Origin: an uncultured Gammaproteobacteria bacterium
Lineage (GTDB): Bacteria; Pseudomonadota; Gammaproteobacteria; UBA4575
Direction of reading: 5' to 3'
DNA length: 64,000 nucleotides
NCBI GenBank assembly: GCA_951812785.1
Contig: OX638335.1
Location: 1,913,712 to 1,977,711 of the forward strand
A model generated the notes under the pieces. It was not told the origin of the DNA and did no database searches. It saw nothing but the letters and a program-made list of their open reading frames with translations. Position 1 is the first letter of the stretch; every line of letters begins with the position of its first letter. Position numbers and translations under genes: made by a program. This document shows, in pieces, positions 1-64,000 of this stretch.

Positions 1-94
1 ATGTATAGATAATCCCAAATTGTATGTGCCCCGATATATATCGGGGCTTAAATTAACTTATGTTATGTTTAACTTCAGGAAATTAACAAAATGA
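1..94 (+). CDS. WecG/TagA-type glycosyltransferase, C-terminal 30 residues (unit A)
   Basis: Cut by the window start; the first complete codon is at base 2. The 30 residues equal the C-terminus of the complete gene at 20753-21493. The stop overlaps the next start in an ATGA arrangement, so the two genes are translationally coupled. Confidence 0.9.
   Translation, partial: CIDNPKLYVPRYISGLKLTYVMFNFRKLTK
28..47. repeat. 20-bp perfect palindrome in the WecG-type gene (unit A)
   Basis: GCCCCGATATATATCGGGGC is its own reverse complement. It lies inside the coding sequence, 43 bases before the start of the coupled epimerase gene. As RNA it could form a GC-clamped hairpin. Confidence 0.7.
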
Positions 95-1053
95 AGAGTA
101 TATTGGTATGTGGTGCCGGTGGTTTTATTGGTAGCCACCTAGTTAAGAGACTAAAAGCTGAGGGGCACTGGGTAAGAGGCGTCGATTTAAAATACCCTGA
201 ATTTTGGGAAACTGTAGCTGACGATTTTGTAATAGGTGATTTACGTGAACAGTCTATCTGCCGATCTATATTAGATAGAAGGTTTGATGAAGTCTATCAA
301 TTAGCTGCGGAAATGGGTGGAGCTGGATATGTTTTTACTGGAGAGAATGATGCAGATATTATGCATAGTTCTGCGTTAATTAATCTAAATGTTTTGCAAG
401 CCTGCCGAAAAAGGAACACTAAAAAAATATTTTATTCCTCTTCTGCATGCATGTATCCAGAACATAATCAATTAGAGCCGGATAACCCCAATTGCGCAGA
501 AGATTCCGCCTACCCCGCTGCACCGGATAGCGAATACGGTTGGGAAAAGCTTTTCAGCGAAAGGCTTTATCTTGCATTTTATCGAGATTTTGGAATGGAC
601 GTTCGTATTGCCCGCTTTCATAATATCTTTGGTCCTTACGGTACCTGGGATGGAGGTAGAGAAAAAGCACCTGCTGCTATATGTCGTAAGGTGGCAATGG
701 CCAATGATGGTGATGAGATTGAAATTTGGGGTGATGGAAAACAAACACGTTCTTTTCTCTATGTAGATGAATGCATCGACGGAGTTCTGAAATTAATGGA
801 GTCTGATTTCATGGAACCTGTGAATATAGGTTCTGATGAAATGGTGTCAATTAATCAGTTAGCAGAAATTGCTATGGCTATAGCAGGTAAGAAATTACGC
901 TTAGAACATATCGATGGCCCTTTAGGAGTAAGAGGTAGGAACTCTGATAATCGGCTGATTGAGCAGAAGCTTGGTTGGAAACCGACGCAACCATTGCGAG
1001 ATGGTGTCCAGAAAACGTATCAATGGATTAATGAGCAAGTTAAGACGAATTAG
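91..1053 (+). CDS. GDP-mannose 3,5-epimerase-like NAD-dependent epimerase (unit A)
   Basis: Same 320-residue protein as at 21490-22452, where the full annotation is given. Here the gene is complete although its upstream partner is cut by the window edge. Confidence 0.85.
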   Translation: MKSILVCGAGGFIGSHLVKRLKAEGHWVRGVDLKYPEFWETVADDFVIGDLREQSICRSILDRRFDEVYQLAAEMGGAGYVFTGENDADIMHSSALINLNVLQACRKRNTKKIFYSSSACMYPEHNQLEPDNPNCAEDSAYPAAPDSEYGWEKLFSERLYLAFYRDFGMDVRIARFHNIFGPYGTWDGGREKAPAAICRKVAMANDGDEIEIWGDGKQTRSFLYVDECIDGVLKLMESDFMEPVNIGSDEMVSINQLAEIAMAIAGKKLRLEHIDGPLGVRGRNSDNRLIEQKLGWKPTQPLRDGVQKTYQWINEQVKTN

Positions 1054-1089
1054 GCATTAGAAGAAAAAACTAGAAGCAGTGTCATAAAC

Positions 1090-1776
1090 TTACTTCTTCT
1101 TATATTGTTTACAATATTCGGCAATCTTCTCTTTATCTTTATTAATCAAACAGACGGTATCTAGTACACCATGTCTATCCACTAGTGATAATGCTGCTTT
1201 GGGTTGTTTCTCCAGCGCATGGGAAATTGTCTTCATTACAAATGAACGGTCTGAATAGGATAACCTGGGCCAGGTGATCAGACCAATATCTATCACCATT
1301 TTTTGTATTCCAGGCTCCCACGGCCCCAGTGTTTCTGCGATATGAAGCGCTTGAATAAATTCTTCATCAATTTGGCCTAAGCGAAATTTTACGGTCATGA
1401 CATTGCTCCAGGCATAGGGCCACGATGGCCGTAAAGATACTGATTTGATGTAATGGTTTAATGCTTGCTTGCGGAAATTTTCCGCCTCAGAATCTCCTTG
1501 TGGGAGTTTTGAAAAACGGCCTTCTATTGCAATAGCGTAGTGTTCATGAATTTTGGGATGATACGGATCCAACTCAAGGGCTTTCGATAAATCAGCTCGT
1601 AGACGATCCCAATCTGTATTGTTAAGTTCACGCTCACCTATTGTCCAACTTCTCAGTTCACTCTTTGCTGGGCTGTAATACATATCAGCAAGCCCCCAGC
1701 TTGCCGATATGTAAATCATGCAAAGTAATAGCAGGATACAAAAGAGTACACTTATGCGAACAATAGTGTCATTCAT
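1090..1776 (-). CDS. VpsP-like TPR membrane protein (unit A)
   Basis: Identical protein to that at 22489-23175; see there. The start overlaps the stop of the PHP phosphatase gene by one base (TGATG). Confidence 0.65.
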   Translation of the reverse strand: MNDTIVRISVLFCILLLLCMIYISASWGLADMYYSPAKSELRSWTIGERELNNTDWDRLRADLSKALELDPYHPKIHEHYAIAIEGRFSKLPQGDSEAENFRKQALNHYIKSVSLRPSWPYAWSNVMTVKFRLGQIDEEFIQALHIAETLGPWEPGIQKMVIDIGLITWPRLSYSDRSFVMKTISHALEKQPKAALSLVDRHGVLDTVCLINKDKEKIAEYCKQYKKK

Positions 1777-2507
1777 CAGTTAGATTGAAAGTGGGTCTGT
1801 GAGATAGTTTCCGGGGTATCAAATACCATCTTATTTGCTGCGGCTTCTCCAATAATCTTTTCCGCTGCTCGTCTCGCAGGTTCTAACTCTGGGCACCGAG
1901 CATGCAAGTTATGTGCATCACTTGCTATCACACTACCCCATCCACGCCGTACTATTTCTTCTGCACATTCTTTGAAGGTATTATTAAATACACCAGTTAA
2001 CGAACCACCGGTAATCTGCAATAAACAACCAAGTTTTATAAGCGAAGACACTTTATCAATATCTTTAGATAAACTGCGGTTGCGCTCTGGATGAGCAATA
2101 AGCACCCTAACCCCCCTACTCAATAGCCATTTAATGAGTTCTTCATGGCCTGGAGGAATATGAGTATGCGGAAATTCCAGCAGTAGAACTCGCTCACCTT
2201 CGTAGCTACCTAAATAAGGTACTGCATCGTTATGCACCATCTCGAGGATTACATAATCAAACCTTATTTCTGCAGCGTAACTAATATCAATATTAATATT
2301 GTTCCGATCTAGCTCTGTACGAACTTTCTTAAATGCTGCTTGAATCGATTCTCGAGTATTATTATATCTGCCAGGTATAATATGGGGGGTAGCAACAATT
2401 TTTTTTATTCCCGACTTCATCGCATGGCAAATCATCGCCATTGAGTCTTCTATTGTTTTCGCGCCATCATCAATACCAGGCAAAAGATGGCAATGTATAT
2501 CAATCAT
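1776..2507 (-). CDS. CpsB/YwqE-type PHP tyrosine-protein phosphatase (unit A)
   Basis: Identical to 23175-23906. An in-frame ATG at 2525 exists, but the ATG at 2507 gives the family-typical beginning MIDIHCHLLPG and is preceded by GAGG at suitable distance, so 2507 is preferred. Confidence 0.85.
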   Translation of the reverse strand: MIDIHCHLLPGIDDGAKTIEDSMAMICHAMKSGIKKIVATPHIIPGRYNNTRESIQAAFKKVRTELDRNNINIDISYAAEIRFDYVILEMVHNDAVPYLGSYEGERVLLLEFPHTHIPPGHEELIKWLLSRGVRVLIAHPERNRSLSKDIDKVSSLIKLGCLLQITGGSLTGVFNNTFKECAEEIVRRGWGSVIASDAHNLHARCPELEPARRAAEKIIGEAAANKMVFDTPETISQTHFQSN

Positions 2508-2528
2508 GGCGCCATCCTCAACCATGGC

Positions 2529-4739
2529 TTACGCTTTTTCGTAGCTGTAATAACCACCATAATATTGATCGTAACGGCCTGGTTTCTTGGACATATCGAC
2601 CTGATTTAAAATGACGCCAACAATCGGGGCATTGACCTTTTTCAAGCGTTTAATACCCTCTTGAACTAGCGGGTAAGGCGTTTCATCCGCTTTAATTAAA
2701 TAAATCACCTGATTAACCAATTGACTTAAAACTAATGCATCGCTCACAGCAACAGTAGCTGCTGAATCAATCACAATATGGTCGTATTTCTCTTTTAACT
2801 GCTCTAGTTCTGACTTGAAACGCTTAGAAGATAACATCTCTAGCGGATTCGGAGGAGTGCCTTCTGCCGGAATTACATCTATATTTTCTTTTTCAAAACT
2901 ATGTGTGACTTGATCAATGGTGTAGGTCCCTGCTAAAAAGTGGACAAGACTAATATCTTGCGAGTCAAGCCTGAATACTTTACCAATTGAAGATCTCCTA
3001 AGATCGCAATCAATAAGAAGTACCTTTCCCATTTGGCCAAGCGATAACGCAAGATTCGCTGCCATTGTACTTTTACCTTCGCCGGGAACTGAAGACGTGA
3101 CCATTATCACCTTTTGCTTCTCGTCCAGATTTGAAAGTAATACACCTGAGCGAATAGTCCTGATACTTTCTGCAAAAGGAATTTGACCATTATCCGCGTA
3201 ATAACATAACGCCCCCACACTCTTGTTTAACAATGTTGTTAATTTAGGTGACACTCCTAAAACTGATAGATGTAATCGCTGCTCTACATCTTGTATATCC
3301 TTCACTGTGTTGTCCAAGACTTCGATTAAAAAGGCAAGCACTGTTCCTATAATCAGACTCAAAAGAAATGTAATTAGCAGAATCAAAGTCTTTTTAGGCT
3401 TAATAGGCCGTGATGGCAAAATTGCAGGATCAACAACGCGAGCATGAGCAGACTGCATATCACCAACTGCGCTGGTTTCTTTATAACGGCCTAAAAATGT
3501 TTCATAAATCTCTTGGTTTGCTTGAACACTACGCTCCAGAGCAATTAGTTCGCTTTCCTTTCTATTGATGTCACTCATATCGCGTTTGGTATGGTTCATT
3601 GAAGCGGACAAATGACTCTCTTTTGCACGAGCCACTTCATATTCTTTTTTCACCGACTCAACCACATTAAGAATTTGTGCTCTTACGTTTTTTTCCGCCG
3701 CCTCAAGTTCATCTATCGCCGCGATCATCTTCGGATGTTTTGGCCCATAGCGTTTCTTTAATTCAGCTACTTTACGTTGAGCTTCCGATTTTGTTTTCTT
3801 TACATTTTGTAAGCCAACATCCTTTAAAACTGCAGGGATTGTTTCATAGGCTTCAATAGATTTACCCTTCAATGCGACAATCTGGCGATACGCTGTTTCA
3901 GCTACATTCCGATTACGACGCGCTTCAATCAGTTCTCCTGTTAACTCATCCAGCTTTCTTGCTGTCAAACTGTCAACACCTCTAACGTCAATCAGTTTTT
4001 CTTTGTCCCGAAATACCTGTAAGGCTTTTTCCGACCTTTCCAGATTTTGTTTCAGTTCGTCTAATTGTTCTGTTAATGATCCAGTCGCTTCATGGGTTAG
4101 CAGTAATCTTCCTTCCAGCTCGTTCTTGATATATATATCCGCTAATGTGTTAGGAACATCTGCACTCAATTTGGGGTCAGTTGACTCAAAAGAAATATTG
4201 ATTAACAAGCTATTACGAACTGGAGCTATCTTTAAATGACTTTTGAACCCCTCAAAAAGGTGATTGCGAATAGCACGATCTGTTTTAACCTCGTCTTCTT
4301 GAAGCGAATTAACAGGTAGCCAGGATCCTATTGCCGATAACGCCCTTAATATTAAACCTGGAGTTTGCAGATCGGGATCATATTCTGGGTGCTGTAGAAT
4401 TTCTAGTTTATCAATAACCTTTTCTGATAAATTACGTGATTGAAGTATTCTATTTTGTGTTTCAAGATACTCGTCCTGCGCACCAGGAAGACCATAAACC
4501 TCTTCAATAGAAGAGATGATATTTTTTTCTTCAGATTCAATTAGGATTGTTGCTGTCGATTCATAAATGGGATCTACAGAAAAAACAACAAGCATGGTTA
4601 GCAGCGTCGTTACAACTGCCAGGCCTATTATTAGCCATCTATGAATAAACAGAATTCGTAGATATTCTTTAAGATCAATTTCATCATTTTCGTAATGATT
4701 AGGTTCAGGAGAAACATGAGCAGAATGTGGATCGTTCAT
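2529..4739 (-). CDS. Wzc-type polysaccharide co-polymerase/tyrosine kinase, Ala661 variant (unit A)
   Basis: Same 736-residue protein as at 23928-26138 except residue 661, which is Ala (GCT; base 2759 is c on the plus strand) instead of Pro. The residue is the P of the extended Walker B motif (hydrophobic-D-x-x-P), so this copy departs from the family consensus at an ATP-site motif. See the unit B entry for domains. Confidence 0.9.
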   Translation of the reverse strand: MNDPHSAHVSPEPNHYENDEIDLKEYLRILFIHRWLIIGLAVVTTLLTMLVVFSVDPIYESTATILIESEEKNIISSIEEVYGLPGAQDEYLETQNRILQSRNLSEKVIDKLEILQHPEYDPDLQTPGLILRALSAIGSWLPVNSLQEDEVKTDRAIRNHLFEGFKSHLKIAPVRNSLLINISFESTDPKLSADVPNTLADIYIKNELEGRLLLTHEATGSLTEQLDELKQNLERSEKALQVFRDKEKLIDVRGVDSLTARKLDELTGELIEARRNRNVAETAYRQIVALKGKSIEAYETIPAVLKDVGLQNVKKTKSEAQRKVAELKKRYGPKHPKMIAAIDELEAAEKNVRAQILNVVESVKKEYEVARAKESHLSASMNHTKRDMSDINRKESELIALERSVQANQEIYETFLGRYKETSAVGDMQSAHARVVDPAILPSRPIKPKKTLILLITFLLSLIIGTVLAFLIEVLDNTVKDIQDVEQRLHLSVLGVSPKLTTLLNKSVGALCYYADNGQIPFAESIRTIRSGVLLSNLDEKQKVIMVTSSVPGEGKSTMAANLALSLGQMGKVLLIDCDLRRSSIGKVFRLDSQDISLVHFLAGTYTIDQVTHSFEKENIDVIPAEGTPPNPLEMLSSKRFKSELEQLKEKYDHIVIDSAATVAVSDALVLSQLVNQVIYLIKADETPYPLVQEGIKRLKKVNAPIVGVILNQVDMSKKPGRYDQYYGGYYSYEKA

Positions 4740-4760
4740 AGATAAATTTCATGTATAAGC

Positions 4761-5321
4761 TTAAAAGAAGCTTTCTTCAATAGTGATAATATCGCCTGGT
4801 CTAATATACTTATCAAGCTTGACTGGCTTTGATTCTCCATTAGGGTCATCATCGCGAATAATATTAATTTTCTCTTTAGATGCTCTCTCCTTAAAACCAC
4901 CAGCAATTGAGATGGCCTTACGCACAGTGATCCCCGGCTGAAATGGAAACCCTCCGGGAGCTTCAACTTCTCCATTTACATAAAAATTGCGGTATTCAAG
5001 AATATCAACCGATACTTTAGGGTTAATTAAATAGCCATCCTTTAATTGTGATGTAATTATTTTCTCCAGATAATCTGGGGTTACGTCCGTTACTCTTAAT
5101 TCCCCAAGAAAAGGGTATGAGATAGTCCCACGGTCGCTAACACGAGATTCTAGATAGAGGTCTTCTTCCCCATAGACCTGGATGCGTACCACATCTCCTG
5201 TACCCAAAACATAATCCGGTACCCCATTTGCTGTTTCTGCATGCAGTTGTTCCGATGGTAGAAAAAGCAAAAACACGATGGCATAAAACAAAATGCGGCT
5301 GTTGTTAATTGATTGCGACAT
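4761..5321 (-). CDS. Short Wza-like polysaccharide export protein (unit A)
   Basis: Identical to 26160-26720; see there. It lies 21 bp upstream of the kinase gene in the same transcript. Confidence 0.85.
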   Translation of the reverse strand: MSQSINNSRILFYAIVFLLFLPSEQLHAETANGVPDYVLGTGDVVRIQVYGEEDLYLESRVSDRGTISYPFLGELRVTDVTPDYLEKIITSQLKDGYLINPKVSVDILEYRNFYVNGEVEAPGGFPFQPGITVRKAISIAGGFKERASKEKINIIRDDDPNGESKPVKLDKYIRPGDIITIEESFF

Positions 5322-5356
5322 ACTGCATAAGTTGGTATGAAAACTGTTGTATCTTA

Positions 5357-5400
5357 ATACAAAAAGCTAATTTCTATAGAAAGAAATTAGCTTTTTGTAT
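5357..5400. terminator. Hairpin between beta-barrel and Wza-like genes (unit A)
   Basis: Perfect 18-bp stem (5357-5374 with 5383-5400) and 8-base loop. The arms contain A5/T5 runs, so it resembles a bidirectional intrinsic terminator. It stands between two leftward genes and could end or attenuate the beta-barrel transcript. Confidence 0.75.
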
Positions 5401-5441
5401 GTGGGGTTTTGAAGACAGACAAAGCTCCAAAAAAATCCTGC

Positions 5442-6671
5442 TTAGAAAACTACTTTTGCGTAGACCTCAAACAGATTCCGCTCATAGTCAAAACTGCTGG
5501 TTGTAGAATCACGTTCGCCATAACTATAACCTGTACCCAGTGTTGCCCACCGACGTGGCTCAAAATCAACATATGCACTAAATGTCGTCAAGTCGTCTTC
5601 ACGTCCGGCTGTATCTTCGCTAAATCTATCTTCTTGATAACTAGCTTGTAAACGCGTCTTAACCTTTGAGGTCCATTCATGCTCATAGCTACCAGCAATT
5701 TTATCTTCCCGCGTAAAATCACCAGTACCATTCGTCTCAGCATAATCTCGACTTGTGTGTATATTAAATATTGAATAGGTTCTAGGCCTCCATTCAACTT
5801 CAACTTCCCAAATTGCGTCATCACCATCTTTACGTGCTCCCGCATCAAAATCTTTGGAAACATAGCCAAGTTTTGCTGAACCTGTTGTTTTATACGTACT
5901 ATCCCAGACCAAACCAACGAGGCCTTTATAGGCCACACTATCCAGTGTTGGTGTTCCCGCCGCATCAGTCACATAGTTGACGTTCAACACGCGCCCCTCT
6001 AACACTGCTCGGGTTTTAGGCATCACACGGTAAAATAACCGGGCACTACCATAGGTATCTTCGCGATCACGCACTGTGGTGACAGCAAAATTGTTTTGAT
6101 ATTCCTTATCTTTATACCCTCCATCAATCTCAAAGCGCCCTTTTGCAGACCTCGCACCATAAGCCGCATTCACATCAACTTTATATTGGTCGTAGCGATC
6201 ATATCGTTGCTGAACGAGCCCAGTACCTTCAGCAGCTCCGATGCCGCGAGGATCATGTCCTTTAAAATATTCAAAATCAATGCCTGCAGAAGTTTTTCTC
6301 GTTGGTGTATATTCGTAACTAGCCTGTATGGTTTTATCAACATAATCATCTTGATGACTACTATCATGCTCTCCTATGGAGAGCAGAGTTCTGAGGGTAA
6401 TTCGATTTTTGTTACCTTGTAGGTCATAAGTAAGGCTTGGTTCAGTCAAGGTGATAAAGGTCTTGATTTCATTATCTGCGGCAAAGGTCAAATTATCGCT
6501 ATGTGATAATTTGACTGATAACTCAGGAGATAACTTACCACCAGCAAAATCGAACCCCTGTCCATCAAACAGCTCTTCTGCATGTCCTTGAACGGAGAAT
6601 AACGTAGTCGTTAGCGCTAATGGCAAACTGATTATTTTAGAACAGAAAATACGCATAATATTTTGACTCAC
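5442..6671 (-). CDS. Outer-membrane beta-barrel protein, polysaccharide-locus type (unit A)
   Basis: Identical to 26841-28070 (Ile at residue 144); see there. Confidence 0.75.
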   Translation of the reverse strand: MSQNIMRIFCSKIISLPLALTTTLFSVQGHAEELFDGQGFDFAGGKLSPELSVKLSHSDNLTFAADNEIKTFITLTEPSLTYDLQGNKNRITLRTLLSIGEHDSSHQDDYVDKTIQASYEYTPTRKTSAGIDFEYFKGHDPRGIGAAEGTGLVQQRYDRYDQYKVDVNAAYGARSAKGRFEIDGGYKDKEYQNNFAVTTVRDREDTYGSARLFYRVMPKTRAVLEGRVLNVNYVTDAAGTPTLDSVAYKGLVGLVWDSTYKTTGSAKLGYVSKDFDAGARKDGDDAIWEVEVEWRPRTYSIFNIHTSRDYAETNGTGDFTREDKIAGSYEHEWTSKVKTRLQASYQEDRFSEDTAGREDDLTTFSAYVDFEPRRWATLGTGYSYGERDSTTSSFDYERNLFEVYAKVVF

Positions 6672-6693
6672 AGGTTAGTAAACAAGGCACGTA

Positions 6694-6720
6694 AGTTTAG
6701 CATGGAAAACATGCTAAACT
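6694..6720. repeat. 11-bp stem inverted repeat upstream of beta-barrel gene (unit A)
   Basis: Arms AGTTTAGCATG and CATGCTAAACT around a GAAAA loop, 22 bp upstream of the beta-barrel start and downstream of the ligase stop. No T-run follows it, so an operator or attenuator is as likely as a terminator. Confidence 0.6.
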
Positions 6721-6769
6721 AAAACATAAGGACTTTGCAACTATATGATTTGACTATAATCCAGTCAAG

Positions 6770-7005
6770 CTAGCTCCCCAGCTTCTTACTCTCCAAGCTA
6801 TTCTTTCTTGAACCTAGATTCAAGCTTATCCATGCTAACGACAATAGCACAACGAAAGTCGCGGCATTGGCAGGCATCTGCAAGTTAAATTCTACCGTTG
6901 CATGGCTCATCATCGCAATAATCCCCATAATTACAGCAAAAGACATCCCTCGCATTAAAGGGTCTCGTCGCCGATAATGGGCGGCCAATGCAGTAAAAAT
7001 TGATG
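6770..7005 (-). pseudogene. O-antigen-ligase-type gene, C-terminal 77-78 codons only (unit A end)
   Basis: Matches the last 236 bases of the intact gene at 49568-51013. It begins at the array junction and lacks the catalytic-loop motifs (GTFFNRNH, AHNDYLQ) of the full protein. The frame stays open leftward from antisense SDR sequence, giving a 143-codon chimeric frame (6770-7201) of about 66 antisense and 77 ligase residues. There is no reason to think the chimera is a real protein. Confidence 0.85.
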
Positions 7006-7469
7006 TGTCACTCACCATTGCCGGCGGCTTTGATATGGGCAAACGTGTACACGAACTGACTTCAGATGATGATTTCAACAAAATGTTTAATATGAATTTC
7101 ATCAGCACACTCAACACTTGCAAGAAAGTTATCCTGCACATGCAAAAACAAGGTGAAGGAAGAATTGTCAACGTATCCGCACACGCCGCTACAAAAGGCA
7201 AAGCTAAAATGGCACCTTACTGCATTTCAAAAAGTGCAGTCATCACGTTAAGCGAAAGCTTAACCGCAGAACATAAAGACAACGACATCAACATTAACTG
7301 CATCCTTCCAGGGACAATAGACACACCCACCAATAGAAATGATATGCCCAATGCAGATTTCTCCACATGGGTACCGACAGAAGACATTGCTAACGTCATG
7401 TTGTATTTGAGTTCTGAATTAGCTAACTCAGTGAATGGTGCAATTTTACCTGTGGTTGGGAAAAGCTAG
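7005..7469 (+). pseudogene. Short-chain dehydrogenase/reductase, N-terminally truncated (unit B start)
   Basis: The remaining 154 residues carry the second half of an SDR: an AGG remnant of the NNAG motif at the cut, the catalytic Ser strand (NVSAHAATKG), the YxxxK pair (YCISK) and the PGTIDTPT segment after the fold core. The N-terminal Rossmann glycine motif is missing, so NAD(P) binding should be lost. The cut is exactly at the tandem junction; a full gene is expected at the left edge of the array, outside the window. A GTG formed at 7005 is junction-made, not a genuine start. Confidence 0.85.
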
Positions 7470-7536
7470 GTATTCACCCCACAAAGCGCACTGAAACAGC
7501 GTTATAAGCTTGATTAAGGAATGGGGAGAAAGCGCA

Positions 7537-7620
7537 ATGCACACCTCTTCCTGGAAAACTCAGGCGGAGCAATCATTAAAAATTGAAGCAGAGCTTCAGG
7601 TAAGATACAAAAAATTATAA
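7537..7620 (+). CDS. Possible 27-residue small ORF (unit B)
   Basis: An ATG preceded by a GGGGAG Shine-Dalgarno-like sequence opens 27 codons rich in Gln/Glu/Lys between the SDR remnant and the convergent sugar transferase. No family recognised; it may be chance or a gene remnant. The same frame occurs at 28936-29019. Confidence 0.15.
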   Translation: MHTSSWKTQAEQSLKIEAELQVRYKKL

Positions 7621-7638
7621 CCCAAAAATTAACACTGA

Positions 7639-9051
7639 CTAATAAGCACGTTCGTTTACAAAACCACGAAAAATAGTCAGAGCAATAATTTTTACATCAA
7701 GCCATAGCGACCAATTTTTGATATACCATAAATCATGATCAATGCGCTGCTCCATTTTATCCAATGTATCGGTTTCACCACGCCAGCCATTAACCTGAGC
7801 CCAACCTGTAATACCGGGCCGAACAGTATGCCTTAACATATAACCGGAGATCTGTTGTCGATATAATTCGTTGTGCGCTACAGCATGAGGTCGTGGCCCA
7901 ACAATCGACATGTGACCTTGCAAAACATTAATAAACTGTGGCAATTCATCCAGCGATGTCTTACGCAAAAAACGGCCTACGGCAGTCATGCGGTCATCGT
8001 TTTTCTGCACTTGTTTTATCGTATCTCCGTCTTCACAGACGCTCATACTTCGAAACTTCCAGACAGTGATTTTGTTTCCAGACAGGCCGTAGCGAGTTTG
8101 TTTAAACAACACTGGTCCAGAAGAAGTCAGTTTTATGATGATAGCAATCATTAACATTGGTACTGCAATTAAAACCAGAATGACTGATGCAAAGATCATA
8201 TCTTCAAGACGTTTTACAATTCCATCAGTATGGGTAAAAGGTCTGTCATGCACTCCAAGTAATGGAATACTGCCAAGATAACCCCAGCGCGTATGTAACA
8301 AACTAGATACAAAAAGATCAGGAACCATATAAGTTTGCGCAGTTGAATCGGACAACTGATTGATCAATGACTGAATCTCCCTCCCCTGGTCAGTTGGCAA
8401 GGCCATAAAAATCATATCAATTGAATGTTGATTTACATAATCAAGCACCTTATCTATTTTGCCTATCACAACCGCAGAAGACCGAGCATCTGGTTGATAA
8501 CCAACCTCACGTATATCATCAAAATAACCAACAATACGTAACCCCAGCCAGTTTAGGCGACGGATCTCTGCAACAAGGTGCTGGGCTTGCTCACCCACAC
8601 CGACAATAATGACAGATTTTGTATTTCGCTCTTTTTTTCGTAACGCATGCAGGCTTTTACGCAATATAAAGCGGAATAATGACAATACGATAGGTGTGAG
8701 CACCATCCAGCTAATCAATACCCGCCTTGAATAAAGCGACGAAACCTTCATAGCATAGGCAGCAACCAGCATGACAAAAATCACATGCAGCCAGGTAATA
8801 AGTAATTGCCATACTTCCTGATGAACATAAGTAAATCGCCAGGAATTATAAAGCCCGGTGACTTCTGCAATAATGACGTAGCTGAGAATAGAGAAAAAAG
8901 CCACAGCAGTAAAAAATTCATGCCACTCGACATGTAACAATATTGAGATCAACCAAAATAAGCCACCGATAATCAGAGCATCAACCCCTCTGAACACAGA
9001 AGAGAATAAATTATTATAGGGACTTATAAGGCCGCCTTTATGAGTAGACAT
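7639..9051 (-). CDS. Undecaprenyl-phosphate sugar phosphotransferase (WbaP/WcaJ-type initiating transferase)
   Basis: 470 residues. It should transfer a sugar-1-phosphate from a UDP-sugar to undecaprenyl phosphate at the inner membrane, starting the repeat unit. The N-terminal third has about four membrane segments. A Rossmann-like CoA-binding-type domain with VGVGEQAQ lies near residues 145-265. The C-terminal bacterial sugar transferase domain begins at KRLEDMIFA with a membrane segment, then KFRSM, SLDELPQFINVL, VGPRP and RPGITGWAQV, all family signatures. Length fits the family. It is monocistronic, divergent from galE. The sugar (glucose or galactose) cannot be told from sequence; GalE nearby would allow either. 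Confidence 0.93.
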   Translation of the reverse strand: MSTHKGGLISPYNNLFSSVFRGVDALIIGGLFWLISILLHVEWHEFFTAVAFFSILSYVIIAEVTGLYNSWRFTYVHQEVWQLLITWLHVIFVMLVAAYAMKVSSLYSRRVLISWMVLTPIVLSLFRFILRKSLHALRKKERNTKSVIIVGVGEQAQHLVAEIRRLNWLGLRIVGYFDDIREVGYQPDARSSAVVIGKIDKVLDYVNQHSIDMIFMALPTDQGREIQSLINQLSDSTAQTYMVPDLFVSSLLHTRWGYLGSIPLLGVHDRPFTHTDGIVKRLEDMIFASVILVLIAVPMLMIAIIIKLTSSGPVLFKQTRYGLSGNKITVWKFRSMSVCEDGDTIKQVQKNDDRMTAVGRFLRKTSLDELPQFINVLQGHMSIVGPRPHAVAHNELYRQQISGYMLRHTVRPGITGWAQVNGWRGETDTLDKMEQRIDHDLWYIKNWSLWLDVKIIALTIFRGFVNERAY

Positions 9052-9499
9052 AAATATAGCTTAATATAGAAAGTGGTATTAATACATACAGCAATACAAC
9101 CATAATACAATTATTAAGAAATAAAACTGCCTTATGGTTAAAAGCAACTAAGCCCTTGCTAACTAAATAGTCTATAATTTTTCAACCCTAGAGCAGCAAA
9201 GATAATCTATCAGTCCAACACTTTGTAAGATACTTTATTTTAGCTGCACTTAAACACAACTCAAGCCTGTACTCTATAATGTCCTGTCGATATATAATCG
9301 TTCATTAAATACTAACACAATTTACCCCTATGAAATTAACTATTGGTTATGGATCAAATTGTTTAATTGTTCAGCTTGCCATCGAAAATAAAATTATCTT
9401 ACAGTACGATGACCATAACTTCATAATAGAGATCACCAAGGTTGAGCAAAAACTTATAGTATTCGATGCATAATAATTCACACAAATGAATCAAAACAA
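9052..9499. other. 448-bp intergenic region between divergent sugar transferase and galE (unit B)
   Basis: AT-rich and divergent, so promoters for both flanking genes should lie here. No convincing -35/-10 pair or JUMPstart/ops element was recognised. Its only open frame is the 47-codon one at 9330-9473. The same region is at 30451-30898. Confidence 0.5.
9330..9473 (+). CDS. Possible 47-residue small protein upstream of galE
   Basis: An ATG-to-TAA frame of 47 codons ends 26 bp before galE. The product is rich in Ile/Leu/Val with alternating polar residues, compatible with a small beta-sheet protein. No Shine-Dalgarno is obvious and no family was recognised. Confidence 0.3.
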   Translation: MKLTIGYGSNCLIVQLAIENKIILQYDDHNFIIEITKVEQKLIVFDA

Positions 9500-10453
9500 A
9501 TGAAAAATATCCTCATCACAGGCGGCGCAGGTTACATCGGTTCACATACCTGCAAAGCATTAGCACAAGCTGGGTACAATCCCATTACATTTGATAATCT
9601 GTCTGCTGGACATAAGCATGCGGTTAAATGGGGGCCATTAGAAATAGGTGATATTCGCGATTCAGAAGCATTGTCGAAAGTATTCAAAAAATATAAAACC
9701 GAAGCGGTTATCCATTTTGCATCAAAGATAGTAGTATCGGAGTCGGTTAGAGAACCCGAAAGTTATTATGACAACAATGTAAATGGCACCTTAAGCCTGC
9801 TTAATGTCATGCAAACACATTCAATCAATGTAATCGTATTCTCAAGCACCGCAGCAGTATACGGTTATCCTGAAACAAACCCGATTGAAGAATCACATCC
9901 TTTATTGCCCATTAATCCCTATGGCGAAACAAAACTGAAGTGCGAAGAATTACTCGAAAAGTATCGAGACACACACGGCATTAATTATATAGCACTTAGA
10001 TATTTTAATGCCGCAGGTGCCGATCCAACTAGCGAACTTAGAGAAGAACACGAGCCTGAAACACATTTAATCCCCTTGCTATTAAAAGCAGCAAAGGAAA
10101 ACAAACCTTTTTCACTTTTCGGCAATGATTACAAAACACCCGATGGAACCTGTATCCGTGATTATATTCATGTAACGGATCTGGCCAGTGCGCATATCAA
10201 GTCACTGGAATACCTGATAAATAATCAACGGTCACAATGCCTTAATCTAGGTACGGGAAAAGGCTATTCCGTACGAGAAGTCCTTGAAGCCGCCAAAAAA
10301 ATCACCTCTAAAAAAATAAATGAAGTTATATCAGAAAGAAGGGAGGGCGACCCTGATAGCCTGGTTGCGAAAGCTGATGCAGCACAAAAAATACTAGATT
10401 GGCATCCACAACAGAGTGATCTACATAATATCATCCGAACAGCCTGGCAATAA
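9500..10453 (+). CDS. galE: UDP-glucose 4-epimerase
   Basis: 317 residues. It interconverts UDP-glucose and UDP-galactose in the cytoplasm, supplying precursors to the transferases here. The NAD-binding TGGAGYIGS motif is at residues 7-15, the FSSTAAVYG strand holds the catalytic Ser/Thr, and NPYGETK holds the YxxxK pair. RYFNAAGAD and the DGTCIRDYIHV segment are typical GalE features. Length is slightly short of the usual 330-340 but all core motifs are present. Substrate could extend to the N-acetyl sugars. The gene is convergent with the FkbM methyltransferase gene. Confidence 0.93.
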   Translation: MKNILITGGAGYIGSHTCKALAQAGYNPITFDNLSAGHKHAVKWGPLEIGDIRDSEALSKVFKKYKTEAVIHFASKIVVSESVREPESYYDNNVNGTLSLLNVMQTHSINVIVFSSTAAVYGYPETNPIEESHPLLPINPYGETKLKCEELLEKYRDTHGINYIALRYFNAAGADPTSELREEHEPETHLIPLLLKAAKENKPFSLFGNDYKTPDGTCIRDYIHVTDLASAHIKSLEYLINNQRSQCLNLGTGKGYSVREVLEAAKKITSKKINEVISERREGDPDSLVAKADAAQKILDWHPQQSDLHNIIRTAWQ

Positions 10454-10500
10454 CATCAAAGGGTAACGTCCACTTTCTTGAGTGCGCCACATTAAGCTTA

Positions 10501-11235
10501 CTACATCGTGTCAGAACGAATAAAAAGAGCATCCATCTGTAGTATTTCATCAGTTTTAGGATCAGCAAGCCAACCAACCGGACGTAAAAATAGAAATCCA
10601 TGTTCTTCCATTACTTTCACCATATCCATAAACAACGTTTCACCTTCATACATGAGTTTAAAGGAGCTTTCTACGATAACAAAATCGACCCTTTTTAGAG
10701 TCTTTGCACCTCCACGCAACACATGAGCTTCGTAGCCTTGAACATCAAGTTTTAACAAACAAGGTGAAAGCAAGTCAGTTTCTAAAATCATTGAATCTAA
10801 TGTTGAAACATCAACAACAATCTCTCCAGATTCTTGCGCACCAGGAAATGCTTTGCGATGGAAACCAGCTAAGGGCAATATTGAACTAGAATGATTCTGA
10901 CTGTTGACATAGAATTTTTTTTTAGCTTTTTCATCTCCTAATGCAATCGAATAAACTTTAATATTATTTAATTTAGAAATGTTTTTTTTCAGTTGCTCCA
11001 CACATTGGGGTTGAGGTTCAAAAGAGTGAATTCTAGCGTTAGGGAATAACTTAGCCGTCGCTACAGAAAATTGACCAACATTAGCTCCCACATCAATAAT
11101 AGTCTTTGGACTAATATTCTGCTTAGCCAAGCTTGCAACCATAAAATAGGAAGTCACAGAGAACAAAGGCCAAGTAAATAACGAGAATATCGCTTTTGGA
11201 TTTTCTAACAGGGATGCAATTTTTTGTAATTTCAC
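10501..11235 (-). CDS. FkbM-family SAM-dependent methyltransferase
   Basis: 244 residues. The SAM-binding motif IDVGANVGQFS is near residue 46 and the FkbM signature LLKLDVQGYEAHVLRGG near residues 160-176. FkbM enzymes O-methylate sugars or polyketides; in this locus methylation of a glycan residue is the natural inference. Last gene of the leftward ten-gene block that starts at 20369. Confidence 0.85.
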   Translation of the reverse strand: MKLQKIASLLENPKAIFSLFTWPLFSVTSYFMVASLAKQNISPKTIIDVGANVGQFSVATAKLFPNARIHSFEPQPQCVEQLKKNISKLNNIKVYSIALGDEKAKKKFYVNSQNHSSSILPLAGFHRKAFPGAQESGEIVVDVSTLDSMILETDLLSPCLLKLDVQGYEAHVLRGGAKTLKRVDFVIVESSFKLMYEGETLFMDMVKVMEEHGFLFLRPVGWLADPKTDEILQMDALFIRSDTM

Positions 11236-11265
11236 AAAGATAAGAATTTTATTTTAAGTTGTATA

Positions 11266-11985
11266 TTATTGTTTATTCTTTAGCACCACATATGCAAAAC
11301 TTGTTAAAACAGGGATGGGATATTTAATGAGATTTTTACATAGCACATCGTGCATGTTCTTTATGAATGGCACTTTCCTATAGTACTCACCATGCCCATA
11401 GAACCCAATATATTTATCTACTACATAACCTAAATTTTCAAATTTCTTAATCTGTGATTGTATTGGGCCTCGACACCAATGATAGTATGCTGGAAACTTA
11501 CCCTTCCTTCCGCTTTTACTCCTGCCAGATTGGAGTATACGTAAAAGTTTGGTAGTAATTATTTCAGGTATTAACCTATTAGCAACAAACGGTAACGCGA
11601 ATAAAGTGGGGAAAAAATGCAATGCCAATCCATTTATAGCTAATAATTTACGGATATTTTTATGGAAAGCTTTTCCGTCTTTAACGTGTTCAGCTAGCAT
11701 TTTACTAAAAATTAAATCAAATTCACCCGATAGAGAAAAATCTTCTGCTGCCATATCCGCCTGTATCTTATGATAGTTGCTTGGAGCTTTGTCTAGTTCC
11801 TCACTAGAAATATCAATAACTGTGTATTGCAAGTCGTTCTCTAATATAAAGTCAAGCCCCAATACAGGGTTAGCACCACCGCCAACTTCACATATTCGCT
11901 TGGCCTTTGATTGCAAAATCAAACGTTCCAGAAAAATTCTAAACTCTGACCAAGCAACTTCTGAATGATCATATTTTATTTCCAT
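11266..11985 (-). CDS. Class I SAM-dependent methyltransferase
   Basis: 239 residues. Motif I is ICEVGGGANPVLG near residue 31, followed by the acidic strand TVIDIS and a post-motif strand FDLIFSKMLAEHV, the usual methyltransferase-fold order. No closer family recognised. Together with the FkbM protein and two more methyltransferases upstream it suggests a heavily methylated polysaccharide, or modification of lipid-linked intermediates. Confidence 0.75.
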   Translation of the reverse strand: MEIKYDHSEVAWSEFRIFLERLILQSKAKRICEVGGGANPVLGLDFILENDLQYTVIDISSEELDKAPSNYHKIQADMAAEDFSLSGEFDLIFSKMLAEHVKDGKAFHKNIRKLLAINGLALHFFPTLFALPFVANRLIPEIITTKLLRILQSGRSKSGRKGKFPAYYHWCRGPIQSQIKKFENLGYVVDKYIGFYGHGEYYRKVPFIKNMHDVLCKNLIKYPIPVLTSFAYVVLKNKQ

Positions 11986-12070
11986 TAATTCTCCAGCTTG
12001 AGTTGTCTACCCAAATTTTAAATCAGCTTATGTATAGTTCTATACTCCGCAGAGTGCATTCCATGAAAAT

Positions 12071-12682
12071 TTAGATGAGTAAGATAGAACGAAAAACTTG
12101 CCTGGCACATTCTTTTGAGCCAGCGCTTGTAACATCAATACTTAGCACTTCACCAAAATTTACAAGTTGGACTTTCATCTCATTTTGCTGCCTTATTATC
12201 TCCTGTAAAGATAACTCAGCTTTGCGATTACGAATCATAGTAGATTCTCCGCTCAATAGTACAATTAAATCTGGCTTTGGCGCTAGCCACGTCAGTAGAT
12301 TAGCCATAAAACTAATTGACCTTAACTTATACCTCTTAGGATGAAAAAGAAGATCATAATAATATCGTTCATAAATAATTATTGCCCCATTGCGCATCAT
12401 TGGACGAAATCTAATCAAATATGCAAGAGTGAAATCTAAAAAAAAGTATATATAAGCAATTAATGAAATGGACCATGATCTTGTAGGAAGCTTATTAGGG
12501 TTAGTAAAATCGTGATTTTGAAGCGCTTCGTTATTTAGAGAAGGTAGAAACCGCGGACGCCAATGATAGTGAAATGTGGATACTCCTTGATTGCGAAGCA
12601 TTTCTTCTACTAACGTAGCTGTGGTAGTTTTTCCTGTTCCATCAGGACCAAAGAATGCAATTAATTGCCCGGTTTTTTTCAT
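12071..12682 (-). CDS. Thymidylate-kinase-like P-loop protein of polysaccharide loci
   Basis: 203 residues. The Walker A motif GPDGTGKTT is at residues 12-20 and an IIYERYYYD segment resembles the DRY/DR-type region of dTMP kinases. Proteins of this type occur in glycan clusters where a housekeeping dTMP kinase role is unlikely. It lies between a glycosyltransferase and a methyltransferase in one transcript, with the nucleotidyltransferase-like gene two genes upstream. Phosphorylation of a sugar or lipid carrier is possible but unproven. Confidence 0.65.
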   Translation of the reverse strand: MKKTGQLIAFFGPDGTGKTTTATLVEEMLRNQGVSTFHYHWRPRFLPSLNNEALQNHDFTNPNKLPTRSWSISLIAYIYFFLDFTLAYLIRFRPMMRNGAIIIYERYYYDLLFHPKRYKLRSISFMANLLTWLAPKPDLIVLLSGESTMIRNRKAELSLQEIIRQQNEMKVQLVNFGEVLSIDVTSAGSKECARQVFRSILLI

Positions 12683-12699
12683 CGTGTTTTAAACATAAC

Positions 12700-13698
12700 T
12701 TAATGCATTATTAATTTTTGATATAAGACAGCTAATTTTTCTGCAATAGCCATCCATGAATATTCTCTGATAATTCCATTATTATTTTGCTTAGAATTAA
12801 CCATAAGATTAACTTTATCAGCTAACCCACCGTCTAAAGCATCAGTTTCATCAATAAACAGCAGACCTTCCTTGTCTTTAAACAAGCAGGGCAAGCCACC
12901 AAAAGGTGTCGCGATGACTGGGATGCCAACTGCCATAGCCTCTAATACACTAAGAGGGATTTGAACAGCCGCTTTTGGATCAATGGTTGGGAAAATATAG
13001 CAATCAGCCGTTTGATAAAAATGCTCAATCTGAGGTTGATAGTCTCTGATAATGAGACAACCAGCTTCCTCTAAAGCCATAACAAGATTAGTGCATTGTT
13101 CTGTTGTTGTGCTGCCAATAATGACAACTTGTATATTCGATCCTTTCTGAGCTTCCAACAATAATTGCAAATTACGATCGCGTTTCAGATGGCCTACGTG
13201 CAGGGCAATAATCTTATCTTTTGGTAAATTAAGTTTTTGTCTTAACTTATCACGAGTTTCCAAATTAATGGGAATAAAACGTTCGGCATCCACCCCCGAA
13301 ATAGACATCGTACTATTCTTTAATTTTCGTTTTTGAGCCCATAAGCTCCAATAGCGAGAAGCAACGAGCACATGGTCAGGTTGAAAAAAACCAATTAAGA
13401 CGTTAGCGAGCAATCCCCAGTATGGGTTTGTGAAGGTAAGTATCGTGCATAATTCTTTATTCTTGATTTTACATATTCCCAATAGCAGAACACTTTTATA
13501 TGTGGGCCCCCCAATATAATGAAATATATCAAATGAATTTGAGCATTTTATTGACTCACTAGGAGATGCAATTTGAGCATGAATATTAGGTATGTCGTTT
13601 AGCGAAAGCATTAACTCACGCGCAATTTTTTTCATCCCCTCATCATTATGCCCCTTGGTGTCGCTAACCAATAGAACTCGGAGCTTTTCTTTAACCAC
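12700..13698 (-). CDS. GT4-family glycosyltransferase
   Basis: 332 residues, GT-B fold. The nucleotide-sugar-binding half has VGHLKRDRNLQLLLEA and, near the C-terminus, LSVLEAMAVGIPVIATPFGGLP, the conserved retaining GT4 element. It should add a sugar to the lipid-linked repeat unit on the cytoplasmic face. The start overlaps the upstream gene by 8 bp, implying translational coupling. Donor and acceptor are unknown. Confidence 0.85.
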   Translation of the reverse strand: MVKEKLRVLLVSDTKGHNDEGMKKIARELMLSLNDIPNIHAQIASPSESIKCSNSFDIFHYIGGPTYKSVLLLGICKIKNKELCTILTFTNPYWGLLANVLIGFFQPDHVLVASRYWSLWAQKRKLKNSTMSISGVDAERFIPINLETRDKLRQKLNLPKDKIIALHVGHLKRDRNLQLLLEAQKGSNIQVVIIGSTTTEQCTNLVMALEEAGCLIIRDYQPQIEHFYQTADCYIFPTIDPKAAVQIPLSVLEAMAVGIPVIATPFGGLPCLFKDKEGLLFIDETDALDGGLADKVNLMVNSKQNNNGIIREYSWMAIAEKLAVLYQKLIMH

Positions 13699-14824
13699 TA
13701 TCTTTATTCCGTTCTAGATTATATTTAAGCGCCCTATTAGCGAGTATATGATTCCATATATGCGCGACTGCTGTCGCTTCATCTTCTATAGCATCTTCAA
13801 ATAAAGTAATATTGCTTGATGAATCCAACTTCTTAAGCGATAGCTCCCAATGTTTTCGTTCTAAGCATATTTCATATATTGGGAAAGACAATCCTGATAA
13901 AAATTCATGATTGTTATTGAAGTTTAAAATCGCAACCCCGCCATTTCTTACTACCTTAGAGATCACTTTGATTGGTGAATGCCCTGAATTTTTATTGGTG
14001 ATAATTTTTCGTATAGGAGGCACAAATAAATGCCATTTGTCTGCCAAATCCAAAAATAGACTAGAAAATTCCTCTCCAAGACTTTCATCTTGAGTACACA
14101 AAGACAAAATTACACCACTAGGTAGCTTACGCTTTGCCTTGAAGCCAAGATAAATAGTTTGTAATGTGCCAATTGGATTTTTGAAAAGCTGTCTTTTAAA
14201 GACAGCATATTTCATCGCAGGAACTTTATTATTTAATGCGTCCCATTCCTTTTCTTTGATCTTATCGAAAATATCAACGGCCAGTTTACTACCAAATGAA
14301 TGTGACATTACACTATGAAATGATTGTGAATCTTCCATTGTTAGAAAATGAACTTCACTACGGTATTTTTCAGGGACATGATTGTTATATAGCAAATGAT
14401 GTATGCAGGTTATAGCCGCTTGATGCGAAGGTCTCGGATGCCATGTAATACCACTTCTCTGCCTGTACTTCAGTATTTGTTTTGCAGACAAATAAGATAA
14501 TCCATGCCATCTTGCTCCAGCAAATAACTCTATTGTCAGTGCGAATCTTTGCGGGAAAATTAATTTCCCAAAACCTAGATAGATAGACTTTTCCCAGGCA
14601 TGCTTCTGGTAACAGAACCAATTCATCGATGTCGCTACATTAGTTATTCCGTTTGCAGCTTTTTTGATATCACGATCTGATATAACTAAATCCAGATCGC
14701 CTGTGAGTTCCTCAGGGTATCCTTGATAATTACGTTCAACGCAATATTTAATTTTTTCATTATCAAGCCACTGAAAAACTTGTGCAAGAAACATACTTGC
14801 ATTATCGTTATTGTATTCGGCCAT
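13691..14824 (-). CDS. Nucleotidyltransferase-like protein, function unknown
   Basis: 377 residues from the ATG at 14824; the frame is open further to a TTG at 14860, but that would overlap the previous gene and gives no better start. Near the N-terminus, LTGDLDLVISDRD resembles the DxD metal-binding element of nucleotidyltransferase-fold proteins. The rest is not recognised and carries no signal peptide. Co-location with the P-loop kinase-like gene recurs in sugar clusters, and the two may act on one substrate. That is inference. Confidence 0.5.
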   Translation of the reverse strand: MAEYNNDNASMFLAQVFQWLDNEKIKYCVERNYQGYPEELTGDLDLVISDRDIKKAANGITNVATSMNWFCYQKHAWEKSIYLGFGKLIFPQRFALTIELFAGARWHGLSYLSAKQILKYRQRSGITWHPRPSHQAAITCIHHLLYNNHVPEKYRSEVHFLTMEDSQSFHSVMSHSFGSKLAVDIFDKIKEKEWDALNNKVPAMKYAVFKRQLFKNPIGTLQTIYLGFKAKRKLPSGVILSLCTQDESLGEEFSSLFLDLADKWHLFVPPIRKIITNKNSGHSPIKVISKVVRNGGVAILNFNNNHEFLSGLSFPIYEICLERKHWELSLKKLDSSSNITLFEDAIEDEATAVAHIWNHILANRALKYNLERNKDSG

Positions 14825-14847
14825 GAGCTTGCTTCTATTCGGAGCAG

Positions 14848-15708
14848 TTACTCCTCCCAATTAAAATCTGTAGATGAGTAATCAAAATATTGCCCTCCAA
14901 ATGCATCATTAAATTGCTTTGCGTCTGGTGCGTATTTTGGAGTCCAGTTTTTAGGCTTTCTGGCAATTAACATCCACGAATCCCTAACTCCGGGAAATAG
15001 AGTAGTAAATGCTTGGTAAGGCTTCCTGGCATATGCCGGTAAAACGTCTAACTGAAGATGATAGGTACTTAACTCTAATAATTCCAACCCAAGATATTCA
15101 TTTAACAAGAAAAGATCCTGGTATACATATTCTCTGACATGCCCGTTCCACATGCCTGGATACCAATAGAAATAGTTAAATTTATTATAATTGGTTTTGC
15201 CCATCATGAGGTGGATGCGCTTACGTAAATTTGCGGCGTTTGGCACAGTTATAGCCAATATCCCTTCTGGTTTGAGACATTGGAGTAATGTGTTTAGTAA
15301 TACTCGAGGGGAAGAATGTAGATGCTCCACAACATCGTGAGACATTAATACATCATATTGCCCTGCCATAAAAGGTAAAGGATTCGACTCTGTAGGTAGA
15401 ACATAATCAATATCCATTTGTTCAGCAAACTGTAGTATTTTCTGGCGATTATCATCCAGCTTATGCCAAGCATCCTGTAAAGTATCAAACGCTGTAACCT
15501 TCATTCCGGCTAAAGAAAACATTGCTGTTTTATCACATGGGCCCGCTCCAAAATCTAAGACTGTCGAATTTTCATCAGTCCATTCGATTATCTTTTTCAC
15601 CATATCCTGATATCCTGATTTACGCCCTTCTCGCACATATCCTTTAAATGGAAATTCGGTATAAACCTTGGACCACGCTTCTTCCAATTCATATTTAGAT
15701 ACTGTCAC
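14848..15708 (-). CDS. Class I SAM-dependent methyltransferase
   Basis: 286 residues. Motif I VLDFGAGPCDKTAM near residue 50, then MKVTAFD, SHDVVEHL and LKPEGILAITVPN follow the order of Methyltransf_11/23-type enzymes. The long C-terminal part is Trp/Tyr-rich, probably acceptor-specific. In the glycan block a sugar or carrier methylation is the likely role; the acceptor is not determined. Confidence 0.75.
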   Translation of the reverse strand: MTVSKYELEEAWSKVYTEFPFKGYVREGRKSGYQDMVKKIIEWTDENSTVLDFGAGPCDKTAMFSLAGMKVTAFDTLQDAWHKLDDNRQKILQFAEQMDIDYVLPTESNPLPFMAGQYDVLMSHDVVEHLHSSPRVLLNTLLQCLKPEGILAITVPNAANLRKRIHLMMGKTNYNKFNYFYWYPGMWNGHVREYVYQDLFLLNEYLGLELLELSTYHLQLDVLPAYARKPYQAFTTLFPGVRDSWMLIARKPKNWTPKYAPDAKQFNDAFGGQYFDYSSTDFNWEE

Positions 15709-15768
15709 GCTATTCTTCCTTTAAAATTTCTTTACTCAATTATCATGTTGCGTTACAAAAACATGCAA

Positions 15769-16422
15769 CTATTTCTTTAAGACTACACAAGTGGTTTGAT
15801 ATTCCTTAAACAACCATAGATTTCTGTGCATAGCGGCTTTCCAATGCTGTGCTGTTGGCCAGGGAATGAGCATTTTAACGATGTGTTTAAAAAACACTTT
15901 AGGAGATATGACTATCTGCTGTCCAAATGTCCCACAATTTACAATTTCACTAGCTTGAATTTCACCTCCGGGAAACATATCTGCCAGTTCTTCTACAGTT
16001 GGCCGAAACATGGTATCAATTGGAGCCAAATGAAATGGAAAGCTATACGGTACTGTGGCAACAATAAAACCATTACGTTGGATCATATCAACACATAGAT
16101 TAGCCATTTTGTGAGGGGCAATAACGTGCTCCAGAATATTTGCACATATTACAGATTTTGGATTATGCGATAGAATTTGAGAATAAATATCCTCATCAAA
16201 AATATCTCCAACAATATCCACACCCTGACCTGGCTCAATATCTACATGCACTATTGTGACTCCACGTTTTTCCAGCGGATGAATAATAAACTCGTAGATA
16301 AACGACTGTCCCTTCTCCCTGAAGTTCTTAGTAGCGCTCCCTAGGTTAACTAGAGGGGTAAGTTGCTCAACTGAGTAGCTATTTAAGACATTACCTATCC
16401 ACTTAGCCTCATTTAATAACAT
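15769..16422 (-). CDS. Class I SAM-dependent methyltransferase-like protein
   Basis: 217 residues. The VHVDIEPGQGVDIVGDIFDE segment fits the acidic SAM-ribose strand, and ICANILEHVIAPHKMA with VATVPYSFPFHLAPIDTMF matches methyltransferase-11-like glycan proteins. The glycine loop LVNLGSA is weak, so cofactor binding is less certain than in its neighbours. Confidence 0.6.
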   Translation of the reverse strand: MLLNEAKWIGNVLNSYSVEQLTPLVNLGSATKNFREKGQSFIYEFIIHPLEKRGVTIVHVDIEPGQGVDIVGDIFDEDIYSQILSHNPKSVICANILEHVIAPHKMANLCVDMIQRNGFIVATVPYSFPFHLAPIDTMFRPTVEELADMFPGGEIQASEIVNCGTFGQQIVISPKVFFKHIVKMLIPWPTAQHWKAAMHRNLWLFKEYQTTCVVLKK

Positions 16423-16539
16423 CTGGAGACCTTTATGCTATTTGGTTTCTACTGAGTAGAAAATATAAAGAACTAAAATGTAATCCACCTTAAACATTAT
16501 TTAAAATTTCAAACCACATCAAAACGCCGTAGTATTCTG

Positions 16540-17904
16540 CTAATACTTGCCGGATTGAGGGAAATCAAGGTACTTCAACTTTAATAATATTCCAGCAAAA
16601 AGCCAAAAATATACATTAATAGGGTCAATATCTATTTGCCAACCTTTTAATGAAGTTGCTGCGACGACAGTAAGAAATCCTAATAGGGCTGCAGAGCAAC
16701 TTTTGACTTCCCTATTTTTTATTTTTATATGTTGGATAATTCCCTGCCCAATGACGCTTAGAAACAAACCTAGTACCAATACCAGCCCAATCAAACCTAA
16801 CTCATATATCGCCTTTGCGTAATAGTTTTCGATTACACCAAAACTCTCATAATCATAATTTTCAAAAGCATGTCTTGCGGGTCCGGTATTCATTCCGGTC
16901 CCCATTCCCCAAGGCGCATTTTGTAATGCTTCACTGATCCCTCCAATAAACAGCTCATTATAGTATCTCACGAATAATCGTATCATTAGTTCAGAAAATG
17001 TTACTAAGTTAAAATCCCCAATTAATAACACCCCTGCGAATAATACCAGAATACCCATGGTAAATATAAGCCCACGTTTAATGTTCCCTTCGAATGCGAA
17101 AATAGTTACGACGAGCAGCGGGATGAAAATAAAATTTGCTTTTGCCCCTGATAGAAGAGATGCAACTACCGTAATACCAAATAATATTTTAGCAAGTGTC
17201 CGCCACATACGGTTTCGATCAATTTGCCAAAGAATATAGGCAGGAATTATCATAGACATCGTATATCCTGAGTATTGTAGCCAGTAGCTGAACGTTGATG
17301 GAATTCTATATAACACAGCATTAACATCGTATATTTGAAAATTTTGAGTTGCCGCTTTTGCGGCATCACCATATATTGTAGTCATTACAAGTTTATAGCC
17401 TAATATACTACTTGCGACAAACTCTCCGATTCCAATTAGGCATGGTATGAATGCTATGATAACCATCATTCTTGAAAGTAACACTAATTCGTCAATGTTG
17501 CGGATAAATGCAAACCCTATGAATAACATTGGCAAATAAAAGAGCCAAACTTTTATGCCTATAAAAGCAACTAGCCAGTTAGGAATGGAGGAGTTTAAGG
17601 ATTGAATTAAAACTAGAACAAATAGTGCGTATATGAATAAGACTATGTGTCTTGGAACATGACTGTCAGTGATAACATGTTTTTTACGCAATCCACATAA
17701 AAAGAAAGCTGCGTAAAGAGGAATTATGAAAAGAATGTCTTTAAAGATAGTCGGGAATGGGGAAGGATGCAATGCCAATGTTACAATTCCCGCAAAGGGG
17801 ATATAGCAGATAAGTAAGTAAACACCTTTTCTCCATTTATTTATAATGACCAACCATATGGTTAATATAATAATGAGAGATACTGCAAATACAAGGATTT
17901 CCAT
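16540..17904 (-). CDS. O-antigen/exopolysaccharide polymerase (Wzy/O-antigen-ligase family)
   Basis: 454 residues with about ten to twelve hydrophobic segments. Between segments in the second half is a large hydrophilic loop with APWGMGTGMNTGPARHAFEN, the Wzy_C/O-antigen-ligase-type loop. Placed directly after the flippase gene, it is best read as the Wzy polymerase that links repeat units on the periplasmic side. The second Wzy_C protein (49568-51013) is not needed to explain polymerisation. Confidence 0.75.
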   Translation of the reverse strand: MEILVFAVSLIIILTIWLVIINKWRKGVYLLICYIPFAGIVTLALHPSPFPTIFKDILFIIPLYAAFFLCGLRKKHVITDSHVPRHIVLFIYALFVLVLIQSLNSSIPNWLVAFIGIKVWLFYLPMLFIGFAFIRNIDELVLLSRMMVIIAFIPCLIGIGEFVASSILGYKLVMTTIYGDAAKAATQNFQIYDVNAVLYRIPSTFSYWLQYSGYTMSMIIPAYILWQIDRNRMWRTLAKILFGITVVASLLSGAKANFIFIPLLVVTIFAFEGNIKRGLIFTMGILVLFAGVLLIGDFNLVTFSELMIRLFVRYYNELFIGGISEALQNAPWGMGTGMNTGPARHAFENYDYESFGVIENYYAKAIYELGLIGLVLVLGLFLSVIGQGIIQHIKIKNREVKSCSAALLGFLTVVAATSLKGWQIDIDPINVYFWLFAGILLKLKYLDFPQSGKY

Positions 17905-17972
17905 AGGGGCAATTTTTTAATTATATCTTATTGCTGATTGCTGATTATCATCAACCTGTAGATTACCCCAAG

Positions 17973-19265
17973 TCATTGACTCTTAATCACTTTGCGGCTT
18001 GCTGTGTAAAGAGCTATTACCATAACAACATTTGTTATTAAAACACCAGACATCGCTCCATTGTAGTTAAATAAGTAAATAAGTGGATATATTAGAACCA
18101 CACCAAAAAAAGTCATGATCACATACGACTTAAAAATTTGTCTTGTATGTTCAAGTGTCCTAAGCCATATTCGCAGCACAAGCGAGATGAATACGATGGG
18201 GTATATGAACACATACCACATTAAAATATCACTATAACTTGCGAATTCAGGTCCATAAAAAAAACTCAGCCAATAGGCAGGAGAAATTGTGATAATCAAA
18301 GAAATTAGAACTACACCAAAAAAACCTATGCTAGTGACCTTGAGTAAGTAATTCTTCATAACTTCGACACCATGCGATTGTAGCTTCTTTGCTGCATGGA
18401 TAGGCACGACATTCTCAAGTCCTTGAAAAAGAATATGCATTACTCCCATAATATTTTGTGCTGATTTCATAGCACCCACTATTGACGCACCAAGCCAGCT
18501 TCCAGCTCCAATAAGAAATATATGACCGGATAACCATTGCACAACTGCAGAACCGATCATCCAGCGAGCAAAATACCAATTTCGAAAAAAAACAGACTTT
18601 ATAATTGTTCCATCAGACACTACCTTTGGTAACGTATACATACTTAGCACAAAAGCTATGAGCGAAGTAATAGCGATCACCCACAATACCATACTACTGT
18701 TCATTGAAATATTCTTGAAGCACCATAGCAGTAATAGAAGTTGTCCTATGTAGCTAATGCCATCATTGATAAAAGCCAAATGCCCACGTTGACGTGTAAA
18801 TAAATATTTTCGAAGGAAATCTTGACTTTGAAATGCAACAGTCACCACTATTAGAGCTGGAACGATTTCTAATATTTGCAAGTGAGGAAACATAGCGCTC
18901 ATCGAAAACGAACCAAGGAAAATAAAAATAACTCCTAAGACACAGAAAGCTATCTGTTGTGTAAATACAGCACCGTAGTATTGAAGCAACTTGTCTGATG
19001 ATTGTTTCGGCCCTATCGTCATCATAGGGTTAACAATAATAGCGAGCTGTAATCCATGAAAAAACAATACAACAGCCCATACAAGTGTGAATGTACCAAA
19101 TTCTTTTAGACCCAAAAAGCGAGCAGTCATTATTCCAGTTAAAAAATTAACACCGCTCACCATAGCTTGATCTACCAGTGCCCAGTTTATATGCTTATAC
19201 TTTTTTAACAGCTGGATTGTTTGTGAAGGTATACTTGCGACTTTCATACTTGCCTTTGAAGACAT
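17973..19265 (-). CDS. Oligosaccharide flippase (Wzx/MOP superfamily)
   Basis: 430 residues with about twelve hydrophobic segments spread over the whole length. The N-terminus (INWALVDQAMVSGVNFLTG, then FLGLKEFGTFTLVW) resembles the first helices of polysaccharide transporters. It should flip the completed lipid-linked repeat unit to the periplasm. It follows the GT4 gene by 9 bp in the same block. Confidence 0.85.
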   Translation of the reverse strand: MSSKASMKVASIPSQTIQLLKKYKHINWALVDQAMVSGVNFLTGIMTARFLGLKEFGTFTLVWAVVLFFHGLQLAIIVNPMMTIGPKQSSDKLLQYYGAVFTQQIAFCVLGVIFIFLGSFSMSAMFPHLQILEIVPALIVVTVAFQSQDFLRKYLFTRQRGHLAFINDGISYIGQLLLLLWCFKNISMNSSMVLWVIAITSLIAFVLSMYTLPKVVSDGTIIKSVFFRNWYFARWMIGSAVVQWLSGHIFLIGAGSWLGASIVGAMKSAQNIMGVMHILFQGLENVVPIHAAKKLQSHGVEVMKNYLLKVTSIGFFGVVLISLIITISPAYWLSFFYGPEFASYSDILMWYVFIYPIVFISLVLRIWLRTLEHTRQIFKSYVIMTFFGVVLIYPLIYLFNYNGAMSGVLITNVVMVIALYTASRKVIKSQ

Positions 19266-19274
19266 TAACGCTTT

Positions 19275-20369
19275 TTATGTTGTCAGATTTTCTGACATGA
19301 TAATGAGTGAAAGTAACTTTTTATATTCTTCACTCCATATATCCTTCATGTCTTTAAAGTTCTGAATACTTTTTCGTGATGCTTTTTGAAAGTCAGCATC
19401 GTTTTTTACCCAACCAGTGATTTTCCTTACCGCTTCTTCAGTAAAATCACTTTCATTGGTAATGCTTATTTCTGCGTTTGATAGAAATATTTCAGGGATG
19501 CATCCTCTATCAATTGATATCACTGGTACACCTTGAGCCAAGGCCTCATAAATAGTTAATGGCTCGGCTTCGTGGACATATTTTGTTGGGAAAAGCAAGG
19601 TGTCAATTTCATTAAAAAACTGTGTTTTTTCTTTATCATATTTTGAACCAACATAATGCACCATTGGCAGATTTGAGATTCTGTCCATTACCCTATCTTT
19701 CACTTTTTCATCTTGAAACGGCCCAGCAATGTAACCTCTTACTTGAACGTTTTGAGCAATTAAGGCTTCCATTACATCAAGGTAATAAAATATTCCTTTC
19801 TCTTCACTTATATTAGAGAGGTAACCAATAGTTTCCAATTTGGATTTACTTATAATTGATTGGCCTTCGAATTCCAAAAGAGCAGCGTTTGAAAGAACAT
19901 AAATATTTTGCGCAGCAGGATATGTTGTTTTTAACAAACACTCCATTTTGTTACATAGGACAATATGTTTAGCCGATTTTCCACCCGCAACAGTAAGCAA
20001 TTTAGTAATGAGGCTGGGCTTATTTAGATACGCAAAGCTGTGGTGGTGCAAAAAAATTTCTTTGCCTAAAAATCTTGATAATAAGATAAAAAGTATTTCA
20101 TATATTTGTCCAAGCCCTCCTGAAAGCCCTATATACATAGTAGACCAAGATGAGCGTGATTGCATTGAGAGCATAACACCCTTAAACACCTTTTTTACTC
20201 GTAGAATACGATTGAAGATATTACCGGAAAAAGCTTCAGGGGATAGGTCAACTAAAATAACATTATCTGTCATCAAAGCTAAGCTTTTGGCCATATGAGC
20301 ATTAACCATTGCCATACCATGCACCGGGGGTGGTTGGGCTCCTACTACACAAACTCCGTCCTTATGCAT
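19275..20369 (-). CDS. GT4-family glycosyltransferase, first gene of the leftward block
   Basis: 364 residues. The N-terminus VVGAQPPPVHGMA is a typical GT-B acceptor-side loop, and EAEPLTIYEALAQGVPVIS contains the GT4 E-x7-E-like region. It heads a leftward run of ten closely spaced genes ending at 10501, so its upstream region should hold their promoter. Confidence 0.85.
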   Translation of the reverse strand: MHKDGVCVVGAQPPPVHGMAMVNAHMAKSLALMTDNVILVDLSPEAFSGNIFNRILRVKKVFKGVMLSMQSRSSWSTMYIGLSGGLGQIYEILFILLSRFLGKEIFLHHHSFAYLNKPSLITKLLTVAGGKSAKHIVLCNKMECLLKTTYPAAQNIYVLSNAALLEFEGQSIISKSKLETIGYLSNISEEKGIFYYLDVMEALIAQNVQVRGYIAGPFQDEKVKDRVMDRISNLPMVHYVGSKYDKEKTQFFNEIDTLLFPTKYVHEAEPLTIYEALAQGVPVISIDRGCIPEIFLSNAEISITNESDFTEEAVRKITGWVKNDADFQKASRKSIQNFKDMKDIWSEEYKKLLSLIIMSENLTT

Positions 20370-20752
20370 GTTTTTGCTAGCACTCTATAAATTGGATATA
20401 ATAATGCAAAGTTTACACAAATTAGTGGTAGATGTTTGCTTATAAGTTTATGTGTTGAATAAAAGGTCAGGGTTTCAACAGTTGGCATGGATTAATTAAT
20501 ACAGATAAGGGAGACGCAGCGCGCCTTTAATGAGCACTTTGTCATTGTTATAAAGTTATCGCATAACTTATTGGGTCAAAAAGGAAAATCAAGCCATAGC
20601 TTATTACAAGACCGCCCCCTTCTCTTAATGAATACTAATAATTAACGATTAAATATGAGTTCAAAAACCTCACAAAAGCGCATCATCAAGGTTGTACATT
20701 TTTCACCGCACACCACACAATAAACATCTCTTTTTAGTCAGATAGCTCTGTT
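20370..20752. other. 383-bp divergent intergenic region (unit B)
   Basis: It separates the leftward GT4-led block from the rightward WecG-type/epimerase pair and should hold promoters for both. It contains the dyad at 20553-20569 and a 22-codon frame (20655-20723) whose start, with RIIKVVHFSP, looks like the beginning of a glycosyltransferase. No confident promoter hexamers or ops/JUMPstart element seen. Same region at 41769-42151. Confidence 0.5.
20553..20569. promoter_or_regulatory. Dyad AAGTTAT-CGC-ATAACTT, possible operator (unit B)
   Basis: Perfect 7-bp inverted repeat with a 3-base spacer in the divergent region. Its position between two outward transcripts suits a regulator site or small hairpin. 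No protein is assigned. Confidence 0.4.
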
Positions 20753-21493
20753 ATGAAGGTTGAAGAGACAACAACAATATTAGGTGTTAGTTTTTTGACT
20801 TCTGGATATTATGCTGCATTAGCAAAGCTAAGAGCAGGGGCTTTAATGGTTGTACCAGCTGCACCTGCTTTAGCTACTATAAACGAAGACCTTAATTATT
20901 ATGAAGCATTAAAAGGTAGCGATTTTGCTATACCCGATAGTGGGTTTATGGTGCTCATACTAAGAGTTTTCTATGGAATGAGCCTAGATAAATTATCAGG
21001 TTTGAAGTTCCTTAGGTCTTTTCTAAAAGAAGATGAGCTCAGAAAAAAAAATTTACTTTTCTTAATAAATCCTAGTGAAACTGATAACACTATTAACCAT
21101 AACTATTTATGCGGGTTAGGAATAAAAATTACCGCCCAAGATCATTACGTAGCACCTATATATTCAAAAGAAGATATTATCGATAAAGAACTAGTCCGCA
21201 TATTGGAAGTCAGGAGACCAAAATATATTCTGATCAATATAGGAGGAGGCGTGCAGGAAAGACTCGGGTATTATTTAAAAATTGCACTTTCATATAAACC
21301 AGGTATTATATGTACTGGAGCCGCAGTGTCATTTTTAACTGGCAATCAAGCATCAATACCTAGGTGGGCTGATGATTATTATTTTGGTTGGCTCTTTCGA
21401 TGTATAGATAATCCCAAATTGTATGTGCCCCGATATATATCGGGGCTTAAATTAACTTATGTTATGTTTAACTTCAGGAAATTAACAAAATGA
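20753..21493 (+). CDS. WecG/TagA/CpsF-family glycosyltransferase (GT26-type)
   Basis: 246 residues. The family pattern is visible: APALATINEDLNYYEAL, then SDFAIPDSGFMVL where many members have DG, and later the GGGVQERLGYY region. Members transfer a sugar to a lipid-linked acceptor. The stop overlaps the epimerase start (ATGA), so both are co-translated. The palindrome at 21427-21446 lies near its 3' end. Confidence 0.8.
   Translation: MKVEETTTILGVSFLTSGYYAALAKLRAGALMVVPAAPALATINEDLNYYEALKGSDFAIPDSGFMVLILRVFYGMSLDKLSGLKFLRSFLKEDELRKKNLLFLINPSETDNTINHNYLCGLGIKITAQDHYVAPIYSKEDIIDKELVRILEVRRPKYILINIGGGVQERLGYYLKIALSYKPGIICTGAAVSFLTGNQASIPRWADDYYFGWLFRCIDNPKLYVPRYISGLKLTYVMFNFRKLTK
21427..21446. 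repeat. 20-bp perfect palindrome in the WecG-type gene (unit B)
   Basis: Same sequence and place as at 28-47. Confidence 0.7.
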
Positions 21494-22452
21494 AGAGTAT
21501 ATTGGTATGTGGTGCCGGTGGTTTTATTGGTAGCCACCTAGTTAAGAGACTAAAAGCTGAGGGGCACTGGGTAAGAGGCGTCGATTTAAAATACCCTGAA
21601 TTTTGGGAAACTGTAGCTGACGATTTTGTAATAGGTGATTTACGTGAACAGTCTATCTGCCGATCTATATTAGATAGAAGGTTTGATGAAGTCTATCAAT
21701 TAGCTGCGGAAATGGGTGGAGCTGGATATGTTTTTACTGGAGAGAATGATGCAGATATTATGCATAGTTCTGCGTTAATTAATCTAAATGTTTTGCAAGC
21801 CTGCCGAAAAAGGAACACTAAAAAAATATTTTATTCCTCTTCTGCATGCATGTATCCAGAACATAATCAATTAGAGCCGGATAACCCCAATTGCGCAGAA
21901 GATTCCGCCTACCCCGCTGCACCGGATAGCGAATACGGTTGGGAAAAGCTTTTCAGCGAAAGGCTTTATCTTGCATTTTATCGAGATTTTGGAATGGACG
22001 TTCGTATTGCCCGCTTTCATAATATCTTTGGTCCTTACGGTACCTGGGATGGAGGTAGAGAAAAAGCACCTGCTGCTATATGTCGTAAGGTGGCAATGGC
22101 CAATGATGGTGATGAGATTGAAATTTGGGGTGATGGAAAACAAACACGTTCTTTTCTCTATGTAGATGAATGCATCGACGGAGTTCTGAAATTAATGGAG
22201 TCTGATTTCATGGAACCTGTGAATATAGGTTCTGATGAAATGGTGTCAATTAATCAGTTAGCAGAAATTGCTATGGCTATAGCAGGTAAGAAATTACGCT
22301 TAGAACATATCGATGGCCCTTTAGGAGTAAGAGGTAGGAACTCTGATAATCGGCTGATTGAGCAGAAGCTTGGTTGGAAACCGACGCAACCATTGCGAGA
22401 TGGTGTCCAGAAAACGTATCAATGGATTAATGAGCAAGTTAAGACGAATTAG
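21490..22452 (+). CDS. GDP-mannose 3,5-epimerase-like NAD-dependent epimerase
   Basis: 320 residues, extended SDR. The NAD loop CGAGGFIGS is at 7-15, and SSSACMYPE holds Cys120. YGWEK holds Tyr149/Lys153, and GGREKAPAAICRK holds Lys192. From memory the catalytic residues of plant GDP-mannose 3,5-epimerase are Cys145, Tyr174, Lys178 and Lys217; all four match with a constant offset of 25. The segments RFHNIFGPYGTW, EIWGDGKQTRSF, VNIGSDEMVSIN and GVRGRNSDN are also near-identical to that family. It should make GDP-L-galactose (or gulose) from GDP-mannose for the glycan. Another sugar epimerase is possible but less likely. Confidence 0.85.
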   Translation: MKSILVCGAGGFIGSHLVKRLKAEGHWVRGVDLKYPEFWETVADDFVIGDLREQSICRSILDRRFDEVYQLAAEMGGAGYVFTGENDADIMHSSALINLNVLQACRKRNTKKIFYSSSACMYPEHNQLEPDNPNCAEDSAYPAAPDSEYGWEKLFSERLYLAFYRDFGMDVRIARFHNIFGPYGTWDGGREKAPAAICRKVAMANDGDEIEIWGDGKQTRSFLYVDECIDGVLKLMESDFMEPVNIGSDEMVSINQLAEIAMAIAGKKLRLEHIDGPLGVRGRNSDNRLIEQKLGWKPTQPLRDGVQKTYQWINEQVKTN

Positions 22453-22488
22453 GCATTAGAAGAAAAAACTAGAAGCAGTGTCATAAAC

Positions 22489-23175
22489 TTACTTCTTCTT
22501 ATATTGTTTACAATATTCGGCAATCTTCTCTTTATCTTTATTAATCAAACAGACGGTATCTAGTACACCATGTCTATCCACTAGTGATAATGCTGCTTTG
22601 GGTTGTTTCTCCAGCGCATGGGAAATTGTCTTCATTACAAATGAACGGTCTGAATAGGATAACCTGGGCCAGGTGATCAGACCAATATCTATCACCATTT
22701 TTTGTATTCCAGGCTCCCACGGCCCCAGTGTTTCTGCGATATGAAGCGCTTGAATAAATTCTTCATCAATTTGGCCTAAGCGAAATTTTACGGTCATGAC
22801 ATTGCTCCAGGCATAGGGCCACGATGGCCGTAAAGATACTGATTTGATGTAATGGTTTAATGCTTGCTTGCGGAAATTTTCCGCCTCAGAATCTCCTTGT
22901 GGGAGTTTTGAAAAACGGCCTTCTATTGCAATAGCGTAGTGTTCATGAATTTTGGGATGATACGGATCCAACTCAAGGGCTTTCGATAAATCAGCTCGTA
23001 GACGATCCCAATCTGTATTGTTAAGTTCACGCTCACCTATTGTCCAACTTCTCAGTTCACTCTTTGCTGGGCTGTAATACATATCAGCAAGCCCCCAGCT
23101 TGCCGATATGTAAATCATGCAAAGTAATAGCAGGATACAAAAGAGTACACTTATGCGAACAATAGTGTCATTCAT
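22489..23175 (-). CDS. VpsP-like polysaccharide biosynthesis TPR membrane protein
   Basis: 228 residues: one N-terminal membrane segment (about 7-27), then helical TPR-like repeats (LSKALELDPYHPKIHEHYA and NHYIKSVSLRPSWPYAWSN) and a Lys-rich C-terminus. Proteins of this layout (VpsP) accompany Wzc/CpsB-type genes. It probably scaffolds the export complex. Last gene of the leftward export block, convergent with the epimerase gene. Confidence 0.65.
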   Translation of the reverse strand: MNDTIVRISVLFCILLLLCMIYISASWGLADMYYSPAKSELRSWTIGERELNNTDWDRLRADLSKALELDPYHPKIHEHYAIAIEGRFSKLPQGDSEAENFRKQALNHYIKSVSLRPSWPYAWSNVMTVKFRLGQIDEEFIQALHIAETLGPWEPGIQKMVIDIGLITWPRLSYSDRSFVMKTISHALEKQPKAALSLVDRHGVLDTVCLINKDKEKIAEYCKQYKKK

Positions 23176-23906
23176 CAGTTAGATTGAAAGTGGGTCTGTG
23201 AGATAGTTTCCGGGGTATCAAATACCATCTTATTTGCTGCGGCTTCTCCAATAATCTTTTCCGCTGCTCGTCTCGCAGGTTCTAACTCTGGGCACCGAGC
23301 ATGCAAGTTATGTGCATCACTTGCTATCACACTACCCCATCCACGCCGTACTATTTCTTCTGCACATTCTTTGAAGGTATTATTAAATACACCAGTTAAC
23401 GAACCACCGGTAATCTGCAATAAACAACCAAGTTTTATAAGCGAAGACACTTTATCAATATCTTTAGATAAACTGCGGTTGCGCTCTGGATGAGCAATAA
23501 GCACCCTAACCCCCCTACTCAATAGCCATTTAATGAGTTCTTCATGGCCTGGAGGAATATGAGTATGCGGAAATTCCAGCAGTAGAACTCGCTCACCTTC
23601 GTAGCTACCTAAATAAGGTACTGCATCGTTATGCACCATCTCGAGGATTACATAATCAAACCTTATTTCTGCAGCGTAACTAATATCAATATTAATATTG
23701 TTCCGATCTAGCTCTGTACGAACTTTCTTAAATGCTGCTTGAATCGATTCTCGAGTATTATTATATCTGCCAGGTATAATATGGGGGGTAGCAACAATTT
23801 TTTTTATTCCCGACTTCATCGCATGGCAAATCATCGCCATTGAGTCTTCTATTGTTTTCGCGCCATCATCAATACCAGGCAAAAGATGGCAATGTATATC
23901 AATCAT
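23175..23906 (-). CDS. CpsB/YwqE-type PHP tyrosine-protein phosphatase
   Basis: 243 residues from the preferred ATG at 23906 (an upstream in-frame ATG is at 23924). PHP-family metal ligands are in order: IDIHCHLLPGIDDGA, VATPHI, LLLEFPH, VLIAHPERN and IASDAHN. Members are Mn-dependent phosphatases that dephosphorylate the Tyr cluster of the cognate kinase. The kinase gene ends 3 to 22 bp upstream, giving a kinase/phosphatase pair. Confidence 0.88.
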   Translation of the reverse strand: MIDIHCHLLPGIDDGAKTIEDSMAMICHAMKSGIKKIVATPHIIPGRYNNTRESIQAAFKKVRTELDRNNINIDISYAAEIRFDYVILEMVHNDAVPYLGSYEGERVLLLEFPHTHIPPGHEELIKWLLSRGVRVLIAHPERNRSLSKDIDKVSSLIKLGCLLQITGGSLTGVFNNTFKECAEEIVRRGWGSVIASDAHNLHARCPELEPARRAAEKIIGEAAANKMVFDTPETISQTHFQSN

Positions 23907-23927
23907 GGCGCCATCCTCAACCATGGC

Positions 23928-26138
23928 TTACGCTTTTTCGTAGCTGTAATAACCACCATAATATTGATCGTAACGGCCTGGTTTCTTGGACATATCGACC
24001 TGATTTAAAATGACGCCAACAATCGGGGCATTGACCTTTTTCAAGCGTTTAATACCCTCTTGAACTAGCGGGTAAGGCGTTTCATCCGCTTTAATTAAAT
24101 AAATCACCTGATTAACCAATTGACTTAAAACTAATGCATCGCTCACAGCAACAGTAGGTGCTGAATCAATCACAATATGGTCGTATTTCTCTTTTAACTG
24201 CTCTAGTTCTGACTTGAAACGCTTAGAAGATAACATCTCTAGCGGATTCGGAGGAGTGCCTTCTGCCGGAATTACATCTATATTTTCTTTTTCAAAACTA
24301 TGTGTGACTTGATCAATGGTGTAGGTCCCTGCTAAAAAGTGGACAAGACTAATATCTTGCGAGTCAAGCCTGAATACTTTACCAATTGAAGATCTCCTAA
24401 GATCGCAATCAATAAGAAGTACCTTTCCCATTTGGCCAAGCGATAACGCAAGATTCGCTGCCATTGTACTTTTACCTTCGCCGGGAACTGAAGACGTGAC
24501 CATTATCACCTTTTGCTTCTCGTCCAGATTTGAAAGTAATACACCTGAGCGAATAGTCCTGATACTTTCTGCAAAAGGAATTTGACCATTATCCGCGTAA
24601 TAACATAACGCCCCCACACTCTTGTTTAACAATGTTGTTAATTTAGGTGACACTCCTAAAACTGATAGATGTAATCGCTGCTCTACATCTTGTATATCCT
24701 TCACTGTGTTGTCCAAGACTTCGATTAAAAAGGCAAGCACTGTTCCTATAATCAGACTCAAAAGAAATGTAATTAGCAGAATCAAAGTCTTTTTAGGCTT
24801 AATAGGCCGTGATGGCAAAATTGCAGGATCAACAACGCGAGCATGAGCAGACTGCATATCACCAACTGCGCTGGTTTCTTTATAACGGCCTAAAAATGTT
24901 TCATAAATCTCTTGGTTTGCTTGAACACTACGCTCCAGAGCAATTAGTTCGCTTTCCTTTCTATTGATGTCACTCATATCGCGTTTGGTATGGTTCATTG
25001 AAGCGGACAAATGACTCTCTTTTGCACGAGCCACTTCATATTCTTTTTTCACCGACTCAACCACATTAAGAATTTGTGCTCTTACGTTTTTTTCCGCCGC
25101 CTCAAGTTCATCTATCGCCGCGATCATCTTCGGATGTTTTGGCCCATAGCGTTTCTTTAATTCAGCTACTTTACGTTGAGCTTCCGATTTTGTTTTCTTT
25201 ACATTTTGTAAGCCAACATCCTTTAAAACTGCAGGGATTGTTTCATAGGCTTCAATAGATTTACCCTTCAATGCGACAATCTGGCGATACGCTGTTTCAG
25301 CTACATTCCGATTACGACGCGCTTCAATCAGTTCTCCTGTTAACTCATCCAGCTTTCTTGCTGTCAAACTGTCAACACCTCTAACGTCAATCAGTTTTTC
25401 TTTGTCCCGAAATACCTGTAAGGCTTTTTCCGACCTTTCCAGATTTTGTTTCAGTTCGTCTAATTGTTCTGTTAATGATCCAGTCGCTTCATGGGTTAGC
25501 AGTAATCTTCCTTCCAGCTCGTTCTTGATATATATATCCGCTAATGTGTTAGGAACATCTGCACTCAATTTGGGGTCAGTTGACTCAAAAGAAATATTGA
25601 TTAACAAGCTATTACGAACTGGAGCTATCTTTAAATGACTTTTGAACCCCTCAAAAAGGTGATTGCGAATAGCACGATCTGTTTTAACCTCGTCTTCTTG
25701 AAGCGAATTAACAGGTAGCCAGGATCCTATTGCCGATAACGCCCTTAATATTAAACCTGGAGTTTGCAGATCGGGATCATATTCTGGGTGCTGTAGAATT
25801 TCTAGTTTATCAATAACCTTTTCTGATAAATTACGTGATTGAAGTATTCTATTTTGTGTTTCAAGATACTCGTCCTGCGCACCAGGAAGACCATAAACCT
25901 CTTCAATAGAAGAGATGATATTTTTTTCTTCAGATTCAATTAGGATTGTTGCTGTCGATTCATAAATGGGATCTACAGAAAAAACAACAAGCATGGTTAG
26001 CAGCGTCGTTACAACTGCCAGGCCTATTATTAGCCATCTATGAATAAACAGAATTCGTAGATATTCTTTAAGATCAATTTCATCATTTTCGTAATGATTA
26101 GGTTCAGGAGAAACATGAGCAGAATGTGGATCGTTCAT
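23928..26138 (-). CDS. Wzc-type polysaccharide co-polymerase/tyrosine autokinase, consensus Pro661
   Basis: 736 residues. The N-terminal Wzz domain has a membrane segment at about 34-54, a long periplasmic coiled coil follows, and a second membrane segment is at about 451-475. The cytoplasmic kinase domain has Walker A SSVPGEGKST (549-558), Walker A' LLIDCD (574-579) and Walker B IVIDSAP (655-661). The C-terminal tail carries six tyrosines within about 12 residues (GRYDQYYGGYYSYEKA), the autophosphorylation cluster. It controls chain length and couples synthesis to export. Pro661 fits the bacterial tyrosine-kinase consensus; units A and C have Ala there. It lies 21 bp after the Wza-like gene. 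Confidence 0.93.
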   Translation of the reverse strand: MNDPHSAHVSPEPNHYENDEIDLKEYLRILFIHRWLIIGLAVVTTLLTMLVVFSVDPIYESTATILIESEEKNIISSIEEVYGLPGAQDEYLETQNRILQSRNLSEKVIDKLEILQHPEYDPDLQTPGLILRALSAIGSWLPVNSLQEDEVKTDRAIRNHLFEGFKSHLKIAPVRNSLLINISFESTDPKLSADVPNTLADIYIKNELEGRLLLTHEATGSLTEQLDELKQNLERSEKALQVFRDKEKLIDVRGVDSLTARKLDELTGELIEARRNRNVAETAYRQIVALKGKSIEAYETIPAVLKDVGLQNVKKTKSEAQRKVAELKKRYGPKHPKMIAAIDELEAAEKNVRAQILNVVESVKKEYEVARAKESHLSASMNHTKRDMSDINRKESELIALERSVQANQEIYETFLGRYKETSAVGDMQSAHARVVDPAILPSRPIKPKKTLILLITFLLSLIIGTVLAFLIEVLDNTVKDIQDVEQRLHLSVLGVSPKLTTLLNKSVGALCYYADNGQIPFAESIRTIRSGVLLSNLDEKQKVIMVTSSVPGEGKSTMAANLALSLGQMGKVLLIDCDLRRSSIGKVFRLDSQDISLVHFLAGTYTIDQVTHSFEKENIDVIPAEGTPPNPLEMLSSKRFKSELEQLKEKYDHIVIDSAPTVAVSDALVLSQLVNQVIYLIKADETPYPLVQEGIKRLKKVNAPIVGVILNQVDMSKKPGRYDQYYGGYYSYEKA

Positions 26139-26159
26139 AGATAAATTTCATGTATAAGC

Positions 26160-26720
26160 TTAAAAGAAGCTTTCTTCAATAGTGATAATATCGCCTGGTC
26201 TAATATACTTATCAAGCTTGACTGGCTTTGATTCTCCATTAGGGTCATCATCGCGAATAATATTAATTTTCTCTTTAGATGCTCTCTCCTTAAAACCACC
26301 AGCAATTGAGATGGCCTTACGCACAGTGATCCCCGGCTGAAATGGAAACCCTCCGGGAGCTTCAACTTCTCCATTTACATAAAAATTGCGGTATTCAAGA
26401 ATATCAACCGATACTTTAGGGTTAATTAAATAGCCATCCTTTAATTGTGATGTAATTATTTTCTCCAGATAATCTGGGGTTACGTCCGTTACTCTTAATT
26501 CCCCAAGAAAAGGGTATGAGATAGTCCCACGGTCGCTAACACGAGATTCTAGATAGAGGTCTTCTTCCCCATAGACCTGGATGCGTACCACATCTCCTGT
26601 ACCCAAAACATAATCCGGTACCCCATTTGCTGTTTCTGCATGCAGTTGTTCCGATGGTAGAAAAAGCAAAAACACGATGGCATAAAACAAAATGCGGCTG
26701 TTGTTAATTGATTGCGACAT
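26160..26720 (-). CDS. Short Wza-like polysaccharide export protein
   Basis: 186 residues with a signal peptide ending near residue 28 (LHA). The polysaccharide export domain begins VPDYVLGTGDVVRIQVYGE, then one SLBB-like region with VNGEVEAPGGFPFQPGITVRKA. It is about half the length of E. coli Wza, lacks the C-terminal membrane helix and has no lipobox Cys. It may rely on a separate outer-membrane pore, and the beta-barrel encoded next door is the obvious candidate. Confidence 0.85.
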   Translation of the reverse strand: MSQSINNSRILFYAIVFLLFLPSEQLHAETANGVPDYVLGTGDVVRIQVYGEEDLYLESRVSDRGTISYPFLGELRVTDVTPDYLEKIITSQLKDGYLINPKVSVDILEYRNFYVNGEVEAPGGFPFQPGITVRKAISIAGGFKERASKEKINIIRDDDPNGESKPVKLDKYIRPGDIITIEESFF

Positions 26721-26755
26721 ACTGCATAAGTTGGTATGAAAACTGTTGTATCTTA

Positions 26756-26799
26756 ATACAAAAAGCTAATTTCTATAGAAAGAAATTAGCTTTTTGTAT
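26756..26799. terminator. Hairpin between beta-barrel and Wza-like genes (unit B)
   Basis: 18-bp perfect stem and 8-base loop, same as 5357-5400. Confidence 0.75.
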
Positions 26800-26840
26800 G
26801 TGGGGTTTTGAAGACAGACAAAGCTCCAAAAAAATCCTGC

Positions 26841-28070
26841 TTAGAAAACTACTTTTGCGTAGACCTCAAACAGATTCCGCTCATAGTCAAAACTGCTGGT
26901 TGTAGAATCACGTTCGCCATAACTATAACCTGTACCCAGTGTTGCCCACCGACGTGGCTCAAAATCAACATATGCACTAAATGTCGTCAAGTCGTCTTCA
27001 CGTCCGGCTGTATCTTCGCTAAATCTATCTTCTTGATAACTAGCTTGTAAACGCGTCTTAACCTTTGAGGTCCATTCATGCTCATAGCTACCAGCAATTT
27101 TATCTTCCCGCGTAAAATCACCAGTACCATTCGTCTCAGCATAATCTCGACTTGTGTGTATATTAAATATTGAATAGGTTCTAGGCCTCCATTCAACTTC
27201 AACTTCCCAAATTGCGTCATCACCATCTTTACGTGCTCCCGCATCAAAATCTTTGGAAACATAGCCAAGTTTTGCTGAACCTGTTGTTTTATACGTACTA
27301 TCCCAGACCAAACCAACGAGGCCTTTATAGGCCACACTATCCAGTGTTGGTGTTCCCGCCGCATCAGTCACATAGTTGACGTTCAACACGCGCCCCTCTA
27401 ACACTGCTCGGGTTTTAGGCATCACACGGTAAAATAACCGGGCACTACCATAGGTATCTTCGCGATCACGCACTGTGGTGACAGCAAAATTGTTTTGATA
27501 TTCCTTATCTTTATACCCTCCATCAATCTCAAAGCGCCCTTTTGCAGACCTCGCACCATAAGCCGCATTCACATCAACTTTATATTGGTCGTAGCGATCA
27601 TATCGTTGCTGAACGAGCCCAGTACCTTCAGCAGCTCCGATGCCGCGAGGATCATGTCCTTTAAAATATTCAAAATCAATGCCTGCAGAAGTTTTTCTCG
27701 TTGGTGTATATTCGTAACTAGCCTGTATGGTTTTATCAACATAATCATCTTGATGACTACTATCATGCTCTCCTATGGAGAGCAGAGTTCTGAGGGTAAT
27801 TCGATTTTTGTTACCTTGTAGGTCATAAGTAAGGCTTGGTTCAGTCAAGGTGATAAAGGTCTTGATTTCATTATCTGCGGCAAAGGTCAAATTATCGCTA
27901 TGTGATAATTTGACTGATAACTCAGGAGATAACTTACCACCAGCAAAATCGAACCCCTGTCCATCAAACAGCTCTTCTGCATGTCCTTGAACGGAGAATA
28001 ACGTAGTCGTTAGCGCTAATGGCAAACTGATTATTTTAGAACAGAAAATACGCATAATATTTTGACTCAC
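26841..28070 (-). CDS. Outer-membrane beta-barrel protein, polysaccharide-locus type
   Basis: 409 residues: signal peptide to about residue 31 (QGHA), then a series of alternating amphipathic strands rich in Tyr, Thr and charged residues, ending in Phe as outer-membrane barrels do. Barrels of this kind stand beside Wza-like/Wzc genes in exopolysaccharide loci. Role as secretion pore or partner of the short Wza-like protein is inferred. Residue 144 is Ile here and in unit A, Thr in unit C. Confidence 0.75.
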   Translation of the reverse strand: MSQNIMRIFCSKIISLPLALTTTLFSVQGHAEELFDGQGFDFAGGKLSPELSVKLSHSDNLTFAADNEIKTFITLTEPSLTYDLQGNKNRITLRTLLSIGEHDSSHQDDYVDKTIQASYEYTPTRKTSAGIDFEYFKGHDPRGIGAAEGTGLVQQRYDRYDQYKVDVNAAYGARSAKGRFEIDGGYKDKEYQNNFAVTTVRDREDTYGSARLFYRVMPKTRAVLEGRVLNVNYVTDAAGTPTLDSVAYKGLVGLVWDSTYKTTGSAKLGYVSKDFDAGARKDGDDAIWEVEVEWRPRTYSIFNIHTSRDYAETNGTGDFTREDKIAGSYEHEWTSKVKTRLQASYQEDRFSEDTAGREDDLTTFSAYVDFEPRRWATLGTGYSYGERDSTTSSFDYERNLFEVYAKVVF

Positions 28071-28092
28071 AGGTTAGTAAACAAGGCACGTA

Positions 28093-28119
28093 AGTTTAGC
28101 ATGGAAAACATGCTAAACT
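28093..28119. repeat. 11-bp stem inverted repeat upstream of beta-barrel gene (unit B)
   Basis: Copy of the repeat at 6694-6720. Confidence 0.6.
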
Positions 28120-28168
28120 AAAACATAAGGACTTTGCAACTATATGATTTGACTATAATCCAGTCAAG

Positions 28169-28404
28169 CTAGCTCCCCAGCTTCTTACTCTCCAAGCTAT
28201 TCTTTCTTGAACCTAGATTCAAGCTTATCCATGCTAACGACAATAGCACAACGAAAGTCGCGGCATTGGCAGGCATCTGCAAGTTAAATTCTACCGTTGC
28301 ATGGCTCATCATCGCAATAATCCCCATAATTACAGCAAAAGACATCCCTCGCATTAAAGGGTCTCGTCGCCGATAATGGGCGGCCAATGCAGTAAAAATT
28401 GATG
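28169..28404 (-). pseudogene. O-antigen-ligase-type gene, C-terminal fragment (unit B end)
   Basis: Same truncation and same chimeric open frame (28169-28600) as in unit A. Both junctions are base-for-base identical, as expected if they arose once and were then copied. Confidence 0.85.
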
Positions 28405-28868
28405 TGTCACTCACCATTGCCGGCGGCTTTGATATGGGCAAACGTGTACACGAACTGACTTCAGATGATGATTTCAACAAAATGTTTAATATGAATTTCA
28501 TCAGCACACTCAACACTTGCAAGAAAGTTATCCTGCACATGCAAAAACAAGGTGAAGGAAGAATTGTCAACGTATCCGCACACGCCGCTACAAAAGGCAA
28601 AGCTAAAATGGCACCTTACTGCATTTCAAAAAGTGCAGTCATCACGTTAAGCGAAAGCTTAACCGCAGAACATAAAGACAACGACATCAACATTAACTGC
28701 ATCCTTCCAGGGACAATAGACACACCCACCAATAGAAATGATATGCCCAATGCAGATTTCTCCACATGGGTACCGACAGAAGACATTGCTAACGTCATGT
28801 TGTATTTGAGTTCTGAATTAGCTAACTCAGTGAATGGTGCAATTTTACCTGTGGTTGGGAAAAGCTAG
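28404..28868 (+). pseudogene. Short-chain dehydrogenase/reductase, N-terminally truncated (unit C start)
   Basis: Identical to the fragment at 7005-7469. Confidence 0.85.
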
Positions 28869-29037
28869 GTATTCACCCCACAAAGCGCACTGAAACAGCG
28901 TTATAAGCTTGATTAAGGAATGGGGAGAAAGCGCAATGCACACCTCTTCCTGGAAAACTCAGGCGGAGCAATCATTAAAAATTGAAGCAGAGCTTCAGGT
29001 AAGATACAAAAAATTATAACCCAAAAATTAACACTGA

Positions 29038-30450
29038 CTAATAAGCACGTTCGTTTACAAAACCACGAAAAATAGTCAGAGCAATAATTTTTACATCAAG
29101 CCATAGCGACCAATTTTTGATATACCATAAATCATGATCAATGCGCTGCTCCATTTTATCCAATGTATCGGTTTCACCACGCCAGCCATTAACCTGAGCC
29201 CAACCTGTAATACCGGGCCGAACAGTATGCCTTAACATATAACCGGAGATCTGTTGTCGATATAATTCGTTGTGCGCTACAGCATGAGGTCGTGGCCCAA
29301 CAATCGACATGTGACCTTGCAAAACATTAATAAACTGTGGCAATTCATCCAGCGATGTCTTACGCAAAAAACGGCCTACGGCAGTCATGCGGTCATCGTT
29401 TTTCTGCACTTGTTTTATCGTATCTCCGTCTTCACAGACGCTCATACTTCGAAACTTCCAGACAGTGATTTTGTTTCCAGACAGGCCGTAGCGAGTTTGT
29501 TTAAACAACACTGGTCCAGAAGAAGTCAGTTTTATGATGATAGCAATCATTAACATTGGTACTGCAATTAAAACCAGAATGACTGATGCAAAGATCATAT
29601 CTTCAAGACGTTTTACAATTCCATCAGTATGGGTAAAAGGTCTGTCATGCACTCCAAGTAATGGAATACTGCCAAGATAACCCCAGCGCGTATGTAACAA
29701 ACTAGATACAAAAAGATCAGGAACCATATAAGTTTGCGCAGTTGAATCGGACAACTGATTGATCAATGACTGAATCTCCCTCCCCTGGTCAGTTGGCAAG
29801 GCCATAAAAATCATATCAATTGAATGTTGATTTACATAATCAAGCACCTTATCTATTTTGCCTATCACAACCGCAGAAGACCGAGCATCTGGTTGATAAC
29901 CAACCTCACGTATATCATCAAAATAACCAACAATACGTAACCCCAGCCAGTTTAGGCGACGGATCTCTGCAACAAGGTGCTGGGCTTGCTCACCCACACC
30001 GACAATAATGACAGATTTTGTATTTCGCTCTTTTTTTCGTAACGCATGCAGGCTTTTACGCAATATAAAGCGGAATAATGACAATACGATAGGTGTGAGC
30101 ACCATCCAGCTAATCAATACCCGCCTTGAATAAAGCGACGAAACCTTCATAGCATAGGCAGCAACCAGCATGACAAAAATCACATGCAGCCAGGTAATAA
30201 GTAATTGCCATACTTCCTGATGAACATAAGTAAATCGCCAGGAATTATAAAGCCCGGTGACTTCTGCAATAATGACGTAGCTGAGAATAGAGAAAAAAGC
30301 CACAGCAGTAAAAAATTCATGCCACTCGACATGTAACAATATTGAGATCAACCAAAATAAGCCACCGATAATCAGAGCATCAACCCCTCTGAACACAGAA
30401 GAGAATAAATTATTATAGGGACTTATAAGGCCGCCTTTATGAGTAGACAT
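29038..30450 (-). CDS. Undecaprenyl-phosphate sugar phosphotransferase (unit C)
   Basis: Protein identical to 7639-9051. Confidence 0.93.
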   Translation of the reverse strand: MSTHKGGLISPYNNLFSSVFRGVDALIIGGLFWLISILLHVEWHEFFTAVAFFSILSYVIIAEVTGLYNSWRFTYVHQEVWQLLITWLHVIFVMLVAAYAMKVSSLYSRRVLISWMVLTPIVLSLFRFILRKSLHALRKKERNTKSVIIVGVGEQAQHLVAEIRRLNWLGLRIVGYFDDIREVGYQPDARSSAVVIGKIDKVLDYVNQHSIDMIFMALPTDQGREIQSLINQLSDSTAQTYMVPDLFVSSLLHTRWGYLGSIPLLGVHDRPFTHTDGIVKRLEDMIFASVILVLIAVPMLMIAIIIKLTSSGPVLFKQTRYGLSGNKITVWKFRSMSVCEDGDTIKQVQKNDDRMTAVGRFLRKTSLDELPQFINVLQGHMSIVGPRPHAVAHNELYRQQISGYMLRHTVRPGITGWAQVNGWRGETDTLDKMEQRIDHDLWYIKNWSLWLDVKIIALTIFRGFVNERAY

Positions 30451-30898
30451 AAATATAGCTTAATATAGAAAGTGGTATTAATACATACAGCAATACAACC
30501 ATAATACAATTATTAAGAAATAAAACTGCCTTATGGTTAAAAGCAACTAAGCCCTTGCTAACTAAATAGTCTATAATTTTTCAACCCTAGAGCAGCAAAG
30601 ATAATCTATCAGTCCAACACTTTGTAAGATACTTTATTTTAGCTGCACTTAAACACAACTCAAGCCTGTACTCTATAATGTCCTGTCGATATATAATCGT
30701 TCATTAAATACTAACACAATTTACCCCTATGAAATTAACTATTGGTTATGGATCAAATTGTTTAATTGTTCAGCTTGCCATCGAAAATAAAATTATCTTA
30801 CAGTACGATGACCATAACTTCATAATAGAGATCACCAAGGTTGAGCAAAAACTTATAGTATTCGATGCATAATAATTCACACAAATGAATCAAAACAA
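30451..30898. other. Intergenic region before galE (unit C)
   Basis: Copy of 9052-9499; nothing further seen. Confidence 0.5.
30729..30872 (+). CDS. Possible 47-residue small protein (unit C)
   Basis: Copy of the frame at 9330-9473. Confidence 0.3.
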   Translation: MKLTIGYGSNCLIVQLAIENKIILQYDDHNFIIEITKVEQKLIVFDA

Positions 30899-31852
30899 AT
30901 GAAAAATATCCTCATCACAGGCGGCGCAGGTTACATCGGTTCACATACCTGCAAAGCATTAGCACAAGCTGGGTACAATCCCATTACATTTGATAATCTG
31001 TCTGCTGGACATAAGCATGCGGTTAAATGGGGGCCATTAGAAATAGGTGATATTCGCGATTCAGAAGCATTGTCGAAAGTATTCAAAAAATATAAAACCG
31101 AAGCGGTTATCCATTTTGCATCAAAGATAGTAGTATCGGAGTCGGTTAGAGAACCCGAAAGTTATTATGACAACAATGTAAATGGCACCTTAAGCCTGCT
31201 TAATGTCATGCAAACACATTCAATCAATGTAATCGTATTCTCAAGCACCGCAGCAGTATACGGTTATCCTGAAACAAACCCGATTGAAGAATCACATCCT
31301 TTATTGCCCATTAATCCCTATGGCGAAACAAAACTGAAGTGCGAAGAATTACTCGAAAAGTATCGAGACACACACGGCATTAATTATATAGCACTTAGAT
31401 ATTTTAATGCCGCAGGTGCCGATCCAACTAGCGAACTTAGAGAAGAACACGAGCCTGAAACACATTTAATCCCCTTGCTATTAAAAGCAGCAAAGGAAAA
31501 CAAACCTTTTTCACTTTTCGGCAATGATTACAAAACACCCGATGGAACCTGTATCCGTGATTATATTCATGTAACGGATCTGGCCAGTGCGCATATCAAG
31601 TCACTGGAATACCTGATAAATAATCAACGGTCACAATGCCTTAATCTAGGTACGGGAAAAGGCTATTCCGTACGAGAAGTCCTTGAAGCCGCCAAAAAAA
31701 TCACCTCTAAAAAAATAAATGAAGTTATATCAGAAAGAAGGGAGGGCGACCCTGATAGCCTGGTTGCGAAAGCTGATGCAGCACAAAAAATACTAGATTG
31801 GCATCCACAACAGAGTGATCTACATAATATCATCCGAACAGCCTGGCAATAA
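30899..31852 (+). CDS. galE: UDP-glucose 4-epimerase (unit C)
   Basis: Protein identical to 9500-10453. Confidence 0.93.
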   Translation: MKNILITGGAGYIGSHTCKALAQAGYNPITFDNLSAGHKHAVKWGPLEIGDIRDSEALSKVFKKYKTEAVIHFASKIVVSESVREPESYYDNNVNGTLSLLNVMQTHSINVIVFSSTAAVYGYPETNPIEESHPLLPINPYGETKLKCEELLEKYRDTHGINYIALRYFNAAGADPTSELREEHEPETHLIPLLLKAAKENKPFSLFGNDYKTPDGTCIRDYIHVTDLASAHIKSLEYLINNQRSQCLNLGTGKGYSVREVLEAAKKITSKKINEVISERREGDPDSLVAKADAAQKILDWHPQQSDLHNIIRTAWQ

Positions 31853-31899
31853 CATCAAAGGGTAACGTCCACTTTCTTGAGTGCGCCACATTAAGCTTA

Positions 31900-32634
31900 C
31901 TACATCGTGTCAGAACGAATAAAAAGAGCATCCATCTGTAGTATTTCATCAGTTTTAGGATCAGCAAGCCAACCAACCGGACGTAAAAATAGAAATCCAT
32001 GTTCTTCCATTACTTTCACCATATCCATAAACAACGTTTCACCTTCATACATGAGTTTAAAGGAGCTTTCTACGATAACAAAATCGACCCTTTTTAGAGT
32101 CTTTGCACCTCCACGCAACACATGAGCTTCGTAGCCTTGAACATCAAGTTTTAACAAACAAGGTGAAAGCAAGTCAGTTTCTAAAATCATTGAATCTAAT
32201 GTTGAAACATCAACAACAATCTCTCCAGATTCTTGCGCACCAGGAAATGCTTTGCGATGGAAACCAGCTAAGGGCAATATTGAACTAGAATGATTCTGAC
32301 TGTTGACATAGAATTTTTTTTTAGCTTTTTCATCTCCTAATGCAATCGAATAAACTTTAATATTATTTAATTTAGAAATGTTTTTTTTCAGTTGCTCCAC
32401 ACATTGGGGTTGAGGTTCAAAAGAGTGAATTCTAGCGTTAGGGAATAACTTAGCCGTCGCTACAGAAAATTGACCAACATTAGCTCCCACATCAATAATA
32501 GTCTTTGGACTAATATTCTGCTTAGCCAAGCTTGCAACCATAAAATAGGAAGTCACAGAGAACAAAGGCCAAGTAAATAACGAGAATATCGCTTTTGGAT
32601 TTTCTAACAGGGATGCAATTTTTTGTAATTTCAC
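31900..32634 (-). CDS. FkbM-family methyltransferase (unit C)
   Basis: Protein identical to 10501-11235. Confidence 0.85.
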   Translation of the reverse strand: MKLQKIASLLENPKAIFSLFTWPLFSVTSYFMVASLAKQNISPKTIIDVGANVGQFSVATAKLFPNARIHSFEPQPQCVEQLKKNISKLNNIKVYSIALGDEKAKKKFYVNSQNHSSSILPLAGFHRKAFPGAQESGEIVVDVSTLDSMILETDLLSPCLLKLDVQGYEAHVLRGGAKTLKRVDFVIVESSFKLMYEGETLFMDMVKVMEEHGFLFLRPVGWLADPKTDEILQMDALFIRSDTM

Positions 32635-32664
32635 AAAGATAAGAATTTTATTTTAAGTTGTATA

Positions 32665-33384
32665 TTATTGTTTATTCTTTAGCACCACATATGCAAAACT
32701 TGTTAAAACAGGGATGGGATATTTAATGAGATTTTTACATAGCACATCGTGCATGTTCTTTATGAATGGCACTTTCCTATAGTACTCACCATGCCCATAG
32801 AACCCAATATATTTATCTACTACATAACCTAAATTTTCAAATTTCTTAATCTGTGATTGTATTGGGCCTCGACACCAATGATAGTATGCTGGAAACTTAC
32901 CCTTCCTTCCGCTTTTACTCCTGCCAGATTGGAGTATACGTAAAAGTTTGGTAGTAATTATTTCAGGTATTAACCTATTAGCAACAAACGGTAACGCGAA
33001 TAAAGTGGGGAAAAAATGCAATGCCAATCCATTTATAGCTAATAATTTACGGATATTTTTATGGAAAGCTTTTCCGTCTTTAACGTGTTCAGCTAGCATT
33101 TTACTAAAAATTAAATCAAATTCACCCGATAGAGAAAAATCTTCTGCTGCCATATCCGCCTGTATCTTATGATAGTTGCTTGGAGCTTTGTCTAGTTCCT
33201 CACTAGAAATATCAATAACTGTGTATTGCAAGTCGTTCTCTAATATAAAGTCAAGCCCCAATACAGGGTTAGCACCACCGCCAACTTCACATATTCGCTT
33301 GGCCTTTGATTGCAAAATCAAACGTTCCAGAAAAATTCTAAACTCTGACCAAGCAACTTCTGAATGATCATATTTTATTTCCAT
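32665..33384 (-). CDS. Class I SAM-dependent methyltransferase (unit C)
   Basis: Protein identical to 11266-11985. Confidence 0.75.
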   Translation of the reverse strand: MEIKYDHSEVAWSEFRIFLERLILQSKAKRICEVGGGANPVLGLDFILENDLQYTVIDISSEELDKAPSNYHKIQADMAAEDFSLSGEFDLIFSKMLAEHVKDGKAFHKNIRKLLAINGLALHFFPTLFALPFVANRLIPEIITTKLLRILQSGRSKSGRKGKFPAYYHWCRGPIQSQIKKFENLGYVVDKYIGFYGHGEYYRKVPFIKNMHDVLCKNLIKYPIPVLTSFAYVVLKNKQ

Positions 33385-33469
33385 TAATTCTCCAGCTTGA
33401 GTTGTCTACCCAAATTTTAAATCAGCTTATGTATAGTTCTATACTCCGCAGAGTGCATTCCATGAAAAT

Positions 33470-34081
33470 TTAGATGAGTAAGATAGAACGAAAAACTTGC
33501 CTGGCACATTCTTTTGAGCCAGCGCTTGTAACATCAATACTTAGCACTTCACCAAAATTTACAAGTTGGACTTTCATCTCATTTTGCTGCCTTATTATCT
33601 CCTGTAAAGATAACTCAGCTTTGCGATTACGAATCATAGTAGATTCTCCGCTCAATAGTACAATTAAATCTGGCTTTGGCGCTAGCCACGTCAGTAGATT
33701 AGCCATAAAACTAATTGACCTTAACTTATACCTCTTAGGATGAAAAAGAAGATCATAATAATATCGTTCATAAATAATTATTGCCCCATTGCGCATCATT
33801 GGACGAAATCTAATCAAATATGCAAGAGTGAAATCTAAAAAAAAGTATATATAAGCAATTAATGAAATGGACCATGATCTTGTAGGAAGCTTATTAGGGT
33901 TAGTAAAATCGTGATTTTGAAGCGCTTCGTTATTTAGAGAAGGTAGAAACCGCGGACGCCAATGATAGTGAAATGTGGATACTCCTTGATTGCGAAGCAT
34001 TTCTTCTACTAACGTAGCTGTGGTAGTTTTTCCTGTTCCATCAGGACCAAAGAATGCAATTAATTGCCCGGTTTTTTTCAT
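33470..34081 (-). CDS. Thymidylate-kinase-like P-loop protein (unit C)
   Basis: Protein identical to 12071-12682. Confidence 0.65.
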   Translation of the reverse strand: MKKTGQLIAFFGPDGTGKTTTATLVEEMLRNQGVSTFHYHWRPRFLPSLNNEALQNHDFTNPNKLPTRSWSISLIAYIYFFLDFTLAYLIRFRPMMRNGAIIIYERYYYDLLFHPKRYKLRSISFMANLLTWLAPKPDLIVLLSGESTMIRNRKAELSLQEIIRQQNEMKVQLVNFGEVLSIDVTSAGSKECARQVFRSILLI

Positions 34082-34098
34082 CGTGTTTTAAACATAAC

Positions 34099-35097
34099 TT
34101 AATGCATTATTAATTTTTGATATAAGACAGCTAATTTTTCTGCAATAGCCATCCATGAATATTCTCTGATAATTCCATTATTATTTTGCTTAGAATTAAC
34201 CATAAGATTAACTTTATCAGCTAACCCACCGTCTAAAGCATCAGTTTCATCAATAAACAGCAGACCTTCCTTGTCTTTAAACAAGCAGGGCAAGCCACCA
34301 AAAGGTGTCGCGATGACTGGGATGCCAACTGCCATAGCCTCTAATACACTAAGAGGGATTTGAACAGCCGCTTTTGGATCAATGGTTGGGAAAATATAGC
34401 AATCAGCCGTTTGATAAAAATGCTCAATCTGAGGTTGATAGTCTCTGATAATGAGACAACCAGCTTCCTCTAAAGCCATAACAAGATTAGTGCATTGTTC
34501 TGTTGTTGTGCTGCCAATAATGACAACTTGTATATTCGATCCTTTCTGAGCTTCCAACAATAATTGCAAATTACGATCGCGTTTCAGATGGCCTACGTGC
34601 AGGGCAATAATCTTATCTTTTGGTAAATTAAGTTTTTGTCTTAACTTATCACGAGTTTCCAAATTAATGGGAATAAAACGTTCGGCATCCACCCCCGAAA
34701 TAGACATCGTACTATTCTTTAATTTTCGTTTTTGAGCCCATAAGCTCCAATAGCGAGAAGCAACGAGCACATGGTCAGGTTGAAAAAAACCAATTAAGAC
34801 GTTAGCGAGCAATCCCCAGTATGGGTTTGTGAAGGTAAGTATCGTGCATAATTCTTTATTCTTGATTTTACATATTCCCAATAGCAGAACACTTTTATAT
34901 GTGGGCCCCCCAATATAATGAAATATATCAAATGAATTTGAGCATTTTATTGACTCACTAGGAGATGCAATTTGAGCATGAATATTAGGTATGTCGTTTA
35001 GCGAAAGCATTAACTCACGCGCAATTTTTTTCATCCCCTCATCATTATGCCCCTTGGTGTCGCTAACCAATAGAACTCGGAGCTTTTCTTTAACCAC
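34099..35097 (-). CDS. GT4-family glycosyltransferase (unit C)
   Basis: Protein identical to 12700-13698. Confidence 0.85.
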   Translation of the reverse strand: MVKEKLRVLLVSDTKGHNDEGMKKIARELMLSLNDIPNIHAQIASPSESIKCSNSFDIFHYIGGPTYKSVLLLGICKIKNKELCTILTFTNPYWGLLANVLIGFFQPDHVLVASRYWSLWAQKRKLKNSTMSISGVDAERFIPINLETRDKLRQKLNLPKDKIIALHVGHLKRDRNLQLLLEAQKGSNIQVVIIGSTTTEQCTNLVMALEEAGCLIIRDYQPQIEHFYQTADCYIFPTIDPKAAVQIPLSVLEAMAVGIPVIATPFGGLPCLFKDKEGLLFIDETDALDGGLADKVNLMVNSKQNNNGIIREYSWMAIAEKLAVLYQKLIMH

Positions 35098-36223
35098 TAT
35101 CTTTATTCCGTTCTAGATTATATTTAAGCGCCCTATTAGCGAGTATATGATTCCATATATGCGCGACTGCTGTCGCTTCATCTTCTATAGCATCTTCAAA
35201 TAAAGTAATATTGCTTGATGAATCCAACTTCTTAAGCGATAGCTCCCAATGTTTTCGTTCTAAGCATATTTCATATATTGGGAAAGACAATCCTGATAAA
35301 AATTCATGATTGTTATTGAAGTTTAAAATCGCAACCCCGCCATTTCTTACTACCTTAGAGATCACTTTGATTGGTGAATGCCCTGAATTTTTATTGGTGA
35401 TAATTTTTCGTATAGGAGGCACAAATAAATGCCATTTGTCTGCCAAATCCAAAAATAGACTAGAAAATTCCTCTCCAAGACTTTCATCTTGAGTACACAA
35501 AGACAAAATTACACCACTAGGTAGCTTACGCTTTGCCTTGAAGCCAAGATAAATAGTTTGTAATGTGCCAATTGGATTTTTGAAAAGCTGTCTTTTAAAG
35601 ACAGCATATTTCATCGCAGGAACTTTATTATTTAATGCGTCCCATTCCTTTTCTTTGATCTTATCGAAAATATCAACGGCCAGTTTACTACCAAATGAAT
35701 GTGACATTACACTATGAAATGATTGTGAATCTTCCATTGTTAGAAAATGAACTTCACTACGGTATTTTTCAGGGACATGATTGTTATATAGCAAATGATG
35801 TATGCAGGTTATAGCCGCTTGATGCGAAGGTCTCGGATGCCATGTAATACCACTTCTCTGCCTGTACTTCAGTATTTGTTTTGCAGACAAATAAGATAAT
35901 CCATGCCATCTTGCTCCAGCAAATAACTCTATTGTCAGTGCGAATCTTTGCGGGAAAATTAATTTCCCAAAACCTAGATAGATAGACTTTTCCCAGGCAT
36001 GCTTCTGGTAACAGAACCAATTCATCGATGTCGCTACATTAGTTATTCCGTTTGCAGCTTTTTTGATATCACGATCTGATATAACTAAATCCAGATCGCC
36101 TGTGAGTTCCTCAGGGTATCCTTGATAATTACGTTCAACGCAATATTTAATTTTTTCATTATCAAGCCACTGAAAAACTTGTGCAAGAAACATACTTGCA
36201 TTATCGTTATTGTATTCGGCCAT
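35090..36223 (-). CDS. Nucleotidyltransferase-like protein (unit C)
   Basis: Protein identical to 13691-14824; same choice of ATG start. Confidence 0.5.
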   Translation of the reverse strand: MAEYNNDNASMFLAQVFQWLDNEKIKYCVERNYQGYPEELTGDLDLVISDRDIKKAANGITNVATSMNWFCYQKHAWEKSIYLGFGKLIFPQRFALTIELFAGARWHGLSYLSAKQILKYRQRSGITWHPRPSHQAAITCIHHLLYNNHVPEKYRSEVHFLTMEDSQSFHSVMSHSFGSKLAVDIFDKIKEKEWDALNNKVPAMKYAVFKRQLFKNPIGTLQTIYLGFKAKRKLPSGVILSLCTQDESLGEEFSSLFLDLADKWHLFVPPIRKIITNKNSGHSPIKVISKVVRNGGVAILNFNNNHEFLSGLSFPIYEICLERKHWELSLKKLDSSSNITLFEDAIEDEATAVAHIWNHILANRALKYNLERNKDSG

Positions 36224-36246
36224 GAGCTTGCTTCTATTCGGAGCAG

Positions 36247-37107
36247 TTACTCCTCCCAATTAAAATCTGTAGATGAGTAATCAAAATATTGCCCTCCAAA
36301 TGCATCATTAAATTGCTTTGCGTCTGGTGCGTATTTTGGAGTCCAGTTTTTAGGCTTTCTGGCAATTAACATCCACGAATCCCTAACTCCGGGAAATAGA
36401 GTAGTAAATGCTTGGTAAGGCTTCCTGGCATATGCCGGTAAAACGTCTAACTGAAGATGATAGGTACTTAACTCTAATAATTCCAACCCAAGATATTCAT
36501 TTAACAAGAAAAGATCCTGGTATACATATTCTCTGACATGCCCGTTCCACATGCCTGGATACCAATAGAAATAGTTAAATTTATTATAATTGGTTTTGCC
36601 CATCATGAGGTGGATGCGCTTACGTAAATTTGCGGCGTTTGGCACAGTTATAGCCAATATCCCTTCTGGTTTGAGACATTGGAGTAATGTGTTTAGTAAT
36701 ACTCGAGGGGAAGAATGTAGATGCTCCACAACATCGTGAGACATTAATACATCATATTGCCCTGCCATAAAAGGTAAAGGATTCGACTCTGTAGGTAGAA
36801 CATAATCAATATCCATTTGTTCAGCAAACTGTAGTATTTTCTGGCGATTATCATCCAGCTTATGCCAAGCATCCTGTAAAGTATCAAACGCTGTAACCTT
36901 CATTCCGGCTAAAGAAAACATTGCTGTTTTATCACATGGGCCCGCTCCAAAATCTAAGACTGTCGAATTTTCATCAGTCCATTCGATTATCTTTTTCACC
37001 ATATCCTGATATCCTGATTTACGCCCTTCTCGCACATATCCTTTAAATGGAAATTCGGTATAAACCTTGGACCACGCTTCTTCCAATTCATATTTAGATA
37101 CTGTCAC
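36247..37107 (-). CDS. Class I SAM-dependent methyltransferase (unit C)
   Basis: Protein identical to 14848-15708. Confidence 0.75.
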   Translation of the reverse strand: MTVSKYELEEAWSKVYTEFPFKGYVREGRKSGYQDMVKKIIEWTDENSTVLDFGAGPCDKTAMFSLAGMKVTAFDTLQDAWHKLDDNRQKILQFAEQMDIDYVLPTESNPLPFMAGQYDVLMSHDVVEHLHSSPRVLLNTLLQCLKPEGILAITVPNAANLRKRIHLMMGKTNYNKFNYFYWYPGMWNGHVREYVYQDLFLLNEYLGLELLELSTYHLQLDVLPAYARKPYQAFTTLFPGVRDSWMLIARKPKNWTPKYAPDAKQFNDAFGGQYFDYSSTDFNWEE

Positions 37108-37167
37108 GCTATTCTTCCTTTAAAATTTCTTTACTCAATTATCATGTTGCGTTACAAAAACATGCAA

Positions 37168-37821
37168 CTATTTCTTTAAGACTACACAAGTGGTTTGATA
37201 TTCCTTAAACAACCATAGATTTCTGTGCATAGCGGCTTTCCAATGCTGTGCTGTTGGCCAGGGAATGAGCATTTTAACGATGTGTTTAAAAAACACTTTA
37301 GGAGATATGACTATCTGCTGTCCAAATGTCCCACAATTTACAATTTCACTAGCTTGAATTTCACCTCCGGGAAACATATCTGCCAGTTCTTCTACAGTTG
37401 GCCGAAACATGGTATCAATTGGAGCCAAATGAAATGGAAAGCTATACGGTACTGTGGCAACAATAAAACCATTACGTTGGATCATATCAACACATAGATT
37501 AGCCATTTTGTGAGGGGCAATAACGTGCTCCAGAATATTTGCACATATTACAGATTTTGGATTATGCGATAGAATTTGAGAATAAATATCCTCATCAAAA
37601 ATATCTCCAACAATATCCACACCCTGACCTGGCTCAATATCTACATGCACTATTGTGACTCCACGTTTTTCCAGCGGATGAATAATAAACTCGTAGATAA
37701 ACGACTGTCCCTTCTCCCTGAAGTTCTTAGTAGCGCTCCCTAGGTTAACTAGAGGGGTAAGTTGCTCAACTGAGTAGCTATTTAAGACATTACCTATCCA
37801 CTTAGCCTCATTTAATAACAT
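37168..37821 (-). CDS. Class I SAM-dependent methyltransferase-like protein (unit C)
   Basis: Protein identical to 15769-16422. Confidence 0.6.
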   Translation of the reverse strand: MLLNEAKWIGNVLNSYSVEQLTPLVNLGSATKNFREKGQSFIYEFIIHPLEKRGVTIVHVDIEPGQGVDIVGDIFDEDIYSQILSHNPKSVICANILEHVIAPHKMANLCVDMIQRNGFIVATVPYSFPFHLAPIDTMFRPTVEELADMFPGGEIQASEIVNCGTFGQQIVISPKVFFKHIVKMLIPWPTAQHWKAAMHRNLWLFKEYQTTCVVLKK

Positions 37822-37938
37822 CTGGAGACCTTTATGCTATTTGGTTTCTACTGAGTAGAAAATATAAAGAACTAAAATGTAATCCACCTTAAACATTATT
37901 TAAAATTTCAAACCACATCAAAACGCCGTAGTATTCTG

Positions 37939-39303
37939 CTAATACTTGCCGGATTGAGGGAAATCAAGGTACTTCAACTTTAATAATATTCCAGCAAAAA
38001 GCCAAAAATATACATTAATAGGGTCAATATCTATTTGCCAACCTTTTAATGAAGTTGCTGCGACGACAGTAAGAAATCCTAATAGGGCTGCAGAGCAACT
38101 TTTGACTTCCCTATTTTTTATTTTTATATGTTGGATAATTCCCTGCCCAATGACGCTTAGAAACAAACCTAGTACCAATACCAGCCCAATCAAACCTAAC
38201 TCATATATCGCCTTTGCGTAATAGTTTTCGATTACACCAAAACTCTCATAATCATAATTTTCAAAAGCATGTCTTGCGGGTCCGGTATTCATTCCGGTCC
38301 CCATTCCCCAAGGCGCATTTTGTAATGCTTCACTGATCCCTCCAATAAACAGCTCATTATAGTATCTCACGAATAATCGTATCATTAGTTCAGAAAATGT
38401 TACTAAGTTAAAATCCCCAATTAATAACACCCCTGCGAATAATACCAGAATACCCATGGTAAATATAAGCCCACGTTTAATGTTCCCTTCGAATGCGAAA
38501 ATAGTTACGACGAGCAGCGGGATGAAAATAAAATTTGCTTTTGCCCCTGATAGAAGAGATGCAACTACCGTAATACCAAATAATATTTTAGCAAGTGTCC
38601 GCCACATACGGTTTCGATCAATTTGCCAAAGAATATAGGCAGGAATTATCATAGACATCGTATATCCTGAGTATTGTAGCCAGTAGCTGAACGTTGATGG
38701 AATTCTATATAACACAGCATTAACATCGTATATTTGAAAATTTTGAGTTGCCGCTTTTGCGGCATCACCATATATTGTAGTCATTACAAGTTTATAGCCT
38801 AATATACTACTTGCGACAAACTCTCCGATTCCAATTAGGCATGGTATGAATGCTATGATAACCATCATTCTTGAAAGTAACACTAATTCGTCAATGTTGC
38901 GGATAAATGCAAACCCTATGAATAACATTGGCAAATAAAAGAGCCAAACTTTTATGCCTATAAAAGCAACTAGCCAGTTAGGAATGGAGGAGTTTAAGGA
39001 TTGAATTAAAACTAGAACAAATAGTGCGTATATGAATAAGACTATGTGTCTTGGAACATGACTGTCAGTGATAACATGTTTTTTACGCAATCCACATAAA
39101 AAGAAAGCTGCGTAAAGAGGAATTATGAAAAGAATGTCTTTAAAGATAGTCGGGAATGGGGAAGGATGCAATGCCAATGTTACAATTCCCGCAAAGGGGA
39201 TATAGCAGATAAGTAAGTAAACACCTTTTCTCCATTTATTTATAATGACCAACCATATGGTTAATATAATAATGAGAGATACTGCAAATACAAGGATTTC
39301 CAT
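37939..39303 (-). CDS. Wzy-type polymerase (unit C)
   Basis: Protein identical to 16540-17904. Confidence 0.75.
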   Translation of the reverse strand: MEILVFAVSLIIILTIWLVIINKWRKGVYLLICYIPFAGIVTLALHPSPFPTIFKDILFIIPLYAAFFLCGLRKKHVITDSHVPRHIVLFIYALFVLVLIQSLNSSIPNWLVAFIGIKVWLFYLPMLFIGFAFIRNIDELVLLSRMMVIIAFIPCLIGIGEFVASSILGYKLVMTTIYGDAAKAATQNFQIYDVNAVLYRIPSTFSYWLQYSGYTMSMIIPAYILWQIDRNRMWRTLAKILFGITVVASLLSGAKANFIFIPLLVVTIFAFEGNIKRGLIFTMGILVLFAGVLLIGDFNLVTFSELMIRLFVRYYNELFIGGISEALQNAPWGMGTGMNTGPARHAFENYDYESFGVIENYYAKAIYELGLIGLVLVLGLFLSVIGQGIIQHIKIKNREVKSCSAALLGFLTVVAATSLKGWQIDIDPINVYFWLFAGILLKLKYLDFPQSGKY

Positions 39304-39371
39304 AGGGGCAATTTTTTAATTATATCTTATTGCTGATTGCTGATTATCATCAACCTGTAGATTACCCCAAG

Positions 39372-40664
39372 TCATTGACTCTTAATCACTTTGCGGCTTG
39401 CTGTGTAAAGAGCTATTACCATAACAACATTTGTTATTAAAACACCAGACATCGCTCCATTGTAGTTAAATAAGTAAATAAGTGGATATATTAGAACCAC
39501 ACCAAAAAAAGTCATGATCACATACGACTTAAAAATTTGTCTTGTATGTTCAAGTGTCCTAAGCCATATTCGCAGCACAAGCGAGATGAATACGATGGGG
39601 TATATGAACACATACCACATTAAAATATCACTATAACTTGCGAATTCAGGTCCATAAAAAAAACTCAGCCAATAGGCAGGAGAAATTGTGATAATCAAAG
39701 AAATTAGAACTACACCAAAAAAACCTATGCTAGTGACCTTGAGTAAGTAATTCTTCATAACTTCGACACCATGCGATTGTAGCTTCTTTGCTGCATGGAT
39801 AGGCACGACATTCTCAAGTCCTTGAAAAAGAATATGCATTACTCCCATAATATTTTGTGCTGATTTCATAGCACCCACTATTGACGCACCAAGCCAGCTT
39901 CCAGCTCCAATAAGAAATATATGACCGGATAACCATTGCACAACTGCAGAACCGATCATCCAGCGAGCAAAATACCAATTTCGAAAAAAAACAGACTTTA
40001 TAATTGTTCCATCAGACACTACCTTTGGTAACGTATACATACTTAGCACAAAAGCTATGAGCGAAGTAATAGCGATCACCCACAATACCATACTACTGTT
40101 CATTGAAATATTCTTGAAGCACCATAGCAGTAATAGAAGTTGTCCTATGTAGCTAATGCCATCATTGATAAAAGCCAAATGCCCACGTTGACGTGTAAAT
40201 AAATATTTTCGAAGGAAATCTTGACTTTGAAATGCAACAGTCACCACTATTAGAGCTGGAACGATTTCTAATATTTGCAAGTGAGGAAACATAGCGCTCA
40301 TCGAAAACGAACCAAGGAAAATAAAAATAACTCCTAAGACACAGAAAGCTATCTGTTGTGTAAATACAGCACCGTAGTATTGAAGCAACTTGTCTGATGA
40401 TTGTTTCGGCCCTATCGTCATCATAGGGTTAACAATAATAGCGAGCTGTAATCCATGAAAAAACAATACAACAGCCCATACAAGTGTGAATGTACCAAAT
40501 TCTTTTAGACCCAAAAAGCGAGCAGTCATTATTCCAGTTAAAAAATTAACACCGCTCACCATAGCTTGATCTACCAGTGCCCAGTTTATATGCTTATACT
40601 TTTTTAACAGCTGGATTGTTTGTGAAGGTATACTTGCGACTTTCATACTTGCCTTTGAAGACAT
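39372..40664 (-). CDS. Wzx-type flippase (unit C)
   Basis: Protein identical to 17973-19265. Confidence 0.85.
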   Translation of the reverse strand: MSSKASMKVASIPSQTIQLLKKYKHINWALVDQAMVSGVNFLTGIMTARFLGLKEFGTFTLVWAVVLFFHGLQLAIIVNPMMTIGPKQSSDKLLQYYGAVFTQQIAFCVLGVIFIFLGSFSMSAMFPHLQILEIVPALIVVTVAFQSQDFLRKYLFTRQRGHLAFINDGISYIGQLLLLLWCFKNISMNSSMVLWVIAITSLIAFVLSMYTLPKVVSDGTIIKSVFFRNWYFARWMIGSAVVQWLSGHIFLIGAGSWLGASIVGAMKSAQNIMGVMHILFQGLENVVPIHAAKKLQSHGVEVMKNYLLKVTSIGFFGVVLISLIITISPAYWLSFFYGPEFASYSDILMWYVFIYPIVFISLVLRIWLRTLEHTRQIFKSYVIMTFFGVVLIYPLIYLFNYNGAMSGVLITNVVMVIALYTASRKVIKSQ

Positions 40665-40673
40665 TAACGCTTT

Positions 40674-41768
40674 TTATGTTGTCAGATTTTCTGACATGAT
40701 AATGAGTGAAAGTAACTTTTTATATTCTTCACTCCATATATCCTTCATGTCTTTAAAGTTCTGAATACTTTTTCGTGATGCTTTTTGAAAGTCAGCATCG
40801 TTTTTTACCCAACCAGTGATTTTCCTTACCGCTTCTTCAGTAAAATCACTTTCATTGGTAATGCTTATTTCTGCGTTTGATAGAAATATTTCAGGGATGC
40901 ATCCTCTATCAATTGATATCACTGGTACACCTTGAGCCAAGGCCTCATAAATAGTTAATGGCTCGGCTTCGTGGACATATTTTGTTGGGAAAAGCAAGGT
41001 GTCAATTTCATTAAAAAACTGTGTTTTTTCTTTATCATATTTTGAACCAACATAATGCACCATTGGCAGATTTGAGATTCTGTCCATTACCCTATCTTTC
41101 ACTTTTTCATCTTGAAACGGCCCAGCAATGTAACCTCTTACTTGAACGTTTTGAGCAATTAAGGCTTCCATTACATCAAGGTAATAAAATATTCCTTTCT
41201 CTTCACTTATATTAGAGAGGTAACCAATAGTTTCCAATTTGGATTTACTTATAATTGATTGGCCTTCGAATTCCAAAAGAGCAGCGTTTGAAAGAACATA
41301 AATATTTTGCGCAGCAGGATATGTTGTTTTTAACAAACACTCCATTTTGTTACATAGGACAATATGTTTAGCCGATTTTCCACCCGCAACAGTAAGCAAT
41401 TTAGTAATGAGGCTGGGCTTATTTAGATACGCAAAGCTGTGGTGGTGCAAAAAAATTTCTTTGCCTAAAAATCTTGATAATAAGATAAAAAGTATTTCAT
41501 ATATTTGTCCAAGCCCTCCTGAAAGCCCTATATACATAGTAGACCAAGATGAGCGTGATTGCATTGAGAGCATAACACCCTTAAACACCTTTTTTACTCG
41601 TAGAATACGATTGAAGATATTACCGGAAAAAGCTTCAGGGGATAGGTCAACTAAAATAACATTATCTGTCATCAAAGCTAAGCTTTTGGCCATATGAGCA
41701 TTAACCATTGCCATACCATGCACCGGGGGTGGTTGGGCTCCTACTACACAAACTCCGTCCTTATGCAT
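40674..41768 (-). CDS. GT4-family glycosyltransferase (unit C)
   Basis: Protein identical to 19275-20369. Confidence 0.85.
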   Translation of the reverse strand: MHKDGVCVVGAQPPPVHGMAMVNAHMAKSLALMTDNVILVDLSPEAFSGNIFNRILRVKKVFKGVMLSMQSRSSWSTMYIGLSGGLGQIYEILFILLSRFLGKEIFLHHHSFAYLNKPSLITKLLTVAGGKSAKHIVLCNKMECLLKTTYPAAQNIYVLSNAALLEFEGQSIISKSKLETIGYLSNISEEKGIFYYLDVMEALIAQNVQVRGYIAGPFQDEKVKDRVMDRISNLPMVHYVGSKYDKEKTQFFNEIDTLLFPTKYVHEAEPLTIYEALAQGVPVISIDRGCIPEIFLSNAEISITNESDFTEEAVRKITGWVKNDADFQKASRKSIQNFKDMKDIWSEEYKKLLSLIIMSENLTT

Positions 41769-42151
41769 GTTTTTGCTAGCACTCTATAAATTGGATATAA
41801 TAATGCAAAGTTTACACAAATTAGTGGTAGATGTTTGCTTATAAGTTTATGTGTTGAATAAAAGGTCAGGGTTTCAACAGTTGGCATGGATTAATTAATA
41901 CAGATAAGGGAGACGCAGCGCGCCTTTAATGAGCACTTTGTCATTGTTATAAAGTTATCGCATAACTTATTGGGTCAAAAAGGAAAATCAAGCCATAGCT
42001 TATTACAAGACCGCCCCCTTCTCTTAATGAATACTAATAATTAACGATTAAATATGAGTTCAAAAACCTCACAAAAGCGCATCATCAAGGTTGTACATTT
42101 TTCACCGCACACCACACAATAAACATCTCTTTTTAGTCAGATAGCTCTGTT
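41769..42151. other. 383-bp divergent intergenic region (unit C)
   Basis: Copy of 20370-20752, including the dyad at 41952-41968. Confidence 0.5.
41952..41968. promoter_or_regulatory. Dyad AAGTTAT-CGC-ATAACTT (unit C)
   Basis: Copy of 20553-20569. Confidence 0.4.
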
Positions 42152-42892
42152 ATGAAGGTTGAAGAGACAACAACAATATTAGGTGTTAGTTTTTTGACTT
42201 CTGGATATTATGCTGCATTAGCAAAGCTAAGAGCAGGGGCTTTAATGGTTGTACCAGCTGCACCTGCTTTAGCTACTATAAACGAAGACCTTAATTATTA
42301 TGAAGCATTAAAAGGTAGCGATTTTGCTATACCCGATAGTGGGTTTATGGTGCTCATACTAAGAGTTTTCTATGGAATGAGCCTAGATAAATTATCAGGT
42401 TTGAAGTTCCTTAGGTCTTTTCTAAAAGAAGATGAGCTCAGAAAAAAAAATTTACTTTTCTTAATAAATCCTAGTGAAACTGATAACACTATTAACCATA
42501 ACTATTTATGCGGGTTAGGAATAAAAATTACCGCCCAAGATCATTACGTAGCACCTATATATTCAAAAGAAGATATTATCGATAAAGAACTAGTCCGCAT
42601 ATTGGAAGTCAGGAGACCAAAATATATTCTGATCAATATAGGAGGAGGCGTGCAGGAAAGACTCGGGTATTATTTAAAAATTGCACTTTCATATAAACCA
42701 GGTATTATATGTACTGGAGCCGCAGTGTCATTTTTAACTGGCAATCAAGCATCAATACCTAGGTGGGCTGATGATTATTATTTTGGTTGGCTCTTTCGAT
42801 GTATAGATAATCCCAAATTGTATGTGCCCCGATATATATCGGGGCTTAAATTAACTTATGTTATGTTTAACTTCAGGAAATTAACAAAATGA
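42152..42892 (+). CDS. WecG/TagA/CpsF-family glycosyltransferase (unit C)
   Basis: Protein identical to 20753-21493; ATGA overlap with the next gene. Confidence 0.8.
   Translation: MKVEETTTILGVSFLTSGYYAALAKLRAGALMVVPAAPALATINEDLNYYEALKGSDFAIPDSGFMVLILRVFYGMSLDKLSGLKFLRSFLKEDELRKKNLLFLINPSETDNTINHNYLCGLGIKITAQDHYVAPIYSKEDIIDKELVRILEVRRPKYILINIGGGVQERLGYYLKIALSYKPGIICTGAAVSFLTGNQASIPRWADDYYFGWLFRCIDNPKLYVPRYISGLKLTYVMFNFRKLTK
42826..42845. repeat. 20-bp perfect palindrome in the WecG-type gene (unit C)
   Basis: Same as 28-47. Confidence 0.7.
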
Positions 42893-43851
42893 AGAGTATA
42901 TTGGTATGTGGTGCCGGTGGTTTTATTGGTAGCCACCTAGTTAAGAGACTAAAAGCTGAGGGGCACTGGGTAAGAGGCGTCGATTTAAAATACCCTGAAT
43001 TTTGGGAAACTGTAGCTGACGATTTTGTAATAGGTGATTTACGTGAACAGTCTATCTGCCGATCTATATTAGATAGAAGGTTTGATGAAGTCTATCAATT
43101 AGCTGCGGAAATGGGTGGAGCTGGATATGTTTTTACTGGAGAGAATGATGCAGATATTATGCATAGTTCTGCGTTAATTAATCTAAATGTTTTGCAAGCC
43201 TGCCGAAAAAGGAACACTAAAAAAATATTTTATTCCTCTTCTGCATGCATGTATCCAGAACATAATCAATTAGAGCCGGATAACCCCAATTGCGCAGAAG
43301 ATTCCGCCTACCCCGCTGCACCGGATAGCGAATACGGTTGGGAAAAGCTTTTCAGCGAAAGGCTTTATCTTGCATTTTATCGAGATTTTGGAATGGACGT
43401 TCGTATTGCCCGCTTTCATAATATCTTTGGTCCTTACGGTACCTGGGATGGAGGTAGAGAAAAAGCACCTGCTGCTATATGTCGTAAGGTGGCAATGGCC
43501 AATGATGGTGATGAGATTGAAATTTGGGGTGATGGAAAACAAACACGTTCTTTTCTCTATGTAGATGAATGCATCGACGGAGTTCTGAAATTAATGGAGT
43601 CTGATTTCATGGAACCTGTGAATATAGGTTCTGATGAAATGGTGTCAATTAATCAGTTAGCAGAAATTGCTATGGCTATAGCAGGTAAGAAATTACGCTT
43701 AGAACATATCGATGGCCCTTTAGGAGTAAGAGGTAGGAACTCTGATAATCGGCTGATTGAGCAGAAGCTTGGTTGGAAACCGACGCAACCATTGCGAGAT
43801 GGTGTCCAGAAAACGTATCAATGGATTAATGAGCAAGTTAAGACGAATTAG
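42889..43851 (+). CDS. GDP-mannose 3,5-epimerase-like epimerase (unit C)
   Basis: Protein identical to 21490-22452. Confidence 0.85.
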   Translation: MKSILVCGAGGFIGSHLVKRLKAEGHWVRGVDLKYPEFWETVADDFVIGDLREQSICRSILDRRFDEVYQLAAEMGGAGYVFTGENDADIMHSSALINLNVLQACRKRNTKKIFYSSSACMYPEHNQLEPDNPNCAEDSAYPAAPDSEYGWEKLFSERLYLAFYRDFGMDVRIARFHNIFGPYGTWDGGREKAPAAICRKVAMANDGDEIEIWGDGKQTRSFLYVDECIDGVLKLMESDFMEPVNIGSDEMVSINQLAEIAMAIAGKKLRLEHIDGPLGVRGRNSDNRLIEQKLGWKPTQPLRDGVQKTYQWINEQVKTN

Positions 43852-43887
43852 GCATTAGAAGAAAAAACTAGAAGCAGTGTCATAAAC

Positions 43888-44574
43888 TTACTTCTTCTTA
43901 TATTGTTTACAATATTCGGCAATCTTCTCTTTATCTTTATTAATCAAACAGACGGTATCTAGTACACCATGTCTATCCACTAGTGATAATGCTGCTTTGG
44001 GTTGTTTCTCCAGCGCATGGGAAATTGTCTTCATTACAAATGAACGGTCTGAATAGGATAACCTGGGCCAGGTGATCAGACCAATATCTATCACCATTTT
44101 TTGTATTCCAGGCTCCCACGGCCCCAGTGTTTCTGCGATATGAAGCGCTTGAATAAATTCTTCATCAATTTGGCCTAAGCGAAATTTTACGGTCATGACA
44201 TTGCTCCAGGCATAGGGCCACGATGGCCGTAAAGATACTGATTTGATGTAATGGTTTAATGCTTGCTTGCGGAAATTTTCCGCCTCAGAATCTCCTTGTG
44301 GGAGTTTTGAAAAACGGCCTTCTATTGCAATAGCGTAGTGTTCATGAATTTTGGGATGATACGGATCCAACTCAAGGGCTTTCGATAAATCAGCTCGTAG
44401 ACGATCCCAATCTGTATTGTTAAGTTCACGCTCACCTATTGTCCAACTTCTCAGTTCACTCTTTGCTGGGCTGTAATACATATCAGCAAGCCCCCAGCTT
44501 GCCGATATGTAAATCATGCAAAGTAATAGCAGGATACAAAAGAGTACACTTATGCGAACAATAGTGTCATTCAT
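43888..44574 (-). CDS. VpsP-like TPR membrane protein (unit C)
   Basis: Protein identical to 22489-23175. Confidence 0.65.
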   Translation of the reverse strand: MNDTIVRISVLFCILLLLCMIYISASWGLADMYYSPAKSELRSWTIGERELNNTDWDRLRADLSKALELDPYHPKIHEHYAIAIEGRFSKLPQGDSEAENFRKQALNHYIKSVSLRPSWPYAWSNVMTVKFRLGQIDEEFIQALHIAETLGPWEPGIQKMVIDIGLITWPRLSYSDRSFVMKTISHALEKQPKAALSLVDRHGVLDTVCLINKDKEKIAEYCKQYKKK

Positions 44575-45305
44575 CAGTTAGATTGAAAGTGGGTCTGTGA
44601 GATAGTTTCCGGGGTATCAAATACCATCTTATTTGCTGCGGCTTCTCCAATAATCTTTTCCGCTGCTCGTCTCGCAGGTTCTAACTCTGGGCACCGAGCA
44701 TGCAAGTTATGTGCATCACTTGCTATCACACTACCCCATCCACGCCGTACTATTTCTTCTGCACATTCTTTGAAGGTATTATTAAATACACCAGTTAACG
44801 AACCACCGGTAATCTGCAATAAACAACCAAGTTTTATAAGCGAAGACACTTTATCAATATCTTTAGATAAACTGCGGTTGCGCTCTGGATGAGCAATAAG
44901 CACCCTAACCCCCCTACTCAATAGCCATTTAATGAGTTCTTCATGGCCTGGAGGAATATGAGTATGCGGAAATTCCAGCAGTAGAACTCGCTCACCTTCG
45001 TAGCTACCTAAATAAGGTACTGCATCGTTATGCACCATCTCGAGGATTACATAATCAAACCTTATTTCTGCAGCGTAACTAATATCAATATTAATATTGT
45101 TCCGATCTAGCTCTGTACGAACTTTCTTAAATGCTGCTTGAATCGATTCTCGAGTATTATTATATCTGCCAGGTATAATATGGGGGGTAGCAACAATTTT
45201 TTTTATTCCCGACTTCATCGCATGGCAAATCATCGCCATTGAGTCTTCTATTGTTTTCGCGCCATCATCAATACCAGGCAAAAGATGGCAATGTATATCA
45301 ATCAT
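44574..45305 (-). CDS. CpsB/YwqE-type PHP tyrosine-protein phosphatase (unit C)
   Basis: Protein identical to 23175-23906; alternative start at 45323. Confidence 0.85.
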   Translation of the reverse strand: MIDIHCHLLPGIDDGAKTIEDSMAMICHAMKSGIKKIVATPHIIPGRYNNTRESIQAAFKKVRTELDRNNINIDISYAAEIRFDYVILEMVHNDAVPYLGSYEGERVLLLEFPHTHIPPGHEELIKWLLSRGVRVLIAHPERNRSLSKDIDKVSSLIKLGCLLQITGGSLTGVFNNTFKECAEEIVRRGWGSVIASDAHNLHARCPELEPARRAAEKIIGEAAANKMVFDTPETISQTHFQSN

Positions 45306-45326
45306 GGCGCCATCCTCAACCATGGC

Positions 45327-47537
45327 TTACGCTTTTTCGTAGCTGTAATAACCACCATAATATTGATCGTAACGGCCTGGTTTCTTGGACATATCGACCT
45401 GATTTAAAATGACGCCAACAATCGGGGCATTGACCTTTTTCAAGCGTTTAATACCCTCTTGAACTAGCGGGTAAGGCGTTTCATCCGCTTTAATTAAATA
45501 AATCACCTGATTAACCAATTGACTTAAAACTAATGCATCGCTCACAGCAACAGTAGCTGCTGAATCAATCACAATATGGTCGTATTTCTCTTTTAACTGC
45601 TCTAGTTCTGACTTGAAACGCTTAGAAGATAACATCTCTAGCGGATTCGGAGGAGTGCCTTCTGCCGGAATTACATCTATATTTTCTTTTTCAAAACTAT
45701 GTGTGACTTGATCAATGGTGTAGGTCCCTGCTAAAAAGTGGACAAGACTAATATCTTGCGAGTCAAGCCTGAATACTTTACCAATTGAAGATCTCCTAAG
45801 ATCGCAATCAATAAGAAGTACCTTTCCCATTTGGCCAAGCGATAACGCAAGATTCGCTGCCATTGTACTTTTACCTTCGCCGGGAACTGAAGACGTGACC
45901 ATTATCACCTTTTGCTTCTCGTCCAGATTTGAAAGTAATACACCTGAGCGAATAGTCCTGATACTTTCTGCAAAAGGAATTTGACCATTATCCGCGTAAT
46001 AACATAACGCCCCCACACTCTTGTTTAACAATGTTGTTAATTTAGGTGACACTCCTAAAACTGATAGATGTAATCGCTGCTCTACATCTTGTATATCCTT
46101 CACTGTGTTGTCCAAGACTTCGATTAAAAAGGCAAGCACTGTTCCTATAATCAGACTCAAAAGAAATGTAATTAGCAGAATCAAAGTCTTTTTAGGCTTA
46201 ATAGGCCGTGATGGCAAAATTGCAGGATCAACAACGCGAGCATGAGCAGACTGCATATCACCAACTGCGCTGGTTTCTTTATAACGGCCTAAAAATGTTT
46301 CATAAATCTCTTGGTTTGCTTGAACACTACGCTCCAGAGCAATTAGTTCGCTTTCCTTTCTATTGATGTCACTCATATCGCGTTTGGTATGGTTCATTGA
46401 AGCGGACAAATGACTCTCTTTTGCACGAGCCACTTCATATTCTTTTTTCACCGACTCAACCACATTAAGAATTTGTGCTCTTACGTTTTTTTCCGCCGCC
46501 TCAAGTTCATCTATCGCCGCGATCATCTTCGGATGTTTTGGCCCATAGCGTTTCTTTAATTCAGCTACTTTACGTTGAGCTTCCGATTTTGTTTTCTTTA
46601 CATTTTGTAAGCCAACATCCTTTAAAACTGCAGGGATTGTTTCATAGGCTTCAATAGATTTACCCTTCAATGCGACAATCTGGCGATACGCTGTTTCAGC
46701 TACATTCCGATTACGACGCGCTTCAATCAGTTCTCCTGTTAACTCATCCAGCTTTCTTGCTGTCAAACTGTCAACACCTCTAACGTCAATCAGTTTTTCT
46801 TTGTCCCGAAATACCTGTAAGGCTTTTTCCGACCTTTCCAGATTTTGTTTCAGTTCGTCTAATTGTTCTGTTAATGATCCAGTCGCTTCATGGGTTAGCA
46901 GTAATCTTCCTTCCAGCTCGTTCTTGATATATATATCCGCTAATGTGTTAGGAACATCTGCACTCAATTTGGGGTCAGTTGACTCAAAAGAAATATTGAT
47001 TAACAAGCTATTACGAACTGGAGCTATCTTTAAATGACTTTTGAACCCCTCAAAAAGGTGATTGCGAATAGCACGATCTGTTTTAACCTCGTCTTCTTGA
47101 AGCGAATTAACAGGTAGCCAGGATCCTATTGCCGATAACGCCCTTAATATTAAACCTGGAGTTTGCAGATCGGGATCATATTCTGGGTGCTGTAGAATTT
47201 CTAGTTTATCAATAACCTTTTCTGATAAATTACGTGATTGAAGTATTCTATTTTGTGTTTCAAGATACTCGTCCTGCGCACCAGGAAGACCATAAACCTC
47301 TTCAATAGAAGAGATGATATTTTTTTCTTCAGATTCAATTAGGATTGTTGCTGTCGATTCATAAATGGGATCTACAGAAAAAACAACAAGCATGGTTAGC
47401 AGCGTCGTTACAACTGCCAGGCCTATTATTAGCCATCTATGAATAAACAGAATTCGTAGATATTCTTTAAGATCAATTTCATCATTTTCGTAATGATTAG
47501 GTTCAGGAGAAACATGAGCAGAATGTGGATCGTTCAT
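45327..47537 (-). CDS. Wzc-type co-polymerase/tyrosine kinase, Ala661 variant (unit C)
   Basis: As 23928-26138 but with Ala661 (base 45557 is c on the plus strand), the same variant as unit A. Pro to Ala at the end of Walker B could alter ATP handling; whether kinase activity is lost cannot be judged from sequence. Confidence 0.9.
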   Translation of the reverse strand: MNDPHSAHVSPEPNHYENDEIDLKEYLRILFIHRWLIIGLAVVTTLLTMLVVFSVDPIYESTATILIESEEKNIISSIEEVYGLPGAQDEYLETQNRILQSRNLSEKVIDKLEILQHPEYDPDLQTPGLILRALSAIGSWLPVNSLQEDEVKTDRAIRNHLFEGFKSHLKIAPVRNSLLINISFESTDPKLSADVPNTLADIYIKNELEGRLLLTHEATGSLTEQLDELKQNLERSEKALQVFRDKEKLIDVRGVDSLTARKLDELTGELIEARRNRNVAETAYRQIVALKGKSIEAYETIPAVLKDVGLQNVKKTKSEAQRKVAELKKRYGPKHPKMIAAIDELEAAEKNVRAQILNVVESVKKEYEVARAKESHLSASMNHTKRDMSDINRKESELIALERSVQANQEIYETFLGRYKETSAVGDMQSAHARVVDPAILPSRPIKPKKTLILLITFLLSLIIGTVLAFLIEVLDNTVKDIQDVEQRLHLSVLGVSPKLTTLLNKSVGALCYYADNGQIPFAESIRTIRSGVLLSNLDEKQKVIMVTSSVPGEGKSTMAANLALSLGQMGKVLLIDCDLRRSSIGKVFRLDSQDISLVHFLAGTYTIDQVTHSFEKENIDVIPAEGTPPNPLEMLSSKRFKSELEQLKEKYDHIVIDSAATVAVSDALVLSQLVNQVIYLIKADETPYPLVQEGIKRLKKVNAPIVGVILNQVDMSKKPGRYDQYYGGYYSYEKA

Positions 47538-47558
47538 AGATAAATTTCATGTATAAGC

Positions 47559-48119
47559 TTAAAAGAAGCTTTCTTCAATAGTGATAATATCGCCTGGTCT
47601 AATATACTTATCAAGCTTGACTGGCTTTGATTCTCCATTAGGGTCATCATCGCGAATAATATTAATTTTCTCTTTAGATGCTCTCTCCTTAAAACCACCA
47701 GCAATTGAGATGGCCTTACGCACAGTGATCCCCGGCTGAAATGGAAACCCTCCGGGAGCTTCAACTTCTCCATTTACATAAAAATTGCGGTATTCAAGAA
47801 TATCAACCGATACTTTAGGGTTAATTAAATAGCCATCCTTTAATTGTGATGTAATTATTTTCTCCAGATAATCTGGGGTTACGTCCGTTACTCTTAATTC
47901 CCCAAGAAAAGGGTATGAGATAGTCCCACGGTCGCTAACACGAGATTCTAGATAGAGGTCTTCTTCCCCATAGACCTGGATGCGTACCACATCTCCTGTA
48001 CCCAAAACATAATCCGGTACCCCATTTGCTGTTTCTGCATGCAGTTGTTCCGATGGTAGAAAAAGCAAAAACACGATGGCATAAAACAAAATGCGGCTGT
48101 TGTTAATTGATTGCGACAT
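47559..48119 (-). CDS. Short Wza-like polysaccharide export protein (unit C)
   Basis: Protein identical to 26160-26720. Confidence 0.85.
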   Translation of the reverse strand: MSQSINNSRILFYAIVFLLFLPSEQLHAETANGVPDYVLGTGDVVRIQVYGEEDLYLESRVSDRGTISYPFLGELRVTDVTPDYLEKIITSQLKDGYLINPKVSVDILEYRNFYVNGEVEAPGGFPFQPGITVRKAISIAGGFKERASKEKINIIRDDDPNGESKPVKLDKYIRPGDIITIEESFF

Positions 48120-48154
48120 ACTGCATAAGTTGGTATGAAAACTGTTGTATCTTA

Positions 48155-48198
48155 ATACAAAAAGCTAATTTCTATAGAAAGAAATTAGCTTTTTGTAT
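48155..48198. terminator. Hairpin between beta-barrel and Wza-like genes (unit C)
   Basis: Same 18-bp stem as 5357-5400. Confidence 0.75.
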
Positions 48199-48239
48199 GT
48201 GGGGTTTTGAAGACAGACAAAGCTCCAAAAAAATCCTGC

Positions 48240-49469
48240 TTAGAAAACTACTTTTGCGTAGACCTCAAACAGATTCCGCTCATAGTCAAAACTGCTGGTT
48301 GTAGAATCACGTTCGCCATAACTATAACCTGTACCCAGTGTTGCCCACCGACGTGGCTCAAAATCAACATATGCACTAAATGTCGTCAAGTCGTCTTCAC
48401 GTCCGGCTGTATCTTCGCTAAATCTATCTTCTTGATAACTAGCTTGTAAACGCGTCTTAACCTTTGAGGTCCATTCATGCTCATAGCTACCAGCAATTTT
48501 ATCTTCCCGCGTAAAATCACCAGTACCATTCGTCTCAGCATAATCTCGACTTGTGTGTATATTAAATATTGAATAGGTTCTAGGCCTCCATTCAACTTCA
48601 ACTTCCCAAATTGCGTCATCACCATCTTTACGTGCTCCCGCATCAAAATCTTTGGAAACATAGCCAAGTTTTGCTGAACCTGTTGTTTTATACGTACTAT
48701 CCCAGACCAAACCAACGAGGCCTTTATAGGCCACACTATCCAGTGTTGGTGTTCCCGCCGCATCAGTCACATAGTTGACGTTCAACACGCGCCCCTCTAA
48801 CACTGCTCGGGTTTTAGGCATCACACGGTAAAATAACCGGGCACTACCATAGGTATCTTCGCGATCACGCACTGTGGTGACAGCAAAATTGTTTTGATAT
48901 TCCTTATCTTTATACCCTCCATCAATCTCAAAGCGCCCTTTTGCAGACCTCGCACCATAAGCCGCATTCACATCAACTTTATATTGGTCGTAGCGATCAT
49001 ATCGTTGCTGAACGAGCCCAGTACCTTCAGCAGCTCCGGTGCCGCGAGGATCATGTCCTTTAAAATATTCAAAATCAATGCCTGCAGAAGTTTTTCTCGT
49101 TGGTGTATATTCGTAACTAGCCTGTATGGTTTTATCAACATAATCATCTTGATGACTACTATCATGCTCTCCTATGGAGAGCAGAGTTCTGAGGGTAATT
49201 CGATTTTTGTTACCTTGTAGGTCATAAGTAAGGCTTGGTTCAGTCAAGGTGATAAAGGTCTTGATTTCATTATCTGCGGCAAAGGTCAAATTATCGCTAT
49301 GTGATAATTTGACTGATAACTCAGGAGATAACTTACCACCAGCAAAATCGAACCCCTGTCCATCAAACAGCTCTTCTGCATGTCCTTGAACGGAGAATAA
49401 CGTAGTCGTTAGCGCTAATGGCAAACTGATTATTTTAGAACAGAAAATACGCATAATATTTTGACTCAC
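48240..49469 (-). CDS. Outer-membrane beta-barrel protein, Thr144 variant (unit C)
   Basis: As 26841-28070 except Ile144Thr (base 49039 g instead of a on the plus strand). The residue lies in a glycine-rich turn (PRGxGAAEG), probably a loop, so a mild effect is expected. Confidence 0.75.
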   Translation of the reverse strand: MSQNIMRIFCSKIISLPLALTTTLFSVQGHAEELFDGQGFDFAGGKLSPELSVKLSHSDNLTFAADNEIKTFITLTEPSLTYDLQGNKNRITLRTLLSIGEHDSSHQDDYVDKTIQASYEYTPTRKTSAGIDFEYFKGHDPRGTGAAEGTGLVQQRYDRYDQYKVDVNAAYGARSAKGRFEIDGGYKDKEYQNNFAVTTVRDREDTYGSARLFYRVMPKTRAVLEGRVLNVNYVTDAAGTPTLDSVAYKGLVGLVWDSTYKTTGSAKLGYVSKDFDAGARKDGDDAIWEVEVEWRPRTYSIFNIHTSRDYAETNGTGDFTREDKIAGSYEHEWTSKVKTRLQASYQEDRFSEDTAGREDDLTTFSAYVDFEPRRWATLGTGYSYGERDSTTSSFDYERNLFEVYAKVVF

Positions 49470-49491
49470 AGGTTAGTAAACAAGGCACGTA

Positions 49492-49518
49492 AGTTTAGCA
49501 TGGAAAACATGCTAAACT
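49492..49518. repeat. 11-bp stem inverted repeat between ligase and beta-barrel genes (unit C)
   Basis: Copy of 6694-6720. Here it follows the intact ligase gene, its native context. Confidence 0.6.
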
Positions 49519-49567
49519 AAAACATAAGGACTTTGCAACTATATGATTTGACTATAATCCAGTCAAG

Positions 49568-51013
49568 CTAGCTCCCCAGCTTCTTACTCTCCAAGCTATT
49601 CTTTCTTGAACCTAGATTCAAGCTTATCCATGCTAACGACAATAGCACAACGAAAGTCGCGGCATTGGCAGGCATCTGCAAGTTAAATTCTACCGTTGCA
49701 TGGCTCATCATCGCAATAATCCCCATAATTACAGCAAAAGACATCCCTCGCATTAAAGGGTCTCGTCGCCGATAATGGGCGGCCAATGCAGTAAAAATTG
49801 ATGCGATTACGATTGATGCCAGTAAAACTGGTCCAACCACCCCTGTTTCAGTCGCAAATTGCAAATAATCATTATGCGCTTCTTTGTTAAACCCCTGTAT
49901 ATCTACGCCACGATATTTCGGGAAGACCGCATAAAAACTACCTAGACCGCTGCCAGTTAGACGATAATCTTTCCATTGCTCCAAGCCGTATTTATTAACT
50001 TCATCCCGATTCTCACTCATTGCATTCGTTTGCTCTAATCTCTGTTTTACTTTTTCAAGACCAAACCATTGCCCCACAATTACCATATCAATAATCACAA
50101 TACTGACAAACAAAACAATCATGGATTGTGTTGCATGTTTTGCACATATCAGCCCAATAACTCCCGTAATAAATAAGCTAGCAAAAAAAGCCGTATTCCC
50201 CATACGCGAATGCGTTAACACCAGTGCAATGACCATCATGATTAAACTCAATCTGACCATAATCTTTACACTCAGCACCAAACGAAGCAGAGTCAAGATT
50301 TTTTTCCTGGTTGTTTTAGCTATTTTAATCGACTGAGTATCCAGGGTTGCAATCAATAAACCAATGCCCACCGCAATCGTCATCCCAAGATAACCTGCCA
50401 AATGATTTCGATTAAAAAAAGTGCCCGTAGCAACACCAAGATAATCAGTCTTCTTGATAAAAAAACCATACTCCAGGCCCGACAGGGTCATCATGGCGCC
50501 AAACACGGCCTGGAACAAACCACTACAAAGCAGTACATAGGCCAGTATTTTTAAACGCCTGCGGTTAGAAACCAATACTAGTGCTAAAAGAAAAAACAGA
50601 AAGTAACAAATACTTAACAACAACCAAAGCTTAGTAATCTTTGGGTCGATACTGATACTGAAGTTTACTACGCCAGGTTGACCTAGAAACTCCTCAACAG
50701 ATAACCAATGCTCCAATGATGAAGGTGAAAGATACTTCAGAATATAAGCAGGCAATGGTATTAGTTGGAATACGATGTACAACAACCACAGAGTAAAAGC
50801 TAAAAGCACATATTTTGCAGCGCGAAGGCTACTAGTGATTGACACCTTATTTTGGAGATAAAGCCAACACCAACAAATTGAAATCAGAGCAATCCAGATC
50901 GCCATGACTGACATCGCCCACGGCACCTCGCTGGCGAGGGGCAAGGGTATCCAAACTAGCAGAGCACAAAAGGCGTAAAACAGCGGTTTATCAGGTGATG
51001 TGCTTCCAAACAT
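49568..51013 (-). CDS. O-antigen ligase/polymerase-family membrane protein (Wzy_C), intact
   Basis: 481 residues with about eleven hydrophobic segments. Family motifs are GTFFNRNHLAGYL, LTHSRMGN, GSGLGSFYAVFP and AHNDYLQFATETG in the large periplasmic loop. It should ligate or polymerise glycan chains using undecaprenyl-linked substrate on the periplasmic side. It is the only intact copy in the window; units A and B end in its last 77-78 codons. The N-terminus (SPDKPLFYAFCALLVWIPLPLAS) looks native, yet a REP lies only 12 bp upstream and no Shine-Dalgarno is visible before the ATG at 51013. It leads the leftward export genes (beta-barrel, Wza-like, Wzc, CpsB, VpsP). Confidence 0.85.
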   Translation of the reverse strand: MFGSTSPDKPLFYAFCALLVWIPLPLASEVPWAMSVMAIWIALISICWCWLYLQNKVSITSSLRAAKYVLLAFTLWLLYIVFQLIPLPAYILKYLSPSSLEHWLSVEEFLGQPGVVNFSISIDPKITKLWLLLSICYFLFFLLALVLVSNRRRLKILAYVLLCSGLFQAVFGAMMTLSGLEYGFFIKKTDYLGVATGTFFNRNHLAGYLGMTIAVGIGLLIATLDTQSIKIAKTTRKKILTLLRLVLSVKIMVRLSLIMMVIALVLTHSRMGNTAFFASLFITGVIGLICAKHATQSMIVLFVSIVIIDMVIVGQWFGLEKVKQRLEQTNAMSENRDEVNKYGLEQWKDYRLTGSGLGSFYAVFPKYRGVDIQGFNKEAHNDYLQFATETGVVGPVLLASIVIASIFTALAAHYRRRDPLMRGMSFAVIMGIIAMMSHATVEFNLQMPANAATFVVLLSLAWISLNLGSRKNSLESKKLGS

Positions 51014-51025
51014 AAACGGGGAAAA

Positions 51026-51058
51026 GGGGACGCTACCCTTTAATAAGGAATCAGCGTC
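51026..51058. repeat. REP element R1
   Basis: Core GGGGACGCTACCCTTTAA (51026-51043) followed by an arm that completes an imperfect hairpin: GACGCT (51029-51034) pairs with AGCGTC (51053-51058), and CCTT with AAGG inside. Read on the minus strand it contains GTAG next to the palindrome arm, reminiscent of the 5' tetranucleotide of RAYT-associated REPs. Confidence 0.75.
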
Positions 51059-51075
51059 TTACTTCTATTTTTTAA

Positions 51076-51633
51076 TTAACTATTTTCCTCTTCAACAGCA
51101 GCAATAAATTCCGCTGGAGTCAGTGGACTACCACCACTAGTGCTATTGTATGCCGTAGTTAACCTCGCTTGACGATTTCCTGAAGCAGCCCTATAGACTG
51201 CATTGAGAGATGTGCTTGCTTCTGATTGTGTTAATGTCGGATTAGCATTTGTCACGGATGCGGTGGTTAATACAGGCGCGTCGCTTCCATAATTCCTAGC
51301 AAGTGCATTATTAGCAGCAGCCGTGGCACTGTTTGCCGAGACACCCGGGTTGCTTGTTGCCGCATTCGCAAGGCTCGCTGCGAGAAATTCATATGTTCTT
51401 GAATTTATTACCGATTCAACTGCTGCCGTAACAGATGCAGCGGGAGCATTTTTTATGGTATTCGCAGTTTGAGTGGCTGTAAGTGTGCTGGGATCACTCA
51501 CATTCGTTGAGGGATCTCCATCTGCATTCAGGATAGCCGCTGCCAGTAATTGCGCCGCCGTTGGTTCCGCAGCAAACACATGCTGATACGGCAACAGTAA
51601 TACGACAAGTATAAAAAAAATTCGCTTCATCAT
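51076..51633 (-). CDS. Small secreted Ala/Ser/Thr/Asn-rich protein, copy 1
   Basis: 185 residues from the ATG at 51633; a GTG nine bases upstream keeps the frame, but AGGGTGG lies at Shine-Dalgarno distance before the ATG. A signal peptide (MMKRIFFILVVLLLPYQHVFA) is followed by a mature part made almost wholly of Ala, Ser, Thr, Asn and Val helices, with no Cys. The C-terminus PLTPAEFIAAVEEENS is more acidic. No family recognised. It follows no obvious operon and lies between REPs R1 and R2. Confidence 0.7.
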   Translation of the reverse strand: MMKRIFFILVVLLLPYQHVFAAEPTAAQLLAAAILNADGDPSTNVSDPSTLTATQTANTIKNAPAASVTAAVESVINSRTYEFLAASLANAATSNPGVSANSATAAANNALARNYGSDAPVLTTASVTNANPTLTQSEASTSLNAVYRAASGNRQARLTTAYNSTSGGSPLTPAEFIAAVEEENS

Positions 51634-51715
51634 TTTGACCACCCTGATCCAGTCTTAAATTAAACTATAACTAAGTTTAACAAAAAAAGATATACCGATA
51701 AAGCGGATCTATATA

Positions 51716-51747
51716 GGGGACGCTACCCTTTAAAAGGAATCAGCGTC
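51716..51747. repeat. REP element R2 (recombinant)
   Basis: Core at 51716-51733; hairpin arms GACGCT (51719-51724) and AGCGTC (51742-51747). Its left flank (gcggatctatata) equals that of R3 and its right flank (aaggaatcagcgtcttac) equals that of R1. Confidence 0.8.
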
Positions 51748-51764
51748 TTACTTCTATTTTTTAA

Positions 51765-52322
51765 TTAACTATTTTCCTCTTCAACAGCAGCAATAAATTC
51801 CGCTGGAGTCAGTGGACTACCACCACTAGTGCTATTGTATGCCGTAGTTAACCTCGCTTGACGATTTCCTGAAGCAGCCCTATAGACTGCATTGAGAGAT
51901 GTGCTTGCTTCTGATTGTGTTAATGTCGGATTAGCATTTGTCACGGATGCGGTGGTTAATACAGGCGCGTCGCTTCCATAATTCCTAGCAAGTGCATTAT
52001 TAGCAGCAGCCGTGGCACTGTTTGCCGAGACACCCGGGTTGCTTGTTGCCGCATTCGCAAGGCTCGCTGCGAGAAATTCATATGTTCTTGAATTTATTAC
52101 CGATTCAACTGCTGCCGTAACAGATGCAGCGGGAGCATTTTTTATGGTATTCGCAGTTTGAGTGGCTGTAAGTGTGCTGGGATCACTCACATTCGTTGAG
52201 GGATCTCCATCTGCATTCAGGATAGCCGCTGCCAGTAATTGCGCCGCCGTTGGTTCCGCAGCAAACACATGCTGATACGGCAACAGTAATACGACAAGTA
52301 TAAAAAAAATTCGCTTCATCAT
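51765..52322 (-). CDS. Small secreted Ala/Ser/Thr/Asn-rich protein, copy 2
   Basis: Protein identical to copy 1 (51076-51633). This copy retains the ancestral upstream flank next to R3; copy 1 has R2 upstream instead. Confidence 0.7.
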   Translation of the reverse strand: MMKRIFFILVVLLLPYQHVFAAEPTAAQLLAAAILNADGDPSTNVSDPSTLTATQTANTIKNAPAASVTAAVESVINSRTYEFLAASLANAATSNPGVSANSATAAANNALARNYGSDAPVLTTASVTNANPTLTQSEASTSLNAVYRAASGNRQARLTTAYNSTSGGSPLTPAEFIAAVEEENS

Positions 52323-52410
52323 TTTGACCACCCTGATCCAGTCTTAAATTAAACTATAACTATAGCTAAGTTTAACAAAAAAAGATATACCGATAAAGCG
52401 GATCTATATA

Positions 52411-52428
52411 GGGGACGCTACCCTTTAA
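52411..52428. repeat. REP element R3, left inverted end of RAYT element
   Basis: GGGGACGCTACCCTTTAA, the exact reverse complement of R4 at 53127-53144. Confidence 0.8.
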
Positions 52429-52449
52429 AAACAGTGCTATTGTTAGCCT

Positions 52450-53137
52450 ATGCCACGACTCGCTAGAACTGTATTTGCCAAAATACCGCATCACATCACT
52501 CAACGAGGCAATCGCCGCGAAGATATCTTTTTTACTGATGAAGATTGAGAAACCTATCTTGCCTGGTTAAGGAATTATTGCCAGCAAGACAACGTAGAGA
52601 TACTGGCCTAATTGTCTGATGAGCAATCACATTCATCTCGTCGCAGTACCTGACACAAAAGAAGGGCTGCAAAACGTACTCAAACCATTACACATGCGCT
52701 ATGCACAACGATTCAATCGTCAACGAGGTATTAAAGGACATGTGTGGCAAGGTCGTTATTTTTCTGCGCCGCTAGATGACGGCTATCTCTGGGCGACGAT
52801 TCGATATGTCGAACGTAACCCCGTGAGAGCTAGGATGGTGGAAAAGGCGGAGCACTATCCCTGGTCAAGTGCCGCTGCACATTGTTATGGCAGGGAAGAT
52901 TAAGGTATTAACATCGAATACACATTGGTGCGCCCACTTGAGTCAGATGAAGAACTGGTCGAGCTGGTTAGCAATCGCTGATGAACCAGAAAAACTGGCC
53001 ATCATTCGACGTAATATTGAAAAGGGCTTACCCTGTGGCGCAGTGAGTCCTTGCTTAAAAAACTGGAAAAGAAGATTGACCGCGTACTCAAATACTAACC
53101 TCAGAGCAGACCCAGGAAAAATGAAATTAAAGGGTAG
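52450..53137 (+). pseudogene. RAYT/TnpA-REP transposase pseudogene
   Basis: The start MPRLARTVFAKIPHHITQRGNR is typical. An in-frame TGA at 52546-52548 and a one-base insertion near 52610 break the N-terminal part. The middle holds the HUH motif (SNHIHLVAVP), HVWQGRYFSAPLD and ERNPVRARMV. Further shifts occur between 52900 and 52940 and near 53045, after which a KKLEKKIDRVLKY-like tail and a TAA appear. The final TAG of the original frame lies inside REP R4. Catalysis is surely lost. Confidence 0.85.
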
Positions 53138-53144
53138 CGTCCCC
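53127..53144. repeat. REP element R4, right inverted end of RAYT element
   Basis: TTAAAGGGTAGCGTCCCC, inverted relative to R1-R3. It lies 10 bp from the 3' end of the next gene and is followed by a T-run. Confidence 0.8.
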
Positions 53145-53154
53145 TTTTTTGCCC

Positions 53155-53760
53155 TTATAGCTGATTCCACTTTTTCTTTCGTTGCCATGGAATTCTTGTC
53201 AGGATGATACCGAATATCATACTGCCAATAACCACCAAAGCACCACTGATAAACCATTGCCTATCTTTCAATGGTGATTTCAATACTTCACTTTCAGCAG
53301 CTAATTTGTCGTAACGATCTTTTTCTTGGGCCAATTGGGTTTTAAGTTGATCATTTTCACGCTGTAGCTCTAATGGCAGCTTGGCAATATCTTTGAGTCT
53401 CTTAATTTCTCTTTCCATTGCCGTTTTTTCTTCAGCCACGGCTTGGTCAAATTTAGTCCTCAATTTTTCGTGCCGCTTCTCTAGCGCTGCCAAAAGATCT
53501 CGACCTGAAGGTTGATTCATTAAGTATCGCGTCAGCACCCAGCCCTCAACACCATTAGGCATACGCACATTAGTATAACCATCACTCTCTTGCAGAACTT
53601 CTAGTGGAGTACCACTTTTTATCTGTCGGCGAATTTCATGCTGGGTGCTTTGACCAGTACGCAACATGATTTCAAATTCATCAGTGACATATTTAGTGGC
53701 AGCGACACTTGCCTGGCTAACGACAAATACTGTACTTGCAAAAAACATCCTGGCTAACAT
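53155..53760 (-). CDS. SH3-domain membrane protein (TIGR04211/YgiM-like)
   Basis: 201 residues from ATG 53760; the frame is open to 53811, which would overlap the previous gene. Signal peptide to about residue 21, bacterial SH3 domain about 24-86 (LRTGQSTQHEIRR ... GVEGWVLTRYL), coiled coil about 95-175, membrane helix about 178-198 and a basic tail. Members are anchored periplasmic proteins of poorly known role. Lies 10 bp after the TraB/GumN gene. Confidence 0.85.
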   Translation of the reverse strand: MLARMFFASTVFVVSQASVAATKYVTDEFEIMLRTGQSTQHEIRRQIKSGTPLEVLQESDGYTNVRMPNGVEGWVLTRYLMNQPSGRDLLAALEKRHEKLRTKFDQAVAEEKTAMEREIKRLKDIAKLPLELQRENDQLKTQLAQEKDRYDKLAAESEVLKSPLKDRQWFISGALVVIGSMIFGIILTRIPWQRKKKWNQL

Positions 53761-53770
53761 GATTGTGTAT

Positions 53771-54682
53771 TTATAAATCAACTCGTGAAACGGTATACCC
53801 ATCTTTTTCAATGAGTGCTAATACGCCTTTTTCACCATATAGGTGAACCGCACCTATAGCGATGAAAGCATCTTTTTCGCGCATTGGTTTTCTCATGTAA
53901 TGTTGCATGACGATATTTCTAATTTCAATTACATGTTTTAAATAGATATCACGCCATTGTTTATTCTCTGGTTCATCCGGGATGAAGCGTGTACTTATTT
54001 GATACATAGCTTTTAAATCTTGCTTTAAATAAGCATCTAGCATGTCATCAATAATGTTCTGCATTTCAGTGTAGCTTGCCACTGTGAAATTAAGTAACGC
54101 TACCTGTGCATCAACAGGCATTTCTTGTAATGTAACAATAAATTCCTCAATTGATTCTACTTGATACAACTCTTTTCTCTGATTCGCTGCACGATCAAGT
54201 AATTTATAATCCAGGATAGCTGCATTACTTTTTGCTTTGACGGCAAAACTACGCATCGCTGCCCAAGGTCTTAACGTATTAATAAATTTACGCTCCATAC
54301 CCAGGCCACTCAATACATCTTCAATTTTCTGATAAGTTTCTTCGCCCACTAATTCTTCTAAGGTTTCACCTTTCGGCAGCACCATATCACCCTTAATCAG
54401 CTGACCTCCTGAATATGGGTTCCAATAGTGATCACTGGGAAATGCTTCCATGGCGAAGCTTTTTGATTCGTCTAGTACTTTATTGATTTTTTCATGTAAC
54501 ACACCAATACGCTCATCGTTCATATGCAAAGTGCCAAAAATGTGGCCAACATACTCTCCATCTTTTTCTATTTTCCAGAACAAACCTTGTTCAAATGCAT
54601 CTGCATTTTCCTTAGTAGACACCCAGGCTGTCACTATTATGGTAATAATTATTGCAACTGTGAGATAAATCTTAGTCTTCAT
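53771..54682 (-). CDS. TraB/GumN-family protein
   Basis: 303 residues. An N-terminal membrane segment or signal anchor (about 5-21) precedes the domain. The GTLHMND motif is at 50-56, AMEAFPS follows, and the C-terminal GAVHLYGEKGVLALIEKDGY motif completes the TraB/GumN pattern of a metal-dependent protease-like fold (Tiki-related). Periplasmic role unknown. Probably co-transcribed with the SH3-domain gene. Confidence 0.88.
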   Translation of the reverse strand: MKTKIYLTVAIIITIIVTAWVSTKENADAFEQGLFWKIEKDGEYVGHIFGTLHMNDERIGVLHEKINKVLDESKSFAMEAFPSDHYWNPYSGGQLIKGDMVLPKGETLEELVGEETYQKIEDVLSGLGMERKFINTLRPWAAMRSFAVKAKSNAAILDYKLLDRAANQRKELYQVESIEEFIVTLQEMPVDAQVALLNFTVASYTEMQNIIDDMLDAYLKQDLKAMYQISTRFIPDEPENKQWRDIYLKHVIEIRNIVMQHYMRKPMREKDAFIAIGAVHLYGEKGVLALIEKDGYTVSRVDL

Positions 54683-54745
54683 TCACTTCTCCAGATCACT
54701 TATTTTATTATAATTAAAGACATCAACCTCGCAGACTAATTCAAA

Positions 54746-54777
54746 AAAAGCCGCTTCACGCGAATGAAGCAGCTTTT
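54746..54777 (-). terminator. Intrinsic terminator after the reductase gene
   Basis: Stem AAAAGC-C-GCTTCA / TGAAGC-A-GCTTTT with one mismatch and a 6-base loop, downstream of the leftward gene ending at 54814. The A/T tracts would work in both directions. Confidence 0.75.
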
Positions 54778-54813
54778 AATGGCTATGAATTATCTAACTC
54801 CGATAATGCAAGT

Positions 54814-55932
54814 TTATAGCTCCCTAAGTATCTTTGGCACATGTGCATAAGCTGGCGATATAGCTTCATGTGGACATGCATCAATACACGCATAACAACG
54901 GATACACTCAGTCTCATCTATAAATAATGAATTGTAATAAAGACCTGAAGTATGCCCTGGGTTTACGCGTTCAAATGATGTCACTTCACCATCACTGACC
55001 TTAAAGTTAGTGGCTTCTACAATGCAGTTCTTTATTGGCTTAGCCATTAAGCATTCATCGCATAACACGCACTTTTGGTTATCAATTACAGGGGCAGGTG
55101 ATCGTGCATCCTCAAACTTATCATAATAGATATCAGACATTGACAATCCAGCTTCTTCCAACACTTTTACACCATGATCAATCATGGGAGGTGGCCCACA
55201 GAAAAATGCTTTGATGTCATCGCTAGTCACTACACCTTTGTCCAGATACTGTTCTTTAACATGTTGTGTCACAAACCCACGTGGACCCGCCCAATCACTG
55301 TCTTCTAGTTCTTCAGATAGTACTGGAATAAATTTAAACAATTTGCCACCTGGCCACTTACCTGCCAACGCATTTAATTCATCAATTAGATACAAATCTT
55401 TTTGGGTGCGCGCACCATAAAAGAAATAACAATCTCGCGCGATGCCTTGCACACTGACTTGTTCAACTAATGCGTTAATAGCACTCATACCACTTCCACC
55501 AGCAATGCACACCATGGTTTTATTGGAATCATCTAAGCCAAACTTACCCATGGGCCCAGATACTTGGACTTTCTCACCTTCGCGGTTTTTTTCTGCCAAC
55601 CAGCCAGAGAATTCACCACCTTCAACCAGGCGAATAAAGAAAGTATATTCGTTGGGATTTTCTAACTCCGGTGTCTTTGCAAAAGAATAAGAACGGGGCT
55701 TTTGCATACCTTCCACTTTAATCGTCCCGTACTGTCCGGCCCTTGCATTCAATTGATGCGAACCTTCAGGACATGTAATAACAACTTCATATGTATCATA
55801 GGAGAGATTACTGAACTTGGTGATCACGCCTTCGTTGGTATAAACACGTAGCGTTTGGATATCCGGATTTGGCTCAGGTAGCGTCCTAATATGAAAATCA
55901 AACGGGTCGTTAAATGTGTCAAACTTTGCCAT
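54814..55932 (-). CDS. FAD/NAD(P)H oxidoreductase with two C-terminal [4Fe-4S] clusters
   Basis: 372 residues. A ferredoxin-reductase-type module has RSYSF (80-84) for FAD, GGSGMS (145-150) for NAD(P)H and CGPPPM (245-250). The C-terminal dicluster ferredoxin has Cys 288, 291, 294 and 303 (last spacing unusually long) and Cys 343, 346, 349 and 353 (canonical CxxCxxCxxxCP). It should pass electrons between NAD(P)H and the molybdopterin enzyme encoded just upstream; stop and start share one base (TAATG). Substrate unknown. Confidence 0.85.
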   Translation of the reverse strand: MAKFDTFNDPFDFHIRTLPEPNPDIQTLRVYTNEGVITKFSNLSYDTYEVVITCPEGSHQLNARAGQYGTIKVEGMQKPRSYSFAKTPELENPNEYTFFIRLVEGGEFSGWLAEKNREGEKVQVSGPMGKFGLDDSNKTMVCIAGGSGMSAINALVEQVSVQGIARDCYFFYGARTQKDLYLIDELNALAGKWPGGKLFKFIPVLSEELEDSDWAGPRGFVTQHVKEQYLDKGVVTSDDIKAFFCGPPPMIDHGVKVLEEAGLSMSDIYYDKFEDARSPAPVIDNQKCVLCDECLMAKPIKNCIVEATNFKVSDGEVTSFERVNPGHTSGLYYNSLFIDETECIRCYACIDACPHEAISPAYAHVPKILREL

Positions 55933-58253
55933 TACTTAAATACTCCTGGATGAATTTTTTCGGCTTGTTTTAAAATCTCAGCATCAGTTGCTTCTACGCT
56001 CTGATTGCGAGGATCTTCCCGCCATTTTTTAATATACCCTTCCTTACCACCCCATTCCTCAAGTAAGGCTTGCTTACGCATTTTCTTGTTAGCTTTTTCT
56101 ACTTCCACCAAACAAGAATAGAAAGTTGGACTGTTACCAAAGTCAGTCAACATTTCTGAGTTCAATGCATTAATGTTCACACCTCCGGGTGTATTACTGC
56201 CTTTGAACTGTTTTTGTGTAGAACACATACCTGACAACATACCTTCAATAATGACAACATAGGCATAAGTCTCACCACGGTCGTTATACAAACGACATAA
56301 GTCACCATCTTGCAACTTACGCTTAGATGCTTCTTCAGGACTCAACTCAACAGTTGGGCGCGACATCATTGCTTGTAAGCGCGGCACTGATTGAAATGAA
56401 TCACCAATGAAGTAATGCGATGCGCTACTTAATACCTGTAACGGATACTTATCTCGCTTAGGGTCTTCTTGGCCTTCAATTTCAGGAACATACGTGGGTA
56501 ATGGGTCAACACCTTGCTTTTTTAAAGCCTCACTGTAAATCTCAATTTTACCACTTTTTGTTGGCCAACCATTCTTGAGGAAGTTTCTGCGATCACTATC
56601 AGTATTAGCACGCGCCCAGCCGTTCTTCTTCAAACCTTCAAATGTAATACCTTCCATTAACGGATTAACTTCATCTTGAACTAAAATGTCTCGAATGATT
56701 TCCTCATCAGTTTGAGTAAATGCATTGTCAGTATCTTTGTCATACCCCATCTTTTTAGCCAACATACGGAATAGTTCAGAGTTACGTACACTCTCACCTA
56801 ACGGCTCAATAATTGGCTCATTCATTACGTAATACCAATTACCATAAGTCGCTACTAAATCTTGGCGTTCTAACTGAGTATCAGCAGGCAATACGATATC
56901 TGCATAATCACAAGTATCTGTCCAAAATGTCTCATGCACCGTCACTTGCAAATCATCACGCATTAATCCATTCCGTACGCCATTCGTGTTTGGCGCACAG
57001 TTAGCCGGGTCAGAGTTATAAATAAAGATAGACTTAATAGGTGGATCTAATTGCTCCCCGTCAGCCCCTATATTGTCATCTAATGCTCGTCCAATCTGGA
57101 CCATACTCAATTGACGTTTTGATGCACGATCTCCCAAGTCAGGTCTGTGTAATTTATTCATGTCATGACGCAACCACATTTCTTCTAGGTTGCCGAAGCT
57201 AGCACCTCCACAGCGATGTCTCCATGAACCAGTAATACATGGCAGTAACAAAACTGATTTACACATTTGGCCTGCATTTTGGTGACGATTAAGCCCGTAG
57301 TTCGCACGAATCACAGAAATCTTAGCTGACGCATACTCTTTTGCTAATTTCTCAATATCAGCTGCAGGTACGCCAGTGATTTGCTCAACTTTATCTAAAG
57401 GGTAATCAGGTAACTTAGTTTCGAGTAATGCTTCCCAACCAAGCGTTTGCTCTTTCAGGAACTCCAAATCATGCATATCATTATCAACGATGACTTTCAT
57501 CATCCCCAGCACTAAAGCAGCATCTGTTCCAGGTTTGGGTTGAATATGCCAATCTGCCATCATGGTGGTACGCGTTTGACGTGGGTCAATCACTACTAAC
57601 TTTGCACCACGCTGTTTCGCCTCACGAATAAATGGAATGGCGTGAACACCTGTACTGACTAAATTTGCCCCCCAAAGAATAATATAATCCGCTTCTTGTG
57701 CCGCTTCATGAATAGATGTGTTGGAATGTGCCATACCATATGTATGTAACCCTGCCCACATGGCTGCATAAATACAAATAGATTGCTCTAATCGTGCTGC
57801 TTCCATTTTGTTCCAGAAGCGTGTGTCCATTGTCCAGTAACCCACCATACCCATGGTGCCTGAATAGGAATACGGTTGAACGGCTTCGGAACCATATTTC
57901 TCAATGGTTTCTTTGAAATTATTAGTAATTGTTTCTAATGCTTCATCCCAACTAATGCGCTCAAATTTCGCACCAGGCCCTTTTGGCCCTACGCGCTTAT
58001 GTGGATACATCACTCTGTTATCGTTATAAACAAAATCAAGATAGTGATTTACTTTGTTGCACAAGTAACCACGTGTAATAGGATGCGTGGGATCACCTTG
58101 CACACGTACTGCTTTGCCTGTGGAATCGTCTCGTGTCACCAACATTGAGCATGAATCCGGGCAATCATGTGGGCAAAATGAATGGTGAACTGAAAAACCT
58201 TCTGGGACTTTTATACGATCTTTGACTTCCGTAATCTTGATATTGTCTGTCAT
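55932..58253 (-). CDS. Molybdopterin oxidoreductase (DMSO reductase superfamily, BisC/FdhF-like)
   Basis: 773 residues, cytoplasmic: no Tat or Sec signal. [4Fe-4S] Cys at 27, 31, 35 and 65 in CPHDCPDSC followed by GYLCNKVNHY. Molybdopterin-binding features include NSDPANCAPN, DTCDYADIVLPADTQLE and a C-terminal molydop-binding domain. A Cys in LEQSICIYA is a possible metal ligand, but this is unproven. With the flavin/Fe-S partner it forms an NAD(P)H-linked soluble complex; formate, a sulphur compound or a hydratase-type substrate are all open. A strong AGGAGG precedes the ATG at 58253. Confidence 0.85.
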   Translation of the reverse strand: MTDNIKITEVKDRIKVPEGFSVHHSFCPHDCPDSCSMLVTRDDSTGKAVRVQGDPTHPITRGYLCNKVNHYLDFVYNDNRVMYPHKRVGPKGPGAKFERISWDEALETITNNFKETIEKYGSEAVQPYSYSGTMGMVGYWTMDTRFWNKMEAARLEQSICIYAAMWAGLHTYGMAHSNTSIHEAAQEADYIILWGANLVSTGVHAIPFIREAKQRGAKLVVIDPRQTRTTMMADWHIQPKPGTDAALVLGMMKVIVDNDMHDLEFLKEQTLGWEALLETKLPDYPLDKVEQITGVPAADIEKLAKEYASAKISVIRANYGLNRHQNAGQMCKSVLLLPCITGSWRHRCGGASFGNLEEMWLRHDMNKLHRPDLGDRASKRQLSMVQIGRALDDNIGADGEQLDPPIKSIFIYNSDPANCAPNTNGVRNGLMRDDLQVTVHETFWTDTCDYADIVLPADTQLERQDLVATYGNWYYVMNEPIIEPLGESVRNSELFRMLAKKMGYDKDTDNAFTQTDEEIIRDILVQDEVNPLMEGITFEGLKKNGWARANTDSDRRNFLKNGWPTKSGKIEIYSEALKKQGVDPLPTYVPEIEGQEDPKRDKYPLQVLSSASHYFIGDSFQSVPRLQAMMSRPTVELSPEEASKRKLQDGDLCRLYNDRGETYAYVVIIEGMLSGMCSTQKQFKGSNTPGGVNINALNSEMLTDFGNSPTFYSCLVEVEKANKKMRKQALLEEWGGKEGYIKKWREDPRNQSVEATDAEILKQAEKIHPGVFK

Positions 58254-58304
58254 ATGCTGCTGACCTCCTCTACGCTTGAATCTATCGCTTATTATTGTGT
58301 TTAT

Positions 58305-58340
58305 TTGTAGTACTAGCTCATTACTAGCAACATACTACAA
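58305..58340. promoter_or_regulatory. Inverted repeat upstream of the molybdopterin oxidoreductase gene
   Basis: TTGTAGTA (58305-58312) and TACTACAA (58333-58340) form an 8-bp dyad with a 20-base spacer that itself contains a repeated TACTAGC-like word. It lies 52-87 bp upstream of the start, a plausible operator position. Confidence 0.4.
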
Positions 58341-58412
58341 GCCCATTTTTAGAACAACTTATGGTGCTTATTTTTGATGAATGTAAAGCAAATTAGCAAC
58401 CCATTGCCATAA

Positions 58413-59486
58413 TTACCATAGGGGCATCTGATCGTCTTCAATCGCCTCAGAATCAAGTACTAAATTTGAAATAGAAACGCCCAATAAACGTACCGGCAAA
58501 TTCTTAACTACAGCATTTTCTAGCAACGGCGGAATAACAGCTATAATCGACTTTGCATCACGGAATCCTGTTTTAGTAGAATAGCTACGCGTGACTTGAG
58601 TAAAGTCAGAAAACTTCACTTTGATAGTGACAGTTTTCCCTAGCCCACCAAATTTCTTCAATTGTTGCTCTAACTCAATACACTGTGTCTCGAACACTTT
58701 GAGCATTTCATCTTGAAAGTGTAAATCTACCTCAAAGGTATCTTCAGTCCCTACCGATTTTCGTAAACGGCCAGCTTCTACAGCTCGAGTATCAATGCCA
58801 CGCGAGGCATTGTAATAATACTGAGCTGATTTACCAAAAATTGGCTGCAACGCTTCCAATTCCCAGGTCGCTAAATCTGCGCCAGTGTATATGCCTAGTC
58901 CTTGCATCTTTTCCTCGGTGGCCGGACCCACTCCAAAAAATTCACAAATGGTGAGCTTTTTTACAAACGCCAGGCCTTCTTTGGACGAGATATAAAACAA
59001 GCCATCTGGCTTACCCCGATCTGATGCAATCTTGGCAAGAAATTTGTTATAGGACACACCAGCGGATGCTGTTAGCCGTGTCTCTCTTTTAATCCGTTGG
59101 CGGATATCTTTTGCGATCAACATACTTGAGCCTGCACGCGCAATCTCCTCAGTAACATCAAGAAACGCTTCATCCAGTGCCAGCGGCTCAATAATATTAG
59201 TATATTTTCGCAGAATGTCTTGAATTTGGAGCGAAATTTCGCGATATATCTGAAATCTAGGCCGAACAAAAATTGCCTGCGGACATTTACGCTTAGCGGT
59301 TGCACAGGCCATTGCCGAGTGAATGCCAAATTTTCGTGCTTCATAACTACAGGTGGCTACTACACCACGATGATCAGGGTCGCCTCCCACCACCAACGGT
59401 TTATTGCGATATTCAGGAAAATCGCGTTGCTCAACTGATGCATAAAAAGCATCCATATCTATGTGGATAATGCTGCGATCAGACAT
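58413..59486 (-). CDS. dinB: DNA polymerase IV (Y-family)
   Basis: 357 residues, normal length. Catalytic motifs are IHIDMDAFYASVEQRD at the N-terminus and LALDEAFLDVTE near residue 105; the helix-hairpin-helix region (FFGVGPATEEKMQGLGI) and the little-finger domain follow. Error-prone translesion synthesis. Single gene, no LexA box searched with confidence. Confidence 0.95.
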   Translation of the reverse strand: MSDRSIIHIDMDAFYASVEQRDFPEYRNKPLVVGGDPDHRGVVATCSYEARKFGIHSAMACATAKRKCPQAIFVRPRFQIYREISLQIQDILRKYTNIIEPLALDEAFLDVTEEIARAGSSMLIAKDIRQRIKRETRLTASAGVSYNKFLAKIASDRGKPDGLFYISSKEGLAFVKKLTICEFFGVGPATEEKMQGLGIYTGADLATWELEALQPIFGKSAQYYYNASRGIDTRAVEAGRLRKSVGTEDTFEVDLHFQDEMLKVFETQCIELEQQLKKFGGLGKTVTIKVKFSDFTQVTRSYSTKTGFRDAKSIIAVIPPLLENAVVKNLPVRLLGVSISNLVLDSEAIEDDQMPLW

Positions 59487-59675
59487 TGGCTAGAAACAGC
59501 ACATAACGTGAATGATTTACCAGGGTTAATAATTAACTATTCGTTTAGCTCACAAAGTTGACTGATCTCGTTGACCCGCACTGTAGTAATCCGTAGCATT
59601 TAGCCCATCGAATTAAAACCGTACAAAAATAATAACGATCACTATTGATCACCCATTACTTTTGGAGACACTATA

Positions 59676-60227
59676 ATGAGCAGTTCAAATTCAAATCTAC
59701 CAATAATTTTATTGGTAGTAATAGCAATTTTAGCTTTAGGCGGATTCTATTACGTTGACCGTACTTCTACTACAACCGATATCGCTGCCATCACAGATAG
59801 CGCTGACACAGAGAGCATGGTCAAATCTAAAAAGAAATATGAAGCAGATAAATCTGCATTTTCTCACTCTGGCTATACAGGCTCCGTTAAAAGTTATCTT
59901 TCAAAATTTAGCGATGGTGCACCTAAACCAACTAAAGATGTAAAACAACATTCTGGTTATAGTGGAAGTGCCGACGAATATGTGGCTGAGCATAGCAGCG
60001 ATGAAATTGCCATGTTGGAATCAAACGCCAGCCATCACTCCGGATTTAGTGGCTCAATGAAAGATTACGCCGCGGGTAAATTCAGTACTCGTAGTGCTCC
60101 AGCAGCAAGCAAATCTAGTAGTACAGCTAAAACTTCAACTGCACCAAAAACTAGCAGCAGTTCTAACGCTAGCTCCCACTCTGGATACGAAGGCTCTGTT
60201 AACGATTACTTAAACAAGTACAAATAA
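59676..60227 (+). CDS. Membrane-anchored protein with four HSGYxGSxxxY repeats, unknown function
   Basis: 183 residues. A membrane anchor at about 9-26 is followed by a Ser/Thr/Lys-rich stalk. Four near-identical motifs occur at 64-75, 92-103, 121-132 and 168-179: HSGYTGSVKSYL, HSGYSGSADEYV, HSGFSGSMKDYA and HSGYEGSVNDYL. The last ends the protein. Spacing is 28, 29 and 47 residues. The tail is probably periplasmic and flexible. Clear GGAG Shine-Dalgarno at 59663. No family recognised; metal, heme or glycan binding by the His/Tyr motifs is only a guess. Confidence 0.75.
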   Translation: MSSSNSNLPIILLVVIAILALGGFYYVDRTSTTTDIAAITDSADTESMVKSKKKYEADKSAFSHSGYTGSVKSYLSKFSDGAPKPTKDVKQHSGYSGSADEYVAEHSSDEIAMLESNASHHSGFSGSMKDYAAGKFSTRSAPAASKSSSTAKTSTAPKTSSSSNASSHSGYEGSVNDYLNKYK

Positions 60228-60240
60228 TCATCTAGTAAAT

Positions 60241-60948
60241 CTAGTTGACTGGCAGTTTCGCACGTAATTCATCTCTATCGAACCACCAGCTGCTGCCTAC
60301 AATCGCATCAATCATTTTACCTAGACGAGTAAACATCTCGTCTAGGTTATTCAATTCTAGCATTTCAATCCATATTTGAATTGACTCTTCATCTTCAATG
60401 TCGCGATGCCTTTTAGCCACCACAGCAATTAGCTGCTTAGCTAAAAACATTAAACTTTCTTTTTCTTCATCTTTACTACGCAACTCAGCGAGATATAACG
60501 CCGCAACACTTGCTACTGCAGCACCATCTGAGTTGTCTGGTGTTTCATCAATAATGTAAGACAACATATCTACCGATAATGCAGATTCCACGGGGTAGGT
60601 CACCGCTAACCAACACGCATGCCCAAGCGCTGTAATTGAGTCATCCTGTTCTGACAAATAAAGTAATTCACATGCTTCCACTGCCTGTTGGAAACATTCA
60701 CTTTGTATAAACGTTTTAACTAATGGGCGAGCTTCTTGCCAACAAGTGACATGCTTACCTAAGCCTAATTGAGCTCTGGCTATATTCAGTTTCACTTTAG
60801 CCACATCAACCAAGTCAGCCTTGTCACCTAACTCGGCTAGCTGCTGCATAAGTTGCTGTATTTCTTTTTCAAAAAATACATGTGCGTCACCCAAGTCTTG
60901 ACCACTAATGGTTTCTGACATCGCTTTGGAAAGAATTTCTCTACTCAT
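60241..60948 (-). CDS. Helical protein of unknown function
   Basis: 235 residues, acidic, Leu/Ala-rich, mostly helical by composition; no signal, membrane segment or catalytic motif seen. TPR-like spacing of alanines and large residues (VKLNIARAQLGLGKHVTCWQ, QAVEACELLYLS) suggests a solenoid. Convergent with the HSGYxGS-repeat gene, 13 bp apart. Not recognised. Confidence 0.6.
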   Translation of the reverse strand: MSREILSKAMSETISGQDLGDAHVFFEKEIQQLMQQLAELGDKADLVDVAKVKLNIARAQLGLGKHVTCWQEARPLVKTFIQSECFQQAVEACELLYLSEQDDSITALGHACWLAVTYPVESALSVDMLSYIIDETPDNSDGAAVASVAALYLAELRSKDEEKESLMFLAKQLIAVVAKRHRDIEDEESIQIWIEMLELNNLDEMFTRLGKMIDAIVGSSWWFDRDELRAKLPVN

Positions 60949-61113
60949 ATAAATACAACTTTAATTAATAAAAGGTTTTGAAAAAGTTAGCGAACAAGCT
61001 GAAACTAGAATAAAAATTACTCGTATAGATGCAGTTTATACGTACGACATAAAGTTTTAGAGATGATTTTAAACTAACTATTAAGCCTTAATATGGGGAT
61101 TCATCAGACAAAA

Positions 61114-61140
61114 AAAAAGCCCCCAAGATGGGGGCTTTTT
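61114..61140. terminator. Strong bidirectional terminator after the AlkB-like gene
   Basis: AAAAAGCCCCC - aagat - GGGGGCTTTTT: 11-bp perfect stem with A and T tracts, 20 bp beyond the leftward gene that stops at 61161. Confidence 0.92.
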
Positions 61141-61160
61141 AATTTCAACATGATGGTACG

Positions 61161-62303
61161 TTAAGCGTAGTTAGCGATCTGATTCATTTCAGCAGCTACT
61201 TTGCGCTCGCCTTCAGATGCCATCTCATCATCCCACTTGTTCATCTGCTCTTTCATGTACTTATGCCATATCGGCGGTAACAATGCCAATGCAAACAGCG
61301 TGAAGTACCCGCGACCACAATTCGGAGAGCCTACTTCGTCTAACTCCCAAAAATGGGTCTCGCCACGGTCGTGGTGATCACCTTGACGACCAATCTCAAT
61401 GAAAAACCAGCTAGTGAATGCCGTGCTGTTATCCCAACTATGTCGATAATCAATCGGCTGACCTTTCTCGCGAATTAAACCGTAGTGCTCAAGGTAGTTC
61501 AATGCTTCTAACTCAAAGTTAGAGATCAACCACACGATCGCTAAGCACCCTATGCCTATCCAGCCACCCACAAACCAGAACAATAAAACGGTGGGTAATG
61601 CCATGAAGTATCCTCGGATCCAGCGGTTCTGCCATGATAAAAATGGTACGCCTAGTCTTTCTAAACGTTGCTTCTCCATCACGAATAAGAATTTACTTTG
61701 CCCTATGCCAGACAGTGGGTAATGCTTGTATAGGCTTCTTCCTCGCGGCGCAGTCGCCGGATCATCTACATGACCTAGCTCTAAGTGATGGTTGTATACG
61801 TGGGCATAGCAGAAGTGTGCCTTGCCTGATAACGCCATCATCCAGCGCGCAATCACAAAGCTGAAGCCTTTGGTATGTGCCAACTCATGACCGTAGATAA
61901 TCCCGATGCCGGCAAAAATACCCGTTGAAATTGTCGCTCCAATTAACTGTGACCCTGTAATGCCATCTTGTATTGTCATGCCTAGTAGGCTTGACTCGAC
62001 AATAGGAACGCCTGTCATGTATTGGAATATGCGCCAAGCTAACACTATCTGTAAGCAGATGAATACACCTAGCATGCCGTACATCACACCATTGTGTAAT
62101 GAGGGAATCCCATACAACTCACCGTCTTCGTCAAAGCCTGCACCCGGGGTTTGGGCTTTGGTTAATGTGTCGATAATAATCCCGACACCCAATAGTGCTA
62201 CGCCTGTCCATACCCATGGACCGCCCGCTAACACACCAAACATCGCCGCTAATATCAGCAATGGTGCTAAAAAATAACGCACATTAATTAAAATTTTCTT
62301 CAT
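61161..62303 (-). CDS. AlkB/XylM-like membrane di-iron monooxygenase
   Basis: 380 residues from ATG 62303, which has AAGGAGG at ideal distance; an in-frame start eight codons upstream is less likely. Six or so membrane segments. Histidine boxes: HELAH (139-143), HVYNHH (168-173), NYLEHYG with His273, and a third box RQGDHH (306-311) where AlkB/XylM have RHSDHH. DDPATAPRG (180-188) is XylM-like. It should hydroxylate alkanes, alkyl-aromatics or related hydrophobic carbon. No rubredoxin or reductase gene is adjacent. It is divergent from a MerR-family regulator gene. Confidence 0.85.
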   Translation of the reverse strand: MKKILINVRYFLAPLLILAAMFGVLAGGPWVWTGVALLGVGIIIDTLTKAQTPGAGFDEDGELYGIPSLHNGVMYGMLGVFICLQIVLAWRIFQYMTGVPIVESSLLGMTIQDGITGSQLIGATISTGIFAGIGIIYGHELAHTKGFSFVIARWMMALSGKAHFCYAHVYNHHLELGHVDDPATAPRGRSLYKHYPLSGIGQSKFLFVMEKQRLERLGVPFLSWQNRWIRGYFMALPTVLLFWFVGGWIGIGCLAIVWLISNFELEALNYLEHYGLIREKGQPIDYRHSWDNSTAFTSWFFIEIGRQGDHHDRGETHFWELDEVGSPNCGRGYFTLFALALLPPIWHKYMKEQMNKWDDEMASEGERKVAAEMNQIANYA

Positions 62304-62389
62304 CCGTACCTCCTTAACAGTCACCACTCAAAGCATGATATAGAATAAGTGCTTAATAGTTGGCGTTAACTATAGCAAAACCATTCCCA

Positions 62390-62407
62390 ATTACCAATAT
62401 TGGTAAT
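62390..62407. promoter_or_regulatory. 18-bp perfect palindrome, putative operator
   Basis: ATTACCAATATTGGTAAT is self-complementary and lies 87 bp upstream of the AlkB-like start. Confidence 0.5.
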
Positions 62408-62416
62408 CTTTTGTCT

Positions 62417-62440
62417 TGTACATTCCGATGACAATGTACT
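62417..62440. promoter_or_regulatory. TGTACA-N12-TGTACT, putative LitR/CarH-type operator
   Basis: As recalled, LitR/PplR-type regulators bind T(G/A)TACA-N12-TGTA(C/T)A; this site matches all but the last base and has the exact 12-base spacing. It overlaps a GTACATT/AATGTAC dyad. It sits between the AlkB-like gene and the LitR-like gene. Confidence 0.55.
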
Positions 62441-62445
62441 AAAAT

Positions 62446-62464
62446 TGTCCGATATAGTCGGACA
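62446..62464. promoter_or_regulatory. 7-bp dyad TGTCCGA-tatag-TCGGACA
   Basis: Perfect inverted repeat with 5-base spacer, 51 bp before the regulator start. Possible autoregulatory site. Confidence 0.45.
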
Positions 62465-62515
62465 TAAGAAGTACATAAAGCTGGACAAATACATAACAAA
62501 ACGAGCGCAATCAGA

Positions 62516-63487
62516 ATGGAGACTAATGTCACAAATCCTCAGCACCCTATACAAGTGGTTGCCAGACGCACGGGCTTAACTGCGGATGTCATCCGCGCAT
62601 GGGAAAGACGTTATCAAGCAGTCACTCCACAACGCGCAGCCAACAATCGCCGATTGTATTCGGATCTTGATGTCGAAAAGCTCGGTTTATTAAGAAAAGC
62701 TACCTCGGCAGGTCGCCGTATAGGTGATATTGCCAATCAAGCCATTGACGAGCTTTACGCATTAGTCGAGAACGACGAATCGGCAGCGGCGCAAGCCCGA
62801 AACATTCCTTCAGAGCGTCCAAACACAGGTTCTGTGATGGAACATTTTGAAGAGTGTTTGGATGCCATTAATCATATGCAACCTAGCGCGTTGAAAGCCA
62901 GCTTAGTAAAAGCTGCTAATACATTAGGCATTCCATTTTTATTAGAAGACTTACTGCGACCTCTCATTGCTTATGTTAGAGACGAATGTCGACGCGGCAA
63001 CATGCGTCTGTCTCAGGAAAGAATGGCCACTGCTATGGTACGTTCTTATATGTGTACTTTGACCGCTTCCAAAAATGAACACGACTCCAACTATAATTTA
63101 GTTGTGACTACACCGATGGGGCAGTATTACGATTTAATTGCACTACGCATGGCAGTGGCAGCCAATTTATACGGATGGAATTCTATCTACTTAGGCACTG
63201 AGTTACCTGCCGACGAAATAGTCTACGCTTGTGCGCACACTCGAGCCTCTGCTGTCGCATTAGGCATCGCAAGACCTGCTGACGATCCTCATTTACCCAA
63301 TGTGCTGCGTCAAATCAAAGATTCGCTATCAGGAAGAACTACATTGATTGTATGCGGTAACGCTGTATCAGGTTACACTGAGGTTGTAGAAGAAGTTAAC
63401 GCAGTTGTTGTTCAAGCTATGGGTGAATTAAGACTAGAATTAGATCGCCTAAAGCGTCCCATCTCTGCTTTTCTTGAAGACGAATAA
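62516..63487 (+). CDS. LitR/CarH-like MerR-family regulator with degenerate cobalamin-binding domain
   Basis: 323 residues. An N-terminal MerR winged helix (about 11-55, VVARRTGLTADVIRAWERRY) is followed by a four-helix bundle and a Rossmann-like B12-binding domain (about 190-300). In CarH the light-sensing bundle carries W-x9-EH; here the aligned residues are Cys158, Glu168, Arg169. The cobalamin motif E-x-H-x-x-G aligns with Gln203-Tyr204-Tyr205-Asp206-Leu207-Ile208, so the axial His is replaced. The fold is retained, but canonical adenosylcobalamin sensing looks lost. Divergent from the AlkB-like gene, upstream of fabA by 34 bp. Confidence 0.85.
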   Translation: METNVTNPQHPIQVVARRTGLTADVIRAWERRYQAVTPQRAANNRRLYSDLDVEKLGLLRKATSAGRRIGDIANQAIDELYALVENDESAAAQARNIPSERPNTGSVMEHFEECLDAINHMQPSALKASLVKAANTLGIPFLLEDLLRPLIAYVRDECRRGNMRLSQERMATAMVRSYMCTLTASKNEHDSNYNLVVTTPMGQYYDLIALRMAVAANLYGWNSIYLGTELPADEIVYACAHTRASAVALGIARPADDPHLPNVLRQIKDSLSGRTTLIVCGNAVSGYTEVVEEVNAVVVQAMGELRLELDRLKRPISAFLEDE

Positions 63488-63521
63488 TTAATAATAAATT
63501 TATCAACAAAATAATATCGCT

Positions 63522-64000
63522 ATGACTCGACCCTCTAGTTTCAGTTACGAAGAACTTATCGCTTGTGGCAACGGAGAAATGTTTGGCCCAGGCAATGCTC
63601 AACTTCCAATACCTAACATGTTAATGGTAGACCGTGTAATGACTATTAATGAAGACGGCGGCAACTACAAAAAAGGTAAAATTATTGCCGAACTAGACAT
63701 CAAACCAGAGCTATGGTTCTTTGATTGTCATTTCCCAGGTGACCCAGTGATGCCAGGTTGCTTAGGCCTTGACGCTATGTGGCAGCTAGTTGGATTTTAT
63801 CTAGCCTGGCGCGATAACCCTGGACGAGGACGTGCACTAGGTGTGGGTGAAGTGAAATTCAGCGGGCAAGTATTACCTACTGCTAAAAAAGTTACCTACG
63901 AAATAAATATAAAGAGAATGATCACACGTGGCGTGGCATTGGGTATTGCTGACGGTATTATGTCTGTTGATGAGCGCGAGATTTACCATGCTAAGGATTT
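63522..64000 (+). CDS. fabA: 3-hydroxydecanoyl-ACP dehydratase/isomerase, cut by window end
   Basis: 159 residues visible of the usual about 171. The active-site segment [22 protein letters not shown] holds the catalytic His and, 14 residues on, Asp. It introduces the cis double bond in unsaturated fatty acid synthesis, type II. Close spacing to the upstream regulator gene allows co-transcription. FabA occurrence points to gamma- or alphaproteobacteria. Confidence 0.95.

Follow-up and report, generated by a model that had tools for sequence, protein, structure and literature searches.

A LitR/CarH-lineage MerR regulator with substituted cobalamin-binding residues beside fabA and an AlkB-like gene in a gammaproteobacterium

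Introduction

The conversion of a cofactor-bound light sensor into something else is, as a rule, pieced together from its end points. This question is raised by a gene located at 62516..63487 (+) of the window, the 64,000-nucleotide stretch of DNA analysed here, which encodes a LitR/CarH-type MerR regulator of 323 amino acids (ATG start) lacking the B12 signature of CarH. Two B12-independent groups have already been described, namely class II LitR, which has a LOV partner (PMC9758184), and CarA, a paralogue of CarH that functions independently of B12 and has lost the Trp of the Wx9EH motif (PMC9304148); B12 independence itself is therefore not new. New here are the graded motif series among relatives, the setting next to fabA and an AlkB-like gene, and the one operator-like array, and no MerR/CarH regulator was found described in the literature together with fabA and alkB. 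Related genomes hold apparent steps of the conversion, with a Trp to Cys exchange at an intact cobalamin site and then the loss of the His ligand. This loss is accompanied by the loss of other B12 proteins, while gene order and operator array persist. The locus may also explain how an AlkB-like enzyme is coupled to unsaturated fatty-acid synthesis.

Domain order and cobalamin motifs

The regulator comprises a helix-turn-helix (HTH) domain (residues about 10-75), a four-helix region (about 107-182) and a Rossmann-like part (about 195-305). The initial annotation had proposed that the fold order of the LitR/CarH family (MerR, helical bundle, B12-like domain) is kept and that the cobalamin signature was lost by substitution at exact spacing. 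Pfam recovers the order MerR_1, B12-binding_2, B12-binding, the latter two below their thresholds (21.7 bits against a cut-off of 23, and 19.7 bits against 32.1). The best full-length family is NCBIfam NF052513 CarH, at 73 bits against a curated cut-off of 400, and CarH is the best solved relative by both sequence and fold. Full-length CarH also ranked first in a Foldseek search with an AlphaFold model, a weak check of fold order given the mean pLDDT of 50 and 3 alignment rows, which make the model too poor for judging the pocket or the placement of Cys158.

Indexing of the translation placed C158 (codon 62987..62989, +, converted from the residue number), E168 and R169 in the four-helix region and QYYDLI at residues 203-208 (63122..63139, +). 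In phmmer alignments with Thermus CarH/LitR (5c8d, 3whp), C158/E168/R169 fall on Wx9EH and QYYDLI on ExHxxG, both motifs being gap-free, and Y205 occupies the position of the lower axial His. E168 is kept, and only the Trp and the His are gone from Wx9EH. The ortholog alignment shows QYYDLI, LGIARP and VCGNA at the D/ExHxxG, SxT and GG positions, respectively, so that lower His, EH His, SxT and GG are all changed. Cys158 has no exception among the 14 rows of the first ortholog alignment or anywhere in the Cys group, and because of this invariance the motif substitutions are, as judged from the alignments, neither chance nor misalignment. W221 and Y287 are likewise invariant across the 14 rows. 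The proposals on residues, spacing and fold order were all borne out.

Between the host and a second species (G002), dN/dS was 0.028 over the complete gene, with 0.039 in the HTH and 0.032 in the Rossmann part, rough values since dS is near saturation. Judged by sequence, the B12-less regulator is under strong purifying selection, including its C-terminal domain, and is no decaying relic. Our main reading, which we hold to be probable, is that this LitR/CarH-lineage MerR factor no longer binds cobalamin.

Relatives and the order of the changes

Full-length orthologs were identified, among 143 relatives, in 12 genomes of the host family f1 (49-90% identity) and in G057 and G102. When 369 genomes of the class were searched with a profile, G303, G225, G197, G257, G342, G327 and three genomes of family f142 were added, and a scan of named genomes yielded two orthologs only. 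When these relatives were placed in one alignment, three motif states were observed. W-x9-EH and QxHxxG are kept in G257, G342 and G327, both f85 genomes carry C-x9-EH together with QxHxxG, and the members from f1, f40, G197 and f142 have the Cys and lack the lower-ligand His. The Pfam B12-binding score is graded as well, from 43.8-51.5 bits in L113, which has W/EH/QxHxxG, and L015, which has C/EH/QxHxxG, through 19.7 bits in the host regulator to no match (L014, L114).

In a maximum-likelihood tree, with a midpoint root and some long end branches, the Cys members group together (93/86), the His-less members form a group inside them (100/99), and the W-bearing rows lie outside. The simplest reading of these sequences is that Trp was exchanged for Cys first and that the His was lost later. 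Since f85 has the Cys with EH and QxHxxG intact, the Cys would predate the loss of the B12 ligand, and Cys158 is probably not a simple replacement for B12. At the motif level, the loss is lineage-wide and seen in all orthologs, which supports the suggested descent from a LitR/CarH ancestor by substitution of cobalamin residues. The f85 relatives exhibit the motif pattern of Myxococcus xanthus CarA, in which the Trp of Wx9EH is lost and EH and the B12-binding motif are kept. The host regulator differs from CarA, which depends on the antirepressor CarS, in having lost both motifs.

Gene neighbourhood

Upstream and divergent lies a gene for an AlkB-like membrane di-iron monooxygenase of 380 amino acids (61161..62303, -), with a conserved ATG at 62303 and a mechanical open reading frame from a GTG at 62327. 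Among solved structures, it is significantly related only to alkane 1-monooxygenases (8sbb, 8f6t), and it carries the NYxEHYG motif. Downstream, 34 bp after the regulator, fabA (3-hydroxydecanoyl-ACP dehydratase/isomerase; 63522..64000, +) continues past the end of the window. FabA is essential-like in many bacteria, and its cotranscription with the regulator may thus be incidental.

The order AlkB-like (divergent), regulator, fabA is kept in three families, represented by f1, f40 (G057, G303) and G197, where the regulator is only about 42% identical and the AlkB-like protein about 75%. In f40, the regulator and fabA overlap or abut. Several draft contigs stop at the AlkB-like gene, so only the regulator-fabA part is visible there. 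Other neighbours were observed in f85, f142 and the W-bearing relatives. Genus g6 has fabA and its neighbour but neither the regulator nor the AlkB-like copy next to it; fabA there adjoins the gene found after the AlkB-like gene in other genomes, with no AlkB-like gene or regulator between them. A 235-amino-acid protein without a Pfam match (60241-60948 of the window, -) is found beside the locus across f1, also in the regulator-less g6. In drafts of G003 and G004, which belong to one genus, the regulator ortholog and fabA are both missing, through real loss or an assembly gap.

Putative promoters and operator-like sites

The regulator and fabA are preceded by a putative promoter, TTGTAC-N18-TAAAAT (62416..62445, +), which occurs in 7 orthologs with TAaaAT, TATAAT or TATTAT as its second element and is absent from the five orthologs of the g3/g4 group. 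On the other strand, a putative promoter of the AlkB-like gene, TTGGTA-N17-TATAGT (62369..62397, -), has the same form in G002 and G008 only.

The -35 of the regulator-fabA promoter is overlapped by a TGTACA-N12-TGTACT element (62417..62440, +), inside which lie a first pair of ACA half-sites 11 bp apart. This element differs by a single mismatch from the published site of class II LitR (PplR/PmlR2), T(G/A)TACA-N12-TGTA(C/T)A (PMC9758184), and orthologs of g1, g2 and g5 show 1-2 mismatches. One-mismatch matches are expected by chance 0.88 times per window, so the weight of the element comes from its recurrence at the same distance in orthologs.

Between the putative start point and the ATG, we identified a four-site operator-like array, GACA-N8-ACA-N8-GACA-N8-ACA (62461..62498, +), with half-site spacings of 11/12/11 bp. 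Each of 7 f1 genomes carries the exact pattern at one place only, in every case upstream of the regulator; at one mismatch, two other matches were found in 19 genomes, and a reversed control pattern gave 0-2 per genome. The spacing was first spotted by eye in these same sequences, and the regulon search was by pattern only. Of 23 upstream regions, 13 contain the 11/12/11 ACA chain, those of both f40 genomes among them. When each region was shuffled 2000 times, the chain appeared at most twice, and no other spacing triple (10 to 13) was seen in more than 2 regions. Upstream of the regulator in G197 and f142, the array is absent. The W-bearing relatives L111, L112 and L113 instead have TTGTCyAGGACAA-like palindromes upstream, which may be their operator.

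CarH operators consist of tandem 11-bp nnnnTnnACAn repeats overlapping the -35 or -10 (PMC9304148). The putative operator resembles these in that its ACA half-sites follow one another at roughly one helical turn and that it overlaps a putative promoter. With T at -3 of ACA (CarH consensus TnnACA) in some repeats only and one spacing of 12 rather than 11 bp, the array would consist of imperfect CarH repeats. PmlR2 likewise has one site on the -35 and another between start point and ATG (PMC9758184), an arrangement of class II LitR that the layout of the putative sites at this locus resembles, with its TGTACA-N12-TGTACN-type element on the -35. The initial annotation had also suggested that the regulator may be tied in function to its AlkB-like and FabA neighbours, and this idea gains support from the gene order kept in three families and the array found at this locus only.

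B12 and photoreceptor proteins in the genomes

In the host genome, PF02607 has a single match, the regulator gene itself, and PF02310 and PF02607 recognise no other B12 protein; a PF02310 match at C1:1620838 was rejected as IMP dehydrogenase next to guaA. Across 23 genomes, a second strong B12-binding_2 match was present in 5 of 5 with a His-keeping regulator versus 1 of 18 with a His-lost one (Fisher p 1.8e-4, with no phylogenetic correction and non-independent lineages, f1 alone making up 12 of the 23 rows). The extra matches in the His-keeping genomes are open reading frames of 1233-1462 amino acids, the size of MetH, which were not read individually. The sole exception with a His-lost regulator is a 744-amino-acid frame in G057.

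A LOV core pattern had no match in the single-contig host genome or in 18 relatives, although the LOV pattern and PAS searches could overlook a divergent LOV. Two PAS_9 matches in the host genome were considered as LOV partners and rejected; both are below cut-off, and the one that was read is an NtrY-like kinase. BLUF had no match in the host genome. BLUF proteins are present in G002, G006, G008 and G011, a patchy distribution that does not track the presence of the regulator. The lack of LOV and BLUF matches in the host genome argues against the two known light-partner schemes and not against schemes with another kind of photoreceptor.

Proposed mechanism and alternatives

With moderate confidence, we propose from the sequence features that the regulator acts locally and without B12, repressing both the regulator-fabA transcript, and hence its own expression, and the neighbouring AlkB-like copy. 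It would bind the putative ACA array as paired dimers, assembling independently of B12, and would block its own promoter through the half-site pair at the -35 and the array downstream of the likely start. Autorepression is proposed because this pair overlaps the -35 and the array lies just past the likely start point. The regulator-fabA transcript, and probably that of the divergent AlkB-like copy, would then be repressed. The release trigger may be tied to the target enzymes, with a fatty-acid- or hydrocarbon-derived ligand of the remodelled C-terminal pocket as perhaps the most likely candidate, and the redox state of Cys158 or a partner protein as less likely ones. Fatty-acid sensing, also raised in the initial annotation, is hinted at solely by the gene context. 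Against a pure repression reading, the 18-bp promoter spacer also fits MerR-type activation; for BluR, a promoter with an 18-bp spacer is the target of a repressor (PMC3509220). With one small locus and one putative operator per genome, the new signal is directly testable. More tentatively, and as a possibility that we would not yet favour, a cobalamin photoreceptor may have given rise, through steps still represented by living relatives, to a B12-free lipid, hydrocarbon or redox sensor that controls fabA-based membrane-lipid unsaturation and one of two identical AlkB-like copies.

The regulator could instead be a ligand-free constitutive autorepressor that only sets the level of regulator-fabA, its degenerate domain serving as an oligomerisation module. 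The putative operator does overlap the regulator's own promoter, and the authors of the PmlR2 work assume that the C-terminus is an oligomerisation domain. We regard this as unlikely: the Rossmann part and the HTH are equally constrained and the new residues W221 and Y287 are invariant, which suggests a pocket or a partner surface. A redox or electrophile switch at Cys158, in place of the photosensory Trp, seems quite unlikely. The Cys is invariant across the clade, including f85, even where other motif residues drift, and msrB and a truncated globin gene are neighbours of the second AlkB-like copy. However, the Cys already accompanies an intact cobalamin site in f85, so that it would predate cobalamin loss and may be structural, and with just one conserved Cys in the four-helix domain of each subunit the chemistry is only putative.

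Very unlikely, in our judgement, is a light-signalling repressor with a separate photoreceptor protein, such as the short LOV protein of class II LitR or the BLUF protein of BluR. The near-identity of TGTACA-N12-TGTACT to the class II site, the four-helix domain kept without B12 residues as in PmlR2, and the BLUF proteins of four relatives would fit such a scheme, but the host genome offered only sub-cut-off PAS_9 matches and neither a LOV core nor a BLUF match, and BLUF presence does not follow regulator presence. That the regulator still binds cobalamin, or some other corrinoid, in a base-off or His-off mode that dispenses with the axial His is highly improbable. The persistence of domain order, residual Pfam similarity and E168 speaks for it; the alteration of all four motif positions and the lack of any other B12 protein recognised in the host genome speak against it.

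The preferred reading, a B12-independent local repressor, can be placed among known systems as follows. CarH and class I LitR (Thermus, Bacillus megaterium, Myxococcus) share the domain order and are the best PDB matches by sequence and fold, whereas the regulator lacks Wx9EH, the lower-ligand His and adjacent carotenoid genes. Class II LitR (PplR1-3 of Pseudomonas putida, PmlR2 of P. mendocina) likewise lost the B12 residues and kept the four-helix domain; unlike these, the regulator has fabA and an AlkB-like gene as neighbours rather than a LOV gene, and no LOV partner was detected in the host genome. We file it as a member of neither class, the comparison with class II being one of features. 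BluR/MlrA of E. coli similarly combine a MerR-like HTH with a non-metal C-terminal domain, but BluR has 243 amino acids and is antagonised by BluF, and only the HTH of the regulator matches the MlrA model.

AlkB-like copies and paralogues

A second chromosomal copy of the AlkB-like gene is 100% identical at the DNA level over about 1150 bp (window 61161-62313 versus G000:C1:1628960-1630112, L161), the identity spanning the coding region and ribosome site only. Within G002 and G014, the copies are also 100% identical (three species in all), despite a synonymous divergence between host and G002 of about 0.9. From these sequences, the copies look like a case of ongoing gene conversion; long-lasting concerted evolution has been reported as rare in prokaryotes (PMC6053082). 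Many draft contigs break at the AlkB-like gene. No operator site was found at the second copy, which lies in a same-strand cluster of msrB, AlkB-like, truncated globin, GST-like and 2Fe-2S/FAD/NAD reductase genes (L161 2348-6691; G000:C1:1626347-1630690), where the reductase could plausibly provide dedicated electron supply for the AlkB-like enzyme.

A third AlkB-like paralogue, 61% identical, was identified at G000:C1:431059-432201 (L167). The genome also encodes a paralogous MerR regulator beside a urea-type ABC transporter set (L034 9472-10485; G000:C1:531471-532484). This paralogue (C1:531489), which was set aside, has a different, widely conserved C-terminal domain (CECPxHLxxLIxSL) that is unnamed by Pfam.
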